Positions 1 through 64,000 of a stretch of 64,000 nucleotides of DNA are shown piece after piece (position 1 is the stretch's first letter; every line of letters begins with the position of its first letter). Location of the stretch: NCBI RefSeq assembly GCF_015732185.1, contig NZ_WIQM01000001.1, positions 1-64,000 on the forward strand, written 5' to 3'. The notes under the pieces were generated by a model. That model was not told where the DNA came from and did not search any database. It was given only the letters and a program-made list of their open reading frames with translations. The position numbers and the translations under genes were made by a program. The stretch is from Pectinatus haikarae. GTDB taxonomy: Bacteria; Bacillota; Negativicutes; Selenomonadales; Selenomonadaceae.

Positions 1-186
1 ATAATAAATTCAGTAAAAGTCGTCCAGCGTGAAGCAGAACAGGCGGCGGTTGAAGCCGAAAAAACGTCGGTCTCTGCTGCGGATCAGTCGGCAGCAATGA
101 GAGAAATAGCAGAAAGCAGCGATAATCTTGCCAAAATAGCAGTTACGTTGCAGCAATCTGTGATGGAATTCACTGAAGAAAATTAA
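1..186 (+). CDS. methyl-accepting chemotaxis protein, C-terminal end (partial)
   Basis: The window opens inside this gene; frame 1 runs to a TAA at 184-186. The 61 residues visible are an Ala/Glu/Ser-rich helix with the heptad spacing of the cytoplasmic coiled-coil tip of chemotaxis receptors (QSAAMREIAESSDNLAKIA, then a short acidic tail). Receptors of this family signal through CheA/CheW. The sensor and membrane parts lie upstream of the window, so the ligand cannot be guessed. The call rests on the tail pattern alone. Confidence 0.7.
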   Translation: MINSVKVVQREAEQAAVEAEKTSVSAADQSAAMREIAESSDNLAKIAVTLQQSVMEFTEEN

Positions 187-406
187 CAAGAAACAATTAA
201 CCAATTTATAAATTAACAAAGGACTTAAGCAAAAATATAGCCCATGCTGCCGGATATCTGATTCTATCTGATAGATCAGCCGCTAAAAATAGTACACTGG
301 AAAATACTCTTAAAATATAAGAAAAATATGGCGTAATATATTATTATAAGTCTGTATAAGCTATAATATACTATAATAGAAAAAATATACGGGGGGATAA
401 TATATT
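187..406. promoter_or_regulatory. AT-rich intergenic region with probable promoter of the 407 ATPase
   Basis: 220 bp without a gene. A TATAAT-like box lies around 363-368 in a very AT-rich stretch, followed by a strong GGGGGGA ribosome site just before the ATG at 407. No convincing -35 box was found. The string CCCATGCTGCCG near 242 recurs near 5118 in another island spacer, a minor shared word of unknown meaning. Confidence 0.3.
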
Positions 407-1588
407 ATGCTGCCAAATCCATATCGTCCGGGTGCTGGAATGACACCGGCTTATCTTGCCGGACGCCATGAAACTATAAATGAAGCACAGTCAATTTTAA
501 AGGCAGTAAATGTCGGCTATGCAGCCCGTTCTGTCATATATTATGGTTTAAGGGGGGTTGGCAAGACCGTTTTACTAAATCATATAGAGAATATGGCAGA
601 TGAGCTTGATGTGCCATCCGAATATATGGAAATAGCTGAACGCGGTTATTCTTTCGGACAGCATCTTACTTTACATGTGTCGAAGCTCATTAATAAGCTT
701 AGTCTGAAAAAAAATATTGCCGACCATGTAAAAAAGGCTTTATCGATATTAAAGGCTTTTTCCCTGAAATATTCATACGGTGATGAAATTTCTATTGAAA
801 TTAATCCCGGGATAATACCGGCTAAGGGAATTTCTGATACCGGAGACCTTGCTAATGATATGACAGAATTATTTTTGGCGCTGGGCAGCATTGCTCAAAA
901 AGAAAACAAAGGCGCGGCCATCTTCATTGATGAAATACAATATATGCGTTTAAAAGAGTTTGAAGCTTTGATGGCGGCACTGCACCGGATAAATCAAAAA
1001 GGTTACCCTTTGGTTATCTTTGCGGCCGGGCTTCCTAAAATAGCCAAAATCGCCGGAGACGTAAAATCCTATGCCGAAAGATTATTTTCATTTGTTGAAA
1101 TAGACTCGCTTGCTCCCAAGGAAGCCATTGCAGCACTTTGTGAGCCGGCCAGACGATTTTCCATAAACTATGCAGATGAAGCATTAAATAAAATTCTGAC
1201 TGTTACCGGTGGTTATCCCTACTTTCTGCAGGAATACGGTAAATGGATATGGGAGGAAAATAATGATGCTGGGCTTATAACAAAGACCGTAACAGATAAG
1301 GCTTACGCTAAATTCGAGCAAAGTCTTGATGATTCATTTTTCAAGGTGCGTCATGACCGGGCCACACCAAGAGAACTGGAATTTATGACTGCCATGGTCA
1401 GATGTCGGACACTGCCGTGCACCACCAAGGAAATAGCCGCAGCCATGAACGAAACTATACAGGCAATATCACCTCTGCGGGCACAGCTTATCCATAAAGG
1501 CTTTATTTACGCGGCAGAAAGAGGAACAGTAAACTTTACCGTTCCTCAGTTCGATAAATATTTAAAACGTGTTCATATTATAAATTAA
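407..1588 (+). CDS. archaeal-type P-loop ATPase with C-terminal winged helix
   Basis: A 393-residue protein. Walker A is GLRGVGKT at about residues 47-54 and Walker B is AIFIDEIQ at about 171-178. The last ~60 residues look like a winged helix-turn-helix. This matches the group of AAA-like ATPases best known from Archaea, often found as lone genes on mobile islands, whose function is mostly unknown. A GGGGGGA ribosome site supports the start. It is a single-gene unit at the left edge of the island, upstream of the decayed zeta-toxin copy. A role in defence or element maintenance would be speculation. Confidence 0.7.
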   Translation: MLPNPYRPGAGMTPAYLAGRHETINEAQSILKAVNVGYAARSVIYYGLRGVGKTVLLNHIENMADELDVPSEYMEIAERGYSFGQHLTLHVSKLINKLSLKKNIADHVKKALSILKAFSLKYSYGDEISIEINPGIIPAKGISDTGDLANDMTELFLALGSIAQKENKGAAIFIDEIQYMRLKEFEALMAALHRINQKGYPLVIFAAGLPKIAKIAGDVKSYAERLFSFVEIDSLAPKEAIAALCEPARRFSINYADEALNKILTVTGGYPYFLQEYGKWIWEENNDAGLITKTVTDKAYAKFEQSLDDSFFKVRHDRATPRELEFMTAMVRCRTLPCTTKEIAAAMNETIQAISPLRAQLIHKGFIYAAERGTVNFTVPQFDKYLKRVHIIN

Positions 1589-1649
1589 CAAAGAAACGAT
1601 TTTATGATAACGGCATAAAGCCAGAAAAGAGATACCGTACCGAACTTTT

Positions 1650-1796
1650 TAGAAGCACTTATTGTCAGATTCAGAGAAGCAGTGCGTATCGAAAATGAAA
1701 TAAAGAAAATAAAAGGCCTGCCTATTGCCAAACATGATCATGAAAAAAACGCACCTTGTATTGAATATCCGGACGGAAGAAAAGAATATGCCTAAA
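1650..1796 (+). pseudogene. decayed copy of the zeta-module small protein (partner of 6731)
   Basis: From about 1650 the sequence is nearly identical to 6783-6919, the gene for the small putative antitoxin at 6731. The first ~17 codons and the ribosome site are missing, and an in-frame TAG precedes the shared part. The remaining codons give VRFREAVRIENEIKK and so on, with few changes, to the same EYA end. No start codon serves it, so it is a remnant. Confidence 0.75.
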
Positions 1797-2042
1797 AACC
1801 CGAAATAATAGTATTTGCCGGACCTAATGGCAGCGGAAAAAGCACAGTTACCCAAATGGCCAATATTATACCGCCTTATATAAATGCAGACGATATAAAA
1901 AAAGCTGTTCATTGTATACTGATCTGCAGGCCGCGCAAAGGGCTGCAGAACTGAGAAATACATTAATAGACCGGCATACAAGCTTTACTTTTGAAACAGT
2001 TTTATCCACCTCAAGAAATATAGAACTTTTAAAACGAGCAAA
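1788..2042 (+). pseudogene. truncated, frameshifted zeta-type toxin copy
   Basis: Second copy of the toxin gene at 6912. It keeps the Walker A region (GPNGSGKS) but has one A missing in the A-run at 1794-1798 and a 2-base TA insertion near 1915, both breaking the frame. Similarity stops at about 2042 after the LLKRAK codons, where integrase sequence begins. Because all later catalytic parts are gone, it cannot encode an active toxin. Few other changes separate the copies, so the duplication appears recent. Confidence 0.8.
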
Positions 2043-2263
2043 ATGCTGCTGAAGTTCAAAAGGGGACTGTTGCTTACGCTGGGAAGTACAAACTGGCAGA
2101 TTTTGCCAAAACATGGTACAAAGATTATTGCCTGAAAAATTTGGCTCCTAAAACTCAGCATTCATATAATAATCACATTAAAAATCGCATTATTCCGGCA
2201 TTGGGGCATATTGACATGGTTAAACTCAGAACCTGCCTGTTTTTCACAATAAGGGACAAATAA
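2040..2263 (+). pseudogene. tyrosine integrase fragment, N-terminal core-binding domain
   Basis: An open frame reads NAAEVQKGTVAYAGKYKLA, then DFAKTWYKDY and APKTQHSYNNHIKNRIIPA, ending LGHIDMVKL. This is the SAM-like core-binding domain of phage-type tyrosine recombinases. At 2229 it passes straight into the 43-bp sequence that also follows the integrase stop codon at 10,507, so the catalytic half has been deleted. A stop follows at 2261. The upstream end is fused to the decayed zeta toxin. The matching C-terminal type of fragment lies 8 kb away at 10,205. Confidence 0.7.
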
Positions 2264-2271
2264 GGGACAAA
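2229..2271. repeat. 43-bp direct repeat, left copy (island boundary)
   Basis: Identical over 43 bases to 10508-10550 in the same orientation. It contains the unit TAAGGGACAAA, present three times in this copy (to 2283) and twice in the right copy. The right copy sits immediately after the integrase stop codon, the usual place for an attachment site, but the sequence is not part of the nearby tRNA gene. Confidence 0.75.
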
Positions 2272-2293
2272 TAAGGGACAAAATATATATGGA

Positions 2294-2575
2294 TTAATCA
2301 TCATAGTGGGTCCACATTTGTATAATCCTGACCGTATTTTGTTCTTCTAAAACTTCATAGATAAGACGATGCTGTATATTGATGCGCCGTGAATAATAAC
2401 CTGTTAAATCTCCCACAAGTTTTTCATATGGAGGTGGATTTTGAAAAGGATTTTTACGCAACAATTCTATTAAAATTTTAACTTTTTTATCTAAATTGGC
2501 GCCTTTTAGTCTGGGAATATCTTTGACAGCTTTTTTATAATATTCAAGCTTGTACACCCTACCAATTAACCTCAT
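2294..2575 (-). CDS. yoeB: YoeB-family toxin (mRNA endoribonuclease)
   Basis: 93 residues with the family's hallmark stretch PFQNPPPYEKL, then GYYSRRINIQHRLIYEV and a C-terminal WTHYDD. The conserved Arg/His of these motifs and the terminal His-Tyr form the active site in YoeB, which cuts mRNA at the ribosome. The gene overlaps the end of the antitoxin gene, as usual for the yefM-yoeB order. A GTG at 2557 would give an 87-residue protein, nearer the family's length, and is a plausible alternative start. Expression comes from the antitoxin promoter. Confidence 0.9.
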   Translation of the reverse strand: MRLIGRVYKLEYYKKAVKDIPRLKGANLDKKVKILIELLRKNPFQNPPPYEKLVGDLTGYYSRRINIQHRLIYEVLEEQNTVRIIQMWTHYDD

Positions 2576-2807
2576 CTTCGGAAATGAAATCAGAGGCAGG
2601 TGCCTTTTTTGCTTTTAATAAATCTTTTTTTATTGCGGGCATAGAAGAAATATATAATGTTTCCATTAGATTTTTATAATCCTCTGCATTAACTATAACA
2701 ACATCTCCATCTTTGGTATTGACAGTAGCAATTTGATTATATTTAGCGACTTGCTCAAGCGTTCCATATAAATTTTTTCTGAAATTTGAAGTATTTGCTG
2801 TAAGCAT
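2559..2807 (-). CDS. yefM: YefM/Phd-family antitoxin
   Basis: 82 residues starting MLTANTSNFRKNL, the DNA-binding Phd/YefM fold, followed by NTKDGDVVIVNAEDYKNLMET and an acidic C-terminal toxin-binding tail. An ATG at 2853 gives a longer frame, but the ATG at 2807 is preceded by AGAGGTGAT at the right distance, so I chose it. The partner toxin overlaps its 3' end. Antitoxins of this family repress their own promoter, here seen just upstream. Confidence 0.88.
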   Translation of the reverse strand: MLTANTSNFRKNLYGTLEQVAKYNQIATVNTKDGDVVIVNAEDYKNLMETLYISSMPAIKKDLLKAKKAPASDFISEDEVNW

Positions 2808-2826
2808 TGTAATCACCTCTATAAAT

Positions 2827-2855
2827 ATTTTATCGTACTTGATGGCGTACGTCAA
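2827..2855 (-). promoter_or_regulatory. promoter of the yefM-yoeB operon
   Basis: On the minus strand TTGACG (2850-2855) and TAAAAT (2827-2832) are exactly 17 bases apart. The spacer carries TTGA and TCAA half-sites, a possible YefM operator. The leader to the ribosome site would be very short. Confidence 0.6.
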
Positions 2856-2964
2856 TATATCGTTTCTATTCAGAAAGTCTTTATGGTGCTACTGCCTGAT
2901 AGTGATTATGTAATTTATAGTGGCGCCATGAACAGATTAGCGATATAGTTAATTGTATAAAAGA

Positions 2965-2993
2965 ACTCAAATCTGAAACATAAATTTGAGTTA
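2965..2993. terminator. hairpin, possible terminator
   Basis: AACTCAAAT and ATTTGAGTT form 9-bp arms around an 11-base loop, followed by ACCTTTTTAG. It lies between the divergent yefM-yoeB operon and the ATPase gene at 3081, so its transcript is unclear. Confidence 0.4.
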
Positions 2994-3010
2994 CCTTTTT
3001 AGTTTTTTAA

Positions 3011-3047
3011 ATTAAATTTAAGTTATTTGATATAACTTAAATTTAAT
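3011..3047. repeat. perfect 16-bp inverted repeat upstream of the AlbA-type gene
   Basis: ATTAAATTTAAGTTAT at 3011-3026 is exactly matched by its reverse complement at 3032-3047 around a 5-base centre. It ends 33 bases before the start codon at 3081. A second small palindrome, ATATCTG-AAA-CAGATAT, follows at 3051-3067 and touches the ribosome site. Both are suited to be operators for a dimeric regulator, perhaps the downstream protein itself. Confidence 0.65.
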
Positions 3048-3080
3048 GATAATATCTGAAACAGATATGGAGGAACTAAA

Positions 3081-4519
3081 ATGACAACGGAAGAATTGCT
3101 TGAAAAATTAGAGTTAATTCAAAAACTAAAATGTGAAATGCAGACACTGGAACTGAAAAGTGCAGAAAAAGGCTGTTCCCGGCGTCTGTATGATACCCTG
3201 TCCAGTTTTTCCAATCAGGACGAAGGGGGTATTATTATTTTTGGTGTGAATGAGAATGAGGATTATAAAGAAGCAGGTGTTTATGATCCGCAGGATATAC
3301 AAAAAAAATCAATGAACAATGTTTGCAGATGGAACCGGCAGTGCGGCCGCTTCTTACTGTGGCAATAAAAAACGGAATTTTTTTTGTATCAGCTGAAATT
3401 CCTGGCATAGATCTGGCTGAAAGACCATGCTATTATCAGGGAAAAGGCAGACTCAAAGGCTCCTATACCCGCATTGGTGACAGCGATGAACCCATGACGG
3501 AATATGAAATCTATAGTTATGAAGCATATAGAAAAAAATACCAGGATGATATTCGTGCGGTCAACCGGGTAACCCTGGCAGCTTTGAATAAGGAATTGCT
3601 GGACCAATATGTTCAAAAGCTAAAGGCTGGAAAAGCCAATCTATCGGCAATGAAGAATGAAGATATCTATGAATTAATGAGTATTAAAAGAAACGGTGAA
3701 GTTACATTGAGTGCGACCTTGGTATTTAGTCCGTATCCACAGGCCTATTTCCCGCAATTATGTATTACGGCTGTTGTTGTGCCGGGAACGAAAATGGGAG
3801 AAACCGGAAAATCAGGCGAGCGTTTTCTGGATAATCAGCGAATTGAGGGTAACATATTGGATTTGCTGAATGAGGCAATAAGATTTGTGAAAAAGAACAT
3901 GAGGACTAAAACAATTATCAATTCGGAAACCGGACAGCGTGAGGACAGGACCGATTACCCGATTACAGCTGTTAGAGAAGCGATTATCAACGCATTGGTA
4001 CATCGTGATTATAGTATTCACACAGAAGGAATGCCGATACAAATTGTTATGTTTGATGATCGGCTGGAAATACACAATCCTGGTGGAGTTTATGGCAGAA
4101 TCCGGGTAGATCAGTTAGGCAAGGTACAACCGGATACCAGAAATCCTGTGCTGGCTTCGGAACTTGAGATACTGGATATCACAGAAAACCGTTATTCAGG
4201 CATACCGACTATTCGGCTGGAAATGGAGAAATATAATCTGACCGCACCTGAATTTATTGATGCAAGAGGAAGCTTTGTCGTAAAATTTTATAAAAGAACA
4301 AAAATAAGTGATACAGAACAGAATTTTGACGATACGAAAGATCTGCTGGTGTTCTGCAAAACGCCAAGAAACAGAAGGGAAATATGTGAGTATCTGGGAT
4401 TGTCTTCTGTAACCTACGCAATTCAACGGCATGTGATACCACTCGTCGAAACAGGCAGAATAAAATTAAGTATTCCGGATAAACCAAAAAGTCCGAAACA
4501 ACTTTATTACAGCGAATAA
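3081..4519 (+). pseudogene. AlbA-type ATP-binding transcriptional regulator, frameshifted at an A8 run
   Basis: Two overlapping frames together give one ~479-residue protein. The first (3081-3368) holds the start of the AlbA_2 (AAA_4) domain, with LELKSAEKG and a GGIIIFGVNE strand. The second (to 4519) carries the rest, including the C-terminal HATPase-like part VREAIINALVHRDYS and LEIHNPGGVYG, and a final winged helix. The break is at 3301-3308: eight As where nine would keep phase (QKK-INEQCLQMEP). It could be a real mutation, a sequencing error, or slippage that makes both forms. Ribosome site GGAGGAACTAAA supports the start. Relatives are often called RecG-like helicases, which is misleading. 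Confidence 0.75.
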
Positions 4520-4726
4520 CTATATCTCTGCTGTAAAATTTGTTCTCCAAAGTGTAATTTTCCATACCCGCTTTATCCTAAACGCCTTTACAGCACCGCT
4601 GCCTAATAATTCATAGGCAGCGTTTTTTCCTATGGAGAGTATTTCACAAAGCTCTTCCACGGTTACCAAATCCCCATATTCATCAAACTTAATTATCCTT
4701 CTCCTTTTAAGATGTGCTTTTATTAA
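4520..4726 (-). pseudogene. excisionase-like helix-turn-helix remnant
   Basis: A minus-strand frame reads KFDEYGDLVTVEELCEILS, then IGKNAAYELLGSGAVKAF and RIKRVWK. This is the HTH_17 excisionase fold (VEELCEILSIGKNAAYELL as the helix-turn-helix). No ATG/GTG/TTG start exists in frame behind the AGGAGAAGG motif near 4701, and the wing after VWK is lost, so it appears broken. It may have been a xis gene of the island or a relative of the intact gene at 4784. Confidence 0.5.
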
Positions 4727-4783
4727 ATTTCACCTGAAATACTGCATATAACAGGTATTTATATAAATGGTTTAAACTGGCAG

Positions 4784-4969
4784 TTAGCTGTTGTTAAAGA
4801 CATGAGTATTCAGATAATCGTCAAGGGATGTTTTTAACACCAGATAACTTCTGCCGCGTTTGGCGGCTTTTATTTCTTTGGCATGGATCATAGTATAGAT
4901 TTTACCGGCAGAGTAACGCAGATAAACAGCCGCCTCAGCCACAGTATATAAAGCAGGTTCAATGCTCAT
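4784..4969 (-). CDS. excisionase-family (HTH_17) DNA-binding protein
   Basis: 61 residues: ALYTVAEAAVYLRYSAGKIY forms the MerR-like helix-turn-helix, followed by the wing KAAKRGRSYLVLKTSLDDYL. Small proteins of this type act as recombination directionality factors or simple regulators. A GAGGTGAT ribosome site precedes the ATG. With integrase pieces at both island ends, an excision role is likely in origin, but no working integrase is seen here. Confidence 0.75.
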   Translation of the reverse strand: MSIEPALYTVAEAAVYLRYSAGKIYTMIHAKEIKAAKRGRSYLVLKTSLDDYLNTHVFNNS

Positions 4970-5076
4970 TAATAATCACCTCATAATTTTATTTATAATG
5001 ATGTTGCTTTATTTTGGCGTTTGATGGATTATCCATGCTGAAAAACAATAAATATATAGTTGTATATTATAACAAT

Positions 5077-5116
5077 GAAACCTGCATCGGTATCAAACTG
5101 ATGCAGGTTTTATTTT
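5077..5116 (+). terminator. Rho-independent terminator, orphan
   Basis: AAACCTGCATC and GATGCAGGTTT form 11-bp arms with an 11-base loop, followed by TTATTTTT. No plus-strand gene ends before it (the nearest ends at 4519), so it could close a small transcript or be left over from a lost gene. Confidence 0.6.
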
Positions 5117-5243
5117 TCCCATGCTGCCGATAAGATAGTCAGCAATATTATATATTTCCCTGAAAATGAAATAATATTCATTAATGGTCAATTTTAATTT
5201 ACTGAAAAACTGGCATAATTATAAAAGGAAGGAGAAGGGCGCA

Positions 5244-5468
5244 ATGGCAAGGCATATTAATAATAAACTTTTGGGAATAAAAATATCTTATTACAGAAAA
5301 CGCAAGGGATTTACACAGGCACAATTGGCAGAGCAGATTGATATAAGCCCCAGCTATATGGCAAAGATTGAATGCGGTTTTTTATCCAAATGCGTGTCAT
5401 TGACCGTGTTAAATGACATATCTAATGAACTTAACGTTAGTATTGATGAATTAATCAGTCCCGATTAA
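5244..5468 (+). CDS. XRE-family transcriptional regulator
   Basis: 74 residues from the ATG at 5244, which has AAGGAAGGAG before it; an upstream ATG at 5184 has no ribosome site. The helix-turn-helix is FTQAQLAEQIDISPSYMAKIE, and NVSIDELISPD ends the domain. It is the first gene of a tight plus-strand series (5244-6538). The small single-domain form resembles phage and toxin-antitoxin repressors, so it probably controls this cassette. Confidence 0.82.
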   Translation: MARHINNKLLGIKISYYRKRKGFTQAQLAEQIDISPSYMAKIECGFLSKCVSLTVLNDISNELNVSIDELISPD

Positions 5469-5488
5469 AGATAAGGAGGACCAATCTA

Positions 5489-5614
5489 ATGGCAGGAAAA
5501 AGTAATGATAATAATGAGATAATACGTCCCTTAAAAGAAGGTCTTACTATTTGGGGAAGATTTTTCAAGGCTCTTCCCCGGATAATATTTCGCATAATAA
5601 AAGAAAAATTATGA
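5489..5614 (+). CDS. 41-residue cationic amphipathic peptide, unknown
   Basis: A short gene with an excellent AAGGAGGA ribosome site 8 bases before its ATG, 20 bases after the regulator. The product is polar at the N-terminus (MAGKSNDNNE) and ends in a basic amphipathic helix, IWGRFFKALPRIIFRIIKEKL minus one residue or so. That pattern suits membrane surface binding. I do not recognise a family. Its place between a repressor and membrane proteins makes a small membrane-active protein plausible. Confidence 0.55.
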   Translation: MAGKSNDNNEIIRPLKEGLTIWGRFFKALPRIIFRIIKEKL

Positions 5615-5646
5615 TCGTATGTATTTAATTCTAGGAGGATTTTCAA

Positions 5647-6009
5647 ATGGTTGATATACCTGATTCCATAGCAACGCCGATATACTTTATAGCCGTACCT
5701 ATCCTGGCAGTAATAGGTACATATTATTATATGAGTTCTCATTCGGTTATATCTACCGGCCCTGAAGGAGAGGTAAAAGGCTGTCTTAGTGTTTTTATAA
5801 GCTTTCTGATCGGGACCGGTATCTTAGTTACCTTAGTTATGGCCGTGTTTGCCTGGGTTATTGGTTTTATAATAGCGCACTGGATATGGTTTGCCGTGGG
5901 CGCGGTAATAATCATTGTTCTTATTGTTTTAGGTTCCAGAGCGTCAGATAAGGAAAATACACCACCGCAGACCGTTGAGAATAAAAATGAAGATAGCAAT
6001 GACCAATAA
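5647..6009 (+). CDS. small integral membrane protein, unknown
   Basis: 120 residues with three likely membrane spans: about residues 12-28, 48-70 and 72-95. A charged, disordered tail follows (DKENTPPQTVENKNEDSNDQ). Ribosome site TAGGAGGA is well placed. It lies 32 bases after the 41-residue gene and 26 bases before the lipoprotein gene, in one probable operon. No known family is recognised. Confidence 0.65.
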   Translation: MVDIPDSIATPIYFIAVPILAVIGTYYYMSSHSVISTGPEGEVKGCLSVFISFLIGTGILVTLVMAVFAWVIGFIIAHWIWFAVGAVIIIVLIVLGSRASDKENTPPQTVENKNEDSNDQ

Positions 6010-6035
6010 AGTATTAGCAAGGCAGGTGAGATATT

Positions 6036-6188
6036 TTGAGAAAAACAGCGTTTATTCTGCTAAGCATATATTTACTTCTGCTTATTACAGGCTGCGGTAT
6101 GTCTGATAAAGAAAAACAAAAAGATCTGGAAAATAAAATGGCAACTCTTAAAATTGCCGTTGGCATGTACATTGACCGGAAGACGTAA
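6036..6188 (+). CDS. 50-residue predicted lipoprotein (TTG start), unknown
   Basis: Starts at TTG 6036 after GGCAGGTGAG. A basic start (RKT), a hydrophobic stretch and the lipobox LITGC at residues 16-20 predict a lipid-anchored protein whose mature part has only ~31 residues (CGMSDKEKQKDLENK and so on). Its TAA overlaps the ATG of the next gene by one base, showing coupled translation. It resembles the small entry-exclusion or lysis-type lipoproteins of mobile elements only in size. Confidence 0.6.
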   Translation: MRKTAFILLSIYLLLLITGCGMSDKEKQKDLENKMATLKIAVGMYIDRKT

Positions 6189-6538
6189 TGGAATATTTCA
6201 AATTTCTGGAGGATAAACAACAGGAGGAATTCTGGGTCCTGCTGCTTAATACCAAAAACAATATCATAAAAGGAAAATGCATAACCATAGGAACCCTGGA
6301 CGCTTCCTTGGTCGGACCGAGAGAAGTGTTTCATGTGGCAGTCTGGAATATGGCTGCAGCAATTATTATTGCCCATAATCATCCGTCAGGTGACAGCGCA
6401 CCCAGTGAAGAAGATAAGGCCGTCACAAAAAGACTGACCGTTGTTGGCAAAATAATTGGTATTCCTCTGCTGGATCATATAATCATCGGCAAATACGGCT
6501 CACTCAGTATAAAGCAGCGAAAAGAAAGTACCGGTTAA
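6188..6538 (+). CDS. RadC-like JAB/MPN domain protein
   Basis: 116 residues consisting only of the RadC JAB domain. The metal site motif is seen as AHNHPSGDSAPSEED, with the conserved later LLDHIIIG. The N-terminal helix-hairpin-helix of chromosomal RadC is absent, as in the many short copies on plasmids, phages and conjugative elements. The biochemical role of these proteins is not established. It overlaps the lipoprotein gene by one base and ends the cassette. A compound hairpin follows. Confidence 0.8.
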   Translation: MEYFKFLEDKQQEEFWVLLLNTKNNIIKGKCITIGTLDASLVGPREVFHVAVWNMAAAIIIAHNHPSGDSAPSEEDKAVTKRLTVVGKIIGIPLLDHIIIGKYGSLSIKQRKESTG

Positions 6539-6574
6539 GGGTAAATCTCAATACTTTCTGCTTTATGTCCGGCA

Positions 6575-6651
6575 TGTCCTGTCAAAAAAAGGTGTGTATA
6601 TAACACTTTTAAGTACTATATACACCATAAAATCCTTGGACAGACAGGACA
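6575..6651. repeat. nested inverted repeat after the radC-like gene
   Basis: Outer arms TGTCCTGTC (6575-6583) and GACAGGACA (6643-6651) match perfectly. Inner arms GGTGTGTATATA (6591-6602) and TATATACACC (6617-6626) pair with a 2-base bulge. The 77-bp structure could fold as a cruciform or a long hairpin. It has no T-run for termination and no transposase; a miniature element or operator pair are both possible. Confidence 0.5.
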
Positions 6652-6730
6652 TAACAGCCAAATAAAATTGTACTTTATCTGTAAAAAAAACAATGAATAG
6701 TATATAATAATCACAAAGGAGGCACTTACG

Positions 6731-6919
6731 ATGAAAGATAAAAATGAACTCGATTCTACCTGTGGTTTATCCGATGAAGAACTTACTGTCAGATTTAGAG
6801 AAGCAGTGCGTATCGAAAATGAAATAAAGAAAATAAAAGGCCTGCCTATTGCCAAATATGATCATGAAAAAAACGCACCTTACATTGAATACCCGGACGG
6901 AAGAAAAGAATATGCCTAA
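6731..6919 (+). CDS. small acidic/basic partner protein of zeta-type toxin (putative antitoxin)
   Basis: 62 residues, helical and charged (LSDEELTVRFREAVRIENEI, KKIKGLPIAKYDHE), ending YPDGRKEYA. AAAGGAGG precedes the ATG. Its stop codon overlaps the start of the zeta-family kinase by 8 bases, the arrangement typical of antitoxin-toxin pairs. The sequence does not resemble the classical epsilon antitoxin closely. A decayed copy of the same pair sits at 1650. Confidence 0.7.
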   Translation: MKDKNELDSTCGLSDEELTVRFREAVRIENEIKKIKGLPIAKYDHEKNAPYIEYPDGRKEYA

Positions 6920-7475
6920 AAAACCCGAAATAATAGTATTTGCCGGACCTAATGGCAGCGGAAAAAGCACAGTTACCCAAATGGCCAATATCATACCGCC
7001 TTATATAAATGCAGACGATATAAAAAAAGCTGTTCATTGTACTGATCTGCAGGCTGCGCAAAGGGCTGAAGAACTGAGAAATACATTAATAGACCGGCAC
7101 ACAAGTTTTACTTTTGAAACAGTTTTATCCACCTCAAGAAATATAGAACTTTTAAAACGAGCAAAAAAAGCCAGCTTTTTTATACGATGTATTTACGTCC
7201 TTACAGCTGATCATCAAATCAATGTGATACGTGTAAAAGTCCGCACTGCTGCCGGCGGGCATGATGTACCCAAGGATAAAATTATCAGCCGCTACCAAAA
7301 AGCATTGGCACAAATTCCCCAACTACTGGAAATATGTGATATCTGTCATATTTATGACAACTCGGATGAATTTCCGTTTCGTATTTTTAAAAAACGCAAA
7401 AAGGATTATTTTTATTGGGAAAACTTATTCTGGAATAAAGAAAAAATAGAAAAATTAACGAATTGCAAATTATAA
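6912..7475 (+). CDS. zeta-type toxin (P-loop kinase family)
   Basis: 187 residues. Walker A is GPNGSGKST at about residues 10-18; the catalytic-region Asp lies in NADDIKK, and SFTFETVLS matches the conserved strand after it. Zeta/PezT proteins phosphorylate UDP-N-acetylglucosamine and block wall synthesis; related proteins with this FETVLS motif are annotated as zeta toxins although their substrate is less certain. The ATG at 6912 inside the upstream gene was chosen because homology begins there; a start at 6849 would add 21 residues with no meaning. A strong terminator follows. Confidence 0.8.
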   Translation: MPKKPEIIVFAGPNGSGKSTVTQMANIIPPYINADDIKKAVHCTDLQAAQRAEELRNTLIDRHTSFTFETVLSTSRNIELLKRAKKASFFIRCIYVLTADHQINVIRVKVRTAAGGHDVPKDKIISRYQKALAQIPQLLEICDICHIYDNSDEFPFRIFKKRKKDYFYWENLFWNKEKIEKLTNCKL

Positions 7476-7516
7476 AGCCTGCCATGGAAATCAATATCTG
7501 CGGCAGGCTTTTTTTA
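7475..7516 (+). terminator. terminator of the zeta module
   Basis: AAGCCTGCC and GGCAGGCTT form 9-bp arms around an 18-base loop, followed by a run of Ts. It overlaps the end of the toxin gene. Confidence 0.8.
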
Positions 7517-7568
7517 TTATGAAGAAAGAAATAATTTGGCATGAATATAAAAACCATTGATCTTACTC

Positions 7569-7645
7569 ATAGTAACTTACTGCTTACTCCGGGAAACCGT
7601 CTTTGCCTGACTGTATTGCAATACGTTATTGTTTGTGATAACGTG
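7569..7645. repeat. 77-bp direct repeat, copy 1 (related to the higBA promoter region)
   Basis: Aligned without gaps to 8196-8272, 62 of 77 bases match (hand count). It includes ACTTACTGCTTACT and GGGAAACCGTCTTT blocks and a palindrome ACGTTAT...ATAACGT at 7623-7644. The copies flank the GNAT gene on both sides. Confidence 0.75.
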
Positions 7646-7737
7646 TTTTTGAAAATAACTTTGCATTATAGAAATAGAAGGAAATACTGGGTAGGACTAT
7701 ATTAATTGAATAAGCAATAATTTGGAGGTTTTAAAAT

Positions 7738-8190
7738 ATGCATTTTCAATATACTGACGGAAAAAACAAAGATTTTATCCAATTATGCCACTTCCTAGAT
7801 GATTTTTTAAATAGTATAGTTGGCGGTGAAGAAAACAGAATGAAATATATTCCATATAATACTCTTGATGATATTAATAATGTAATCGTAATATATGATG
7901 GAAACAAACCTGTCGGTTGTGCTGGTTTTAAAAAATATAATAATAAATGCGCAGAAGTAAAAAGAGTATTTATTCGAAGGGGATATCGGGAAAGAGGTCT
8001 TTCAAGAAAACTTATGGAAGTATTGGAAAATTGGGCAAGAAATCAAGGATATTTCTTTTTCATTTTGGAATCTGGTGAACCACTGATCGCTGCCATGAAA
8101 TTATATTATTCAATTGGATATGAAAAAATCCCTAACTATGGTCAATATTTGAATATGACAGATTCAGTTTGCATGAAAAAAACACTGTAA
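7738..8190 (+). CDS. GNAT-family N-acetyltransferase
   Basis: 150 residues. VKRVFIRRGYRERGLSRKLM is the acetyl-CoA-binding motif A (RxxGxx/A variant), with the preceding strand GCAGFKKYNNKCAEV and the later YYSIGYEKIPNYG. Ribosome site TTGGAGG is clear. The acceptor cannot be told; relatives of this length act on small amines or amino acids. Its position between two copies of the higBA control region suggests it entered the toxin locus secondarily. Codon use is AT-richer than neighbours. No antitoxin-like gene precedes it, so a tRNA-acetylating toxin is less likely. Confidence 0.75.
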   Translation: MHFQYTDGKNKDFIQLCHFLDDFLNSIVGGEENRMKYIPYNTLDDINNVIVIYDGNKPVGCAGFKKYNNKCAEVKRVFIRRGYRERGLSRKLMEVLENWARNQGYFFFILESGEPLIAAMKLYYSIGYEKIPNYGQYLNMTDSVCMKKTL

Positions 8191-8195
8191 ATGCG

Positions 8196-8272
8196 ATAGT
8201 GACTTACTGCTTACTCTGGGAAACCGTCTTTACTGAAATATATTGCATTATGTTATCATATGTGATAACATA
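8196..8272. repeat. 77-bp direct repeat, copy 2, containing the higBA operator
   Basis: Partner of 7569-7645. It ends with the perfect palindrome ATGTTATCA-TATG-TGATAACAT at 8250-8271, 21 bases before the toxin start. A palindrome here is the expected binding place of a HigA-type repressor dimer. In copy 1 the same position has a shorter, 7-bp-arm version. Confidence 0.75.
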
Positions 8273-8292
8273 ATTTTGAGAGAAGGTGCAGT

Positions 8293-8652
8293 GTGAATTG
8301 GCATATAGAATTTTATCAAAAAGAAAATGGTAAAATACCTGTGGCAGAATATCTGCATTCATTACCGGAAAAAATAAAAGCCAAGGCCATTTTAGAGATA
8401 GAACTTTTGGAGAAACACGGTACTGCCCTTAAAGAACCGTATGTAAAATATATTCAGGGCAGAAAATATCAGGGACTTTGGGAATTGCGAATAAAATTTT
8501 CTTCAGATACAGCACGTATATTATATTTCATTTTCGAGGGAGATACATTTGTATTGCTGCATGGATTCACCAAAAAAACCAATAAAACACCTGTTCAGGA
8601 ATTGGAAAAAGCAATACGCTATAGAAAAGATTATGAAGGGAGACGATCTTAA
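8293..8652 (+). CDS. higB: HigB/RelE-superfamily toxin (Gp49-like)
   Basis: 119 residues, GTG start after AGAAGGTG. The pattern FYQKENGKIPVAEYLHSLPEK, then GLWELRIKFSSDTARILYF and LLHGFTKKTNKTP, is that of the phage-derived Gp49-like/HigB family of ribosome-dependent RNases. Conserved basic residues in the WELRI and GFTKKT stretches fit the family's active region. As in higBA systems the toxin gene comes first, and its stop overlaps the antitoxin start by one base. Confidence 0.88.
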   Translation: MNWHIEFYQKENGKIPVAEYLHSLPEKIKAKAILEIELLEKHGTALKEPYVKYIQGRKYQGLWELRIKFSSDTARILYFIFEGDTFVLLHGFTKKTNKTPVQELEKAIRYRKDYEGRRS

Positions 8653-8936
8653 TGGTAAAGACCGGCGTTGACTTTGCCCGGATAAAAGAGCAAATGTTAA
8701 GCGACAGTGAAGTAAAAAAAGAATATGATAAATTAAAACCCCGTTATGAACTTATATCCCAGCTGATAAAGGTTCGTTCCGAAAAACAGCTTACCCAGGA
8801 AGAACTAGCCAAAATAATGGGAACGCAAAAATCCAATATCAGCCGACTGGAAAGCGGCAATTATAACCCGTCGCTTGATTTTATAATAAAGGCAGCCCAT
8901 TCACTGGGAAAGGAATTGGAGATAGTCTTAAAATAA
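8652..8936 (+). CDS. higA: HigA-type XRE antitoxin
   Basis: 94 residues. A toxin-binding N-terminal part (KKEYDKLKPRYELISQLIKV) is followed by the helix-turn-helix LTQEELAKIMGTQKSNISRL and the ESGNYNPSLDFI signature. It begins in the TAATG overlap with higB. It probably represses the pair through the palindrome at 8250-8271. A terminator follows. Confidence 0.9.
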   Translation: MVKTGVDFARIKEQMLSDSEVKKEYDKLKPRYELISQLIKVRSEKQLTQEELAKIMGTQKSNISRLESGNYNPSLDFIIKAAHSLGKELEIVLK

Positions 8937-8960
8937 CCGATAAATTTAATGATTTATTTT

Positions 8961-8993
8961 AAAAACTGTTGCAGACATTGCAGCAGTTTTTTT
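8961..8993 (+). terminator. terminator of higBA
   Basis: AAAACTGTTGCA pairs with TGCAGCAGTTTT (one G-U pair) around a short loop, followed by TTT. Confidence 0.75.
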
Positions 8994-9020
8994 ATGCCCA
9001 AAATGAAAGGAAAAATATAT

Positions 9021-9254
9021 ATGCCAATAGCTTATTTTATCTGCCCGGACGGCAAAAGGACAAGAATAATGAACTGTCTTAATAGGTGCCGGATGCGTGA
9101 AAGATGTATGTTTCTGCCGACCTTAAGAGCAATTGCCGCCTCCTCGGACAGGAAACTGCTTAAACCAAGCGTCACTGAGCTTATTGCCGGAACAAGAGAA
9201 ATATATCTGAAACGGACAAACGAATATGCCATAGATCCGTTCAATACATTGTTT
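9021..9254 (+). pseudogene. PD-(D/E)XK (Cas4/phage-type) nuclease, N-terminal part before an inversion
   Basis: 78 codons from the ATG at 9021 read MPIAYFICPDGKRTRI, the Cys cluster CLNRCRMRERC, and KRTNEYAIDPFNTLF. This is the start of a phage recombination nuclease. After 9254 the plus-strand frame goes on to 9497, but that part is the antisense of a real gene and has no family features. The rest of the gene lies on the minus strand from 9963 down to 9313. Joining TTT (9252-9254) to GCC (complement of 9961-9963) keeps the phase. Confidence 0.7.
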
Positions 9255-9963
9255 ACTGTCAGCTTCCGGATCATCCCCGGTAGCTATAATTTCTTATTCA
9301 TGTACTGTCCTCCTATATGGCAGGTTGTTCCTGCTGTTGTTTTAAGATTTTGGCATAAGGACACATTGACGCCGCATCGCAAAAGCGGAGGCATTTTCTG
9401 TCATACCAGCGTTCTTTGGCTGTACATACCGATGGCAATTGTTTATTTTTTAAAGCCTGCTGCAATTTATCGGCTTTATACTGAAAGTATCTTTTGAGCC
9501 ATCTATTACTTATTTTTATCAGGTACAGCGGTCTGGTTATCTCTCTTTCCATGGCAGCTCTGGTACTGAAGTCACGGCACAGTGCCTGTATGACCATGTC
9601 TTTTACTGCATAATCATTTGCTTCCAGCAGCATCCGGTAATAGTTAAGCTGTAAGGCCCAGTCCGTGACATGACGAACACCGTTAAAACAGGTATGTTTC
9701 TTAAATTTAGGCTGTCCTTTTTTCAGGCCTGACTTATAAATTTCACCGGTAGATACGTCTTTTTTATAAATTCCCAGAGCCCGCATCAATTTATAGCTGG
9801 ACGTTACTTTCAGGTCTCCTAAGATGCTGTCCTCATTATTTAAGACACAACCAAACATATCAAACTGGCCGGAAGTTATGTCGTCTTCCAGTCTCACCTC
9901 AGCTAAAATATTATCATCCTGTTTTTTATAATTCATATAATGGACGGCCTGTCCGTGTAAGGC
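9255..9963. other. 709-bp inverted segment inside phage recombination genes
   Basis: Flipping 9255-9963 joins ...NTLF to ALHGQAVHY... and gives a ~294-residue nuclease. The same flip joins ...GDDPEADS (minus strand, 9255 side) to KTDENTLQPK... (9964 onward), so both ends are restored in phase at once. Only about two bases (TT) are shared at the junctions, with no long inverted repeats and no invertase gene nearby, so this looks like an illegitimate inversion and not a switch. Confidence 0.72.
9313..9963 (-). pseudogene. PD-(D/E)XK nuclease, catalytic and C-terminal part (inverted)
   Basis: Open on the minus strand from 9963 (first ATG at 9936). ALHGQAVHY starts the domain; SGQFDMFG and LGDLKVTSS supply the catalytic Asp and the Asp-x-Lys of the PD-(D/E)XK site; LQLNYYRMLLEAN follows. 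The end has a Cys group, KCLRFCDAASMCPYAK, with another Cys upstream, like the iron-sulfur site of Cas4/AddB-type nucleases. Its beginning is at 9021 on the other strand. In its present state it might still be made from the ATG at 9936, lacking the N-terminal Cys cluster. Confidence 0.65.
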
Positions 9964-10152
9964 AAGACTGATGAAAATACGCTGCAGCCAAAGCCCGCAG
10001 AAAAAAAGAAAAACACATCAGTAAAACCTGTGAAACCGACTTGTGTGGAATGCGGAGTAATTCTGTCTGACAAGGTGAAAACCTATTCCATGGAAAAATA
10101 CGGCAGGCCGCTTTGTATGGAGTGTCAGAAAGGTGCTAAGGTAGTGGCGTAA
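9961..10152 (+). pseudogene. C-terminal zinc-ribbon fragment of a phage recombination protein
   Basis: The plus frame reads KTDENTLQPKPAEKKK, a linker, then CVECGVILSDKVKTYS and KYGRPLCMECQKGAKVVA before TAA at 10150. Two CxxC pairs form a zinc ribbon of the type seen at the C-termini of phage single-strand annealing (RecT/ERF-like) proteins and nucleases. No start codon is in frame. After undoing the inversion it is continued by GDDPEADS from the other junction, and directly follows the nuclease gene. Most of its N-terminal part is already lost. Confidence 0.55.
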
Positions 10153-10195
10153 AATATAAAGCTGCTGCCATTGTACTGGCAGCAGCTTTATATTT
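10152..10195. terminator. strong bidirectional hairpin terminator
   Basis: AAATATAAAGCTGCTGCC and its exact reverse complement form 18-bp arms around an 8-base loop. The AT-rich ends give T-rich tracts on both strands. Confidence 0.8.
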
Positions 10196-10204
10196 ATCCT
10201 TTTA

Positions 10205-10507
10205 TTATATTTAGAGAGTTTTTTGGATCATACGGGAAAGCCATGTATCCTACAACTCCTTCACAATGGTTCAGCAAGTTTTTGAAGCGTAAGGGACTGC
10301 CTCATATGCCATTCCATGCATTGAGGCATTTATCGGCCACTCTTCTGATTTCGCTTGGTATACCGTTAAAAAATATAAGCAGCAGATTAGGCCATGCCGA
10401 TATAAGAACCACTGCCAATATCTACGGTGAGGCATTGCAATCAGTTGACCGGCAGGCAGCAGACCAGCTGGATCAGTATTTTAGAAAAACGATAAATAAA
10501 CAGGCCT
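10205..10507 (+). pseudogene. tyrosine integrase fragment, catalytic C-terminal domain
   Basis: The frame after the terminator reads REFFGSYGKAMYPTTPSQWF, then FHALRHLSATLLISLGIPLK, LGHADIRTTANIYGEAL and a basic tail ending NKQA. H-x-x-R, the G-H pair and the nucleophile Tyr of the tyrosine recombinase box are all present. The N-terminal arm-binding and core-binding domains and the first catalytic Arg are missing, and a terminator lies directly upstream. It is thus inactive. The stop codon touches the right 43-bp direct repeat. Confidence 0.85.
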
Positions 10508-10550
10508 GAACCTGCCTGTTTTTCACAATAAGGGACAAATAAGGGACAAA
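10508..10550. repeat. 43-bp direct repeat, right copy
   Basis: Identical to 2229-2271. It begins at the integrase stop codon and ends 60 bases before the CCA end of tRNA-Thr. Confidence 0.75.
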
Positions 10551-10565
10551 ACCCTGTTTTCGGGC

Positions 10566-10600
10566 AAAACAAAAAGGCTTCCGAAAACTTAGGAAGCCTT
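10566..10600 (-). terminator. terminator of tRNA-Thr
   Basis: AAGGCTTCC and GGAAGCCTT (10574-10600) form a hairpin; on the minus strand it is followed by TTTGTTTTG. It lies 11 bases past the tRNA end. Confidence 0.75.
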
Positions 10601-10610
10601 GATTTACATA

Positions 10611-10686
10611 TGGAGCTGGCAATAGGAATTGAACCTACGACCTGATCATTACGAATGACCTGCTCTACCAACTGAGCTATGCCAGC
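10611..10686 (-). tRNA. tRNA-Thr, anticodon CGU
   Basis: The minus strand folds into a complete cloverleaf: acceptor GCTGGCA pairs with TGCCAGC, D-arm GCTC-GAGC, anticodon stem GGTCA-TGATC with loop TTCGTAA (anticodon CGT at positions 34-36), and T-arm with GGTTCAATTCC. The discriminator is T, and CCA is encoded. It reads the ACG codon. It marks the right border of the island, though its 3' end is not repeated elsewhere in the window. Confidence 0.95.
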
Positions 10687-10699
10687 AGACAACGTATAT

Positions 10700-10728
10700 A
10701 TCATAATCGAAAGATAGTTTTTTGTCAA
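10700..10728 (-). promoter_or_regulatory. promoter of tRNA-Thr
   Basis: On the minus strand TTGACA (10723-10728) and TATGAT (10700-10705) are 17 bases apart, ending 13 bases before the tRNA. Confidence 0.85.
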
Positions 10729-10742
10729 GAACATATTAAAAC

Positions 10743-10795
10743 GGCAATCATACAGAACAGTCTCTGCGGCAGCAGATGGACTGCAGATGATTGCC
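10743..10795 (-). terminator. terminator of the ompH gene
   Basis: A three-tier stem: GGCAATCAT/ATGATTGCC outside, CAGTC/GACTG inside, TCTGC/GCAGA at the tip. On the minus strand it is followed by GTTTTAAT. Confidence 0.65.
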
Positions 10796-10856
10796 ATTTG
10801 TTATATTTGAAAATTATGAAGCCAGTATAGAGAATAAAAATGAAAAACATTTTTAT

Positions 10857-11285
10857 TTACATTGTTTTGAGTTTAGCAATTACGTCTTGAGTAATATCTT
10901 CTGTTCCATAGAAAACTACAGAATTGTCAAGGACCGCATCCAAATTTTTTGTTTTCGCTACTGCTTCGACAGCTTTTGTTATGTTGTCGCGAATGGGCTT
11001 AAAAAGTTTATTCTGTTGTTCGGTAACCTGTTGATTCAATTTATCGAAAAGAGCTTTTTTTCCATTGTCATCAAGCGATGCTGATTTTTCATTGAATTCA
11101 TTTTGAGCTTTTTGACGTGCAAGATCAACAGCAGCATTAGTGGTCTGCATATCAGGATAACTTGCAATGACTTCGCTCATATTAATGGAACCAAGACTAG
11201 CTGCCGATGCCTGTGCGGGTGAATAAGTTCCATAAATGCATATGGCAAATACAGCTGCAAAAACAATGCTGAGAATTTTGTTCAT
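10857..11285 (-). CDS. OmpH/Skp-family periplasmic chaperone
   Basis: 142 residues with a Sec signal peptide (about 1-28, ending AQASA) and a mostly helical mature part. It opens GSINMSEVIASYPDM, the typical start of the Skp fold, which forms the trimer body. Helical KAQNEFNEKSASLD and LNQQVTEQQNKLFKP sections form the tentacle, shorter than in E. coli Skp. Skp holds unfolded outer-membrane proteins in the periplasm. Its presence beside Firmicute-type genes is strong evidence for a diderm Negativicute. Ribosome site TGGAGG. It has its own terminator. Confidence 0.85.
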   Translation of the reverse strand: MNKILSIVFAAVFAICIYGTYSPAQASAASLGSINMSEVIASYPDMQTTNAAVDLARQKAQNEFNEKSASLDDNGKKALFDKLNQQVTEQQNKLFKPIRDNITKAVEAVAKTKNLDAVLDNSVVFYGTEDITQDVIAKLKTM

Positions 11286-11449
11286 GATTCATGACCTCCA
11301 TTTAACTATTTATAGCGTAATTTTATTAATAAGACTACTGTTAAGTGTACGTTATCAGTTGATTTTTAGCAAGTTTTTTTTTCCGTTTGATAAAATATTA
11401 TAAGGGGAAGACGAGGCGGCTGAATGGCAGTTTTTTCATATGGCGGAAA

Positions 11450-11478
11450 ATGACACTTCAATTAAAAAATGTTATAAT
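11450..11478 (+). promoter_or_regulatory. promoter of the HAD-adh-radical SAM operon
   Basis: ATGACA (11450-11455) and a perfect TATAAT (11473-11478) with a 17-base spacer, 29 bases before the first start codon. Confidence 0.65.
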
Positions 11479-11507
11479 ATTAGTATACTTTTTTAAGGAT
11501 GATAATT

Positions 11508-12170
11508 ATGAAAGCTGTAATTTTTGATATGGATGGGGTCATTGTGGACAGCGAGGCTGTCCATATAAAGATGAAAATACAGGCATTGGAGGAGTATGGC
11601 ATAGCGTGTTCACCAGAAGAATGCATGCCATATTTTGGTCGGTCTTCTAATGCCTTTTTTAGTGATTTTATAAAAAAATCCGCAGCGCATATTTCTTTAC
11701 AGGAGATTGTGGCACGCAAGCATCAATTGTTTTTACAATATGTAGCTAATGATGGAAATGTAAATCCTATTGAAGGTGCCTTGGAGCTTATTCATGGTCT
11801 TCGAAGAAATAATATTCCATTGGCGCTGGCATCATCGTCTGTACGTTCTAATATAGAGTGGTTCTTAAAAAAATTTGGTGTTTTTGATTGTTTCGATGTG
11901 GTATTAAGTGGGGCAGAGCTGTCAGAAAGTAAACCAAATCCCGAAATATATTTATTGGCAGCTAAAAAATTGGGAACAGGACCGCAGGAATGTGTGGTAA
12001 TAGAGGATGCGGAGGCCGGTGTAACAGCGGCAAAAATGGCCGGCAGTTATTGTATCGCCTATTGCAATCCAGTTTATAAAAATTGCGGGCAGGACGTGTC
12101 CTCGGCTGATATGCTGGTAAATTCCTTAACTGATATTTCGGCAGAGCGGATAATAGGCATAAATATATAA
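11508..12170 (+). CDS. HAD-superfamily sugar-phosphate phosphatase / beta-phosphoglucomutase-like
   Basis: 220 residues. Motif I is FDMDGVIVDSE with both Asp residues near the start, motif II includes LALASSS, and motif III/IV is SKPNPEIYLLAAKKLG followed by VVIEDAEAGVTAAKMAG. This is the HAD-IA subgroup with an alpha-helical cap that includes phosphoglycolate phosphatase and beta-phosphoglucomutase; the exact substrate is not visible. The ATG at 11508 is preferred to that at 11499, which would overlap the AAGG ribosome site. First gene of a probable three-gene operon. Confidence 0.85.
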   Translation: MKAVIFDMDGVIVDSEAVHIKMKIQALEEYGIACSPEECMPYFGRSSNAFFSDFIKKSAAHISLQEIVARKHQLFLQYVANDGNVNPIEGALELIHGLRRNNIPLALASSSVRSNIEWFLKKFGVFDCFDVVLSGAELSESKPNPEIYLLAAKKLGTGPQECVVIEDAEAGVTAAKMAGSYCIAYCNPVYKNCGQDVSSADMLVNSLTDISAERIIGINI

Positions 12171-12188
12171 ATTTTGGAGGCAGGTATT

Positions 12189-13373
12189 ATGAATAGTTTT
12201 GAATATTGCTGTCCTACGGAAATTGTTTTTGGTAAGGATGCGGAATTGAAGGCGGGGGAAAAAATAAGTGCCTGCGGGGCAAAGACAGTACTCGTTGTAT
12301 ATGGCGGTGGCAGTGTAAAAAGAAATGGTCTTTTGGATAGGCTGTGTAAAAATTTGGGGGATTCAGGCTTAAAATGCATAATTCTTGGCGGCGTGAAGCC
12401 TAATCCTGTTGTGTCTTTTGTGCGCGAAGGAATAAAGACCGCTTTGCGGGAAAAGGTAGATTTCATTATGGCTGTCGGCGGCGGCAGTGTCATAGATACA
12501 GCAAAAGCGCTGGCTCACGGACTGGCAAATTATGAACTGGATATATGGGATGACATATGGCAGAAAAAGGTGGAAATTCATAAGACTACACCGATTGCTT
12601 CCGTACTGACTCTGGCGGCAGCGGGAAGTGAAACGAGTGATTCAGCCGTCCTGACCAATGAAGAAACAGGACAAAAACGCGGATTGAGTACGGTGCTGAA
12701 TAGACCGAAGATGGCTTTTATGAATCCTGAACTTACCTACAGTGCTCCTAAATTTCAAGTTGCATGCGGTATCAGCGATATCCTTATGCATACATTGGAA
12801 CGATATTTTTCCAAGAGCAGGGATAATTATATGACGGATTTTATTGCGGAAGGATTAATGAAAAACGTCATTCAGTTCAGTCGTGATGCATTGGAAAAAG
12901 AAAATGATTATTTGGCAAGAAGTGAAATCATGTATTGCGGCAGCTTATCACATTGTGATTTAACAGGATTGGGCAGGCAGAAGGATTTCAGTGTTCATAA
13001 ACTGGGGCATGAATTAAGCGGTAAGTTTGATGTTGCTCATGGCGCATCGCTCACAACTATGTGGGCTTCGTGGGCCCGATACAGTTATCAGACTGACATT
13101 GATCGATTTGCCAGACTGGCCGGTGCACTTTGGCAGGTAGAAAAAAATGATGCTTCTTCAGCCGCTCTTGAAGGGATCGCCAGAATGGAAAATTACTTTA
13201 AGACTATAGGAATGCCCACCTGCTTCAGTGAACTTGGCATTGGCGTCCAAAATGAAAAAGATATAAATTATCTGGCAGATATGTGTACTGACAAGGGAAA
13301 GAAAATGGTAGGCAATTTTAAACCTATTGACAGGCAGGATGCAATTAATATGTATAAAATGGCTAATCATTGA
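12189..13373 (+). CDS. iron-containing alcohol dehydrogenase (butanol dehydrogenase/YqhD type)
   Basis: 394 residues. The NAD(P)-binding region shows VVYGGGSVKRNG and AVGGGSVIDTAKA. Metal ligands are seen as the Asp and His of GISDILMHTLE and the His residues of HKLGHELS and DVAHGA. The family reduces short-chain aldehydes to alcohols, or the reverse, with NADPH or NADH. The start at 12189 follows TTTTGGAGG; a longer reading from 12174 begins inside that site. It is 18 bases after the HAD gene. In this fermentative organism it may dispose of reducing power as alcohol. Confidence 0.9.
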   Translation: MNSFEYCCPTEIVFGKDAELKAGEKISACGAKTVLVVYGGGSVKRNGLLDRLCKNLGDSGLKCIILGGVKPNPVVSFVREGIKTALREKVDFIMAVGGGSVIDTAKALAHGLANYELDIWDDIWQKKVEIHKTTPIASVLTLAAAGSETSDSAVLTNEETGQKRGLSTVLNRPKMAFMNPELTYSAPKFQVACGISDILMHTLERYFSKSRDNYMTDFIAEGLMKNVIQFSRDALEKENDYLARSEIMYCGSLSHCDLTGLGRQKDFSVHKLGHELSGKFDVAHGASLTTMWASWARYSYQTDIDRFARLAGALWQVEKNDASSAALEGIARMENYFKTIGMPTCFSELGIGVQNEKDINYLADMCTDKGKKMVGNFKPIDRQDAINMYKMANH

Positions 13374-14295
13374 TTGGAGCGCGATTGATATAAAAAACGG
13401 TGAATGTCTATTATGCCCCCGCCGCTGTAAAATAGATCGCAGTCATGATGAACGGGGATTTTGCGGGGCAGGAGCACAGGCTAAAGTAGCGCTGGTCAGT
13501 ATTCATAAATGGGAAGAACCATGCATCTCGGGGAAAAAGGGAGCCGGAACAGTATTTTTTTCTCATTGTAATCTGCGCTGCGAATTTTGCCAAAACTATG
13601 CTATAAGCGCCCGGGGCTATGGGGTGGAAGTCGATGCGGCACGATTGACTGAAATTTTTCTGGAACAGCAGGGCCGAGCTGTAGAGTGCCTGGAATTGGT
13701 AACACCCACACATTATGCGCCGATAATAATCGAAGCCTTAAAAAGGGCACGTGCTTCCGGTTTAAATCTGCCTGTTGTTTATAATACAAATGCATATGAA
13801 TCAATTGAAATTATTGATGCACTGAGTGAATATGTAGATGTGTTTTTACCGGATCTGAAATATTTTTCAGATGATGCAGCAGGAAAATACTCGCATGCGC
13901 CTGATTATTTTCACTTTGCGACAGCAGCCATAAAAAAAATGACTGCTGTCGCTGGTCCTGTGATAATGGAAAATGGTCTTATGAAAAAAGGTGTACTGGT
14001 GAGACATTTGATTTTGCCCTGGTTGTATAAAGACAGTATAAAAATAGTGGAGTGGCTTTGGGCAACTTTTGGCAGTGATATTTACATAAGTCTGATGAAT
14101 CAGTATACACCGGCACATAACGCATTTTCTATTTCTAAACTAAATAGAAAATTAACCACCTATGAGTATCAGAAGGTGGTTGATGCGGCGTTGGAATTGG
14201 GCATTGAAAATTGTTTTATTCAGGAAAAAAGTGCGTCTTCAACAGACTTTATTCCAAACTTTGATGGTAAGGGTGTACTACCTGTTAAGCTCTAA
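13327..14295 (+). CDS. radical SAM protein, PflA-like activase
   Basis: The radical SAM cluster CNLRCEFCQNY (C-x3-C-x2-C) lies at about residue 81 of the longest frame. An N-terminal Cys pair appears in ECLLCPRRC, and later come DVFLPDLKYF and LILPWLYKDS. This pattern is that of the PflA-related family often annotated as pyruvate formate-lyase activating enzyme, which is not proven for this type. The longest frame overlaps the dehydrogenase by 47 bases; homology starts only around 13,400, and an unusual ATT start after TTGGAG at 13,389 is possible. It is the last gene of the operon. Confidence 0.8.
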   Translation: MTGRMQLICIKWLIIDWSAIDIKNGECLLCPRRCKIDRSHDERGFCGAGAQAKVALVSIHKWEEPCISGKKGAGTVFFSHCNLRCEFCQNYAISARGYGVEVDAARLTEIFLEQQGRAVECLELVTPTHYAPIIIEALKRARASGLNLPVVYNTNAYESIEIIDALSEYVDVFLPDLKYFSDDAAGKYSHAPDYFHFATAAIKKMTAVAGPVIMENGLMKKGVLVRHLILPWLYKDSIKIVEWLWATFGSDIYISLMNQYTPAHNAFSISKLNRKLTTYEYQKVVDAALELGIENCFIQEKSASSTDFIPNFDGKGVLPVKL

Positions 14296-14378
14296 ATATA
14301 TTAAGTGTAATAGTGTACTTGACTGAAAATTAGTGCTGTGTTAGAATTAGCACAATTTATCCTATAGGAAGTGAAAAG

Positions 14379-15338
14379 ATGCCAATAAAAATACCTAATA
14401 ATTTACCGGCTGCACAAATTTTGGATAATGAAAATATATTTGTGATGGACGCCGATCGCGCATATAAGCAGGATATACGGCCTTTGCGGATACTTATTTT
14501 GAATTTGATGCCACTGAAAACAGTGACTGAAACGCAGGTCCTTAGGCTTTTGAGCAATACGCCGCTGCAGGTTGAAGTGGATTTTATATATACACAATCT
14601 TATACACCCGCACATACTTCTATGGAATATCTGACTGAATTTTATGGAACTTTTGAAGATGTAAAAGATAAAATATATGATGGTTTCATCATGACAGGTG
14701 CTCCTGTGGAAAAGATGGAATATGAGGATGTAGCGTATTGGCAGGAAGTTTGCCAGATTATGGAATGGACTAAAACGCATGTTTTTTCATCTTTTTATAT
14801 ATGCTGGGGAGCACAAGCAGGTCTTTATTATCATTATAAAATACCCAAATATGCTGTGGCACCCAAGATTTTTGGAGTCTACAAACATCATCTGCTCGTA
14901 GAGCATGAAAAAATTTTCAGAGGATTTGATGATGAATTTTATGTGCCGCATTCACGGCATACAGAAATTCGGCGCAGTGATATTGAAAAGGTGCCTGAGC
15001 TGACGCTTTTGGCGGAGTCTGACAGCCGTTGCGGAGTGTACGCAGTTGCGAATTTGAAAAAACGTCAGTTTTTTATAACCGGTCATGCCGAATATGATCC
15101 GCTGACTTTAAAATGGGAGTATGATCGTGATGTTGAAGCAGGACTTGATATTCAAATTCCTTGCAACTATTATCCGAATGATAATCCATCGCAAAAACCT
15201 ATGGTAAAGTGGCGCAGTGTGGCAAATTTAATGTTTGCAAACTGGCTTAATTATTATGTATATCAGGAAACACCATATGATTTATCCAAGTTAAAAAAGG
15301 TACCAGAACATTGGTGTAACGGTATTCGCGAAGTTTAA
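14379..15338 (+). CDS. metA: homoserine O-acyltransferase MetA, probably acetyl-CoA type
   Basis: 319 residues, full length for the family. The catalytic Cys142 lies in YICWGAQAG, and the His and Glu of the triad in FITGHAEYD (about 236 and 238). MetA acylates homoserine at the start of methionine synthesis. Residue 111 is Glu ([10 protein letters not shown]); in characterised MetA enzymes Glu at this place goes with acetyl-CoA and Gly with succinyl-CoA, so I infer an acetyltransferase despite the usual succinyltransferase name. No SAM riboswitch or other methionine leader is visible in the 83 bases upstream. Ribosome site is AGGAAGTG. Confidence 0.93.
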
Positions 15339-15368
15339 TATAGTAAAAGCCGCATTGATAAAGAAAGC

Positions 15369-15449
15369 CCCTTTTGTTTGAACTGATCCTTATGAGTTAG
15401 ACTGAAAATCTAGCTTATAGGGATCGGCTCGACAAAAGGGGTTTTTATA
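15369..15449. terminator. bidirectional terminator between metA and polA
   Basis: Outer arms CCCCTTTTGT and ACAAAAGGGG, second stem from GATCC...GGGATC, and a small tip stem. TTTTTATATT follows on plus and CTTTC on minus. It serves the two convergent genes. Confidence 0.8.
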
Positions 15450-15460
15450 TTGAATAAAGA

Positions 15461-18103
15461 TTATTTTGTCTGGGCCCAGTCAATTCCGGTGTTTATGTCT
15501 ATGGTCAGAGGTACTTTCAATTCTACTATATTCTGCATGGTTTCATACAGGATGTTTTTTAATGCGGGAACTTCTGCTGCCACAGCTTCAATTACCAATT
15601 CATCATGAACTTGAAGGAGTATGCGGCTTTTTAATTTTTGAGCGCGGATTTTCTCCCAGGTCGCTGTCATGGCCATTTTTATTATATCTGCCGCAGTGCC
15701 CTGTATCGGAGTATTCATAGCCATTCTTTCATTCTGCATGCGTATATTATGGTTGGAGCTTTTTATCCCGGGCAGATATCGCCGTCGACCAAATAATGTG
15801 GTAGTGTAACCTTTTTGATGTGCTTCTTCCACTATGTCGTCCAGGCATTTTTTCACGCCGTTATATTTGGTAAAGTAGCTGTTGATATACTCTGCGGCTT
15901 CCTGGCGGGAAATATGAAGTTCCTGAGCAAGTCCATAATCACTTTTGCCGTAGACAAGGCCAAAATTTATAGCCTTAGCGCGGCGGCGCAGTTCGGAGGT
16001 TACTTCATCAAGCGGAACACCGAATACCTCTGAGGCTGTTCGGGAGTGAATGTCCTGCTCCAGCTTGAAGGCCTCTATGAAGTTTTTATCATCAGACATA
16101 TGCGCTAAAATACGCAGTTCTATTTGAGAATAATCGGCAGAAAGAAAAAGATCATAATCTTTTGCAGGTTCGAACAGGCTGCGGATTTTTTTCCCTGCTT
16201 CGGTCCTGACGGGGATGTTCTGCAGATTTGGATCGGAGCTGCTGAGGCGGCCTGTGGCGGTCACTGTCTGATTGAAAGTAGTATGAATGCGATGAGTTTC
16301 GTTGTCGATAAGTTCATACATTGCATCCAGATAAGTACTTTTTAATTTGCTCCACATACGGTAGTTCAATATTTTTTCTATTATAGGATGATGGGGGCGC
16401 AATATTTCAAGTACATCAGCATTTGTAGAATAGCCGGTTTTTGTCTTTTTCTGGACAGGAAGGCTCAGGTGATCAAAAAGTACTTCACCAAGCTGCTTGG
16501 GTGAATTTACATTAAATTCTGTTTCGGCCAGAAGATAGATATCACTTAGCAGATCGGCAATTATACTGCCTATGTCAGCAGACATATCTTTTAATTTTTG
16601 ACTGTTAATATAGACACCATATTTTTCCATGGATACAAGCACCTTTTCCAAAGGCAGCTCTGTACTTTCATAAAGCTTATAAAGATTTTTTTCCTGCAGG
16701 GAAGAAATAAGAATATCAGTAATATGGCTGAAAGAAAATGCGTGCAGATAGTAGGAAGCTTCATATTCTAAGCTGGCATCGTCTTTTTTGAAATCATAAG
16801 GGAGAATTTCTTTATCCAGATATTTTGCCGCCAGGCTGGTAAGTGTATAGTTGTTGGCAGCGGGATCAATCATATAAGCAGTCAGCAGGATATCGACGAC
16901 TTTGCCCGATGGTGAATACCCGCAATGCAGTGTATTTTTTAGATCGTAGGTTACTTTAGTAATTGAATCGTCAAGAAAAAGGTCATCAATATATCTGTAA
17001 AACTCAGAAACACAGGGAATATACAGGACTGAAGGATCATTTTCAGATGGTTGTTCTGCCATTATTCCCTGGCACAGTATATGGGGAACTTTACCTGAGA
17101 AAACCGGCAGATACGCAAAAACACCAGAAGCTTTTATTTGACTTATCAAGGAAGCAATTGACGTTTTATCGACGGTAGTATAAGTGTAATCGTTATTTTC
17201 AACAACAGTTTTTTCAGATGAAGGTTCCGCGTAAAGTTTATTGAGGAATCGCCAGATACTTTTAAGCTCATATTCGTCACAAAAAGATTTGAGCTGGGAC
17301 ATGTCAGGGGTTATGGCATATTTTTCTGCGGTAAAGGATAAATCCATCTCACAATTTATTGTAGCCAGCTTGTATGAAAGAAATGCCATATCCTTGTCAG
17401 CAGTGAGTTTTTCTTTTAGCTTTTTGCCGGAAATTTTGTCTATATTTGCATAGACACCTTCCAGAGAATCATATTCTGTCAGTAATTTCAGGGCAGTTTT
17501 TTCACCTACACCGAAAACACCAGGGATGTTATCGGACTTATCCCCCATCAGAGCCTTCAGATCGATCAGACGTTTGGGTTCAATTCCATATTTTTCTTTG
17601 AAGGCTGTGTCATCAAAAATCTCCGTTTCAGTTATACCCTTTTTAGTCATAATAATTTTCAGGTTGGGCCGTATAAGCTGGAGCGCATCACGATCACCTG
17701 TTATTACAAGAGACTCGACACCATCAGATGCGGCTTTGGTAGCAAGTGTGCCGATTATATCGTCGGCTTCATAATTATCCACTTCGATAAAAGTGATACC
17801 CAGTGCTTTTGTAAAATTATGGAGCATAGGTATCTGACTGATGAGTTCGTCAGGTGTTTTGTCCCGGGTACCCTTGTAGTCTTTGAAAATTTCTGTGCGG
17901 AATGTGTGACGGCTTTTGTCGAAAGCTACCACAGCGTATTGAGGCTGCAGTTCATCAAGCAGCTTGAGGGCCATTTTGGCAAAACCCAAAATGGCATTGG
18001 TATATTTGCCGGATTCTGTTGTTAAAAGAGGCAGTGCAAAGAAAGCTCGATACATCAAGCTGCTGCCGTCTATGATAACAAATCTGTTTTTTGTGTATTT
18101 CAT
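15461..18103 (-). CDS. polA: DNA polymerase I
   Basis: 880 residues. The 5'-nuclease domain covers about 1-290 (FVIIDGSSLMYRAFFALP; ADDIIGTLA; LMGDKSDNIPGV). The polymerase domain has SADYSQIELRILAH (motif A), RRAKAINFGLVYG (motif B) and LQVHDELVIE (motif C). Between them the 3'-5' exonuclease-like region has FAYLPVFSGK where the metal-binding Asp-x-Glu belongs, so proofreading is probably absent, as in many Firmicute enzymes. The gene fills Okazaki gaps and repairs excised patches. It starts 25 bases after the L,D-transpeptidase gene and likely shares its transcript. Confidence 0.97.
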   Translation of the reverse strand: MKYTKNRFVIIDGSSLMYRAFFALPLLTTESGKYTNAILGFAKMALKLLDELQPQYAVVAFDKSRHTFRTEIFKDYKGTRDKTPDELISQIPMLHNFTKALGITFIEVDNYEADDIIGTLATKAASDGVESLVITGDRDALQLIRPNLKIIMTKKGITETEIFDDTAFKEKYGIEPKRLIDLKALMGDKSDNIPGVFGVGEKTALKLLTEYDSLEGVYANIDKISGKKLKEKLTADKDMAFLSYKLATINCEMDLSFTAEKYAITPDMSQLKSFCDEYELKSIWRFLNKLYAEPSSEKTVVENNDYTYTTVDKTSIASLISQIKASGVFAYLPVFSGKVPHILCQGIMAEQPSENDPSVLYIPCVSEFYRYIDDLFLDDSITKVTYDLKNTLHCGYSPSGKVVDILLTAYMIDPAANNYTLTSLAAKYLDKEILPYDFKKDDASLEYEASYYLHAFSFSHITDILISSLQEKNLYKLYESTELPLEKVLVSMEKYGVYINSQKLKDMSADIGSIIADLLSDIYLLAETEFNVNSPKQLGEVLFDHLSLPVQKKTKTGYSTNADVLEILRPHHPIIEKILNYRMWSKLKSTYLDAMYELIDNETHRIHTTFNQTVTATGRLSSSDPNLQNIPVRTEAGKKIRSLFEPAKDYDLFLSADYSQIELRILAHMSDDKNFIEAFKLEQDIHSRTASEVFGVPLDEVTSELRRRAKAINFGLVYGKSDYGLAQELHISRQEAAEYINSYFTKYNGVKKCLDDIVEEAHQKGYTTTLFGRRRYLPGIKSSNHNIRMQNERMAMNTPIQGTAADIIKMAMTATWEKIRAQKLKSRILLQVHDELVIEAVAAEVPALKNILYETMQNIVELKVPLTIDINTGIDWAQTK

Positions 18104-18128
18104 TAAAAACTCCTGTGAAAATTATTTT

Positions 18129-19151
18129 TTAAAGAAGATGCATCTGCTTGCTTACTCCCTTTGCAGAAGGAAAAGCTTCTTTTGGAGCATCTGTACTGCT
18201 GTTTTTGATCAGCAGACGCAGAAATTCAGGACTTTGCCAGTCCCGTTGAAGATTGAATACTTTATCCACATCAAGTAAATTTATGTAGACAACGTCATTT
18301 TTTACTATTCCGGCAGAACTGCCGTATTTGCTGTTTAGCATCTTGGATTTTTCATCCCAATCAATGGAAAGATTTGCAGCGGCAGCCAAGGCATAAGCAG
18401 GAAGATATATCCCGCTGCCCGTTTTTACAGCTTTGAATGGGAGCATACGGTCTTCAAACGCTAAATTTATGGGAAAGCCGACATAATTGGCAGAGCCGTT
18501 TGCAAGGCTTATTTCTTCTCTTATAGAAGGGATATCAGCAAAATTTTCTACACCAAAAGTTTTTAACCTGTCGATGACGCTGCCGACCGTGAGGGCCTGT
18601 GTATTATATATATCAGGATATATATAATATGCTATACTGCCATTACTGGCTTTTTCAACAACTAAACGATCATATATTATTTTTACCGGTGTACCAATTT
18701 CTACTTTGGGGAAAAGAGCTTCTATATTTTCTTCTTTGACACGCACACAGCCATTAGAAGTAAAACTGCCTATGGAAGAAGGGCGATTGGTGCCGTGTAT
18801 CCCATAATTGCCGCCTATGCCTATCCAGCGATAACCCAGAGGATTATCTTCACCGGAAGGAATCTGAACGGAGAGGTCATCAGGATCTATCCAGGTAGGA
18901 TTTATTTCCTTGTCAATGACTTTGAAATTCCCTGTCGGAGTAGGGGTAGCGGGTTTACCGACGGCAACGGGGTAAGCTGCTGTACAGATGTCATTATTGT
19001 AAAGTCTTATCCATCGAGCAGGGATGTTTATCAGCAGTCGGACAGGATCGACTGCCGGAGCGGCACTGTCTTGTTCCTGTGCATTGGTATGAGACAGTGG
19101 AGTGAAAAAAACAAAAAAAGTATAAAAAATGATAATAAAACAGCGTATCAT
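18129..19151 (-). CDS. L,D-transpeptidase (YkuD domain), secreted
   Basis: From the ATG at 19151 the product has 340 residues, starting with a clean signal peptide (MIRCFIIIFYTFFVFF, cut near SHTNAQ). The YkuD catalytic part shows TPTPTGNF, GIHGTNRP and SFTSNGCVRV with the active Cys. The C-terminal ~150 residues resemble a copper-amine-oxidase-like/wall-binding domain (LPFKAVKTGSGIYLPAYALA). These enzymes make 3-3 peptidoglycan cross-links or tether proteins to the wall. A longer reading from 19250 adds 33 residues without signal features. The polA gene follows closely. Confidence 0.88.
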   Translation of the reverse strand: MIRCFIIIFYTFFVFFTPLSHTNAQEQDSAAPAVDPVRLLINIPARWIRLYNNDICTAAYPVAVGKPATPTPTGNFKVIDKEINPTWIDPDDLSVQIPSGEDNPLGYRWIGIGGNYGIHGTNRPSSIGSFTSNGCVRVKEENIEALFPKVEIGTPVKIIYDRLVVEKASNGSIAYYIYPDIYNTQALTVGSVIDRLKTFGVENFADIPSIREEISLANGSANYVGFPINLAFEDRMLPFKAVKTGSGIYLPAYALAAAANLSIDWDEKSKMLNSKYGSSAGIVKNDVVYINLLDVDKVFNLQRDWQSPEFLRLLIKNSSTDAPKEAFPSAKGVSKQMHLL

Positions 19152-19247
19152 TAAAAATTCAACTCTTTTCCTAAATATCCAATATAAGTCTAACATAAAA
19201 TATATCATATTTAAGCCGTTATTCCAATTGCTAATAAAGAGATGAAT

Positions 19248-19274
19248 CACAGAAAAGACATTATCTTTTCTGTG
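19248..19274. repeat. 11-bp inverted repeat upstream of the transpeptidase
   Basis: CACAGAAAAGA-CATTA-TCTTTTCTGTG is perfect. It lies about 100 bases before the transpeptidase start and also upstream of the divergent gene at 19444. Operator or orphan hairpin; no T-run follows. Confidence 0.45.
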
Positions 19275-19364
19275 GACAATATAGTTTAAAAATATTATAA
19301 TAAACGCAAGTTTAATATAAACTAAGGGGTATTATACGCATATAAGCAGTAAATTATATATAAC

Positions 19365-19413
19365 ACACAGTATTGCTGCCATGCCGCATGGGCAGGAGAT
19401 ATTTTAGTACTGT
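19365..19413 (+). promoter_or_regulatory. structured leader of the nicotinate phosphoribosyltransferase gene
   Basis: CACAGTA and TACTGTG form outer arms; inside, CTGCC-ATG and CAT-G-GGCAG make a second stem. The structure ends 30 bases before the start codon. I do not recognise it as a known riboswitch. Confidence 0.35.
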
Positions 19414-19443
19414 GCATATACCACAATTTTGGGAGGCACTCTG

Positions 19444-20499
19444 ATGGAAAAAAGGCTGGATCCGGATTCTTTTGATTTTCCTGTAGAAAAAATAAAAAAA
19501 GGGCTTTACAGCGATATTTATTTTCTGCGTACGCAGGCTATACTTGAGCAGGGCGGAATTAATTCGCATGTTACGGTGCAGGTTTTTCAGCGTGATTATG
19601 CAATGCTTTGTGGTATTGATGAAGCTATTGCTCTTATAAAACGATGTTCATATAATCCAAAGGAATTAAAAATAAGGGCTCTGCACGACGGTGATATGAT
19701 AGCGCCATGGGAAACGATCATGACAATTGAGGGAAATCTGGCAGACTTTATACATTTAGAAACTGTCTATCTTGGCACATTGGCCCGCCGTACTAAAATA
19801 GCTACGAATTGCCATCGCGCGGTTGAGGCAGCCAATGGCAAGCCCGTATTATTTTTTCCTTCACGCTTTGATGAGTATACGGTACAGGAAGGAGACGGAT
19901 ATGCAGCGAAGGTCGGAGGCATGAGTAATGTTTCTACTCCTGCTAATGCTATGTGTTGGGGGATTGAGGCTGCAGGTACTATCCCGCATGCTTTGATAGC
20001 TGCTTTTGGCGGTGATACCTTAGCGGCGACAAAAGCCTTTGACAAATATATGGATCCGGAGATAAGCCGTATAGCACTTGTTGATTTTAATAATGACTGT
20101 GTGAATACGAGTCTGGCGCTGGCTCGTGAATTAGGAGATAAATTAGAAGGTGTGAGACTGGATACATCTGATAAAATGGTTGATGTGTCCCTTATAGGAC
20201 AGATGGGACATTTTAAACCGACAGGAGTAAATGAGCAGCTTGTGCGCAATGTACGTGAAGCACTTGACCGGGAAGGGTTTAGTCATGTGAAAATAATTGT
20301 GTCGGGCGGATTTAATCCTGAACGCATACATCTGTTTGAACAAAATGGCGTGCCAGTAGATATTTATGCTGTCGGAAGCAGTATTTTTGCTACAAATGTA
20401 GATTTTACAGCAGATGTAGTCCTGCTTGACGGAAAGTCATGTGCAAAGGCGGGACGTCAATATATGGACAGTGATCGTCTTGAAAAAGTGGAAATGTAG
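19444..20499 (+). CDS. pncB: nicotinate phosphoribosyltransferase
   Basis: 351 residues from the ATG at 19444, chosen for its TGGGAGG site. Family features are KKGLYSDIYFLRTQ at the N-terminus, HLETVYLGTLARRT, and IIVSGGFNPERI with VDIYAVGSSIF as phosphate-binding loops near the C-terminus. The enzyme joins nicotinate to PRPP and feeds NAD salvage. The form is the short (~350) group found in Firmicutes and archaea, not the 400+ residue E. coli type. A possible regulatory hairpin precedes it. Confidence 0.88.
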   Translation: MEKRLDPDSFDFPVEKIKKGLYSDIYFLRTQAILEQGGINSHVTVQVFQRDYAMLCGIDEAIALIKRCSYNPKELKIRALHDGDMIAPWETIMTIEGNLADFIHLETVYLGTLARRTKIATNCHRAVEAANGKPVLFFPSRFDEYTVQEGDGYAAKVGGMSNVSTPANAMCWGIEAAGTIPHALIAAFGGDTLAATKAFDKYMDPEISRIALVDFNNDCVNTSLALARELGDKLEGVRLDTSDKMVDVSLIGQMGHFKPTGVNEQLVRNVREALDREGFSHVKIIVSGGFNPERIHLFEQNGVPVDIYAVGSSIFATNVDFTADVVLLDGKSCAKAGRQYMDSDRLEKVEM

Positions 20500-20507
20500 G
20501 CGATAAC

Positions 20508-20591
20508 ATGATAGGCTTTGGTGATTTTTTAATTGTGCTATTGATAGGAGCCATGATAGTATACACGTTTGGTGACGATCTGTTTACTTGA
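20508..20591 (+). CDS. 27-residue hydrophobic peptide, possible small membrane protein
   Basis: ATG at 20508, eight bases after the preceding gene. The product (MIGFGDFLIVLLIGAMIVY and a short polar end) is one membrane span with a charged tail. The ribosome site is weak (TAGGCG). It could be chance; its position directly behind pncB hints at translation. Confidence 0.3.
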   Translation: MIGFGDFLIVLLIGAMIVYTFGDDLFT

Positions 20592-20660
20592 TTTTAATGC
20601 GGGTATTGACTGTATATCAGGGTTTTATTATAATAGATGTGTAAAAGTGAATATGTAATG

Positions 20661-20729
20661 CAGGACTGACGGATAATGTGGAAATGACCACATGGACTGT
20701 GTTGCAGTGATAAGCCGACCGTCTGGGCA
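20661..20729 (+). ncRNA. ZTP (pfl-motif) riboswitch aptamer
   Basis: GGACTGACGG, then the hairpin GTGG-aaatga-CCAC, and finally GCCGACCGTCTGGGCA match the ZMP/ZTP-sensing pfl motif. The usual GGCG/CGCC pairing is here GACG/CGTC, a compensating change that supports the fold. The final strand is also the left arm of the terminator at 20718, giving the expected on-switch. Known examples control purine and one-carbon genes, fitting a formate/oxalate-type transporter. Confidence 0.75.
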
Positions 20730-20759
20730 GGAGAAATATTCAGCTCAGACGGTTTTTTG
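20718..20759 (+). terminator. riboswitch-controlled terminator
   Basis: ACCGTCTG and CAGACGGT form the stem, followed by TTTTTT. The left arm overlaps the aptamer's conserved 3' strand, so ligand binding should prevent termination. Confidence 0.8.
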
Positions 20760-20813
20760 TGTCTCACTTTATATTTCTCCTAAATGTTTTCTAGGAAAAG
20801 GAGAAAATATATT

Positions 20814-22028
20814 ATGAGAAATCGTTGGCTTATCGCTTTATCTGCAATTGGCATTCACATCTGCATAGGCAGTGTATATGCATGGAGTGTACTTACCAAA
20901 CCGATAATGCAGCAGATGAATCTTTCCTTAAAGGAAACAACGTGGGCTTTTTCATTGGCAATTTTATTTTTAGGAATGTCGGCAGGTTTCTTGGGAAGCT
21001 TTGTTGAAAAATACGGCCCTAAAAAAAGTGGGCTCATGTCAATGAGCTTCTTCGGTATGGGAATGTTCGGCACGGCTATGTCCATAAATATGCATAATGT
21101 TTTGATGCTTTATATTTTTTATGGCGTGATAGGCGGTATCGGTTTGGGAATAGGATATATAACTCCTGTATCCACACTGGTAAAATATTTTCCCGACAAG
21201 CGGGGGTTTGCCACAGGCCTTGCCATTATGGGCTTCGGTTTTGCCAGCCTTATAGCCGGACCGCTTATGCAGTATTTGACCGCTTCATATGGACTAGCAA
21301 AAAATTTTTTATTTTTGGGATGTGCATATATGCTCGTTATGGCTTTGTCATCGCTCTATTTGAAACCTCCTGCTGAAAAACCGGAGATAAAAAGTGCAAT
21401 AAAAAGAAATGAAAAAGGACTGGATGCCCGGCAGGCCGTTCATACGTGGCAGTTTGCTGCTTTATGGTGGATTTTTTTTGTAAATATAACCTGCGGTATA
21501 GGATTATTGGCTGTGGCATCACCTATGGCTCAGGATGTGGCAGGTATGACTCCTGAGATGGCAGCGTCGATGGTGGGGATAATAGGTCTGCTCAATGGGT
21601 TTGGGCGTATATTCTGGTCTACTGTTTCAGATTATATAGGCAGGGGCTTCACATATGCAGTATTTTTCATTATAGAAATAATTGCATTTTGGCAGCTTTC
21701 GGCAGTGAATGATAGAACTTCTTTTCAATTGATCATTTTTCTTATAATAACATGTTATGGCGGCGGTTTTTCTTGCATGCCTGCCTATTTAAGCGATATC
21801 TTTGGTACACGGCAGCTTAGTGCTGTCCATGGGCGTGTTTTGACAGCCTGGGGAATGGCCGGGATAACCGGACCGGCATTAGTTTCATGGCTGCGTGAGA
21901 TTACAGACGGTTATGCGGCGACATTACAGTTTTTCGCTCTGTGTTTTGTATTGAATTTTATAATTGCAATAGTATTAAAATATAAAGGAAATACTTTGGA
22001 TAAAAGAAAGTTGAATAAGTCTGTGTAA
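20814..22028 (+). CDS. MFS transporter of the oxalate/formate antiporter (OFA) family
   Basis: 404 residues, 12 predicted spans. The start RNRWLIALSAIGIHICIGSV and YAWSVLTKPI is the OFA signature, and KYFPDKRGFATGLAIMGFG follows span 4. The loop between spans 6 and 7 is basic. OFA proteins exchange or take up small carboxylates such as oxalate and formate. Control by a ZTP riboswitch links it to one-carbon or formate supply for purine synthesis, so formate is the best guess. The ATG at 20814 has AAAGGAGAAA before it; an upstream ATG at 20784 has not. Confidence 0.88.
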   Translation: MRNRWLIALSAIGIHICIGSVYAWSVLTKPIMQQMNLSLKETTWAFSLAILFLGMSAGFLGSFVEKYGPKKSGLMSMSFFGMGMFGTAMSINMHNVLMLYIFYGVIGGIGLGIGYITPVSTLVKYFPDKRGFATGLAIMGFGFASLIAGPLMQYLTASYGLAKNFLFLGCAYMLVMALSSLYLKPPAEKPEIKSAIKRNEKGLDARQAVHTWQFAALWWIFFVNITCGIGLLAVASPMAQDVAGMTPEMAASMVGIIGLLNGFGRIFWSTVSDYIGRGFTYAVFFIIEIIAFWQLSAVNDRTSFQLIIFLIITCYGGGFSCMPAYLSDIFGTRQLSAVHGRVLTAWGMAGITGPALVSWLREITDGYAATLQFFALCFVLNFIIAIVLKYKGNTLDKRKLNKSV

Positions 22029-22053
22029 TAATATTGATATATATTAATAAAAA

Positions 22054-22097
22054 ATGGTATGATTCAGCGAAACGTGCTGAATCATACCATTTTTTTA
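22054..22097. terminator. bidirectional terminator
   Basis: ATGGTATGATTCAGC and its exact reverse complement, 7-base loop, then TTTTTTT; A-run on the other side. Serves the convergent MFS and DASS genes. Confidence 0.92.
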
Positions 22098-22117
22098 TTT
22101 ATGGCACAGATATCTAT

Positions 22118-23533
22118 TTACCAATAACCAAGTACTTTCCACCATACGCCGCCGATGCCAAGCCAGATTATGATATGCATCACAGATACGCCAAAGCCGA
22201 TAGTCCACCATGTTTTTTGATCAATATAACCCGCACCAAAATATACCGGTGCAGGGCCTGTGCCAAAGTGTGTCAGGCAGCCGCATATATTTGCTGCAAT
22301 GGCGACTACAAATGCAGAAATAAAGGGTGGTGCTCCAGCAGCCGCACCGAGGGTGATCAAGGCAGCATACATTGCAGTTACGTGTGCAGACATGCTGGCA
22401 AAAAAATAATGACTGTATAAATAAATAATAAATGATAGGACTACCGCAGTGATCATGCTTACACCGATCATCTGATTTTCAAGAATAGCAGCAAACCATG
22501 GTATAAATCCCAATTTGTTCAGATAGTCAGACATGACTATAACGCCGCCAACCCAGATAAGCGTATCCCATGCTTTTTTTTCACTGATAACATCTTTCCA
22601 GGTCAAAACACGGCCTATTAGAAGAATGCATAATCCCATAAACGCTATCAGTGTGGTATCTAAATGAGTTATTGTTGTAGTAGCCCATAAAATTAAAAGC
22701 ATTACAAAAACGAAGAGAAGAATTTTTTCTCTTATGCACATCGGTCCCATTTCTTCCAGTGCTTTATTGGCAATATTTTTTGCTTCGGGAGTTTTCTTTA
22801 TTTCAGGAGGGTAGAATTTATAAAGGACATAAGGAATAATTATCAGAGCCGCTATGCCGGGGACAGAAGCTGCCACGAACCAACCGATCCATGTAATGTC
22901 AATATCGAAAACTTTTTTCGCCATAGCGACGGCTATGGGATTTCCTACCATTGCAGTTAAAAATAAGGCAGATACAACTAAATCAAGATGAAATATGCAG
23001 GCCATCAGATATGCTCCGAGCCTGCGCGGACTCTCATCAGCTTTCGAATCGAAAGCATGGGCCAGACTCTGCACGATAGGGAAAATCAGTCCGCCTGCCC
23101 GCGCTGAGTTGGAAGGAATAGCAGGTCCGATAATGACATCACTCAAAGCCAGTGAATAGACAAGCTTCAAACTGCTGTCACCGAAAGCTCTCATTGCCAG
23201 GTATGCTATACGGCGGCCAAGACCGGTTATAATGAATGCCCTTGCCAACAGGAACGCAGAGACAATCAACCAAACTGTATTGCCGCTGAAGGCTGATAAT
23301 ACCTGCGAGAATTTCATCACACCTGTTAACGCACACAACACCAGCGCGATCAGAGCGATAGTGCCCAGCTCTATGGGCTGCAGAATAAAACCTACTACTG
23401 TTCCTAAAAAAATAGCAAATAAGTGCCATGCTGCCACACTTAACCCATCTGGCGGAGGAATTATAAAACCCACTGCGACTACGCCGATTGTAAGAACAGC
23501 ACTGATGAATTTTTTGCTGCTTAAAAATGACAT
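22118..23533 (-). CDS. DASS-family dicarboxylate/citrate transporter (CitT/TtdT-like)
   Basis: 471 residues, 12 or more spans. Conserved family blocks include SAFSGNTVWLIVSAFLLARA, IIGPAIPSNSARAGG and LTHFGTGPAPVYFG. The short loop SNSARAGG and FGTGPAPV are the substrate/cation sites in this family. CitT-type members exchange citrate or tartrate for succinate. It is divergent from citDEF across a 389-bp spacer, so citrate or a related acid is the likely substrate. The ATG at 23533 follows TGAGGAGTGA and is preferred to 23548. Confidence 0.88.
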   Translation of the reverse strand: MSFLSSKKFISAVLTIGVVAVGFIIPPPDGLSVAAWHLFAIFLGTVVGFILQPIELGTIALIALVLCALTGVMKFSQVLSAFSGNTVWLIVSAFLLARAFIITGLGRRIAYLAMRAFGDSSLKLVYSLALSDVIIGPAIPSNSARAGGLIFPIVQSLAHAFDSKADESPRRLGAYLMACIFHLDLVVSALFLTAMVGNPIAVAMAKKVFDIDITWIGWFVAASVPGIAALIIIPYVLYKFYPPEIKKTPEAKNIANKALEEMGPMCIREKILLFVFVMLLILWATTTITHLDTTLIAFMGLCILLIGRVLTWKDVISEKKAWDTLIWVGGVIVMSDYLNKLGFIPWFAAILENQMIGVSMITAVVLSFIIYLYSHYFFASMSAHVTAMYAALITLGAAAGAPPFISAFVVAIAANICGCLTHFGTGPAPVYFGAGYIDQKTWWTIGFGVSVMHIIIWLGIGGVWWKVLGYW

Positions 23534-23922
23534 GATCTCACTCCTCAATATACGATTTTAAATTTTTGGAAAATTATTATCAATAATTCAAAGTAATTTT
23601 ATGATATAAATAATCAATGGAAGTGTAAAATATAAAAATATGATTGCTGACGATTAGATAATTTTATAAAATTGATATTTCAATGTTAACTCGGTCAATC
23701 ATATAATGATTAATATTTGCTATTATATTATTTGCTTTTTTTATGAATGAAAATTCAATTTTTAAATTTTACAGATATTTTTTTGTGTTTTATACTAAAA
23801 AATAGTAATACAAATTAAAAATTCTATTATTATTGTTCAAACAGGATAAAGGCAAAATGAAATTTGGAATATATTTTAGAGGAAAGATCATTGGATAGTG
23901 ATGATTTTTAGGAGGGGACGCC
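23534..23922. promoter_or_regulatory. divergent control region between DASS transporter and citDEF
   Basis: 389 bp without a gene, very AT-rich. Small palindromes occur at 23671-23684 (ATTGA-TATT-TCAAT) and 23697-23711 (AATCAT-ATA-ATGATT), which could bind a LysR-type regulator such as that at 27008. No single convincing -35/-10 pair stands out on either strand. Confidence 0.4.
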
Positions 23923-24198
23923 ATGATAAAAGTATTAAAAAAAACCGCCCAAGCAGGATTTGAAGAAAAAAATGACCTGATAGTAGAGGTTTCTCCACTG
24001 CAGGCTGAAAGCGGAATAATTATTGAATTGCAGTCACCGGTAAAGAATCAATACGGCAGTCATATTGAAACATTGATAAAAGATACGGTAGCAGCTGAGG
24101 GTTTTTCTGATGTTCAAGTCAACGTATCGGATAAAGGCGCATGGGATTATACGATAAAGGCAAGGATAATTGCCGCACTTGAAAGGGGGATGGCATGA
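23923..24198 (+). CDS. citD: citrate lyase acyl carrier (gamma) subunit CitD, lacking the carrier serine
   Basis: 91 residues, aligning along its length with CitD (AQAGFEEKNDLIVEV near the start; VNVSDKGAWDYTIKARIIAAL near the end). In characterised CitD the start has the motif AGTLESxD, where the Ser (Ser14) holds the phosphoribosyl-dephospho-CoA group. Here the matching stretch is AGFEEKND, with Lys at that place and Asn next to it. The subunit should therefore not be modified in the known way. Ribosome site AGGAGGGG. The stop overlaps the citE start (ATGA). Confidence 0.85.
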   Translation: MIKVLKKTAQAGFEEKNDLIVEVSPLQAESGIIIELQSPVKNQYGSHIETLIKDTVAAEGFSDVQVNVSDKGAWDYTIKARIIAALERGMA

Positions 24199-25106
24199 TG
24201 AATGATCCGAAGACAAGACTGCGCAGGACAATGATGTTTGTGCCGGGCAACAGTCCTAAAATGATCAATTCAGCGGATATTTACGGAGCGGACAGTCTTA
24301 TGTTTGATGTGGAAGATGCCATTGCCGTCACGGAAAAAGATACGGCAAGATATCTTGTTGCCAATGCATTAAAAACACTTAAGTTCCATTCGGAAACTGT
24401 GGTAAGAATAAATCACCCTACACAAACGCCTTTTGGCATCGATGATTTGAAAGTGATTTTACCGGCGAAACCGGATATGATACGTCTGCCAAAAGTGGAA
24501 GATGTTTCCGAGGTAGAATTGGTCACAGGTGAAATTGAACGAGTTGAAAAGGAAAACGGCTGGCCGGAAGGCACAATAAATATTATCGGCGCTATCGAAA
24601 GTGTCAAGGGGCTTTATAATGTAAGAGAAATCTGCAGGCATCCGCGTTTGATCGCCATTGCATTAGGTGCCGAGGATTTTATAGCCAATTTGAAAACCCA
24701 GCGGACGAAAACGGGAATAGAACTTTACTATGCTCGTTCTCAGATATTAATGGCGGCACGCGACGCTGAAATTCAATGTATGGATACGGTGTTCTCAGAT
24801 GTGAGAGATATGGAAGGGTTTGAACGTGAGGTGACTAACAGCCGCGATATGGGATTTGACGGTAAGTCTGTCATACATCCAAAGCAAATTACGGAAGTTC
24901 ATCGTATCTATACCCCGGATGATAAACAGTTGACACATGCACTTAAAGTTTTGGCGGCGTTTGATGATTCTCTTAAAAATCATAAAGGAGTGCTGGCTGT
25001 CGATGGCAAGATGATCGACGGGCCTATTGTCGTCAGGGCGCAGCGCATAGTCGATCAGGCGAAGGCAGCAGGGATTGATGTTGAAAAAAAGAGGGAAGAA
25101 ATATGA
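24195..25106 (+). CDS. citE: citrate (pro-3S)-lyase beta subunit CitE
   Basis: 303 residues. The start RLRRTMMFVPGNSPKMINSA and MFDVEDAIAVTEKDTAR are the family's CoA and metal-binding blocks (Glu and Asp ligands in IGAIES and GAEDF). CitE cleaves citryl-ACP to oxaloacetate and acetyl-ACP in the CitDEF complex. It begins in an ATGATG doublet overlapping the citD stop and ends in an ATGA overlap with citF, so the three are translated together. Confidence 0.92.
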   Translation: MMNDPKTRLRRTMMFVPGNSPKMINSADIYGADSLMFDVEDAIAVTEKDTARYLVANALKTLKFHSETVVRINHPTQTPFGIDDLKVILPAKPDMIRLPKVEDVSEVELVTGEIERVEKENGWPEGTINIIGAIESVKGLYNVREICRHPRLIAIALGAEDFIANLKTQRTKTGIELYYARSQILMAARDAEIQCMDTVFSDVRDMEGFEREVTNSRDMGFDGKSVIHPKQITEVHRIYTPDDKQLTHALKVLAAFDDSLKNHKGVLAVDGKMIDGPIVVRAQRIVDQAKAAGIDVEKKREEI

Positions 25107-26659
25107 AAAATGCAGTAGGACGTGAAATCCCGGCTCATATTTCGGGAATAAGTAACACAAGACTCTATGAAGGCACGAGTGCGTATACTCCTGCACATAC
25201 CGGGGCGGGTAAAAAGCTTCGTGCGGGAAAACCACATACAGATAAAATTTTAAAATCAATAGATGAGGCAATAGAAAAAACAGGTTTGAAAAACGGGCAG
25301 ACTATTTCTTTTCATCATCATCTACGCAACGGTGATTATGTAATGAAAATGGTGATGGAATGTATTGCCGCAAAAGGAATAAAGGATATTACCATTGCGT
25401 CCAGCTCGCTTAGTCCATGTCATGACTTTTTGATAGATTATATTAGGGACGGCACAGTGACAGCTCTGGAATCCAGCGGACTCAGAGGGCAATTGGGAAA
25501 ATATTTGACAAAAAATCCGGGGGCTTTAAAAAAGCCGACAATAATACGTTCGCATGGTGGGAGAGCCAGAGCAATTGAAGCGGGTGAACTGCATATTGAT
25601 ACGGCGTTTATGGCCGCACCGACATGTGACAGACAGGGGAATGCTACGGGGCGCATCGGCAAATCAGCGTTTGGGTCCATGGGATATGCCATGATCGATG
25701 CCGCTTATGCGGATAAGGTGGTGCTGATCACGGATAATCTTGTGAATGACCCGGTATATCCGTATAGTATTCCGCAGACACAGGTGGATTATATCGTTCC
25801 GGTGGAAGCGATAGGTGATCCTGAAGGCATCGCATCGGGGGCAATACGCATAACTAAAAGTCCTACACAATTGCTCATAGCTGAATATGCGGCTGAAGTG
25901 ATGGATGAAACGGGTGTTTTGAAGGATGGTTTTTCCATGCAGATGGGCAGCGGCGGAGCTTCTTTGGCAGCGGCCAAATTTATCCGTGAAAAAATGGAAG
26001 ATCAGAATATTACGGGCAGTTTTGGTATAGGCGGTATAACTGGGATTTTTGCCGATATGCTTAAGGACGGGCTGTTTAAGGCTTGTTATGATGCTCAGAC
26101 TTTTGATACGACTGCCGTAAAGTCATTATCGGAAAATCCTAATCATATTGAAATATCCGCTTCTTTTTATGCCAATCCATGGAATGCCGGACCAATAGTA
26201 AATGATCTTGATGTGGTAATATTGAGCGCCACGGAAGTTGATCTTGATTTTAACGTAAATGTTATCACTGATTCCAATGGTATATGCATGGGTGCATCGG
26301 GCGGGCACAGCGATACTGCGGCAGGAGCGGCACTTACTATTATTGTTGTGCCCTTGATACGGGGCAGACTGCCAATGATCAGAAATCATGTCCAAAATGT
26401 TGTCACACCGGGAGATGACGTGGATGTCATCATCACTGAAAGAGGGCTTGCCATTAACCCTAAACGCACAGATCTTATCGAAAAACTCAAAGACAGCAAG
26501 CTGCCCATAATGAAGATCGAAGATCTGCAGCAGCTGGCATATGCTTTTGTCGGCAAACCGGAGGAAATAAAATTGAGCGATGATGATAGGGATATAGTGG
26601 CTGTGGTAGAATATAGAGACGGCAGTATACTTGATGTGATCCGTAAGCCGTTGGTTTGA
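25103..26659 (+). CDS. citF: citrate lyase alpha subunit CitF (citrate:acetyl-ACP transferase)
   Basis: 518 residues, usual length about 510. Conserved blocks are ISFHHHLRNGDYVMKMV, FMQMGSGGASLAA-type glycine loop (SMQMGSGGASLAAAK), and GASGGHSDTAAGA near the C-terminus. CitF swaps acetyl for citrate on the carrier. The genes for the ligase (citC) and prosthetic group synthesis (citX, citG) that usually accompany citDEF are absent from this window. Citramalate lyase is built the same way and cannot be excluded. Confidence 0.92.
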   Translation: MKNAVGREIPAHISGISNTRLYEGTSAYTPAHTGAGKKLRAGKPHTDKILKSIDEAIEKTGLKNGQTISFHHHLRNGDYVMKMVMECIAAKGIKDITIASSSLSPCHDFLIDYIRDGTVTALESSGLRGQLGKYLTKNPGALKKPTIIRSHGGRARAIEAGELHIDTAFMAAPTCDRQGNATGRIGKSAFGSMGYAMIDAAYADKVVLITDNLVNDPVYPYSIPQTQVDYIVPVEAIGDPEGIASGAIRITKSPTQLLIAEYAAEVMDETGVLKDGFSMQMGSGGASLAAAKFIREKMEDQNITGSFGIGGITGIFADMLKDGLFKACYDAQTFDTTAVKSLSENPNHIEISASFYANPWNAGPIVNDLDVVILSATEVDLDFNVNVITDSNGICMGASGGHSDTAAGAALTIIVVPLIRGRLPMIRNHVQNVVTPGDDVDVIITERGLAINPKRTDLIEKLKDSKLPIMKIEDLQQLAYAFVGKPEEIKLSDDDRDIVAVVEYRDGSILDVIRKPLV

Positions 26660-26726
26660 ATTTTCTTTCAGACTGGGACAGGATAAAAGTGTCAGCGTTT
26701 TGATAGTCTGGGAAACTGAGTATATT

Positions 26727-26805
26727 GACTGCTGTAAAACAAATCAAGGGTATCAGTTATTTATGACACCGTATGAATAAAGATTTGTTTCACAGCAGTC
26801 TTTTC
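26727..26805 (+). terminator. terminator of citDEF within a 348-bp spacer
   Basis: ACTGCTGTAAAACAAATC pairs with GATTTGTTTCACAGCAGT (one mismatch) around a 36-base loop, followed by CTTTTCTG. The rest of 26660-27007 holds no gene that I can see; the LysR promoter should lie within 26850-26990. Confidence 0.65.
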
Positions 26806-27007
26806 TGCGTGGTGAAAAATCAGCGCACATTGAGCTCAGTGGCAAACTAATCAGGGGATTTAATAACCAATGATTAATTTGTACTGTGCGTTCATGCGGA
26901 CAGACTAATTAAATCAGTGTTTTCTTAATTATGAGGAAAGAGGAGTTCCTTATCGGAATACCGAATTTAAAATGAAAGTAAATTATTTAAAGGCAGTTGA
27001 ATTTTAA

Positions 27008-27871
27008 ATGGAAGATCGGGATTGGCAGATAATTCAAAGGATATATATAGAAAAAAATATAACTAAGGCCGCACAGGCATTATATATGTCGCAGCCGGCG
27101 CTGACTGCCCGTTTGCAGCATATTGAACGTGAATTCAATGTGCGGATTGTTCACCGCAGTACAAGAGGCATTCAATTTACACCGGAAGGGGAATACCTCG
27201 TTGAAAAGGCCGCGCAGATGACGGATCAAATGCGGCATATAAAAAATGAAGTGCAGGAGCTTTTCAGTGAAAATGCCGGGACATTGGAGATAGGGGCGTC
27301 AAATTATCTTACTATGTATGTTTTACCTGTATTGCTTGAACAATTTAAAAAAAAGTATCCTGCGGTAAAATACAGAGTAGTAACAAGCTGGAGCAAAAAC
27401 ATTTTTACATTACTCTATAATCAAAAAATACAAGTGGGTTTTGCCAGTATAGATTATGGCGGGTGTAAAAATAAGCATCTGATGTTTGAAGAGCCCGTGT
27501 ATATGGTTTACAGAGAACCGTTCGCTATGAGTGACTTGCCCGAACTGCCGCGGATAGAGTATGACAGCGATTATCTGCTGAAAGGGCAGTTGGACAAGTG
27601 GTGGAGGGAAAATTTTAAGAAACCACCTCAGGTAAGTATGCATGTGTCAAATTTAGAGAACTGCAAACGAATGGTTGTTCATGGACTGGGATATGCTCCT
27701 TTGCCTGCGCATATTATCAGGGAGCACAATGATATACTGCACAGGCTGACAATAGTAGAAAAATCAGGTGATCCTATAACACGAAAAACTTGGATGATTC
27801 ATAGTGATCTCAATAATGATATGCCGATTGTCAAATTGTTTGTTGACTTTGTGAAAGAATACACATTGTAA
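27008..27871 (+). CDS. LysR-family transcriptional regulator
   Basis: 287 residues. The N-terminal helix-turn-helix is NITKAAQALYMSQPALTARL, followed by QHIEREFNVRIVHRSTRGI; the effector-binding domain begins near residue 90 (TLEIGASNYLTMYVLPVLLEQF). The same strand and close position behind citDEF suggest it senses citrate or a related acid and controls citDEF and the DASS transporter. LysR genes are more often divergent from their target; here it is downstream with its own spacer. Confidence 0.88.
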   Translation: MEDRDWQIIQRIYIEKNITKAAQALYMSQPALTARLQHIEREFNVRIVHRSTRGIQFTPEGEYLVEKAAQMTDQMRHIKNEVQELFSENAGTLEIGASNYLTMYVLPVLLEQFKKKYPAVKYRVVTSWSKNIFTLLYNQKIQVGFASIDYGGCKNKHLMFEEPVYMVYREPFAMSDLPELPRIEYDSDYLLKGQLDKWWRENFKKPPQVSMHVSNLENCKRMVVHGLGYAPLPAHIIREHNDILHRLTIVEKSGDPITRKTWMIHSDLNNDMPIVKLFVDFVKEYTL

Positions 27872-27873
27872 TA

Positions 27874-27916
27874 AAAAACTTATGCCGGCGATATAAAATC
27901 GCCGGCATAAGTTTTT
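27874..27916. terminator. bidirectional terminator
   Basis: AAAACTTATGCCGGCGAT and its exact reverse complement around ATAAA, then TTTTT; serves the LysR gene and the convergent murB. Confidence 0.93.
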
Positions 27917-27945
27917 GATGTGACTGTAAATAATCAACAGGATAA

Positions 27946-28863
27946 TTATTTTTCACCTATAAGGCGCACTTCGGGATAAAGCTTTACACCGTGTTTCTCA
28001 TAAACGCGGCGCTGAACTTCAGCTATCAAGCGCAAAACATCTTCGGCAGTGGCGTTGCCGGTGTTGACTACAAAACCGGCGTGCTTGTCAGAAATTTGTG
28101 CACCGCCGACACAAAAGCCTTTAAGGCCTGTTTGATCTATCAAAGTGCCTGCATAGTATCCTGGCGGACGCTTAAATGTAGAACCGGCACTGGGCAGCTC
28201 TAAAGGCTGTTTACTTTCTCTTTTTTCGGTGAGATCATCCATAAGAGTAATGATCTCATTCTTCTTTCCTTTTTGCAAGGTGAATTCTATTTCACAGATT
28301 ATATTTTCGTTTTCTTGAAAAATACTGTGCCTATAGCCAAAATCCAGAGCGGAAGCATCGTAGCGGACGATGCTTCCATTTTTATTCACAGCTTTCACAG
28401 CCGTTACAATGTTTTTGATTTCGCCGCCATAAGCGCCGGCGTTCATATATATTGCACCGCCGATACTGCCGGGGATGCCAACGGCAAATTCGAGACCTGT
28501 CAGGAGATGTTCTGCAGAAAATTTAGCGGCATCACTTAAAAGAGCACCGCAGCCAGCGTAAAGTTTTTCTCCTTCGCAGTGCAAGCCGGACATTTCAGCG
28601 CCAAGCTTAATTACTATGCCGCGGATCCCTTTATCGAGAACCAGAATATTTGACCCATTGCCGATTATCGTGCACAAAACAGCGTATTCATTAACCAGCT
28701 GCATGATTTTTTCCACTTCATTTATGGAAGCCGGCAGAACAAGACAATCAGCCGGACCACCGATTTTAAAAGTGGTTTGTTCGGACATGGGGGCATCGAT
28801 CAGAATCCGTTCGGCAGGAAGAAAAGTTTTTAGTTTTGCTATACAATTGTCAAGACTGGGCAA
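27946..28863 (-). CDS. murB: UDP-N-acetylenolpyruvoylglucosamine reductase
   Basis: 305 residues. FAD-binding blocks are TTFKIGGPADCLV, IIGNGSNILV and the GIPGSIGGAIYMNAGAYG loop. SAGSTFKRPPG carries the catalytic Ser, and the Glu of YPEVRLIGE is the final catalytic residue. MurB makes UDP-MurNAc for peptidoglycan. The length fits the type II enzymes of Firmicutes. It is the last gene of rpsO-pnp-trmL-murB, 24 bases after trmL. Confidence 0.95.
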   Translation of the reverse strand: MPSLDNCIAKLKTFLPAERILIDAPMSEQTTFKIGGPADCLVLPASINEVEKIMQLVNEYAVLCTIIGNGSNILVLDKGIRGIVIKLGAEMSGLHCEGEKLYAGCGALLSDAAKFSAEHLLTGLEFAVGIPGSIGGAIYMNAGAYGGEIKNIVTAVKAVNKNGSIVRYDASALDFGYRHSIFQENENIICEIEFTLQKGKKNEIITLMDDLTEKRESKQPLELPSAGSTFKRPPGYYAGTLIDQTGLKGFCVGGAQISDKHAGFVVNTGNATAEDVLRLIAEVQRRVYEKHGVKLYPEVRLIGEK

Positions 28864-28887
28864 TTAACTCATTCCTTACGTTGCAGT

Positions 28888-29373
28888 TCAAATTTTCCTC
28901 AGATAATCGCTGGATTTCTTCAAAGCAGTGAATGATTGCTGCCTGAGTGCCTCATAGACCACTATGGATACAGAGTTTGAGAGGTTTAAGGAGCGGGCCT
29001 CTGCTATCATTGGGATGCGGACACAGCAATCGAGATGATCTTTTAAGATAGCTTCCGGGATGCCGGCATCTTCTCTGCCGAAGACCAGCATATCATCTTT
29101 TCCGTATGCAGCATCTGTATAGGTGCCGGGTGCTTTAGTAGAGAGATAATGATAGGATGAAGAGGGATAAAGAGACAGCACTTCTCCGAAATTTTTGTGG
29201 TAATGTATTTTTAATAAATGCCAATAGTCAAGTCCTGCACGTTTCAAGTGCTTGTCATCTGTAGAAAAACCAAGCGGTTCGACGAGATGGAGTTCACAGC
29301 CTGTGGCTGCGCACAGACGTGCTATATTGCCTGTGTTTGGCGGTATCTGCGGTTCGATAAGTACTATATGCAT
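28888..29373 (-). CDS. trmL: tRNA (cytidine/uridine-2'-O-)-methyltransferase TrmL
   Basis: 161 residues. SPOUT-family knot features are IVLIEPQIPPNTGNIARL at the start, LVFGREDAGIPEAIL, and RSLNLSNSVSIVVYEALRQ. TrmL methylates the wobble ribose of certain leucine tRNAs using SAM. It lies 13 bases after pnp and before murB, in one transcript. Confidence 0.92.
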   Translation of the reverse strand: MHIVLIEPQIPPNTGNIARLCAATGCELHLVEPLGFSTDDKHLKRAGLDYWHLLKIHYHKNFGEVLSLYPSSSYHYLSTKAPGTYTDAAYGKDDMLVFGREDAGIPEAILKDHLDCCVRIPMIAEARSLNLSNSVSIVVYEALRQQSFTALKKSSDYLRKI

Positions 29374-29386
29374 TTTCTGACCTGCC

Positions 29387-31456
29387 TTACAATAATACCT
29401 TATGGGAAAGATTGACTCGTCCCTGTCCGTCTATTTCTGTGACCTTGACTTCAAATTCATCGCCGATGCTTACGACATCTTCCACTTTGCCTACGCGCTT
29501 GGTATCAAGCTGGGAGATATGACATAAACCTTCTTTGCCGGGAAGAACTTCCACGAAAGCGCCAAAATTCATTATACGTGTAACTTTTCCCTTGTAAACA
29601 GCACCGACCTCTACTTCTCTGGTCAGCTCTTTTATTATGTCGACAGCTTTTTTGGCGCTGTCCTGACTTACTGCTGTTATGCGGACAGTACCGTCGTCCT
29701 CAATGTCTATCTGTACGCCGGTTTCATCGATGATTTTTTTGATGATTTTGCCGCCCGGCCCGATCACATCACGTATTTTATCAACAGGAATGTTAATTGT
29801 CGTGACACGCGGAGCGTAAGGTGAAAGTTCTTTGGCCGGTTCGTCAATGGCTTCCATCATTTTTGCGAGTATGTGGGCGCGACCGCGTTTTGCCTGCTCC
29901 AAAGCAGACGCAAGAATCTCACGTGTTATGCCGGTAAGCTTTATGTCCATTTGAATAGCTGTTACACCGTCTTTAGTGCCGGCTACTTTGAAGTCCATAT
30001 CACCAAGTGCATCTTCCATTCCTTGAATATCAGTGAGAATAGTATAGGCATCACCGTCTTTTACCAAGCCCATAGCAACACCTGATACCGGTTTTTTTAT
30101 CGGAACACCGGCATTCATAAGAGAAAGTGTGCTGCCGCACACACTGCCCATAGAACTGGAGCCGTTCGATTCCAGAATTTCGGAAACTAACCGGAGTGTG
30201 TAGGGAAATTCATTTTCTGAGGGGATTACAGGAACAAGTGCTCTTTCCGCAAGGGCACCGTGGCCTATTTCGCGTCTTCCGGGGCTGCGCATGGGACGTG
30301 CTTCACCCACGCTGTAACCGGGGAAGTTATAGTGATGGATATAGCGTTTGGATGTTTCTGTTCCCACACCATCGATGATCTGTTCATCACCCAGCGGTCC
30401 AAGCGTAGTGACCGTGAGTACCTGCGTCTGACCACGGGTGAAAAGACCGGAGCCGTGTGCGCGGGGTAGAAGTCCGACTTCACAGCTTACAGGACGTACC
30501 TCATCAACTTCACGTCCGTCCGGACGGATTTTTTCATGAGAGATCATTTTGCGGACTATTTCCTTTACGAGTTTATGCAAAACAGCACTTATTTCCATGG
30601 AGGAATCAGGATATTCTTCCAGAAAATGTTCAAGAGCCTCTGCTTTTACCTGAGCAATATGTTCATCACGGCGCAGCTTATCACTGTCACGTACAGCTGC
30701 GTTGAGCTTATCATGGGAATATTCACGTACTTTATTTACTATTTCCTCTTCAGGCTGGAATAGTTTAATATTGCGCTTTTCTTTGCCGCATGTTTCTACC
30801 ATATTCTGCTGGAATTCTACCAGTTTCTTTATTTCCTGATGACCGAACATGATCGCATCCAGGATAACTTCTTCCGGTAATTCATTGGCGCCGGCTTCAA
30901 CCATCATGACGGCATCGTGTGAACCGGCAATTGTGAGGTTAAGGTCTGACTTCTCTCTTTCCTCTACAGTAGGGTTGACAATAAATTTGCCGTCTATGCA
31001 GCCGATACGTACACCTGCAATAGGACCCTTAAAAGGAATATCAGAAATGGAAAGGGCAGCCGAAGCACCGATCATGCCGGCTATTTCGGGGGGATTATCC
31101 TGGTCTACAGATAAAACGGTAGCTACTATCTGTATATCATTTCTGAATCCATCGGGAAAAAGAGGCCGTATAGGCCGGTCAATAAGCCGGCTGCATAAAA
31201 TAGCGGATTCTGAAGGACGACCTTCTCTTTTGATGAAACCGCCCGGAATCTTACCGACAGCGTACATTTTTTCTTCATAATCAACCGTCAGAGGAAAAAA
31301 GTCTATTCCCTCACGCGGCTCGGCGGATGCTGTGGCTGTGACAATGACGACTGTCTCACCGTAGCGTACGAGTACGGCACCATTCGCCTGCTTGGCCATT
31401 TTTCCGGTTTCTATGACGAATTTACGTCCACCAAGTGTAGTTTCAAAACTGTGCAT
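29387..31456 (-). CDS. pnp: polynucleotide phosphorylase
   Basis: 689 residues from the ATG at 31456, which has ATAGGAGG before it; a reading from 31495 adds 13 residues without support. Two RNase PH domains ([42 protein letters not shown]), then a KH domain ([17 protein letters not shown]) and an S1 domain ([19 protein letters not shown]). It degrades RNA from the 3' end with phosphate. It follows rpsO, the classical order, with a hairpin between that probably limits readthrough. Confidence 0.97.
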
Positions 31457-31583
31457 AATATACCTCCTAAATAACTTGTTGCAGCAATTGTGCACAGTAA
31501 ACAGTGAAATATCTGCTTAATAAATAGAATCAAACAAACATTTCACTATCCACTGGACACACTGCAAAATCATGTAAAATATA

Positions 31584-31632
31584 AAAAGCGGGGACTGGTC
31601 CATTATACAAATAGACAACAGCCCCGCTTTTT
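31584..31632 (-). terminator. attenuating hairpin between rpsO and pnp
   Basis: AAGCGGGG and CCCCGCTT arms with a ~28-base loop; on the minus strand it is followed by TTTTTATATTTT. Sits about 70 bases after rpsO. Confidence 0.8.
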
Positions 31633-31699
31633 CGATAATCGCTAATGTCGGCTCGTATAACTGATTTTGAAAAATCGAACAAAATTAGATTTCAGATAA

Positions 31700-31978
31700 T
31701 TATCTTTTGTTAGCTTTGCCGATATTCAATTTCTTTAAAATAGCACGGTAACGTTCAACATCATTATCATATAAATAAGCTAAAAGTCTGCGGCGGTGAC
31801 CAACCATTTTAAGAAGGCCACGGCGTGAATGGAAATCTTTTTTATTGGCTTTTAAATGATCTGTCAAATAAAGTATGCGTGCGGTCAGAAGAGCGATCTG
31901 CACTTCTGGTGATCCGGTGTCGCCCTCGTGAGTTGAATTGTCTTGAATAATCTGTAATTTTTGTTCCTGTGTAAGCAT
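31700..31978 (-). CDS. rpsO: 30S ribosomal protein S15
   Basis: 92 residues. [17 protein letters not shown] and [20 protein letters not shown] are the hallmark rRNA-binding stretches. S15 nucleates assembly of the central 16S domain. The start follows AGGAGGAT. A structured leader lies upstream. Confidence 0.97.
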
Positions 31979-31984
31979 TAAAAT

Positions 31985-32062
31985 CCTCCTAAAATTTTCA
32001 TTCCTGTTGACCAGGCAGCCGTTGGAGTTGTCGGCAACCGCGTCAAAGGAGATATATTATTT
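31985..32062 (-). promoter_or_regulatory. rpsO leader with possible S15-binding fold
   Basis: On the minus strand GGTTGCCG and CGGCTGCC face each other around ACAACTCCAA, shortly before the ribosome site. S15 represses its own translation in several bacteria by binding such leaders; the specific fold here is an inference. Confidence 0.35.
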
Positions 32063-32128
32063 CTTAAAAAATATATCACAAAATGAAGCAACTGTAAACA
32101 AAAATATATTGAATGTAATGGATGTTCT

Positions 32129-32833
32129 TTAAATATCCCATTTGACAGATGACGGGAGAGGCGTGGATAAATCGATCTGCTGGAGTATCCATGAAGCATT
32201 ATCATGCGTTGCGCTCATTGCATCTTCTAGGGCACTTTTATTTTTCATTGGCACATCCATATAGGATAAAGCTTTTTTCATCATTTCGACAGAATCTGTT
32301 GTATGAAAATTAGCCGCTGCAATCTGGGCCAAAAAACGATAGCCATAATAAAGATAGCTGATATGTTTTACAGGTAAATTCGCGTAGGCAGTTATTTTGT
32401 CTTCTACTTCATCTGCAGCAAGATCTGTTTTGTGCAGCCGGGTAAGAATATTCCAGCGATCGGCCCATAGTTCGCCTCGCAAGATATATTTGTATAAAAA
32501 ATCATTTTCCTCGGCAAGCTCTATAGCTTTGTTAATATAAATAAGTGCATGGTCAAGTTCCTTTTCATCGAGCATGATCATGCTCAGATGCTGCAACGCA
32601 TAAAGTTTCTCTTCTATATCCTCTCCGCTGTTCTCATCCGGTTCTGTTTCAACTATTGAGCGGAACAGCTCTACGGACTCTGATTTTTTGTTAAACTCCG
32701 GCAGAACAAGAAAATGGGCAAGCCGGGCCCTTGCATGCCAATCATCAAAACCTCCGGCAAACAGCGCGGCAGGTGGTTTTGCTTTGGAATCCATTATAAG
32801 ATGGGTCAGTTCATGAAATTTATTACTGTTCAT
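32129..32833 (-). CDS. TPR-like helical-repeat protein, unknown
   Basis: 234 residues, no signal peptide. The middle part has helix pairs of tetratricopeptide type (YALQHLSMIMLDEKELDHAL, then IYINKAIELAEENDF). The start is acidic and polar. TPR folds bind other proteins, so an adaptor role is likely, but the partner is unknown. It stands alone on the minus strand, 150 bases before rpsO, divergent from the gene at 33008. Confidence 0.7.
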   Translation of the reverse strand: MNSNKFHELTHLIMDSKAKPPAALFAGGFDDWHARARLAHFLVLPEFNKKSESVELFRSIVETEPDENSGEDIEEKLYALQHLSMIMLDEKELDHALIYINKAIELAEENDFLYKYILRGELWADRWNILTRLHKTDLAADEVEDKITAYANLPVKHISYLYYGYRFLAQIAAANFHTTDSVEMMKKALSYMDVPMKNKSALEDAMSATHDNASWILQQIDLSTPLPSSVKWDI

Positions 32834-33007
32834 AAAAAAGCTCCTTCTGGTACGTATGTTCGGAAATTGAAAGAAAAATGCTGCATTAAAAGAAAGCGTC
32901 AGCGGAGAAAAACTTTTAAATTATTATAGCATATATATAACTATAACTGAAAGATTATCTGAACTATACAATTGCAAAATCCATGTATACGTTGTAAAAT
33001 AAAATAG

Positions 33008-34228
33008 TTGATTTATAGTTTGATAATTTTGTTGATTATCCCCGCTTATGGGGCTGCTTTATATTTGAAAGTAAATTCCGTCTGCAAGGTTGTGAATAAA
33101 ATGCTGACAGTATTTTTAGGAACAGCTTTAATGGTAGTTTTAACCAGTGTTTTTTTTATATACAGTTTTTTTGCTTTATGCAAAATACAGCTGGAATTGA
33201 AGGCTATATCATTAGCGGCAGTTATGCCGTTTTTGTTTATATTTGCTGCATGGCCTCTGACCAGATATATTGAGGTGCCATACTATGCTCTTATAGCGGC
33301 AGTTGTTTTTCTGACAGCGTTTGCGGCCACGTTTTATAATAAAAAACTTGTTGAAGACAAAAAAAACTTTAGCAAAAGTCAGAACGAGATGGCTGCGTAT
33401 GGGCATACTGTTCCTCTCTGGGAAAAATTACCGGTAATGGTAAGCAATCCTCAAAAAATCATTATTGAAAATTTGTGTTATAAAAATGGAAAAACAATCA
33501 GAACAGATCATCAGGATAATATTTTACATAATATACCCGATCAAGAGAAAATCAGGCATATGCGTACGACGCTGTCAGATAAATTTTACACGATGAGGGC
33601 TTCGCTGTGCAGCGGTACAGATGCAGCTGATACCAGAACTATCAGAAACAAACTGTATTATCCGGTGGTGCTGAGGCAAAAAATGGATCTGAGTATGCAG
33701 GGGTGCGGGTACTGCTTTATGAAGAAGGCAGCAATAGTACGGAGCACCATTGCCAGATATAAGCTGCCGGTACCGCTGGACAGAGCGGAAGTTCATACTG
33801 TAGCACTTTATCTTCCGGATAGAAAAAAAGAAAAGGTAGCGGCTTTGGTGGCAGGGGTGCATTCCATAGATGAAATTCTCAATTATGTGTATGAGCAGAA
33901 TGAGAAAAAAGAATATGCAGCTTCTCTGTATGCATTGAAGTGCAGCCTGCCTAAATACAGGGAAAGTGCCTATGCCCCTTTTATATGCATTGAAATAAGC
34001 AATATTTATAAAAAATTCGGAGCATTTATCAAGGCAATGGTTATATTGATGGCGGCTCTTCATCTGCCGGCGGTATGCGAGGATATTTCTATGCGGCAGG
34101 GCTTTGAAAAACAGATTGCTTATTTACAGAAGCTTGTGCATATTTTGGCTGATGCCGGTATGATCATGACACCTTTTGGAGAAATACCGGGAAAATATTT
34201 TACAGAAGCGGAAATATATAATAGATAA
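33008..34228 (+). CDS. membrane-anchored protein of unknown function
   Basis: 406 residues with a TTG start directly after an in-frame TAG; no good ribosome site is visible. Four hydrophobic stretches lie in the first ~115 residues (MIYSLIILLIIPAYGAALYL; a span from 34; two more to 113). The long cytoplasmic part has a CxxC (GCGYCF) near residue 238 and helical C-terminal repeats (YAASLYALKCSLPKYRES). I do not recognise the family. The PRC-barrel gene follows by 75 bases. Confidence 0.65.
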   Translation: MIYSLIILLIIPAYGAALYLKVNSVCKVVNKMLTVFLGTALMVVLTSVFFIYSFFALCKIQLELKAISLAAVMPFLFIFAAWPLTRYIEVPYYALIAAVVFLTAFAATFYNKKLVEDKKNFSKSQNEMAAYGHTVPLWEKLPVMVSNPQKIIIENLCYKNGKTIRTDHQDNILHNIPDQEKIRHMRTTLSDKFYTMRASLCSGTDAADTRTIRNKLYYPVVLRQKMDLSMQGCGYCFMKKAAIVRSTIARYKLPVPLDRAEVHTVALYLPDRKKEKVAALVAGVHSIDEILNYVYEQNEKKEYAASLYALKCSLPKYRESAYAPFICIEISNIYKKFGAFIKAMVILMAALHLPAVCEDISMRQGFEKQIAYLQKLVHILADAGMIMTPFGEIPGKYFTEAEIYNR

Positions 34229-34303
34229 TAATTTCTGAAATCAGGCTGAGCTATATTGTCTGGCTGCCGGAAATTTACTTAAAAAACGGAGGGACTCTAT
34301 TAA

Positions 34304-35155
34304 ATGAAAAAGAGTGAAGAATTTTTGGGATTGCCCATTATCAGTATTACAGAAGGCCGTGAATTGGGAACAAGCAAATCCCTCTTAATTGACGCTGAAC
34401 ATGGCAGCATAGCTGCTATAGTTATTGAAGATGAAGATTGGTACCGTGGAGTTAAGCTCCTGCCCTATCCCTCTGTTGTAGCAATAGGGCATGATGCAGT
34501 TACTATCACCAGCAGTGAAGATATACTTATATTGGATGATGCTGTTGAATATGAACCGTTTCTTGATCAAAACATACGTATTATAGGTACAAAGGCGATA
34601 ACCAAGGGAGGAACTATCCAAGGTGTTGTATCGGATATATTTATTGATGACAACGGGAAAATAGCTAAAGTGGTTCTGGGACAGGAAGCAGATACGCAAA
34701 AGGAAATAACAGCTGAGGAAATATCGATTTTTGGCAGAGAAGTTACGATTATTGATAGTGCCGTTCCCGGCAAAACGCCTGTTCAAGAAAAGCAACAGGT
34801 ATCGGTGCAGGCTAAGGATGCGCCAAAGCCTGCAGTACAGCAGCCAAAATCCCCAAAAATAGCAGAACCGGTAGCTGCCGTTGAAAAAAAGGAAGAAGAA
34901 AAAACGGTTAAACCAGAAGTAAAAAGCTCACCGACCCCAGGAGCTGTTCCCGTTGAAAAGGAAACCCCTTCTGTCACTGCCAGCTCTGCGGAAGATAGGC
35001 ATCGCCGCTTTTTGCTCGGGAAAAAAGCGACAAAACGGATTACTACGGACAACGGCATAGTCATTGTCGAAGAAGGTGCGGATATTACGGAAGAAGTTTT
35101 GCAAAAGGCTAAATTAGCTAATAAGTTTATAGATCTGTCTATGAATGTAAAATAA
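34304..35155 (+). CDS. PRC-barrel domain protein
   Basis: 283 residues. Two PRC-barrel domains: about residues 4-80 (FLGLPIISITEGRELGTSKS) and 85-160 (IIGTKAITKGGTIQGVVSDI). Then a Pro/Ala/Lys-rich linker (KDAPKPAVQQPKSPK) and a conserved end, RFLLGKKATKRITTDNGIV. PRC barrels occur in RimM and photosynthetic reaction centre H subunits and act as binding modules. No catalytic site is apparent. Good AAACGGAGGGA site. Confidence 0.82.
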   Translation: MKKSEEFLGLPIISITEGRELGTSKSLLIDAEHGSIAAIVIEDEDWYRGVKLLPYPSVVAIGHDAVTITSSEDILILDDAVEYEPFLDQNIRIIGTKAITKGGTIQGVVSDIFIDDNGKIAKVVLGQEADTQKEITAEEISIFGREVTIIDSAVPGKTPVQEKQQVSVQAKDAPKPAVQQPKSPKIAEPVAAVEKKEEEKTVKPEVKSSPTPGAVPVEKETPSVTASSAEDRHRRFLLGKKATKRITTDNGIVIVEEGADITEEVLQKAKLANKFIDLSMNVK

Positions 35156-35261
35156 AATCCCACCTTTAGGAAAATTCTGTCGGAATGTGATTTGTCATAA
35201 ATTTCGACAGGTAATGTATGCTTTTCTGAAAGAGTATGTTGGCGATAGATCTCTATTTATG

Positions 35262-35290
35262 AAAGCTCCTGCGAAAACAGGGGCTTTTTA
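35262..35290 (+). terminator. terminator after the PRC-barrel gene
   Basis: AAAGCTCCTG and CAGGGGCTTT (one G-T pair) around CGAAAA, followed by TTT. It stands inside the longest reading of the VanW gene, which shows that the real start of that gene is downstream. Confidence 0.75.
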
Positions 35291-35321
35291 TAATCTGCAA
35301 GTGATTGTGGGAGTGGTTTTT

Positions 35322-36545
35322 TTGTATGGACATTATAAATCAATAATCATAGTGGTGGTTTTATCTGTCTTTTTGGTAGCAATATGTTCATCGGCATTAG
35401 CTATAAAAAATGCACCGGGGATCGCCTATGGAGTTCATTCAGGAGATGTTGATCTAGCCGGGCTGGATGAACGGACTGCTGCCAAAAATATTTCTGAAAA
35501 GTTTATGAAGGAAACTAAAAACGGCGTTATTATACTTAATTATGACGGTAAATCATGGACGATAAAGCCTGATGACATAGCTTTGATCTGTGACAACGGT
35601 AAAACAGCTGAAATGGCAGCAGCTGTTGGAGTGAGCGGCAATTTTTTTAAAGATGTTTTTGATAAGTTCATCTGCACCTACCAGGGGAAAAATGTACCAC
35701 TGCAAATAACGTATGATCAAAATAAATTGAATTCCATCATTACCAGACTGGCCTCATCTATCAATAAAGAACCTGTTGATGCATATGCTTATACCGATGG
35801 CACTGCCGTCGGTATAAAAGGAGAAAAAGAAGGGAAAAAGATAGATGAAAAGCAGCTGACGGACATTATCAATGAAAAAATTGAGTCGGGGATTTATCCT
35901 CAAACTTTGGATATCCCGGTCAGTATCACAAAAGCAGCTGTGGAAGCCGGAGCCCTTGAGCAGATAGATACGGTGCTGGCAGCTTATACGACACATTTCA
36001 ACACCGGCGATGTCAATAGAAGTGCAAATGTGGCGCTTGCCGCTAAAAATCTTTCGGGAACGCTGCTTACGTCAGGAACAGTTTTTTCTTTTAACAAAAC
36101 TGTCGGGCCAAGGCTTGCCGCAGCCGGGTATCGTGAAGCTCCTGAGATCATAAATGGCAAGGTCGTTCCGGGCATCGGCGGCGGAGTATGTCAGGTCAGT
36201 TCTACTCTTTATAATTCTATTTTGCAGGCTGGTCTTACACCTGTTGAGCGGACAGAGCATTATCTGCCCGTCGATTATGTGCCGCGTGCTTTTGATGCCA
36301 CGGTAGCTGATGGATTCATAGATTTTAAATTCCGAAATAATCTTAAACATAGTGTATATATTTCTACAAGGACAGAGAATGGTGCACTGACAATTTTTAT
36401 CATTGGCAGTAGTGATGATAAGGCGCAGGCAGCCGGGATAACACTGAAAAACTATTATAATGGTGATGGTTCGGTATCTGCTTATCGAATCTACAGACAA
36501 AATGGTAATATTGCCAAAAAAGAATTTTTGCATACGGACAACTAA
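35322..36545 (+). CDS. VanW-family cell-envelope protein
   Basis: 407 residues from a TTG at 35322 preceded by GGGAG at 8 bases. An earlier ATG at 35187 would put a terminator inside the gene. A membrane anchor (SIIIVVVLSVFLVAICSSALA) comes first, then a peptidoglycan-binding-like domain (about 50-230), then the VanW domain: LSGTLLTSGTVFSFN, GYREAPEIINGK, and GGGVCQVSSTLYNSILQAG. Family members occur in wall-related settings, including glycopeptide resistance clusters, but no reaction is known. The outer part should face the periplasm. Confidence 0.82.
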   Translation: MYGHYKSIIIVVVLSVFLVAICSSALAIKNAPGIAYGVHSGDVDLAGLDERTAAKNISEKFMKETKNGVIILNYDGKSWTIKPDDIALICDNGKTAEMAAAVGVSGNFFKDVFDKFICTYQGKNVPLQITYDQNKLNSIITRLASSINKEPVDAYAYTDGTAVGIKGEKEGKKIDEKQLTDIINEKIESGIYPQTLDIPVSITKAAVEAGALEQIDTVLAAYTTHFNTGDVNRSANVALAAKNLSGTLLTSGTVFSFNKTVGPRLAAAGYREAPEIINGKVVPGIGGGVCQVSSTLYNSILQAGLTPVERTEHYLPVDYVPRAFDATVADGFIDFKFRNNLKHSVYISTRTENGALTIFIIGSSDDKAQAAGITLKNYYNGDGSVSAYRIYRQNGNIAKKEFLHTDN

Positions 36546-36652
36546 TAGAGATAATAGCAGCTGTGGCTCAAACGCAAAATTATTTTATGAAGAAGCGGCA
36601 GAAGCTGGATTAATGAAGAAAGAATAAAAAAGTATCTGAAGGGAGATATTTT

Positions 36653-37843
36653 ATGCAAACGAGACGAAGCTGGAAGATCGTCTTGGCTATTTTAACCTGT
36701 AACGTGGTTTTGATGTCAGCAAGTTATACTATGCTTATCCCATTTTTGCCTCTTTACTTGATAAAAGAGCTGGGTGTGGCACAGTCAGATGTGAATATGT
36801 GGAATGGTGTGATTTTTTCCGTGTCTTTTTTTATAGGGGCGATCATGGCACCTATCTGGGGAAAAATATCCGATAAAAAAGGACGCAAACTGATGGCGGT
36901 GCGTTCAAGTATAGGGCTGGCTATTACATATTTTCTGGGAGGTATTGTTACATCACCGGAACAGCTTTTCATGGTGAGAGTCCTTCAGGGATTTGCGGCG
37001 GGACTATGGGCTTCAGAACTGGCTATTGTATCGGCATCGGTACCGGCGGAAAAAATGGGACTGAGTCTGGGAATTATGCAGGCAGCGCTGACCAGCGGCG
37101 GTGTAATAGGTCCGCTGCTGGGCGGAGTGCTGGCAGAGGTATTTGGTATGAGAGCATCCTTTATGATAGCAGGCGGAGCCTTGTTCACTATATCCTTGAT
37201 AACTATTTTTTTTGTTCAGGAACCACCGCGTGAAGCAGGAGATGTCGTGGACAGAAAATCGGTCAACCAAATGGAGCTGCTGAAAGAACCTGTCATAAGA
37301 CAAATGCTTATTCTGGCTGTTCTGGTGCAGATGGTGATTTTGATTCTGCAGCCGATAATAACTTTATATGTAGCACAGCTGCGCGGCAGCATGGAGAATA
37401 TAGTATTGATTGCCGGAGCCGTTTTTTCTCTTGGGGGGATTGCTGCCTCCATTTCGGCGCCTGTATGGGGGAGAATGGGACAGAAAAAATCATTTGGCAA
37501 GATAATGTATGTGGCTATGGGCGGAGCAGGCATCTGTATGCTTATACAGGCGATTCCCAATAATTTGTTCCAGTTTGCTGTGATGCAGTTTGCCGGTGGA
37601 TTATTTTTTGCCGGCATCAATCCATCTATTAGTGCAGTGCTGGCAAGTAATACAGGAAGCTCGGTCAGAGGCAGTATCTTCGGCATGCTGTTTTCCGCAC
37701 AGCAGCTTGGTTCTATGGCAGGACCTCTGCTGGGAGGAGCCGTTGGCACATATTGGGGATTGAAAGAAGTTTTTGTTGTGGCAGGTGCTATTATGATATT
37801 GACGAGTACTTTTGTATGTTTTACCCGGAAAGAGATATATTGA
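36653..37843 (+). CDS. MFS drug-type efflux transporter
   Basis: 396 residues, 12 spans. Motif A is GKISDKKGRKLM between spans 2 and 3, and motif C-like GGVIGPLLGGVLAE is in span 5, as in the DHA1 drug:H+ antiporters (NorA/MdtG relatives). The repeat GSMAGPLLGGAVG marks the second half. The substrate is unknown. Ribosome site AAGGGAGA. Confidence 0.85.
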   Translation: MQTRRSWKIVLAILTCNVVLMSASYTMLIPFLPLYLIKELGVAQSDVNMWNGVIFSVSFFIGAIMAPIWGKISDKKGRKLMAVRSSIGLAITYFLGGIVTSPEQLFMVRVLQGFAAGLWASELAIVSASVPAEKMGLSLGIMQAALTSGGVIGPLLGGVLAEVFGMRASFMIAGGALFTISLITIFFVQEPPREAGDVVDRKSVNQMELLKEPVIRQMLILAVLVQMVILILQPIITLYVAQLRGSMENIVLIAGAVFSLGGIAASISAPVWGRMGQKKSFGKIMYVAMGGAGICMLIQAIPNNLFQFAVMQFAGGLFFAGINPSISAVLASNTGSSVRGSIFGMLFSAQQLGSMAGPLLGGAVGTYWGLKEVFVVAGAIMILTSTFVCFTRKEIY

Positions 37844-37869
37844 AAATACTGTTGGGCAGGAGAGCCTGT

Positions 37870-37898
37870 TTGATAAAAACCTTAAAAAATGATAAAAT
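37870..37898 (+). promoter_or_regulatory. promoter of gyrB
   Basis: TTGATA (37870-37875) and TAAAAT (37893-37898) with a 17-base spacer, 30 bases before the start codon. Confidence 0.7.
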
Positions 37899-37916
37899 GT
37901 TAAGTATATAAATTAG

Positions 37917-39914
<1,998 letters not shown>

Positions 39915-39931
39915 CCTTTATATCTGATTAG

Positions 39932-39974
39932 ATTCCGTGTTGACAACCATATGACTGTCAACACGGAATTTTTG
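39932..39974 (+). terminator. terminator of gyrB
   Basis: TTCCGTGTTGACA and TGTCAACACGGAA form 13-bp arms, followed by TTTTT. Confidence 0.93.
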
Positions 39975-40017
39975 TGTGTCAGTATATGACGTGCAATGTT
40001 CATTTAAAGGGCGCAGA

Positions 40018-40046
40018 TTGTTTTATATTTTTCGTTATGCTATACT
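40018..40046 (+). promoter_or_regulatory. promoter of the cbiC-cbiA-cbiP cluster
   Basis: TTGTTT (40018-40023) and TATACT (40041-40046), spacer 17. The leader of ~90 bases shows no cobalamin riboswitch. Confidence 0.55.
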
Positions 40047-40143
40047 TTTACTCAACGTCTAACGTTTCTGTGCAGCGGTCTTTTTATTGACTGCAACTGC
40101 GTCTGGGATCATAACAACTTTGGATATCGGGGAGATTTTTAAT

Positions 40144-40776
40144 ATGGAATTCATAAAAGAGCCAATGGCTATCGAAAATCGCAGTATGGAGATAATTGCA
40201 CCATATTTGGCAAAGCTTTCATTGAATGCTGATGAGATAAAATTGTATTCTCGCATGATTCATGCGTCAGGAGATGTCGGCTATGCTGATATTATAAAGA
40301 TAGGCGGGGGCAGCATAGAAAAAATGAAAACTGCGCTGAGAGACGGATGCAGTATATATACGGATGTTGAGATGGTAAGAACAGGCATCAATAAGAAGAA
40401 ACTGGCTTTCTGGGGCGGAGAAGTAATTTGTAAAATAGCGGACAGCCAGATAGCTGTTACCGCAAAAGCAAAAGGTATCACACGTTCAATGGCAGCCATG
40501 CGTTATTTTGGCAAGCAATTGAACGGAGCAATAGTGGCTATAGGCAACGCACCGACAGCTCTCTTTGAAGTTATCAGGATGATGGAAGAAGAGAATATAC
40601 GGCCGGCGGCCATTATCGGCACTCCGGTCGGTTTTGTCGGCGCGGCTGAATCAAAAAAAGCTTTGGCGGAGTGTTCTTTGGTGCCGTTTATAACTGTAGA
40701 AGGCACCAAGGGGGGCAGTCCTATTGCCGCTTCCTGCGTAAATGCAGTAATGTATATGATAGATAACAGCAGGTAA
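40144..40776 (+). CDS. cbiC: precorrin-8X methylmutase (cobalt-precorrin-8 type)
   Basis: 210 residues from the ATG at 40144 behind GGGGAG; a longer frame from 40087 has no ribosome site. The catalytic His is in YSRMIHASGDVGYADI, and TDVEMVRTGI and GTPVGFVGAAESK are the substrate loops. The enzyme moves a methyl group from C-11 to C-12 on the corrin ring. It opens a run of three corrin genes. In an anaerobe the cobalt-first route (CbiC) is the likely one. Confidence 0.93.
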   Translation: MEFIKEPMAIENRSMEIIAPYLAKLSLNADEIKLYSRMIHASGDVGYADIIKIGGGSIEKMKTALRDGCSIYTDVEMVRTGINKKKLAFWGGEVICKIADSQIAVTAKAKGITRSMAAMRYFGKQLNGAIVAIGNAPTALFEVIRMMEEENIRPAAIIGTPVGFVGAAESKKALAECSLVPFITVEGTKGGSPIAASCVNAVMYMIDNSR

Positions 40777-40780
40777 CTAC

Positions 40781-42178
40781 ATGGCAGATTACAGTGTACC
40801 GCGTATCGTTTTTGCAGCTCCGCAGAGCAGCTCCGGAAAAACAACTGTCGTTACGGGTATTTTAAGGGCTTTGCAGCAAAGTGGACTTAAAGTACAGCCT
40901 TTTAAGATCGGTCCGGATTACATAGATCCTTCTTACCATTCCGTTGCTGCCGGCCGGCCGGGGCATAATCTTGATACATGGCTTGTACCAAAGGAAAAAA
41001 TAACGGAGTTGCTTATAAAAACGGCATCTGATGCGGACATAGCCGTGATCGAAGGAGTAATGGGACTTTATGACGGCGGGAAAAATGGAGTGAGTTCTAC
41101 TGCTGAGATTGCAAAATGTTTAGAGGCTCCAGTGATTCTGGTGATAAACTGCCGTTCTATGGGAGAAAGTGCCGCGGCGTTGGCACTGGGCTTCAGAGAA
41201 TATGATCCGGATATTAATTTTGCCGGAGTAATATTGAATTGCCTGGGGTCGCCCACACATGAACAAATGATTCGTGAAGCAATGAAGTGTCTTGGAATAA
41301 GAGTTTTTGGCAGCATATGCCGGGACGAAAGCATGAAAATGCCGGAACGGCATTTGGGACTGACTCCTGCGGGCGAGAAGGATACAACTGAAAAAATAAA
41401 ATATATTGCCGAAAAGATAGATGCGCAGGTCGACCTGGAACAGATAATCAAGACAGCCGGAAAAGCGCCAGCGTTGTTTTTGTCCGAATCCGGCAATAAT
41501 AAAAGTATCCCAAAGCGTGTGCGGATAGCGGTAGCGCATGATGAGGCATTTTCTTTTTATTATGCGGCGGGACTGGATGTGCTGAAACTTTACGGAGCAG
41601 AAATAGAATTTTTCAGTCCTCTTCATGACAAAAAACTTCCTGTTTGTGATGCTGTAATTCTGGGCGGCGGTTTTCCTGAATTATTTGTTGAGCAACTGTC
41701 AGCCAATATTCTTATGCTTCGTGAGCTGCGCCGCGCTGCTTCAGATGATATGCCTATTTATGCTGAATGCGGCGGTTATATGTATTTGATGAAGGAAATA
41801 GTTGATTTTGATGGTAATATTTGGGCAATGGCTGATATTATACCCGCCAGGGCGGTCATGCAGCGTAAATTGCAGACTGTCGGCTATGTAACGGCGCAGG
41901 CACAAAGGGACAATATTCTCATGCCTGCGGGGTCTTCTCTGCAGGGCCATGAGTTTCATTTTTCCGTGCAGGAAAATACCGATGAGGATTTTCCGTGGGC
42001 CTTTGTTTTTACAAAAAACAGAAATAATGCACGGTACAAGTCCGGCTACGCGACTGAAAATATTTTGGCATCGTATCTGCATATGCACTTTCTCGGGGTG
42101 CCCTCTGCTGCAGAACGTTTTATAGATATGGCGGATAGATATAGGCAAAACAGGATAAAAACTGTCTCGGACAAGTAA
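40781..42178 (+). CDS. cbiA: cobyrinate a,c-diamide synthase
   Basis: 465 residues. The N-terminal ATP domain has AAPQSSSGKTTVVTGIL and GVMGLYDGG. The C-terminal glutamine amidotransferase domain has GGGFPELF and AECGGYMYL with the active Cys, and a His in GHEFHFS. It amidates the a and c side chains of cobyrinate. It starts four bases after cbiC. Confidence 0.95.
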   Translation: MADYSVPRIVFAAPQSSSGKTTVVTGILRALQQSGLKVQPFKIGPDYIDPSYHSVAAGRPGHNLDTWLVPKEKITELLIKTASDADIAVIEGVMGLYDGGKNGVSSTAEIAKCLEAPVILVINCRSMGESAAALALGFREYDPDINFAGVILNCLGSPTHEQMIREAMKCLGIRVFGSICRDESMKMPERHLGLTPAGEKDTTEKIKYIAEKIDAQVDLEQIIKTAGKAPALFLSESGNNKSIPKRVRIAVAHDEAFSFYYAAGLDVLKLYGAEIEFFSPLHDKKLPVCDAVILGGGFPELFVEQLSANILMLRELRRAASDDMPIYAECGGYMYLMKEIVDFDGNIWAMADIIPARAVMQRKLQTVGYVTAQAQRDNILMPAGSSLQGHEFHFSVQENTDEDFPWAFVFTKNRNNARYKSGYATENILASYLHMHFLGVPSAAERFIDMADRYRQNRIKTVSDK

Positions 42179-42200
42179 AACAATTTGGGAGAGATTCGGG

Positions 42201-43727
42201 ATGACAAAATATATAATGCTGCAGGGGACATCGTCTCACGTCGGCAAAAGCATACTGACGACAGCTTTGTGCCGTATATTTTTCCAGGACGGTATAAATA
42301 TAGCACCTTTTAAAGCACAAAATATGGCGCTTAATTCTTATGTGACAGAAGATGGCAGAGAAATGGGACGTGCTCAGATAGCTCAGGCAGAGGCAGCCGG
42401 CCTTGAGCCATGTGTAGAAATGAATCCCGTATTGCTGAAACCCACCGGAAATTCTTGTTCTCAGGTCATACTTATGGGGCGTCCTGTGGGAAATATGTCG
42501 GCAAAAGAATATCATCAGGGATATTCTTTAAAAGCTTTTGAGACTGTAAAGAAAGCTTTGGCAAAAATGCAGGATCGTTTCGAGATGCTGGCCATCGAAG
42601 GTGCAGGCAGTCCGGCCGAGATAAATTTAAAGGCGAATGATATTGTAAATATGCGCATTGCCAAACACCTGAATGCACCAGTACTTTTGATAGCCGATAT
42701 AGACAGAGGCGGTGCTCTGGCTTCACTGGTCGGTACTTTGGCACTGCTGGATGATGAAGAAAGAAAACTTGTAAAAGGGCTTGTGATAAATAAGTTTCGT
42801 GGCGATATAAAATTGCTGGAACCGGCTCTTGATTTTCTTGAACGGAAGACAGGCAAGCCTGTTTTGGGCGTTGTGCCTTATTTGGAAAATCTCGATATTG
42901 ATGATGAGGATTCTGTATCGCTTGATGATAAAGATAAGAAAGTGAATAAAGAAAATGCTGTATTGAAAATTGCAGTCATTCGCACACCTAAGATATCAAA
43001 TTTTACAGATTTTGATGCTTTATCGCGAGAGGAAGATGTAAATCTTTATTATGCAAGTACAGCGGGACAGCTTGGTAGCCCCGATCTTATTATTCTTCCC
43101 GGCAGTAAAAATACGACGGAAGATCTGCTGTATCTGCGCAGCAGCGGTCTCGAAAAATGTCTGAAAGACGCACATGAGAATAAGGTGCCTCTTGTGGGCG
43201 TCTGCGGCGGTTATCAGATGCTCGGCAGCAAAATACGTGATCCATATCATACCGAGTCGGCGCATGATGAGGTTGATGCGTTGAATTTTCTGCCCATGAT
43301 AACTACTTTTGCCGAAAAAAAAGTCACCTCGCAGATCAAAGCGCAGGCGATGGACTGGCAGTTTTTGGGAGAAAAAGCCAGCTTTGCGGAACTGAACGGA
43401 TATGAAATACATATGGGATTGACCGATTTTGCGGATGAGGTCAGGCATCCTTTTGTGATAAATATGCGGGGAGAATGCCCGGTTAATAAGGTTGACGGTG
43501 CTGTCAGCGCAGACGGTTTTATCATGGGGTCTTATATACACGGGATTTTTGATAACGATGAGTATAGAAGGACCTTATTGAATATCCTTCGCAAAAGGAA
43601 AGACCTGCCTCCGCTGCCGGCAAGTCAGAATTATGCGGCGCAGAAACAGGCGGCCTATAATAGACTGGCACAGACAGTGAGACAGGCACTTGATATGGAA
43701 AAGCTGAAAAAGATAATAGACGGATGA
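42201..43727 (+). CDS. cbiP: cobyric acid synthase
   Basis: 508 residues. The N-terminal synthetase domain has QGTSSHVGKSILTTALCR, FKAQNMALNSYVT and GAGSPAEINL. The amidotransferase domain has GSKNTTEDL, GVCGGYQMLG (active Cys) and GYEIHMG (His). It amidates four peripheral carboxylates of adenosyl-cobyrinate diamide. It follows cbiA by 22 bases. The product pathway serves the B12-dependent mutase at 53,474. Confidence 0.95.
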   Translation: MTKYIMLQGTSSHVGKSILTTALCRIFFQDGINIAPFKAQNMALNSYVTEDGREMGRAQIAQAEAAGLEPCVEMNPVLLKPTGNSCSQVILMGRPVGNMSAKEYHQGYSLKAFETVKKALAKMQDRFEMLAIEGAGSPAEINLKANDIVNMRIAKHLNAPVLLIADIDRGGALASLVGTLALLDDEERKLVKGLVINKFRGDIKLLEPALDFLERKTGKPVLGVVPYLENLDIDDEDSVSLDDKDKKVNKENAVLKIAVIRTPKISNFTDFDALSREEDVNLYYASTAGQLGSPDLIILPGSKNTTEDLLYLRSSGLEKCLKDAHENKVPLVGVCGGYQMLGSKIRDPYHTESAHDEVDALNFLPMITTFAEKKVTSQIKAQAMDWQFLGEKASFAELNGYEIHMGLTDFADEVRHPFVINMRGECPVNKVDGAVSADGFIMGSYIHGIFDNDEYRRTLLNILRKRKDLPPLPASQNYAAQKQAAYNRLAQTVRQALDMEKLKKIIDG

Positions 43728-43770
43728 TCGGAATGCTGTCCGCCGGTAAATTCTTATGGGGGAAAAAGAT

Positions 43771-44358
43771 ATGATGCAGACAAAGCTCACGAAAAAACAA
43801 GCATGGGAATTGCTTAAAAAATATAATAGTGAAGATTTTCATTTGCTTCATGCAGCCACTGTTTCGGCGGTTATGCATTGGTATGCGGAACATTTGGAAT
43901 ATGCAGACGAGGCGGATTTTTGGGGAATTGTGGGACTGCTTCACGATATTGATTTTGAAAAATATCCGCAGGAACATTGCCGAAAGGCACCGGAGCTTTT
44001 GCAGGAAATAAATGCTGAAGAAAATTTGATCCGAGCGGTTTGTTCACATGGATATGGCATCTGTGTCGATATAAAACCGGAGCACATGATGGAAAAAGTT
44101 ATGTTTGCCAGTGATGAATTGACAGGGCTGATAGGAGCTGCAGCGCTGATGCGTCCGTCGAAGAGTGTGCAGGACATGGAACTTAAAAGCCTGAAAAAAA
44201 AATTTAAAGATAAAAGATTTGCCGCCGGCTGTTCGCGCGATATCATAAAACAGGGAGCAGATATGCTGGGATGGACTCTTGACGAGCTTTTGGAAAAAAC
44301 ACTTTGGGCGATGAAAGACGAAGAGAAGTTGATTGCCAGTGAATTAACGGCAGAGTAA
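43771..44358 (+). CDS. HD-domain metal-dependent phosphohydrolase, unknown substrate
   Basis: 195 residues from the ATG at 43771, for which GGGGGAAAAA serves as ribosome site; an ATG at 43756 lies in that site. Metal ligands are seen as HAATVSAVM, LLHDIDFEKYP (the HD pair) and CSHGYG. Similar proteins without a partner domain are common in Firmicutes and lack a fixed function; some hydrolyse nucleotides. It sits just behind cbiP but may not belong to that pathway. Confidence 0.75.
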   Translation: MMQTKLTKKQAWELLKKYNSEDFHLLHAATVSAVMHWYAEHLEYADEADFWGIVGLLHDIDFEKYPQEHCRKAPELLQEINAEENLIRAVCSHGYGICVDIKPEHMMEKVMFASDELTGLIGAAALMRPSKSVQDMELKSLKKKFKDKRFAAGCSRDIIKQGADMLGWTLDELLEKTLWAMKDEEKLIASELTAE

Positions 44359-44378
44359 GTTTTCCTCACAGCGCTGTT

Positions 44379-45020
44379 CTATTCACCTGGGATGGGAGCA
44401 GTGACAAAGGCATCCAAAGGATAGGCAGTCATACTGAACCAGTCGGCAGCGTCATCCCATGACAGGACAAGGTTCTCCCTGAGGACACTGCCGCTTCCGT
44501 TGTCAGCATAGCCTTGCAGAATGGGCCATGCATTTTCACTGTTGAGTAAATGTACTTTCATATTTGTACTATTCCAGCCCATGCCCACTATATTATCCAT
44601 ACTGGCATAAGTTGCATAGCTGCTTTTATAAGGTCCTATCATGTAAAAATCATGTGTAAGACCATTGCTTTGGAGCGCATTGTCTTTTATTATCCAAAAA
44701 ACCATATCGGGATCAGCTGCTTTGAATTCGAATATTTTTATGATGCTTCCGGGTAAAAAAGTAAACTCAATGTTATTGGCGCTGCCGGAAACAAGCATGC
44801 TGCCGCGTACTTTTCCGTTGTAGCTGTCGGGCATGAAGAATGTGAAACGTACATATTCATTCCATTGGCCCATGGTACGAACGCTGAAAACATCGCCCCA
44901 AAGATTGTCAGACGCAAATTCTGAAATCTCCCGAGCACTGATAATACGCATGGCCTGGCAGGATGTTTGATAAAAATAGAATATTGAAGCGAATATTATA
45001 ATAAGGGATATTTTTTTCAT
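44379..45020 (-). CDS. secreted protein of unknown function
   Basis: 213 residues from the ATG at 45020, which has GAGGAGTG before it. A signal peptide (MKKISLIIIFASIFYFY, cut near SCQA) leads to a beta-rich body with many aromatic residues (GQWNEYVRFTFFMPDSYNG). No family is recognised. It probably acts in the periplasm. It converges with the HD gene and is divergent from valS. Confidence 0.65.
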   Translation of the reverse strand: MKKISLIIIFASIFYFYQTSCQAMRIISAREISEFASDNLWGDVFSVRTMGQWNEYVRFTFFMPDSYNGKVRGSMLVSGSANNIEFTFLPGSIIKIFEFKAADPDMVFWIIKDNALQSNGLTHDFYMIGPYKSSYATYASMDNIVGMGWNSTNMKVHLLNSENAWPILQGYADNGSGSVLRENLVLSWDDAADWFSMTAYPLDAFVTAPIPGE

Positions 45021-45107
45021 AGAATCACTCCTCAAAATAAATATATCATCCAAATACACAGTAGCATATAAAATAAATATTAGTCAAGCAAGGCAGAAAT
45101 GGCAATA

Positions 45108-45136
45108 TTGTTTTTTCTATAGTTTTATGATAATAT
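45108..45136 (+). promoter_or_regulatory. promoter of valS-folC
   Basis: TTGTTT (45108-45113) and TAATAT (45131-45136), spacer 17; it precedes the T-box leader. Confidence 0.6.
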
Positions 45137-45144
45137 AAGGGCGT

Positions 45145-45389
45145 TGAAATATGAAAAATGCTATGAAAAAGAGAGCACGGACGGATGCGGTATAGAGAGA
45201 AAATCCTCAGGCTGAAAGATTTTTCCGCAAAAATTTGTTGCTGTAGCTTTAGAGCTTCTGCGGTGAAGTTAGTAGCCGCGGACGTGCGGCGCGGCGTTAG
45301 GCGTTTGAGCTTTGCCCGATGGCAGAGAAATTTAGGTGGTACCACGAAAGTATACTCTTTCGTCCTATTGGGACGGAGGGGTTTTTTTA
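45145..45389 (+). ncRNA. T-box leader of valS
   Basis: The ~250-base leader ends with the T-box core AGGTGGTACCACG (45334-45346), just before the terminator. The distal stem I pieces AGAGAG and GGCTGAAAG are present near 45195-45220. T-boxes sense uncharged tRNA, here by context tRNA-Val. The specifier codon was not fixed by eye. Confidence 0.85.
45355..45389 (+). terminator. T-box-controlled terminator
   Basis: CTCTTTCGTCC pairs throughout with GGACGGAGGGG (several G-T pairs), then TTTTTTT. The competing antiterminator uses the T-box core upstream. Confidence 0.88.
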
Positions 45390-45406
45390 TTTTAGGAGGG
45401 AATAAT

Positions 45407-48061
45407 TTGCAGGAGACAAACATTCCAAAGGTTTATGATCCGCAGAGTTTTGAAAAAAAATGGTATGAATTTTGGGAGAAAAATAAATTATTTCACGCAA
45501 AAGTGCAAAAAGATAAGAAGCCTTACAGTATTGTAATACCGCCGCCGAATGTCACCGGTCAGCTTCATATGGGACATGCAATGGATAACACTTTGCAGGA
45601 TATTCTTATACGCTTTCGCCGTATGCAGGGATATAATACCTTGTGGATGCCGGGATGCGACCATGCCGGTATAGCTACACAGGCAAAGGTGGACGCGGCG
45701 CTGAGAGAAGAAGGGTCCTCACGTCATGAAATAGGCAGGGAAAAATTTGTAGAACGGGCATGGCAGTGGAAGGAAAAATTTGGCAGCCGTATAATGTACC
45801 AGCTGCGGTCTTTGGGATCTTCCTGTGATTGGGACAGAGAACGGTTTACAATGGATGAAGGCTGTTCTAAGGCAGTGAGAGAGGTTTTTGTCCGGTTGTA
45901 TGAGGAAGGGCTGATCTATCAGGGGACGCGTATTACAAATTGGTGTCCGCACTGTAATACGGCACTCAGCGATATAGAAGTGGAACATGAGACGGAAATG
46001 GGACATTTGTATCATATCCGCTATAATGTCGAAGGTACAGATGAATATGTTGAGATAGCCACTACACGTCCGGAGACAATGTTCGGTGACACAGGAGTGG
46101 CTGTTCATCCTGAGGATGAGAGATATAAAAGACTGGTCGGGAAAATGCTGGTGCTGCCTGTTGTCGGACGTCTCATACCTCTTTTTGCTGACGAATATGT
46201 TGATCCGCAGTTTGGTACGGGAGCGGTGAAGGTCACCCCGGCGCATGATCCGAATGATTTTGAGATGGGACAACGGCATGATCTTGAGCAGATACTTGTT
46301 ATGACGAATGATGGAAGAATGGCGGAAAATACCGGACTTTATGCCGGCATGGACCGTTATGAATGCCGGCGACGTCTGATCGAGGATTTGAAGAGCCGGG
46401 GAGTTTTATCGGGTATAGAGGATCATGAACATGCAGTGGGACATTGCTCGCGATGTGATACAACTGTTGAACCGATGATTTCCAAACAATGGTTTGTAAA
46501 AATGGAGTCATTGGCGAAACCGGCCGTAGAGGCTGTAAAAAACGGAAAAATAAAATTTGTACCGGAACGCTTCACTAAAATATATTGCAACTGGCTTGAA
46601 AATATACGTGACTGGTGCATTTCCCGTCAGCTTTGGTGGGGACATCAAATACCTGCATGGTATTGTGATAATTGCGGAGAAACGATAGTTTCACGTGATG
46701 ATGTCACTGTGTGCACAAAATGCGGCAGTAATCATCTGCGCAGGGACGAAGATGTTCTGGACACATGGTTCAGTTCCGGTTTATGGCCGTTTGAAACGAT
46801 GGGATGGCCGGAAAAAACAGAGGAATTGAAACAGTTTTATCCGACAAGTGTGCTTGTGACAGGTTATGATATAATTTTCTTCTGGGTTGCCCGCATGGTA
46901 ATGATGGGATTGAAGTTTGGCGAAGATATTCCTTTTAAGCATGTGTTTATTCATGGACTGGTGCGTGATTCTCAAGGACGCAAGATGAGCAAGTCACTCG
47001 GGAACGGAATCGATCCGGTCGAGGTTATCGAAAAATACGGAGCGGATACATTGCGCTTTATGCTGATAACGGGAAATACTCCCGGGAATGATATGCGCTT
47101 TTATTGGGAACGTGTGGAAAGTGCACGCAATTTTGCCAATAAGTTATGGAATGCATCTCGATTTATGCTTATGAATCTGGAAGGTTTCGATAAGGACTTT
47201 GTTCCTGAACAGGCGGAATACACTCTGGCGGACAAATGGATATTAAGCAGGTATGCACATACTGCAGCATCTGTAACGAAAAATTTGGAGAATTTCGAGC
47301 TGGGCGAAGCTGCCCGATCTTTATATGAGTTCATTTGGAATGAATTTTGTGATTGGTATATAGAATTGAGCAAGGCACGACTCTATGATAAGGAAAATAT
47401 AGCTGCAAGAAAGACGGCACAATATGTCCTGGGTTATGTGCTGGAACATACATTGAGATTACTCCATCCTTTTATGCCTTTTATAACGGAAGAAATATGG
47501 CAGCATATACCTCATGAGGGAGAAAGTGTCATGACGAGCTTGTGGCCTGATGGGGAAAATGGAAAAATAGATGCTGCCGCTGAAAAAAATATGACGGCTG
47601 TCATGGAAACAATCAAAGCAATAAGAAATATACGTGCGCAGGTAAATGCCGTACCCGGCAGGAAAAGTGAAGTGATCTTATTCTTCGCGGATCGCAGTTT
47701 AAAGGAAACCTTTGTAGAAAATAAGGGATATCTGGCATCTCTTGCGGCTGCCGAACCGATGACCGTATGGACAGACAGCATGGTCAAGCCGGAAAATGCG
47801 ATGACAGCTGTAGTCAGCGGGGTTGAAGTTTATCTGCCGATGGCGGGACTGATCGATGTGGAAAAGGAAACGGCACGGCTTACCAAGGAAATGATAAATC
47901 TCGATAAGGAAATAGAGCGCCTTGCAAAGAAATTAAGCAATGAAGGTTTTTTGGCCAAAGCTCCGGCAGAAGTAGTAGAAAAAGAGAAGGAGAAACAAAA
48001 GGGCTATACTGATAAGAAAGCAGCGGTACAGGAACGCTTGACTTATCTGGCGGCCTTGTGA
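45407..48061 (+). CDS. valS: valyl-tRNA synthetase
   Basis: 884 residues from a TTG at 45407 behind TTAGGAGGG; the frame extends further up but runs through the T-box. Class I motifs are [15 protein letters not shown] (HIGH type) and [12 protein letters not shown] (KMSKS). The editing domain has [18 protein letters not shown] zinc-ribbon-like CDNCGE...CTKCGS occurs mid-protein. The C-terminal coiled coil ([20 protein letters not shown]) is the valyl-specific tRNA-binding arm. folC follows after 6 bases. Confidence 0.97.
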
Positions 48062-48067
48062 GGAAAA

Positions 48068-49381
48068 ATGGATTATCAGGAAGCATTGTCATATCTTAAT
48101 GAACTGAATAAATTCGGCACCAGACTGGGGCTTGATAGAATAAAACGGCTGGTGGAGCTGCTCGATGAACCGCAGCTCAAATATAAAACCATTCACGTGA
48201 CAGGGACCAACGGTAAAGGATCGGTCTGTGCCATGATCAGCGGAATTATACATCAATCAGGAATAAAGACAGGCCTGTATATCTCACCACATCTTTTTTC
48301 CTATACGGAGCGGATTCAAATTGACGGAGCACCGGTGAGCAAGGCTGCATTTGCTAATTGTATAGGAGTTGTAAAAACTTTTGCCGATCAAATGATCGAT
48401 GAAGGCATGGAATCGCCTACGCAGTTTGAGGTGCTGACTGCCGCAGCTTTCTTATGCTTTGCGGTAAATAAAGTGGAATATGCCGTTATCGAAGTCGGTC
48501 TCGGCGGTCTTTTTGATTCTACTAATGTAGTATTGCCGGAAGTGTCTGTCATTACTAATATTGCTTTTGAACATGCTGCTTTCTGCGGAGGAACACTAGA
48601 AGGAATAGCACATCATAAAGCCGGGATAATAAAAGACGGAATACCCGTAGTCACCGATGCAAAAGGTATGACACTTGATATACTGCATCAGGAGGCCGCT
48701 GAAAAAAATACGGATCTTTTTATTGAGGATACTGATTTTCAGGCACAATTTCTCAGCTATGACGGCAGCAGACAGTATATAGCGTTTGCTTCTAACATTC
48801 TCGGCGTTAAAGAGGAATTTGCGCTCAATCTTTTGGGAGATCATCAGGTGCGGAATGGGGCACTGGCGATAATGACGGCATATTTGCTTGCCAATGATGA
48901 ACGGCGTATAACAGCAGAGTCCGCAAGAGTAGCCTTGGAAAACGTAAGATGGCCGGGACGATTTGAGAAATTTGACATAAATAATAAGCGTATAATTATT
49001 GACGGTGCGCATAATCCGGCGGGGATACTTATGCTCAGACAAAATTTGGATAAGTATTTTCCCGATGAACAGCGTGTTTTTGTGTTGGGAATATTAAAGG
49101 ATAAGGCAGTAGCTGTGATGCTGAAAACACTGCTGCGTCCGAATGATATAGTCATCGCCACAGAACCGGATTCACCGCGTATGGCCGATCCTTCAGAGTG
49201 GGCTCAAAACTTGGATATTAAATATGTGCAGGTGGAGACAGACAGGCAGGCCGCTTTAACAAAAGCAATGGCACTGACACAGGAGGGCTGTTTATTATGT
49301 CTTACCGGATCACTTTATCTGATAGGTGAATTGCGTCATATCTTATGTGAAATCAAGGAAAATGAAAAACGAAATATTTGA
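48068..49381 (+). CDS. folC: folylpolyglutamate synthase / dihydrofolate synthase
   Basis: 437 residues. ATP site HVTGTNGKGSVCAMI, folate-binding YISPHLFSYTERI, and IEVGLGGLFDSTN; the second domain has IDGAHNPAGILML. The enzyme adds glutamates to folates, and often also makes dihydrofolate. It is translated six bases after valS, the common Firmicute order. Confidence 0.95.
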   Translation: MDYQEALSYLNELNKFGTRLGLDRIKRLVELLDEPQLKYKTIHVTGTNGKGSVCAMISGIIHQSGIKTGLYISPHLFSYTERIQIDGAPVSKAAFANCIGVVKTFADQMIDEGMESPTQFEVLTAAAFLCFAVNKVEYAVIEVGLGGLFDSTNVVLPEVSVITNIAFEHAAFCGGTLEGIAHHKAGIIKDGIPVVTDAKGMTLDILHQEAAEKNTDLFIEDTDFQAQFLSYDGSRQYIAFASNILGVKEEFALNLLGDHQVRNGALAIMTAYLLANDERRITAESARVALENVRWPGRFEKFDINNKRIIIDGAHNPAGILMLRQNLDKYFPDEQRVFVLGILKDKAVAVMLKTLLRPNDIVIATEPDSPRMADPSEWAQNLDIKYVQVETDRQAALTKAMALTQEGCLLCLTGSLYLIGELRHILCEIKENEKRNI

Positions 49382-49442
49382 TATGGCATCTTTCTGAAAT
49401 GTTATAAGGATAACTGAGAACTTGTGATTCTTTAGGAGATAT

Positions 49443-50774
49443 ATGAATATTTTTAAAAGAAATAAATATGCCAAAGATTCAGGTACAATGATGTTTTATG
49501 CGTTGCTTGTGACACTTTTCCTTTTGCCATTCAGCGGCGACGGGGCAGCCTATACCTTATTCTTGGGATGGTTTTTTTATCTGTTGAAAGTCTATTTTTC
49601 CGGTTGGCAATGGAAACGGACACATATAGATTTGCCGCTGGCGGTTTTTGTGTGTATTGCTTTTCTCTCAGTGATTAATTCACCGCAGAAAATGTTCAGT
49701 TTTTACAATGCCTATCATCTTATTGGAAAGTACCTGCTGATATATTATTTGGCTGTACAATGCATAGTAACTGAAGAACAAATCAGGAAAATTATTTTTT
49801 CCATAGGTATTTCAGCTGTACTGGTACTGTTTTACGGATTTTTTCAATATACTGTCGGTATCAATACAGCCGGTATGGACTGGACAGATATGCAGGCTTT
49901 TCCCGAAATGACAATGCGTGTTTTTTCCACGTGGGAGAATCCTAACATTCTGGCCGGTTATTTGAATATGGTTATGGCAATAGCTTTTGGTATTTTTATA
50001 TATACTGATGAAAAAAAAGCAAGATTGATAATCGGTGTTTTTTTTATATTGGCTGTGATTATTTTAGGATTTACCTATGCCAGAGGTGCATGTCTGAGTA
50101 TAGTTGCGGTGATAGCAGCATATGGAATTTTCTGCAAAAAGAAAATTATTTTACCCCTTGTTGCTGTATTGGCTGTGCTGATGTATTTAGATACGGCTTT
50201 GTTTGATCGAATGACTTCTGTTTTTACTACCATTGATACTTCTTCTGAGCTCAGACTGGCATTGTGGGAGAGCACGGTGGAAATGGTATTGGACCACCCA
50301 CTTTTGGGTATAGGATGGGGTGCGTATTATTTTGTTTATCCGTCCTATGATTTTTATATGCAGGGAAATTTTATAAAAATAGTACACGCGCATAATATGT
50401 ATCTTAATATTGCAGCAGAAACAGGGATTATCGGTCTTCTTTCCTTTATAGTCTGTCTTGGCGGCAGCATATGGCGTGCTCTGCTGAATTATAAACGGCT
50501 GCCTACCAATTTTTTGCGCGGAACATTACTGGGCTGTGGTTTGGCACTTTCGGCTATAGCACTCAATGGTTTAACTGATTTTGTTCTTTTCAATACTCGG
50601 CTGTCCATGTTTTTCTGGTCAGTTATTGCAGTGATTTCGGCATTGCTGCAAAATAAGGAATTGCTGACTGCACGTGAAGGTATGAAAAACAGGCGTATAG
50701 GATTTAGCATATTGCCCGCTCTTTCCAATGAGGAGATCGAAAAAAATAAATCATATAATTTGAAATCATTTTAG
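49443..50774 (+). CDS. O-antigen ligase-like (Wzy/WaaL superfamily) membrane protein
   Basis: 443 residues, about 11-12 spans. A long periplasmic loop after ARGACLSIVAVIAAY and before the last spans holds HPLLGIGWGAYYFVYPS and IVHAHNMYLNIAAETG, with the conserved Arg and His-x-x-x-L pattern of the O-antigen ligase (Wzy_C) domain. Such proteins attach or polymerise glycans on the periplasmic side. A surface LPS fits the diderm envelope. Whether it is ligase or polymerase is open; no glycan gene cluster is near. Confidence 0.82.
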   Translation: MNIFKRNKYAKDSGTMMFYALLVTLFLLPFSGDGAAYTLFLGWFFYLLKVYFSGWQWKRTHIDLPLAVFVCIAFLSVINSPQKMFSFYNAYHLIGKYLLIYYLAVQCIVTEEQIRKIIFSIGISAVLVLFYGFFQYTVGINTAGMDWTDMQAFPEMTMRVFSTWENPNILAGYLNMVMAIAFGIFIYTDEKKARLIIGVFFILAVIILGFTYARGACLSIVAVIAAYGIFCKKKIILPLVAVLAVLMYLDTALFDRMTSVFTTIDTSSELRLALWESTVEMVLDHPLLGIGWGAYYFVYPSYDFYMQGNFIKIVHAHNMYLNIAAETGIIGLLSFIVCLGGSIWRALLNYKRLPTNFLRGTLLGCGLALSAIALNGLTDFVLFNTRLSMFFWSVIAVISALLQNKELLTAREGMKNRRIGFSILPALSNEEIEKNKSYNLKSF

Positions 50775-50906
50775 CTGTATTGAAGGTTTGCAGAAGTTTA
50801 TGATATTATAAATTTACATTCAGGCAAATTGGTGCTGTGGCATCAGCTCAGCCTGTTTGCCCTATGACTGAAAGTTAATCGGATAAGGGAGAAGGCGAAA
50901 AGTATA

Positions 50907-51533
50907 ATGAAAGATATATCAAAGGCTACTATAGACAGATTGCCTTTATATCTGAGGGCACTGCGCATGGCTCAGGATGAAGGTCTTGATGTAATCTCAT
51001 CTGAAGAACTCGGACGCAGACTGGAGATTACACCGGAGCAGATACGCAAGGATTTGGCATCCTTTGGACAATTCGGCAAAAAAGGCGTGGGTTACTATGT
51101 AAATGAATTAAAGCACAGTATCAGTAATATTTTAGGACTTGATAATCATTGGAATATAGCCATTATAGGCATAGGTCATCTGGGGTCAGCTCTGGCTAAT
51201 TATCATAATTTTATTTCATTAGGGTTTAATTTAGTGGCGCTGTTTGATTATGAACCCAATATAATTGGGAAGACCGTAAATCACGTCAAAGTAAAAGATG
51301 TTGCTTTGTTGGAACAGACTATAAAGGAATTGAATATCCATATAGGTATTATTACAGTTCCCGGACAATTTGCTCAGGAAGTAGCCGACAGGCTGGTCAA
51401 AGCTAAAATAAAAGGAATATGGAATTTTGCGCCTATCAGGATGAAGGTTCCTGATGATATGCACATAGTGAATGAAGATTTGTCCATCGGTCTATCCTGT
51501 TTGTCATATCATATCACGAGAAAACCTCATTAG
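50907..51533 (+). CDS. rex: redox-sensing transcriptional repressor Rex
   Basis: 208 residues. The winged helix is LGRRLEITPEQIRKDLASFG, followed by QFGKKGVGYYV. The Rossmann site is IIGIGHLGSAL, and a swapped C-terminal helix ends the protein. Rex senses NADH/NAD+ and represses fermentation genes. The propionate operon starts 334 bases downstream and is a natural target, though I found no clear TTGTGA-N6-TCACAA palindrome there. Confidence 0.93.
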   Translation: MKDISKATIDRLPLYLRALRMAQDEGLDVISSEELGRRLEITPEQIRKDLASFGQFGKKGVGYYVNELKHSISNILGLDNHWNIAIIGIGHLGSALANYHNFISLGFNLVALFDYEPNIIGKTVNHVKVKDVALLEQTIKELNIHIGIITVPGQFAQEVADRLVKAKIKGIWNFAPIRMKVPDDMHIVNEDLSIGLSCLSYHITRKPH

Positions 51534-51653
51534 GGTCATGCCCTCATTTTTTTGCAGGACGCGACACTCTTGAATGCCGCTGTAAAACGATTACTTTTAT
51601 GTATAATTTTTCACAATTATATACAATTAGGTTTTGTTTTTTGGCTAAATTGC

Positions 51654-51682
51654 TTGACGCTTTTATTATCTGGTGGTATCCT
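51654..51682 (+). promoter_or_regulatory. promoter of the propionate-pathway cluster
   Basis: TTGACG (51654-51659) and TATCCT (51677-51682), spacer 17, in the 334-bp spacer 51534-51867. The transcript would have a leader of ~180 bases. A half-site TTCACAA at 51610 is the only Rex-like word. No gene is seen in the spacer. Confidence 0.6.
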
Positions 51683-51867
51683 AACAATTGTAGAAATATG
51701 GTCGTTTTGCTGTACTATTAACTATAAATGAAGTAAATAATTACTATTCACTTTGATTATAGTTAAAAAATGGCGGGAGGCTATATATGACGTCATCGGC
51801 GATTGTTTTTGCCGGTAGTGTAGTAATTAAATTTATAGTTATTGATTCATGGGGAGGAGAATATTTG

Positions 51868-53370
51868 ATGATTGACATTCTCGATCGCGTACGCAATAAA
51901 GAATTGCGATCTAAGATCGTTAGTGCCGAAGAAGCCGCTGCCTACATTAAACCCGGAATGAATGTAGCAACCAGTGGTTTTACTCCGTCAGGTTATGTCA
52001 AAGCTGTTCCGACGGCTCTTGCCAAACGCATGGAAAAGGAACCGTTTAAAATCAATTTATGGACAGGGGCTTCAACCGGTGCCGAAGAAGACGGTGCTCT
52101 GGCGAAGGTCAATGGAATTGCAAAGCGTATGCCGTACCAGACAAACAAGGAATTGAGGAATCGTGTCAATAGCGGTGATGTAGATTATATTGATATGCAT
52201 CTGAGCGAGTCGGCACAATTTGCACGTTACGGTTATATGGGCGGCAGCGTGGATGTAGCGATTGTAGAAGCTTGTGCGATAACCGAAGAAGGCAATATTA
52301 TTCCTACGACTTCAATGGGCAATACGGCTTCTTTTGTACAGCAGGCTGATGTTGTAATTGTAGAAGTAAATGTTACGCAGCCTCTCGAACTTGAAGGAAT
52401 GCACGATGTGTATGTACCGCTTGATCCGCCGCATCGCCTGCCTATCCCTATCGTAAAGCCCAATGATCGCATAGGTACACCGTACATACCATGCAATCCT
52501 GAGAAAATCAAATTCATCGTACCATGTGATATAAAAGATCACACACGTCCCTTAGGTGAAATTGATGATAATTCCAAACATATGTCTCATTTTATTACTG
52601 ATCTGCTCAATAATGAAATTAAGGAAGGGCGTATGCCGGCAAACCTTCTGCCTCTTCAGTCAGGTGTGGGGAATGTAGCTAATGCTGTTATCCACGGATT
52701 TGTTGAATCGGATCTGAAAGATCTGTCTGTTTATACTGAAGTAATTCAAGATGGTATGCTTGATTTGATTGATGCTGGTAAATTAAGTTTTGCATCAGGC
52801 ACAGCCTTGTCCCCTTCCCCGGAAGGTTTGGATCGTTTTTATAGAAATATAAAAGAATACAGGAAGCATCTTGTTCTGCGTCCGGAAGAAATATCGAACA
52901 GCCCGGAAGTTGCCCGCCGTATAGGCGTTATTGCCATGAATACAGCTATTGAATGCGATATTTACGGCAATGTAAATTCCACACACATTATGGGAACAAA
53001 AATGATGAATGGTATCGGCGGGTCGGGCGATTTTGCACGTAATGCTTATCTTACCATCTTCTGCACAGGATCAACGGCAAAAGACGGTAAAATATCATCA
53101 ATAGTGCCGTTCTGTTCTCATATTGATCATACAGAGCATGATGTTGATGTTATAGTTACCGAGCAGGGCCTTGCTGATCTGCGCGGTCTTTCTCCGCGCA
53201 AACGTGCAAAGCAGATTATTGAACATTGTGCACACCCGGATTTCAAGCCGATGCTGCTAGACTATTTTGAAAGAGCCGATTCTGCCACTAAACATGCACA
53301 GACACCTCATCTGCTGAATGAGGCTTTGTCGTGGCATCAGAAATTTGTGGAAACAGGATCGATGAAATAA
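51868..53370 (+). CDS. succinate/acetate/propionate CoA-transferase
   Basis: 500 residues from the ATG at 51868 behind GGGGAGGAG; a longer frame begins at 51787 but is not conserved. The family (Cat1/YgfH/AarC) is shown by GMNVATSGFTPSGYVKAVP, LPLQSGVGNVANAV and the glycine loop GIGGSGDFARNAY. The probable catalytic Glu is in VYTEVIQDG. In propionate formers it moves CoA from propionyl-CoA to succinate, closing the cycle. First gene of the cluster. Confidence 0.9.
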   Translation: MIDILDRVRNKELRSKIVSAEEAAAYIKPGMNVATSGFTPSGYVKAVPTALAKRMEKEPFKINLWTGASTGAEEDGALAKVNGIAKRMPYQTNKELRNRVNSGDVDYIDMHLSESAQFARYGYMGGSVDVAIVEACAITEEGNIIPTTSMGNTASFVQQADVVIVEVNVTQPLELEGMHDVYVPLDPPHRLPIPIVKPNDRIGTPYIPCNPEKIKFIVPCDIKDHTRPLGEIDDNSKHMSHFITDLLNNEIKEGRMPANLLPLQSGVGNVANAVIHGFVESDLKDLSVYTEVIQDGMLDLIDAGKLSFASGTALSPSPEGLDRFYRNIKEYRKHLVLRPEEISNSPEVARRIGVIAMNTAIECDIYGNVNSTHIMGTKMMNGIGGSGDFARNAYLTIFCTGSTAKDGKISSIVPFCSHIDHTEHDVDVIVTEQGLADLRGLSPRKRAKQIIEHCAHPDFKPMLLDYFERADSATKHAQTPHLLNEALSWHQKFVETGSMK

Positions 53371-53473
53371 TAGCTGAGATATAAAAAACTGATGGTTTTG
53401 GTTTATAATCGGATAGATAAAAAAGTCTTTATATATAATCCGAGTAAATAACAGTCCAGGAGGAAAAATAACT

Positions 53474-55126
53474 ATGAGCACTGAAAAAGAAAAGATTCAA
53501 GCTGAATTAACCCAGTATAATGCCAGCGCGGAAAAAGCAATCGCAAGGTTCCCGGAACGGCCCAATCTTCCCGAACAGCGTCTTTATACTCCGCTTGATA
53601 TCGAAAAAAATGATTATGCCGATGATATCGGTTTCCCGGGTGTATACCCTTATACACGCGGTGTTCAGCCCACAATGTACCGCGGTCGTTTCTGGACTAT
53701 GCGCATGTATGCAGGTTTTTCAACAGCTGAAGAATCAAATAAACGTTATCGCTACTTGATCGAATCCGGTGCATCGGGACTTTCCTGTGCATTTGATTTG
53801 CCTACGCAGATAGGCTATGATTCCGATGATTCTATCTCCGAAGGTGAAGTAGGTAAAGTCGGTGTTGCCATTGATTCACTTGCTGATATGGAAATTCTTT
53901 TCGATAAAATCGATCTCGGCAAGGTTTCTACATCAATGACCATTAATGCACCGGCATCCGTACTTTTGGCAATGTATATCGCTGTTGCGGAAAAACAGGG
54001 TGTAACGGCTGAACAGCTTAAAGGTACTATTCAAAATGATATACTGAAAGAATATGCTGCCCGCGGCACATATATTTTCCCGCCTCGTCCGTCCATGCGT
54101 CTTATCACCAACATCTTTGAATATTGTTCGAAAAATGTACCGAAATGGAATACAATTTCTATTTCCGGTTATCATATCCGTGAAGCAGGTTCCACTGCTG
54201 CTCAGGAAATCGCTTTTACCATCAGTGACGGTATTGCCTACGTTGAAGCCGCGATCAAGGCTGGCTTGGACGTAGATGCCTTTGCCGGACGTCTTTCCTT
54301 CTTCTGGAATGCGCATAATAATCTTTTGGAAGAAGTTGCCAAATTCCGTGCTTCCCGTCGTATATGGGCGAAAGTCATGAAAGAACGTTTCAATGCGAAG
54401 AAACCGAAATCAATGATGCTTCGTTTCCATACTCAGACAGCAGGTTCCATGCTGACAGCCCAGCAGCCGAACAATAATATTGTTCGTGTTGCGCTTCAGA
54501 CGGCAGCAGCAGTAATGGGCGGCACACAATCTCTGCATACAAATTCCCGCGATGAAGCTTTGGCTCTTCCTACGGAACAATCAGTTATGGTTGCTTTGCG
54601 CACTCAGCAGATAGTTGCATACGAAAGTGGTCTTGCCGATGTTATAGATCCGCTTGCAGGTTCTTATTATGTTGAGTCAATGACAGATAAAATTGAAGCG
54701 GAAGCATGGGATTATATCAAGAAAATTGATGAAATCGGCGGTGCTGTTGCCGCTATAGAAAAAGGTTACATTCAAAAAGAAATTCAAGACAGCGCTTATA
54801 AATGGCAGATGGATGTTGAATCTAACGCAAAAATCATTGTCGGCGTCAACAAGTTCCAAGTTAAAGAAAAACCTGTTGAAGGCCTCCTGAGAGTTGATTC
54901 TTCTGTTGGTGAAAAACAGAAACAAAAACTTGCTGATATGAAGGCAAAACGTAACAATGATGCGGTTGCAAAAGCCTTGGCTGAATTGGAAACTGCCTGT
55001 AAAGATGAGAATGAAAACCTTATGCCTTATATTCTTGATGCGGTTAGAACCTATGCTACACTTGGCGAAATCTGCGGTGTAATGCGTAAAGTATTTGGCG
55101 AATACGAAGCACATACAAACTTATAA
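53474..55126 (+). CDS. methylmalonyl-CoA mutase, catalytic (large) chain
   Basis: 550 residues, ending before the B12-binding domain, so the enzyme is of the two-gene type. The TIM barrel has [19 protein letters not shown] with [25 protein letters not shown] and [18 protein letters not shown], all typical. The mutase turns succinyl-CoA to R-methylmalonyl-CoA with adenosylcobalamin. AGGAGGAAAAA precedes the ATG. The cobalamin-binding partner is the next gene. Confidence 0.95.
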
Positions 55127-55149
55127 TATAGAGATTGTCGGAGGGACTA

Positions 55150-55545
55150 ATGATGGAAAAACGTATTAGAGTATTAGTTGCAAAACCTGGACTTGACGGA
55201 CATGATCGCGGAGCTAAAGTTGTAGCTCGTGCGCTGCGTGATGCTGGTTTTGAAGTTATATATACAGGCCTTCGTCAGACGCCTGAACAGATAGCTGAAG
55301 CAGCTTTGCAGGAAGATGTCAATGTTGTTGCTATGAGTATACTGTCAGGCGCGCATCCGCATCTTTTTCCGAAAGTTGTAGAACTTGTTCATGAAAAAGG
55401 TATGAAGGATGTATTGATTGTCGGCGGCGGTGTTATTCCGGAAAGTGATATACCTGCTCTTAAAAAAGCGGGTATAGCCGAAGTATTTACCCCGGGTACA
55501 TCCACCGGTGATATTGTTGATTTTATCAAAGCACACGTAAAATAA
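55150..55545 (+). CDS. methylmalonyl-CoA mutase, cobalamin-binding (small) chain
   Basis: 131 residues from ATG 55150 (a second ATG follows) behind GTCGGAGGGAC. The B12 motif [20 protein letters not shown] carries the His that binds cobalt; [14 protein letters not shown] and [11 protein letters not shown] complete it. Together with the 53,474 gene it makes a complete mutase. Separate chains are known in archaea and several anaerobes. Confidence 0.95.
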
Positions 55546-55556
55546 AAAAACGTATC

Positions 55557-55590
55557 ATCTTGCCCTCTTATTTCTATGAGAGGGCAAGAT
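55557..55590. terminator. 12-bp hairpin after the mutase genes, weak terminator or RNA processing site
   Basis: ATCTTGCCCTCT and AGAGGGCAAGAT with a 10-base loop. It is followed by GTTTATAAG, not a T-run, so it may only attenuate or stabilise the mutase message. Confidence 0.5.
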
Positions 55591-55727
55591 GTTTATAAGT
55601 GCGGGACTGAGAACTTTTTGCGCAAAGTAAGTGAAAATCTGCTCAGACTGCAAGATGCAATTCGAAGATCTGAAATGAGGTTTCAGCTATATGACAACTT
55701 TCATTCATATCAAAGGTGGTGTTTAGC

Positions 55728-56669
55728 ATGGATATAGTAAAAGATCTTTTAAATGGATCAAAGCTGGCTTTATCCCGTACCATTACGGCGATAGAGAATG
55801 AATATGAAGAAGCATCATCCATAATGAGAGAACTTTATCCTCACACGGGGCACGCTTTTGTCCTTGGCATTACCGGACCTCCGGGTGCGGGGAAATCAAC
55901 TATGACAGATAAACTTGCAAGAGCATACCGCAACATGGGAAAAACAGTCGGCATAATCGCTGTTGACCCCACGAGTCCGTTTTCCGGCGGAGCTATTTTG
56001 GGTGACCGTATAAGAATGAATAGCCTTACACTTGATGAAGGTGTCTTTATTCGCAGTATGGGAACTCGCGGGAGCCTTGGCGGGTTATCACATAAAACAG
56101 CGGATGCTGTAAAAGCATTAGACGCTTTTGGCAAGGATGTTATCTTTGTTGAAACCGTTGGTGTTGGACAGTCGGAAGTCGATATCGTCAAAGCGGCCGA
56201 CACTACTATGGTAGTGCTTATACCGGGTATGGGTGATGATATTCAGGCGATAAAGGCGGGTATACTGGAGATAGGCGATGTGTTTGCCATCAATAAGGCA
56301 GATCATGACGGGGCCGATAAGCTTCAGGCTGAACTTAATATGATGCTTGATCTTGATGGAGAAAAACTGGATTGGCGTCCGCCCATTCAGAAGGTTATTG
56401 CAAGTCAGGGTGAAGGTATTAACGAGCTTGTTGCTCTGATTGAAAAACATTATGCACATATAGGGGCAACGGGCAAATTAGCACAGAGGCGTCATGACAG
56501 AACTAAAACGGAACTTTTGGAATTGCTGAAAGCTTCCATAGGCTCTTATATCACTAAAAATATCGTGAAGACAGGCAGGCTTGACAACTGTCTGAAGGAT
56601 ATTGAAGAACATCGCAATGATCCATATACTATTGTTCATCAATTGATGAATGAGTTATTGAAACAATAA
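55728..56669 (+). CDS. meaB: MeaB/ArgK-type GTPase, mutase chaperone
   Basis: 313 residues from ATG 55728 behind AAAGGTGG. G-motifs are GPPGAGKST (P-loop), VDPTSPFSGGAILGDR, ETVGVGQSEVD and NKADHDG. MeaB protects methylmalonyl-CoA mutase and controls cofactor loading. It follows the mutase genes. The old name ArgK (arginine transport kinase) is misleading. Confidence 0.95.
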   Translation: MDIVKDLLNGSKLALSRTITAIENEYEEASSIMRELYPHTGHAFVLGITGPPGAGKSTMTDKLARAYRNMGKTVGIIAVDPTSPFSGGAILGDRIRMNSLTLDEGVFIRSMGTRGSLGGLSHKTADAVKALDAFGKDVIFVETVGVGQSEVDIVKAADTTMVVLIPGMGDDIQAIKAGILEIGDVFAINKADHDGADKLQAELNMMLDLDGEKLDWRPPIQKVIASQGEGINELVALIEKHYAHIGATGKLAQRRHDRTKTELLELLKASIGSYITKNIVKTGRLDNCLKDIEEHRNDPYTIVHQLMNELLKQ

Positions 56670-56695
56670 ATTAAGTTTTGCAGGAGGCTGTACAA

Positions 56696-57109
56696 ATGTT
56701 TAAAGTTGAATGTGTTGATCATATTGGTATTGCAGTACCGGATTTAGAACAGGCAAAGAAGTTTTATACTGATGTTCTTGGTTTAGCATGTACTGGTGAA
56801 GAAGAAGTTGCTGAACAAAAAGTTAAAACTGCGTTTATTCCCACAGGAGAAGCAGAAATAGAACTTTTGGAATCAACTTCACCGGATGGCCCTATTGCAA
56901 AGTTCCTCGAAAAAAATGGCGGACGTCAGGGAATACAGCACATCGCTCTTCGTGTTGATGATATTGAAGCGGCTATTGCCGATCTTAAGGCTAAAGGCGC
57001 ACGCATGATCGATGAAAAACCTCGTTATGGCGCAGGCGGATCCGCTATAGCTTTTATTCATCCAAAAGCAAGCGGTGTGTTGCTTGAACTTTGTCAGCGT
57101 AAAAAATAA
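56696..57109 (+). CDS. mce: methylmalonyl-CoA epimerase
   Basis: 137 residues from ATG 56696 behind CAGGAGG. The vicinal oxygen chelate fold has metal ligands in VDHIGIAVPD, IQHIALRVDD and the Glu of VLLELCQ. It converts the R to the S form of methylmalonyl-CoA, the form used by the decarboxylase that follows. Confidence 0.95.
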   Translation: MFKVECVDHIGIAVPDLEQAKKFYTDVLGLACTGEEEVAEQKVKTAFIPTGEAEIELLESTSPDGPIAKFLEKNGGRQGIQHIALRVDDIEAAIADLKAKGARMIDEKPRYGAGGSAIAFIHPKASGVLLELCQRKK

Positions 57110-57267
57110 TTATTTCTGGAAATAAGTTTCAAAATCATTATATATAATGGATACTAATTGTCTGAAATATTTGTGAAGACGAAAAGACGCCAAGGCGTCA
57201 GGGAAAAATTGATATATTGATCTTGAAAAGTCAATCTTTTTAAGATGAATTATGAGGAGGTATAATT

Positions 57268-58797
57268 TTGGCCACAGTTCAGGATAGGATCGATCTTATG
57301 AGATCGAAAAGTGAACATAATATGCAGGGTGGCGGTCCGAACCGTGTTGCAAAGCAGCATGGCAAAGGTAAATTGACAGCTCGTGAACGCATTGAAATAC
57401 TGTTTGATGAAGGAACATTTGTTGAACTGGATCAATTTGTGAAACATCGCTGTACTAATTTTGGTCAGGAAAAAAAGGATCTTCCCTGCGAAGGTGTTGT
57501 TACCGGTTACGGTACAGTAAATGGTCGTTTGGTTTATGCCTTTGCACAGGATTTTACCGTTGAAGGCGGGTCTTTGGGCGAAATGCATGCCAAAAAGATA
57601 TGGAAAGTTCAGGATATGGCCATGAAAATGGGTGCGCCTATAATCGGCATCAACGATTCAGGCGGAGCACGTATCCAGGAAGCAGTGGATGCGTTAAGCG
57701 GTTACGGCGGAATTTTCCTCAGAAATACATTAGCATCAGGTGTGATACCTCAGATATCTGTAATCATGGGACCATGTGCGGGCGGTGCAGTTTATTCTCC
57801 GGCTCTCACGGACTTTATCTACATGGTAAAAAATACTAGCCAGATGTTTATAACAGGACCGGCAGTAATAAAATCAGTTACGGCCGAAGAAGTTACCGCG
57901 GAACAATTAGGCGGAGCTATGACGCATAACAGCACTTCTGGTGTAGCGCATTTTGCGGCTGATACGGAAGAAGACTGTCTGAATCAGATACGTTATCTGC
58001 TTGGCTTCCTGCCGAGCAATAATATGGATGATGCGCCTCAGGCAGATACCGGTGATGATCCTTCACGTATGGACGAAGGTCTTAACACGGTAATTCCTGA
58101 CAATCCCAATATGCCTTACAATATGAAGGATGTCATCCGCATGCTTGTCGATAATGGTGAATTCTATGAAGCTCAGGAACATTATGCGCGGAATATCATT
58201 ACCTGCTTTGCTCATTTTGACGGACGCAGCGTAGGTATAATCGCCAATCAGCCGAATGTAATGGCTGGTTGCCTTGATATTAATGCGTCGGATAAGTCAT
58301 CAAGATTTATTCGTTTCTGCGATGCTTTTAATATCCCTATTGTCAATCTTGTTGATGTTCCTGGCTTTTTACCTGGGACAGATCAGGAATACGGCGGTAT
58401 CATCCGTCACGGCGCTAAAATGCTCTATGCATACAGTGAAGCATCAGTGCCTAAGGTTACAGTAATTACACGTAAAGCATACGGCGGCTCTTATCTTGCT
58501 ATGTGTTCGCGTGACTTGGGGGCTGATCAGGTAATGGCTTGGCCTACATCTGAAATAGCTGTAATGGGACCTGCCGGTGCGGCTAATGTAATTTTCCGTA
58601 AAGACCCGGATGTGAAACAGAAAACTGCTGAATATATCGAAGAATTTGCTACACCTTATAAAGCTGCAGAACGTGGTTATGTTGATATGGTAATAGAACC
58701 GTCTGAAACGAGACCGCGTATTATCACAGCTCTTAATATGCTTGCCAGTAAGCGTGAAGATCGCCCGGCTAAAAAACATGGCAATGTGCCGTTATAA
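57268..58797 (+). CDS. mmdA: methylmalonyl-CoA decarboxylase alpha subunit (carboxyltransferase)
   Basis: 509 residues, TTG start behind ATGAGGAGG. Carboxyltransferase blocks are GKLTARERIEILFDEGTF, DSGGARIQEAVDALSGYGGIF and RKAYGGSYLAM. The chain moves CO2 from methylmalonyl-CoA to biotin. In Veillonella and relatives the carboxy-biotin is then decarboxylated by a membrane Na+ pump; the pump subunit is not in this window. A transcarboxylase or propionyl-CoA carboxylase use is an alternative. Confidence 0.9.
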   Translation: MATVQDRIDLMRSKSEHNMQGGGPNRVAKQHGKGKLTARERIEILFDEGTFVELDQFVKHRCTNFGQEKKDLPCEGVVTGYGTVNGRLVYAFAQDFTVEGGSLGEMHAKKIWKVQDMAMKMGAPIIGINDSGGARIQEAVDALSGYGGIFLRNTLASGVIPQISVIMGPCAGGAVYSPALTDFIYMVKNTSQMFITGPAVIKSVTAEEVTAEQLGGAMTHNSTSGVAHFAADTEEDCLNQIRYLLGFLPSNNMDDAPQADTGDDPSRMDEGLNTVIPDNPNMPYNMKDVIRMLVDNGEFYEAQEHYARNIITCFAHFDGRSVGIIANQPNVMAGCLDINASDKSSRFIRFCDAFNIPIVNLVDVPGFLPGTDQEYGGIIRHGAKMLYAYSEASVPKVTVITRKAYGGSYLAMCSRDLGADQVMAWPTSEIAVMGPAGAANVIFRKDPDVKQKTAEYIEEFATPYKAAERGYVDMVIEPSETRPRIITALNMLASKREDRPAKKHGNVPL

Positions 58798-58815
58798 TAA
58801 AGGGGTGTGCAATTG

Positions 58816-58959
58816 ATGGAAAAAGACAGTAAAATTAGCGAAGAAGTTATTGCTGCTATTACCGCTGCTGTTGAAGCTATTGTCGGTAAAAAGGTCACGG
58901 CCGTCAGAATTGAACGCAGTGAAGCATGGGTCATGGCTGCCCGCCGTGCCGCAGTTTGA
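58816..58959 (+). CDS. small decarboxylase subunit (MmdE-like), 47 residues
   Basis: ATG at 58816 behind AGGGGTGTG, between the carboxyltransferase and biotin-carrier genes. The product (KISEEVIAAITAAVEAIVG, then KKVTAVRIERSEAWVMAARR) has no membrane span. It resembles the epsilon subunit and the C-terminal end of delta subunits of decarboxylases, which end in a WxxxxRR motif. It probably stabilises the complex. Too short for many annotation programs. Confidence 0.75.
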   Translation: MEKDSKISEEVIAAITAAVEAIVGKKVTAVRIERSEAWVMAARRAAV

Positions 58960-59014
58960 TATTTTTAACTGAACTGTTGTAAATAAAAAGAACACATTTA
59001 TGGAGGAATATCTT

Positions 59015-59395
59015 GTGAAAAAATTTAACGTAACTGTAAATGGCAACTCTTATGAAGTTGAAATCGAAGAAGTAAAAGGCGCTGCAGTACCTGCAGCATC
59101 TGTACCTAAAGCAGCTCCCGCAGCTCCTGTCGTATCTGCACCTAAAGCGGCTCCGGCAGCACCTGCTGCTGTTCCTGCAGGCGGCACGACCATTGCAGCT
59201 CCTATGCCTGGTAAGATCACAAAAGTTATTGCTGCAGTCGGACAAGCTGTTAATGCCGGTGATGTAGTATTGATTCTTGAAGCTATGAAAATGCAGAATG
59301 AAATTACAGCACCTGCAGCAGGTACGGTAAAGGCAGTTAACGTTGAAGTAGGCAAGAGCGTTAAAGCTGGCGAAGCAATGGTTGTTCTCGGCTGA
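59015..59395 (+). CDS. mmdC: biotin carboxyl carrier subunit of methylmalonyl-CoA decarboxylase
   Basis: 126 residues from a GTG at 59015 behind TGGAGG; a reading from 59000 starts in the ribosome site. The order is a folded N-terminus (KKFNVTVNGNSYEVEIEEV), an Ala/Pro hinge (PKAAPAAPVVSAPKAAPAAP), and a biotin domain with the modified Lys in LEAMKMQNEI. It carries CO2 between active sites. A strong terminator closes the cluster. Confidence 0.95.
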   Translation: MKKFNVTVNGNSYEVEIEEVKGAAVPAASVPKAAPAAPVVSAPKAAPAAPAAVPAGGTTIAAPMPGKITKVIAAVGQAVNAGDVVLILEAMKMQNEITAPAAGTVKAVNVEVGKSVKAGEAMVVLG

Positions 59396-59430
59396 TTTCC
59401 GATAGTAAAATAATTTGTTTTATAAGTAAA

Positions 59431-59464
59431 ATGCCCTCTGCGATTTAGCAGAGGGCATTTTTTA
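59431..59464 (+). terminator. terminator of the propionate cluster
   Basis: ATGCCCTCTGC and GCAGAGGGCAT with a 6-base loop, then TTTTTTAT. Confidence 0.95.
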
Positions 59465-59479
59465 TGGACACTGAAAGTG

Positions 59480-62400
59480 TTATTTTTTTACTTTGTACAT
59501 GGCGGCGTACATCGTTGGCAATACCAGCAGAGTAAGTATGGTTGCTATCAATAAACCGCTGGCTATAGCCACAGCCATAGGTCCCCAGAATGGGCTGTAC
59601 ATAAGAGGAAGCATGCCAAGAATGGCTGCTGCGGCAGTAAGCATGATAGGGCGAAAACGAAGGATGGCAGAATCAATAACAGCATCCCAGGGAGCTTCGC
59701 CATCCTTAAGATGTTTTTGGATTTGGTCAATAAGGATAACGGAATTTCTTATGATCATACCGCTCAGAGCAAGTATGCCCAGCTGAGCGACAAACCCCAT
59801 TGCTTTATCCAGCATGAGCATGCCGAAAGCTACACCGATTATACCAAGAGGAGCAGTAAGCAGTGTCAGTAGTACGAGTTTGCCGTTCCTAAGCTGTATC
59901 ATCAAAAGTGTCATTATCACAAAAAGCATGGCAGGTATTGGCACCAGGAGGAATTGTACAGAATCGTTGCTGTCAGAAAGAGAACCTCCTGCTTCTATAC
60001 TATAGCCCAAAGGAAGAGAATCTCGCAGCGCCTTCGTCGCGGCATAAACTTTTTGGGCTGCGTCGTTAGCCGTACCTTCCTTGATATTTGCTTCTACCGT
60101 GATCGTGGGCAGCAAGTTGCGGCGCCATATAAGTCCGTCTTCTGCGGCGTAGTTTATTTTGGCTATCTGTCCCAAAGGAACATAACCGGCGCTGCCAAGA
60201 TAAACAGGAATATTTTTTATGTCAGAGAGATTTTGACGATCACTGTCTTTGAGGCGAAGCATTATATCTATTGTCCGATCTCCCGAATAGTACTGAGCAG
60301 CTGTGGCGCCGGAGATTTCGGTGTAAAGCATTTGCGCTATGGATTGTCCCGATATGCCCATGGCCCGCAATTTATCCTGATCAAGCTCCAGATGCATAAT
60401 TTTACTTTTTTCATTCCAATCAAAATGCACATCTTCATTATTGGTGTCAGAGGCCGCTATATCAGCTACTTTAGCGGCAATATCGCGCACCTTGTCTTCA
60501 TTGTAACCGGATACGCGCAGCATTACAGGATAGTCTGCCGGCGGCCCGGTCTGAATAAATTTGATATTACCTCTTATGTCAGGGTAATTATCGGCTAGTT
60601 CTTTATCAATGATTGAGGCAAGCTGCTTGCGCGTATTGACATCCTTGGCAACAATGATGAATTGACTGTAATTATTGGCAGGCAGCTGAGGATCGGTAGT
60701 CAGAACAAAACGAGGAGCACCCTGTCCCACATAATAAGAAAAATTGTTTATAATATCAGTCTGCGTGTTTAAAAATGAGGCAAATTTGCTGGCTTCATTT
60801 TCAGACGCCGTTAATGAGGAGCCTTCAGGCAGCTGCATTTCTACAATTATCTCAGGACGCAGTGAGGGCGGAAAGAACTCTTGCCGTATGTAGCGAAGGG
60901 AGAAAATAGAAAGAGCAAAGATACAGAAGGTAGAAATTATGACGATTTTTTTATGTTCAAGACACCAGATGAGAACTTTTCGGAAAAACAAATAAAATTT
61001 ATTTTGATATGGATCAATCTGTCCCATGGTATTTGTTTTAGGTTTGACCCGTATAAGGTGATAGCCAAGCAAGGGGGCCACTATCACAGATACAAGCCAT
61101 GAGATAATCAGGGCAATGCTTATCACCGGAAAAAGACTCTTGCAAAATTCTGAGGCCATTCCTTTTGCAAAAGCAACGGGAATGAAACCGGCGCAGGTAA
61201 TCAGTGTGCCGGTCAGCATGGGTTTGGCAGTGGCTTTAAATGCATAGCAGGCAGCTTTGAAGCGGTCAAGGCCCTCTTCCAGCTTGACACTCATCATCTC
61301 CACGGCAATAATCGCATCATCGACCAGCAAGCCCAGTGCAATAATTAATGCGCCCAGAGAAACTTTCTGCAGATCAATCCCCAATATATACATCATCACG
61401 AACACTCCGGCTAAAACAAGAGGTATACAGCCGGCGACGACAAGTCCTGTTCGCAATCCTAGGCTCAGGAAACTGACGGCAAGGATAATAATGATTGCTT
61501 CACGCAGAGTATTTATAAATTCATCTATTGAATCTCTTACCACAGTCGGCTGATCGGAGACCTGATCGATCTCGAGGCCAAGAGGCATATCCGCCTGTAT
61601 TTTTGCCATCAGAGAATTTAGATTGCTGCCGAGTGTTAATATATTTCCGCCCGGTTCCATAGATACGGCTATACCGACTGCAGGATTACCATTAAAAAAC
61701 ATTTTCGGATCGGCTGGTTCGGCATAACGGCGGTCTATTTTTGCGATATCGCCTAAGCGGAATATTTTTCCTCCGGCATTGACAGGCAGGTTTCTGATAT
61801 CTTCCAGATTGTCAAATATACCGCTGAAGCGAAGATAAACATTATCAGAAGATGTTTCTATCATGCCTGACGGAGTTATGTCATTTTGCGTCTTTATCGC
61901 ATTAGACACAGTTTGTGGACTTATGCCAAGCTCGGCAAGTTTTATATTGCTTATTTCTATATAAATTTTCTCGCTTTGGACACCCAGCAATTCTACCTTT
62001 TGAACGCTGGGAACATTGAGCAGAAGGCGGCGTGCCCGTTCCGCATGCTGGCGCAGTTCCTCATATGAATAACCATCGCCGCTTACGGCATATATAGAAC
62101 CGTAGACATCATCGAATCGATCATTGTAGAAGGGACCGTAGACGCCGTTAGGAAGGTCTTTTTTTTCATCTTCACACAGATTGCGCACCTCTTTCCAGGT
62201 GTCGCGTATTTTGGAGCTGTCAATATTCTGACGAAGTGTCACATAAATGACCGAAGAACCGGGCCGCGATGAACTTTTCAGGTAGTCAAGCCCCGGTGTG
62301 TCCTGCAGTTTTTCTTCCAGCTTATCTGTTACCTGTTCTTCCATTTGCTTGGCTGTTGCTCCGGGCCAGCTGACAGAAACGACCATTTCCCGGATAGTAA

Positions 62401-62521
62401 ATGCCGGGTCTTCCATACGGCCGAGTCTGCTGTAAGAAAATATGCCTGCAACAATGACGGTAATAATAAAATACCATACCAAATCTTTATTTTTCAGGGA
62501 AAGTTCTGTGAGATTTTTCAT
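59480..62521 (-). CDS. RND-family efflux pump, inner membrane permease
   Basis: 1013 residues, usual length for the family. The first span is at 14-32, two large periplasmic loops follow, and the proton relay LGLLVDDAIIAVEMM lies in span 4. Near the end comes ALSGMIIRNSVILIDQ. It belongs to the AcrB/HAE1-like group with features of the short MdtB/CzcA relatives (no long porter insert visible). Substrate is unknown. Its start overlaps the adaptor stop (ATGA). No outer membrane channel gene is in the window. Confidence 0.92.
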   Translation of the reverse strand: MKNLTELSLKNKDLVWYFIITVIVAGIFSYSRLGRMEDPAFTIREMVVSVSWPGATAKQMEEQVTDKLEEKLQDTPGLDYLKSSSRPGSSVIYVTLRQNIDSSKIRDTWKEVRNLCEDEKKDLPNGVYGPFYNDRFDDVYGSIYAVSGDGYSYEELRQHAERARRLLLNVPSVQKVELLGVQSEKIYIEISNIKLAELGISPQTVSNAIKTQNDITPSGMIETSSDNVYLRFSGIFDNLEDIRNLPVNAGGKIFRLGDIAKIDRRYAEPADPKMFFNGNPAVGIAVSMEPGGNILTLGSNLNSLMAKIQADMPLGLEIDQVSDQPTVVRDSIDEFINTLREAIIIILAVSFLSLGLRTGLVVAGCIPLVLAGVFVMMYILGIDLQKVSLGALIIALGLLVDDAIIAVEMMSVKLEEGLDRFKAACYAFKATAKPMLTGTLITCAGFIPVAFAKGMASEFCKSLFPVISIALIISWLVSVIVAPLLGYHLIRVKPKTNTMGQIDPYQNKFYLFFRKVLIWCLEHKKIVIISTFCIFALSIFSLRYIRQEFFPPSLRPEIIVEMQLPEGSSLTASENEASKFASFLNTQTDIINNFSYYVGQGAPRFVLTTDPQLPANNYSQFIIVAKDVNTRKQLASIIDKELADNYPDIRGNIKFIQTGPPADYPVMLRVSGYNEDKVRDIAAKVADIAASDTNNEDVHFDWNEKSKIMHLELDQDKLRAMGISGQSIAQMLYTEISGATAAQYYSGDRTIDIMLRLKDSDRQNLSDIKNIPVYLGSAGYVPLGQIAKINYAAEDGLIWRRNLLPTITVEANIKEGTANDAAQKVYAATKALRDSLPLGYSIEAGGSLSDSNDSVQFLLVPIPAMLFVIMTLLMIQLRNGKLVLLTLLTAPLGIIGVAFGMLMLDKAMGFVAQLGILALSGMIIRNSVILIDQIQKHLKDGEAPWDAVIDSAILRFRPIMLTAAAAILGMLPLMYSPFWGPMAVAIASGLLIATILTLLVLPTMYAAMYKVKK

Positions 62522-63615
62522 GTGTTGCTGCCTTTCGTGTTACTATCATCAAGGCGGACAGTTTCACCATCGCGCAGTTTTTGGACACCGGCTGTTACAA
62601 CTATATCACCGTTATTGAGTCCCAGAACTTTTACGTGATTTTCATCAAAGGAAAAAACCTGTACTTGTTTTAATGATACTGTCTTATCTTCACTTACGAT
62701 CCATACCTCAGGATTATTTCCTGTCTGATAGATAGCAGAAAGCGGCAGGATATAAGTGCTGGACGCAGTGTCAGATAAAGTGCAGACGACGCCTGCTGTC
62801 ATGCCCAATTTTAGGTTATCGGGAGGCTGCGGCAAAGAAATTCTGACGCGGTAGGTTCGGGCTGTCGGGTCAGCCACGGGAGAGATTTCTCTGATAGTGC
62901 CATCGACAGAAGAATCAGGGAGTGCCCAAAAAGATACCAGTGCATGTGCGTTCACAGCAAGTTCACCTATGCTATTTTCAGGAACGTTTATTTCAACTTC
63001 CAATTCATTAGTCTGAACAAGGGTCAGCACAGTCTGACCTGCGGAAATCACCTGACCGGCTTCTGCGTCAATGGCAGAAATGACACCGTCGGCATCAGCT
63101 GTAAGATTAGTGTATGATAAGGAGTTACGGTCCTGAAAAGTTTGTGCTGTTGCCTGCTGATAACCCGCCAGTGCTGAATTATAGGTTGTCTGATATTGAT
63201 CAAGCGATGCTTTTGGCACTGCGTTTTGTGCGAATAACTGATTATAGCGGCTAAGATTAGCTTTGGCCAGCTGTAATTCCGCATAAGCCGCCTCTGCTTT
63301 GGCTTCGCTTTGATTGACTTGCTGAACTATATCTTTGCTATCAAGTGTCATCAAAATGTCACCGACATGAACACGGTCACCAGCTTGAACAGTGCGCTGC
63401 AAAATTTTTCCACCAACCTGAAATGACAGGTTCGTTTCGTATCGCCCGTGTACAGAACCTGCATAAGTGTTGGAGAGTGAATCAGAAGCCGCGTCTATTT
63501 TTTGGGTTTTTACCAGTGGAGCAATAGCTGCCGGCGCTTCCTTTTTTCCGCAGCCGATTGTCAAAAAAATTGCTGCCAGCCCCAAACACAAAAATTTAAT
63601 AATGCGGATGTTCAT
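62518..63615 (-). CDS. RND pump membrane-fusion adaptor, lipoprotein
   Basis: 365 residues from ATG 63615 behind GGAGAGATT. A signal with lipobox LTIGC gives a lipid-anchored protein. Barrel-sandwich and hairpin parts follow (GGKILQRTVQAGDRVHVGD; QSEAKAEAAYAELQLAKANL; DADGVISAIDAEAGQVISAG). It links the permease to an outer channel. First gene of the pair; a TetR gene lies upstream on the same strand. Confidence 0.92.
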   Translation of the reverse strand: MNIRIIKFLCLGLAAIFLTIGCGKKEAPAAIAPLVKTQKIDAASDSLSNTYAGSVHGRYETNLSFQVGGKILQRTVQAGDRVHVGDILMTLDSKDIVQQVNQSEAKAEAAYAELQLAKANLSRYNQLFAQNAVPKASLDQYQTTYNSALAGYQQATAQTFQDRNSLSYTNLTADADGVISAIDAEAGQVISAGQTVLTLVQTNELEVEINVPENSIGELAVNAHALVSFWALPDSSVDGTIREISPVADPTARTYRVRISLPQPPDNLKLGMTAGVVCTLSDTASSTYILPLSAIYQTGNNPEVWIVSEDKTVSLKQVQVFSFDENHVKVLGLNNGDIVVTAGVQKLRDGETVRLDDSNTKGSNT

Positions 63616-63664
63616 ACAATCTCTCCTTATAGTCATTAATAATAAGCATAAAAAATAATATCCT

Positions 63665-64000
63665 CTAGCATTTTTTTATTCCGTAAAATGAACAGTGAAC
63701 TAATTTCCTGATATAGTCTTCATTCAATATATCCCCTGTTATCAATAACCGATAAAAAATCGGACCAAAAATCATATCGATGCATAATTCCAAATCGGTG
63801 TCGGCAGACAATTCACCTCGGTTTATGCCATTTTGTAGAATTTGAGCAGCTTTCATGCGCCGCGGAATAAAATATCTGGCACGATATTCTTCTGCCATTC
63901 TTCTGTCAAATTGTCCCTGTGCAATCAGTTCATTCAAAATTTTGCCCTCATCACTTAATAGAAAATTACTCAGATTGATCGACTGGCGAGTGATGTCTTC
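63665..64000 (-). CDS. TetR/AcrR-family regulator, C-terminal part (partial)
   Basis: The last 111 codons run off the window edge; the DNA-binding N-terminus lies beyond. The part seen (LIAQGQFDRRMAEEYRARYF, INRGELSADTDLELCIDMIF, GPIFYRLLITGD) is the TetR C-terminal ligand domain of the group with a GxLxxDxDxE motif. Position 50 bases before the RND operon on the same strand makes it the likely local repressor. Confidence 0.85.
   Translation of the reverse strand, partial: EDITRQSINLSNFLLSDEGKILNELIAQGQFDRRMAEEYRARYFIPRRMKAAQILQNGINRGELSADTDLELCIDMIFGPIFYRLLITGDILNEDYIRKLVHCSFYGIKKC

Follow-up and report, generated by a model that had tools for sequence, protein, structure and literature searches.

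It is very probable that a recent, one-off, non-homologous inversion inactivated the exonuclease of an exonuclease-Erf gene pair in Pectinatus haikarae, within a degenerating phage-like element that lies beside a tRNA-Thr gene. The DNA analysed, referred to here as the window, comprises positions 1 to 64,000 of the forward strand of contig NZ_WIQM01000001.1 (assembly GCF_015732185.1). The features of the locus are collected in Table 1.

Table 1. Features of the inverted locus and its surroundings (window coordinates)
Feature	Position	Strand	Remarks
Exonuclease, N-terminal part	9021..9254	+	78 codons; four family-invariant cysteines (alignment positions 8, 19, 23, 29)
Inverted segment	9255..9963		709 bp; ends with a 2-bp inverted match only (TT/AA)
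Erf internal piece	9255..9288	-	IATGDDPEADS; carried in the inverted segment
Deletion joint (approximate)	9288..9289		Inside the inverted segment; about 636 bp of P. brassicae absent
Exonuclease, catalytic and C-terminal part	9313..9963	-	216 codons and stop; GQFD, GDLK, QLNYYRMLL and four C-terminal invariant cysteines; PHROG 2139, E = 1.4e-13
Erf C-terminal tail	9964..10152	+	KTDEN...CVECG...CMECQ; without Erf domain
Terminator-like stem	10152..10195	+	Perfect 19-bp stem, past the Erf tail
Tyrosine integrase, C-terminal fragment	about 10234..10503	+	89 residues (313-401 of the P. brassicae integrase)
tRNA-Thr (CGT)	10611..10686	-	Adjoins the element; P. brassicae element at the same site

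The split nuclease gene

A first-pass annotation of the window had proposed that inversion of 9255-9963 divided a phage nuclease gene, that both ends would rejoin in phase and that the junctions share about 2 bases. All of this was borne out. Reversal of the segment in silico gives a single frame of 294 codons from 9021 to its stop, with no internal stop. At the left restored joint TTT meets GCC in frame (NTLF-ALHG), and at the right one GACAGT is followed by AAGACTGATG in the frame of the Erf tail (EADS-KTDE). The inversion is conservative at both ends and the 2-bp TT/AA match is the sole junction homology. Judged from the sequence, a 709-bp inversion with these breakpoints is real and not a product of chance.

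The phage-type nature of the nuclease is supported by the PHROG 2139 profile (exonuclease; PD-(D/E)XK, RecB-like), which matched the minus-strand fragment alone with E = 1.4e-13, the frame read through the joint with 9.1e-18 and the homologue of P. brassicae with 4e-21. No family was matched in Pfam and NCBIfam scans, and solved structures searched with the profile of the nuclease family gave chance matches only. A structure prediction made from two sequences reached a pLDDT of 31 and was not used. In a tblastn search of a phage collection one distant nuclease was found, in a Pelagibacter phage, with 28% identity. An alignment of 21 nuclease sequences shows conservation of FD112-113, GDLK127-130 and QLNYY183-187, which we take to be the catalytic motifs D ... 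(D/E)xK ... QxxxY of the family. The family also has nine invariant cysteines, four of them near either end, a pattern reminiscent of Fe-S or zinc binding. The inversion has placed the N-terminal cysteines (8, 19, 23, 29) and the C-terminal ones (261, 272, 276, 282) on fragments of opposite strand. It is unlikely that either half would work alone.

The joint falls inside a conserved L(F/Y)ALHGQA stretch, across which the aligned homologues are ungapped. The restored frame is free of stops and retains 90 of the 92 positions at which 20 homologues are invariant; its dN/dS relative to P. frisingensis is about 0.1-0.2, which would fit a gene under constraint until not long ago. For P. brassicae dS approaches saturation, and that comparison was left out. 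From this state of preservation it follows that the break in the nuclease, as read from the frame, is recent. The restored protein also carries a 3-residue in-frame deletion relative to its homologues (columns 228-230), which may be a lesion of earlier date.

Gene order in relatives and the lost Erf domain

The uninverted order claimed for the ancestral locus was recovered in two congeners. In a whole-genome DNA comparison, one continuous single-strand run of P. frisingensis matches window positions 8949-9257 and then 9965-9314, and window 9287-9252 runs directly into 9964-10204; the locus has about 86% DNA identity to the window. P. brassicae has the same uninverted order, with an intact nuclease gene of 297 aa that is about 75% identical over its full length. 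A three-way alignment of the window with these two species crosses both restored joints without gaps. The P. frisingensis copy is also decaying: its nuclease is frameshifted, and its Erf gene is interrupted by a stop.

By protein search the nuclease was matched in 46 of 189 family genomes. The best matches in these 46 are mostly single full-length frames across the breakpoint, with a minority of fragments, so that database proteins spanning the restored joint do exist at full length. Only the P. haikarae genome, among the 46, has the nuclease on two strands, and among all 189 there was no relative with the present arrangement as complete genes. In IMG/VR the present left joint gave one exact match of 18 bases, to an unrelated sequence, and neither the present right joint nor the uninverted left joint gave any.

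The second gene of the pair encodes an Erf-type single-strand annealing protein, as identified through its P. brassicae homologue (PF04404, E = 2.7e-17; PHROG 155, E = 5.6e-32). The P. brassicae Erf gene has 205 codons and starts 267 bp past the nuclease stop. Measured against that species, the roughly 636 bp that are missing at about 9288/9289 comprise the Erf start, the N-terminal ~130 codons and the spacer. Thus P. haikarae has lost the beginning of the gene together with the larger part of the Erf domain, and no match to the domain was found in the window or anywhere in the genome. It had been claimed that undoing the inversion restores both genes. This holds for the nuclease but not for Erf, of which only a headless tail is regained, because a separate deletion of ~0.64 kb removed the N-terminal Erf domain. 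At other loci and in one viral contig the nuclease is followed by Erf on the same strand; the pair is therefore an ordinary phage recombination module. With its nuclease split and its Erf domain deleted, the pair in the window would be dead.

The decaying element beside tRNA-Thr

Other parts of the element are reduced as well. The P. brassicae integrase is full (401 aa); in that of the window the first 312 or so residues are missing. Also without a counterpart in the window is a stretch of about 5.6 kb that in P. brassicae separates Erf from the C-terminal part of the integrase and carries an excisionase-like HTH gene and three further genes. Four further proteins of the P. brassicae element were unmatched in the window. 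Within that interval of P. brassicae (L012:6868-10553) there are genes of 539 and 627 aa without a Pfam or PHROG match, and the 627-aa protein has a P-loop-like GKTNTGKTS motif.

A second integrase remnant lies at 2045-2283 of the window and is 85% identical to the P. brassicae integrase over residues 62-123. It abuts a 43-bp exact copy of 10508-10550, the sequence past the other integrase fragment, with AAGGGACA repeats. This arrangement suggests either two tandem decayed insertions or a duplication of the attachment site, about 8.3 kb apart. Just upstream of the broken nuclease is a toxin-antitoxin-like pair (8293-8936), consisting of a Gp49-like (HigB-type) protein and then an HTH antitoxin-like protein. 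A RadC-like JAB domain protein (6188-6538) and a zeta-toxin-like kinase (6849-7475) are apparent cargo, missing at the matching place in P. brassicae.

Origin of the inversion and comparison with known systems

On the most probable reading, a 709-bp non-homologous flip broke the exonuclease gene of an element that was shedding genes regardless: its Erf domain, the greater part of its integrase and the genes in between were lost or never acquired. Such a flip would be a loss-of-function event that serves no purpose itself. Its probable origin is template switching associated with repair, or end joining of a double break. No member of the Ku family was found in the P. haikarae genome; a Ku-independent route would therefore be likelier than Ku-dependent end joining, which is disfavoured. 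A search of the literature on Pectinatus prophages and microinversions found nothing directly relevant.

The inversion and the internal deletion could also be the outcome of one complex event, for instance template switching during repair, instead of two steps. The deletion joint is only 34 bp from one inversion breakpoint, which is consistent with such an origin, but intermediates are not known, and the further deletions in the element indicate that it has repeatedly undergone independent losses; a single event is thus the less probable course. That the inversion was created by the assembly is very unlikely. The sequence at both joints is unique, with 2 bp of homology and free of repeats on which an assembler might go astray; the assembly is of high completeness, with 17 contigs, of which this one measures 164 kb; and the surrounding element bears marks of independent decay. 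The two nuclease fragments could in principle have become separate functional genes, as both frames are open (182 aa on the plus strand and 207 aa on the minus strand, the latter with the catalytic motifs). Against this, the last 100 or so codons of the plus frame are antisense sequence, the four invariant cysteines near the N-terminus are parted from the four near the C-terminus, the Erf domain of the partner is missing genome-wide and no relative among the genomes searched has the arrangement, so that this reading is highly improbable.

A reversible intragenic switch, in which site-specific recombination would turn the nuclease on and off, has to be weighed since the segment is intragenic, its open frame returns on flipping and the window contains integrase fragments. 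Known invertons have inverted repeats of 10-40 nt on either side and are flipped by invertases (PMC11892184). Here such repeats are absent: apart from the 2 bp at the joints, the longest exact inverted matches within 10, 20, 50 and 100 bp of the breakpoints were 4, 4, 7 and 7 bases, lengths that 50-97% of random site pairs with the same 709-bp spacing also reached, and no inverted repeat around the two breakpoints rose above chance in that comparison. A programmed switch is unlikely on these grounds, and the idea that both orientations occur side by side likewise gains no support. Moreover, the nearby recombinase sequence amounts to two integrase fragments (residues 62-123 and 313-401), the Erf partner stays broken in the flipped-back state and the flipped state occurs in no other of the 189 family genomes, which together leave little credence for an inverton. 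Least probable of all is a recombinase that would flip the nuclease on and off through a crossover of 2 bp, without any visible inverted repeats, both orientations being present in the population.

The one-off non-homologous inversion therefore offers an ordinary explanation; it opens no new mechanism and the locus gives no sign of a switch. Its value is that of a clear-cut case, resolved to the single base, in which a short non-homologous inversion destroyed a phage recombination gene, and in Pectinatus it adds to a picture of related elements decaying independently. Mainly, it calls for caution in annotation, where the two parts of the nuclease appear as partial genes or as genes unrelated to each other. 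The share of such inversions in prophage decay may be underestimated.

Among known systems, the exonuclease and annealing protein pairs of the lambda Exo/Beta type resemble the locus in that the nuclease and Erf (PF04404) genes of the relatives are adjacent and on one strand; unlike them, the window has its nuclease split by inversion and its Erf domain deleted. Intragenic invertons and phase-variable inversions likewise consist of a short segment inverted within coding sequence, but the segment in the window is without inverted repeats at its ends, an intact neighbouring invertase or a second orientation in the genomes searched. Microinversions through non-homologous joining are known from decaying prophages, and these the locus resembles in being short and conservative, with joints that are nearly blunt, and in lying within an element that carries several other lesions. 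Nothing notable separates the two, save that the event is recent enough for both joints to remain legible base by base.

Follow-up and report, generated by a model that had tools for sequence, protein, structure and literature searches.

Citrate lyase is the textbook example of an enzyme bound to a covalent CoA-derived cofactor that has biosynthesis and loading enzymes of its own. The closest described system is the ATP-independent citrate lyase CitDEF of E. coli and Klebsiella (EC 4.1.3.6), in which a serine of CitD is the attachment site for phosphoribosyl-dephospho-CoA. The citramalate lyase of Clostridium tetanomorphum is reported to have a homologous three-subunit design, and the clusters described for it include CitCXG and the methylaspartate pathway (PMC4682846), neither of which was recognised at the locus presented here. 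For malonate decarboxylase, MdcC has been described as the subunit that bridges the complex (PMC5534430). Malyl-CoA lyase, CLYBL and RipC stand alone or lie in unrelated clusters, with no CitD or CitF.

The locus lies in a 64,000-nt stretch of DNA from Pectinatus haikarae (contig NZ_WIQM01000001.1, positions 1 to 64,000), hereafter the window. It resembles the E. coli and Klebsiella system in its three subunits and their order (citD-citE-citF), in the catalytic residues of CitE and in a CitF that scores over its equivalog cut-off. It differs in having Lys for the attachment Ser, in a genome without citC, citX and citG, and in a CitE that stays under the citE equivalog cut-off (361.8 versus 443.4 bits). 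With malyl-CoA lyase, CLYBL and RipC it has in common the Mg- and substrate-binding residues and the proposed use of free CoA thioesters; unlike them, its CitE is encoded within citDEF and fits citE far better than RipC (361.8 versus 179.9 bits). In the variant (Ser-less) operons of our neighbourhood tables, CitE is likewise encoded together with CitD and CitF. The features of the locus are as follows.

22118..23548, minus strand: DASS-family sodium-coupled anion symporter, divergent and upstream (TIGR00785, 414.5 bits; cut-off 198.6)
23910..23917, plus strand: AGGAGGGG, read in the letters, likely ribosome-binding site of citD
23923..24198, plus strand: citD, Ser-less citrate lyase gamma subunit, 91 aa (profile matches over cut-offs)
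23953..23976, plus strand: AGFEEKND loop of CitD, residues 11-18, in place of AGTLES[SGN]D (ungapped alignment)
23968..23970, plus strand: AAA codon of Lys16, at the position of the prosthetic-group Ser (sequence read and alignment)
24195..25106, plus strand: citE, lyase beta subunit, 303 aa, start overlapping the end of citD
25103..26659, plus strand: citF, alpha subunit, acyl transferase, 518 aa, start overlapping the end of citE
27008..27871, plus strand: LysR-family regulator (CcpC-like), downstream of citF (PF00126 and PF03466)

The LysR-family gene, whose top NCBIfam model is NF058504 CcpC (214.6 bits, below its cut-off of 400), is likely to be the regulator of the citDEF operon. The DASS carrier is a possible importer of citrate or a dicarboxylate. 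Upstream of it lie genes for a nicotinate phosphoribosyltransferase (19444-20499) and a lactate-type MFS transporter (20784-22028).

CitD and its Lys16

The window CitD is a genuine member of its family, matching NF009726 with 81.6 bits (cut-off 65), TIGR01608 with 74.4 bits (cut-off 63.5) and PF06857 with 81.6 bits (cut-off 25.1). An earlier note on this DNA had claimed that the attachment Ser is absent and replaced by Lys. This was confirmed: the AGTLESGD motif of E. coli K-12 CitD (locus L143) aligns without a gap to AGFEEKND, its Ser facing Lys16. Throughout the CitD alignment this column holds Ser in 33 of 33 Ser rows (32 labelled canonical, plus E. coli) and K (17) or T (2) in the 19 variant rows; since the groups were named by this very residue, the counts are descriptive and do not amount to a test. 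When the alignment was scanned for a replacement Ser specific to the variants, none was found, Ser38 being common to both groups, and an alternative attachment Ser in CitD is ruled out on this ground. A sequencing error or frameshift at Lys16 is also ruled out by the recurrence of these residues in independent species: AGFEEKND is present in P. cerevisiiphilus, whose CitD is 80% identical to that of the window, and in P. brassicae, and it recurs in unrelated families.

In an AlphaFold model of CitD (pLDDT 93.6), the AGFEEKND loop (13-18) lies between strands 9-12 and 19-25. Searches of PDB sequences with CitD returned no CitD relative, but a fold search did yield one. The best solved match, MdcC (5vit_C), has the same fold (Z 11.3, rmsd 2.0 Å, 86 residues), with residues 2-90 of the model superposing on residues 11-97 of chain C. 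By the offset of this superposition, Lys16 would correspond approximately to residue 25 of MdcC, and Ser25 is described as standing at the tip of a comparable loop (PMC5534430). The two proteins differ in that MdcC retains its Ser and the modifying enzymes; at the sequence level, the window CitD matches the MdcC model TIGR03130 weakly, with 16.1 bits against a cut-off of 84.1.

Cofactor genes in genomes with either kind of CitD

The operon contains citD-citE-citF only, so that the absence of citC, citX and citG stated in the earlier note was borne out, and the genome as a whole gave a similar picture. A profile search of the window genome (99.57% complete) returned no match for CitX (PF03802) or CitG (PF01874). 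For citC (PF08218) there was a single 22.5-bit match covering model positions 9-64 of 182, a weak partial match of a kind present in most genomes searched, and none at E 1e-10. Among 60 relatives of the window genome, those of Pectinatus (G000-G003) have CitD, lack CitX and CitG, and show citC partial matches of 22-25 bits only.

A panel of 37 genomes was chosen, comprising the Pectinatus species with CitD and the genomes with the top-scoring CitD. All three cofactor genes were found in the same six of them (G120, G121, G131, G347, G377 and G378), and all six also carry a Ser-CitD. The remaining 31 have Ser-less CitD only and none of citC, citX and citG; for panel genomes of family f35 without a fetched locus, the Ser-less call was made from near-identical profile scores. 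In G377 and G378 a complete Ser-type citC-X-D-E-F-G cluster exists alongside the Ser-less CitD; G347, G120 and G121 also carry a Ser-type citDEF, and in G131 a Ser-CitD was read too. Of CitG in G347 there is a fragment, placed where a contig ends. A Fisher test of the 6/31 split gives p = 4e-7, although, the panel being chosen and the genomes related, the within-genus contrasts are the better argument. These agree with the split, both in genus g102 (G377 and G378 versus five others) and in genus g95 (G347 versus G346). Outside the panel, the two kinds of CitD coexist with the full set of cofactor genes in three genomes (G041, G053 and G055).

There are exceptions to this correspondence. One MAG (G044, 77% complete) has a Ser-less CitD and no CitX or CitG, yet a strong citC match. 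Seven genomes of families f38 and f111, from other Bacillota outside the Negativicutes, lack a CitX match, and in five of these (G510, G587, G714, G501 and G531) a Ser-CitD was read; a missing CitX is thus no universal mark of a Ser-less CitD. Three f38 operons (L181, L182 and L183, from G714, G501 and G531) combine Ser-CitD with a short CitE of 234-236 aa and no CitX match; they possibly represent another carrier route or another enzyme. In G668, whose family also includes the Ser-less G709 and G747, the CitX reading is broken by TGA and TAG (C1:2367379-2367857), and the CitD there is Ser-bearing (L180, AGTLESGD). A search for MdcG_N (PF20866) gave no match; the control was likewise empty, making this result uninformative.

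Distribution of Ser-less CitD and history of the serine

A profile made from eight variant CitDs was run on 380 genomes of the class Negativicutes, 116 of which contained a CitD match at E <= 1e-12. Motifs were read as sequence only for the fetched loci of the best-scoring group. They are AGFEEKND in Pectinatus and G053, AGFEQKND in G055, AGFNEKQD and AGFDEKQD in a Megasphaera MAG and its family, VGFEETND in G041, VGFEEKND in G131 and IGVEETND in G044. Family f35 (28 genomes, with loci fetched from part of them and the others scoring alike), probably the Veillonellaceae, has AGFDEK[NQ]D. Near the C-terminus the Ser-less subfamily typically has AWDY where others have ALDC. AWDY relatives with Ser exist as well, namely L088/L134 (VGFVESND), L133 (AGMLESCD) and L092 (AGTLESSD). 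In a search of plasmids, all matches fell below 60% identity.

The Sporomusaceae loci L088/L134, from a genome with citC, citX and citG, are Ser-bearing and nested inside the Ser-less clade. Together with the CitE tree, this nesting indicates that the Ser did not change in one clean step. One origin of the loss, with all Ser-less sequences in one clade, was rejected by the CitE tree (p-AU 0.001) and by the CitF tree, on which the presence or absence of Ser takes 5 changes, at least 4 of them forced by supported branches. By these comparisons, Ser was lost repeatedly, and outside the Negativicutes too. In a sample of the phylum, 17 of 398 genomes match at E <= 1e-20; family f124, outside the Negativicutes, provided AGTEEKND (G747) and AGTDEKND (G709), with no CitX in either genome. 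Three distinct lineages have Lys at the Ser position: the Negativicutes GAWDY clade, G709/G747 and the second CitD of G379 (VGSENKGD, L177). A further genome, G734, has no CitX and an ambiguous VGTPDASD, and was excluded from the counts of Ser and no-Ser.

Several individual loci depart from the common arrangement. L177 (G379:C19:4001-12000) is a divergent second citDEF followed by a possible LysR regulator. At L079 (G041:C1:280000-285000), CitD reads AGTLEPND, in which Pro takes the place of Ser; neither CitE nor CitF was found in the 5 kb covered. In P. frisingensis (L093 and L094; also G002:C39 and C40), citD is in two pieces at two contig ends. A second locus of P. cerevisiiphilus, L090, in the same genome as L085, carries a distant Ser-less citDEF with a CitMHS symporter.

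Mechanism, substrate and competing explanations

CitE and CitF had been described as normal in the earlier note. For CitF this stands (TIGR01584, 698.3 bits, cut-off 501.5; PF04223, 622.9 bits; solved homologues 2hj0 and 1xr4). For CitE it stands in part. Six catalytic residues (E40, D41, R71, E135, D161 and D275) are kept in the window and in 19 of 19 variant rows; they correspond to residues reported in malyl-CoA lyases, which are free-CoA-thioester enzymes (PMC3832036). The protein is recognisably CitE (TIGR01588; PF03328, 227 bits), though not a standard one, its score being under the NCBI equivalog cut-off as given above. Lys22 of CitE, found in 19 of 19 variant rows versus Gly or Ala in all 13 Ser rows compared (13 of the 32 canonical rows), is a possible contact to the CoA phosphate. 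As a general compensation for the loss of Ser it was rejected: it also occurs in the Ser-bearing L088 and L133, and the corresponding position, in the N-termini, is Ser and Thr in the independent Ser-less L178 and L177. No compensating residue common to all Ser-less lineages was found.

In our view the product of the operon is probably a carrier-free citrate lyase acting on free acetyl-CoA and citryl-CoA, in which CitD is kept as an unmodified bridging subunit; free CoA use, citrate as substrate and the bridging role are what we infer from the comparisons described here. CitF, a family II CoA transferase, would act on free acetyl-CoA, converting acetyl-CoA and citrate to citryl-CoA and acetate. 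CitE would cleave citryl-CoA to oxaloacetate and acetyl-CoA, the latter going back into the cycle, while unmodified CitD would bridge CitF and CitE. As free CoA would be acetylated by ordinary metabolism, CitG (making the cofactor), CitX (attaching it) and CitC (acetylating it) would be unnecessary, which would explain the joint loss of all three genes. The parts of such an enzyme are already known, since CitF/MdcA-type transferases are reported to take CoA esters in vitro (PMC9813914) and CitE-like lyases to act on free CoA thioesters (PMC3832036). Among the three readings offered in the earlier note, the use of free CoA thioesters is the best fit.

What is new is a conserved natural form without the attachment residue or the three cofactor genes that nonetheless retains CitD. 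In the literature searched (titles and abstracts, with subscription journals mostly outside), no description of a Ser-less CitD was found; a transcriptome study of Veillonella dispar has citrate lyase among the differently expressed genes, without detail on CitD (PMC10100942). A natural form devoid of attachment site, cofactor pathway and loading ligase would represent a carrier-protein enzyme reverting to a free-CoA enzyme. With it, the question whether CitD serves as carrier or as scaffold becomes testable. Moreover, genomes annotated with an "incomplete" citrate lyase for want of citC, citX and citG may still use citrate.

A more elaborate reading, unlikely in our estimate, sees the Ser-to-Lys change as a repeated functional switch. 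Lys16 occupies the point at which the phosphoribosyl linker formerly emerged from CitD; there it would hold the 3'-phosphate of free CoA, making CitD a non-covalent CoA-docking subunit that still shuttles citryl-CoA between CitF and CitE. Its occurrence in three separate lineages favours such a role, whereas the main argument against it is the Thr of G041 and G044.

The earlier note had also proposed another acid, such as citramalate. A carrier-free lyase using free CoA thioesters of a different 2-hydroxy acid, likeliest (S)-citramalate, which would give pyruvate and acetate, seems to us rather unlikely. According to PMC4682846, homologous enzymes probably catalyse the cleavage of citramalate and are annotated as citrate lyase, and some class I fumarases act as mesaconases. 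The operon at L134 does have a two-gene class I fumarase (alpha/beta) nearby, which could equally be a mesaconase, leaving room for mesaconate/citramalate; the CitE score below the equivalog cut-off points the same way. However, L134 itself has Ser, and neither a glutamate mutase nor a methylaspartate ammonia-lyase turned up in the part of the operon neighbours scanned. Beside the window operon no methylaspartate-pathway genes were recognised, the fumarase subunits occurring at the relative L134 only. Furthermore, carriers of the CitMHS type (TIGR00784) adjoin citDEF in six operons of the family: over the cut-off at the variant L082, L089, L090 and L125 and at the Ser-bearing L133, and slightly below it at L128. 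The operon of the Megasphaera MAG (L087) adjoins a 2HCT-family carrier and pyruvate carboxylase, that of L129 a PEP carboxykinase, and the independent Ser-less operon L178 (G747) occurs with aconitase and isocitrate dehydrogenase. These neighbours favour citrate and oxaloacetate over citramalate, so that the proposal of another acid is weakened, with the L134 fumarase still speaking for it. DASS carriers are found in the window and at L127 and L134; those beside Pectinatus operons, like the DcuC carriers there, do not prove citrate. L134 also encodes a carboxylase/decarboxylase subunit close to oxaloacetate decarboxylase alpha (712.2 bits; cut-off 718).

The aconitase and isocitrate dehydrogenase of L178 are compatible with CitDEF running in reverse, so as to form citrate from oxaloacetate and acetyl-CoA in bacteria that would lack citrate synthase. 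In principle, citrate lyase catalyses a reversible reaction. We nevertheless hold this improbable, the adjoining transporters and LysR regulators suggesting uptake and induced catabolism. Some L178 proteins resemble a tripartite tricarboxylate transporter by eye; two were tested and had no NCBIfam match.

Another attachment, a further suggestion of the earlier note, is not supported. Here CitD would be acylated on a different residue or by way of a different group, a differently modified Lys16 for instance. The Lys at the former Ser position in most variants, across three separate lineages, could be read in its favour. Yet an acyl-lysine would not be an activated carrier; within one clade the residue is Lys or Thr (the latter in G041 and G044), and L088 has Ser; the variant rows of the alignment show no newly conserved Ser, Thr or Cys; and Tyr76 is also found in 5 of 33 Ser-CitD rows. 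No modifying enzyme was found. We regard such an attachment as very improbable.

Least credible of all is that CitD is a decaying relic which CitE and CitF no longer need: although it evolves faster within Pectinatus (80% identity, versus 95% for CitE and 89% for CitF), purifying selection acts on citD (dN/dS from comparing the window with P. cerevisiiphilus: 0.12 for citD, 0.014 for citE and 0.048 for citF), its core residues are invariant across families, and in 6 of 7 genomes of genus g102 it is fused in frame ahead of CitE. The open frame of this fusion measures 422-433 aa in these 6 genomes, and about 414-427 aa at the fused loci L115, L120, L121, L122 and L125.
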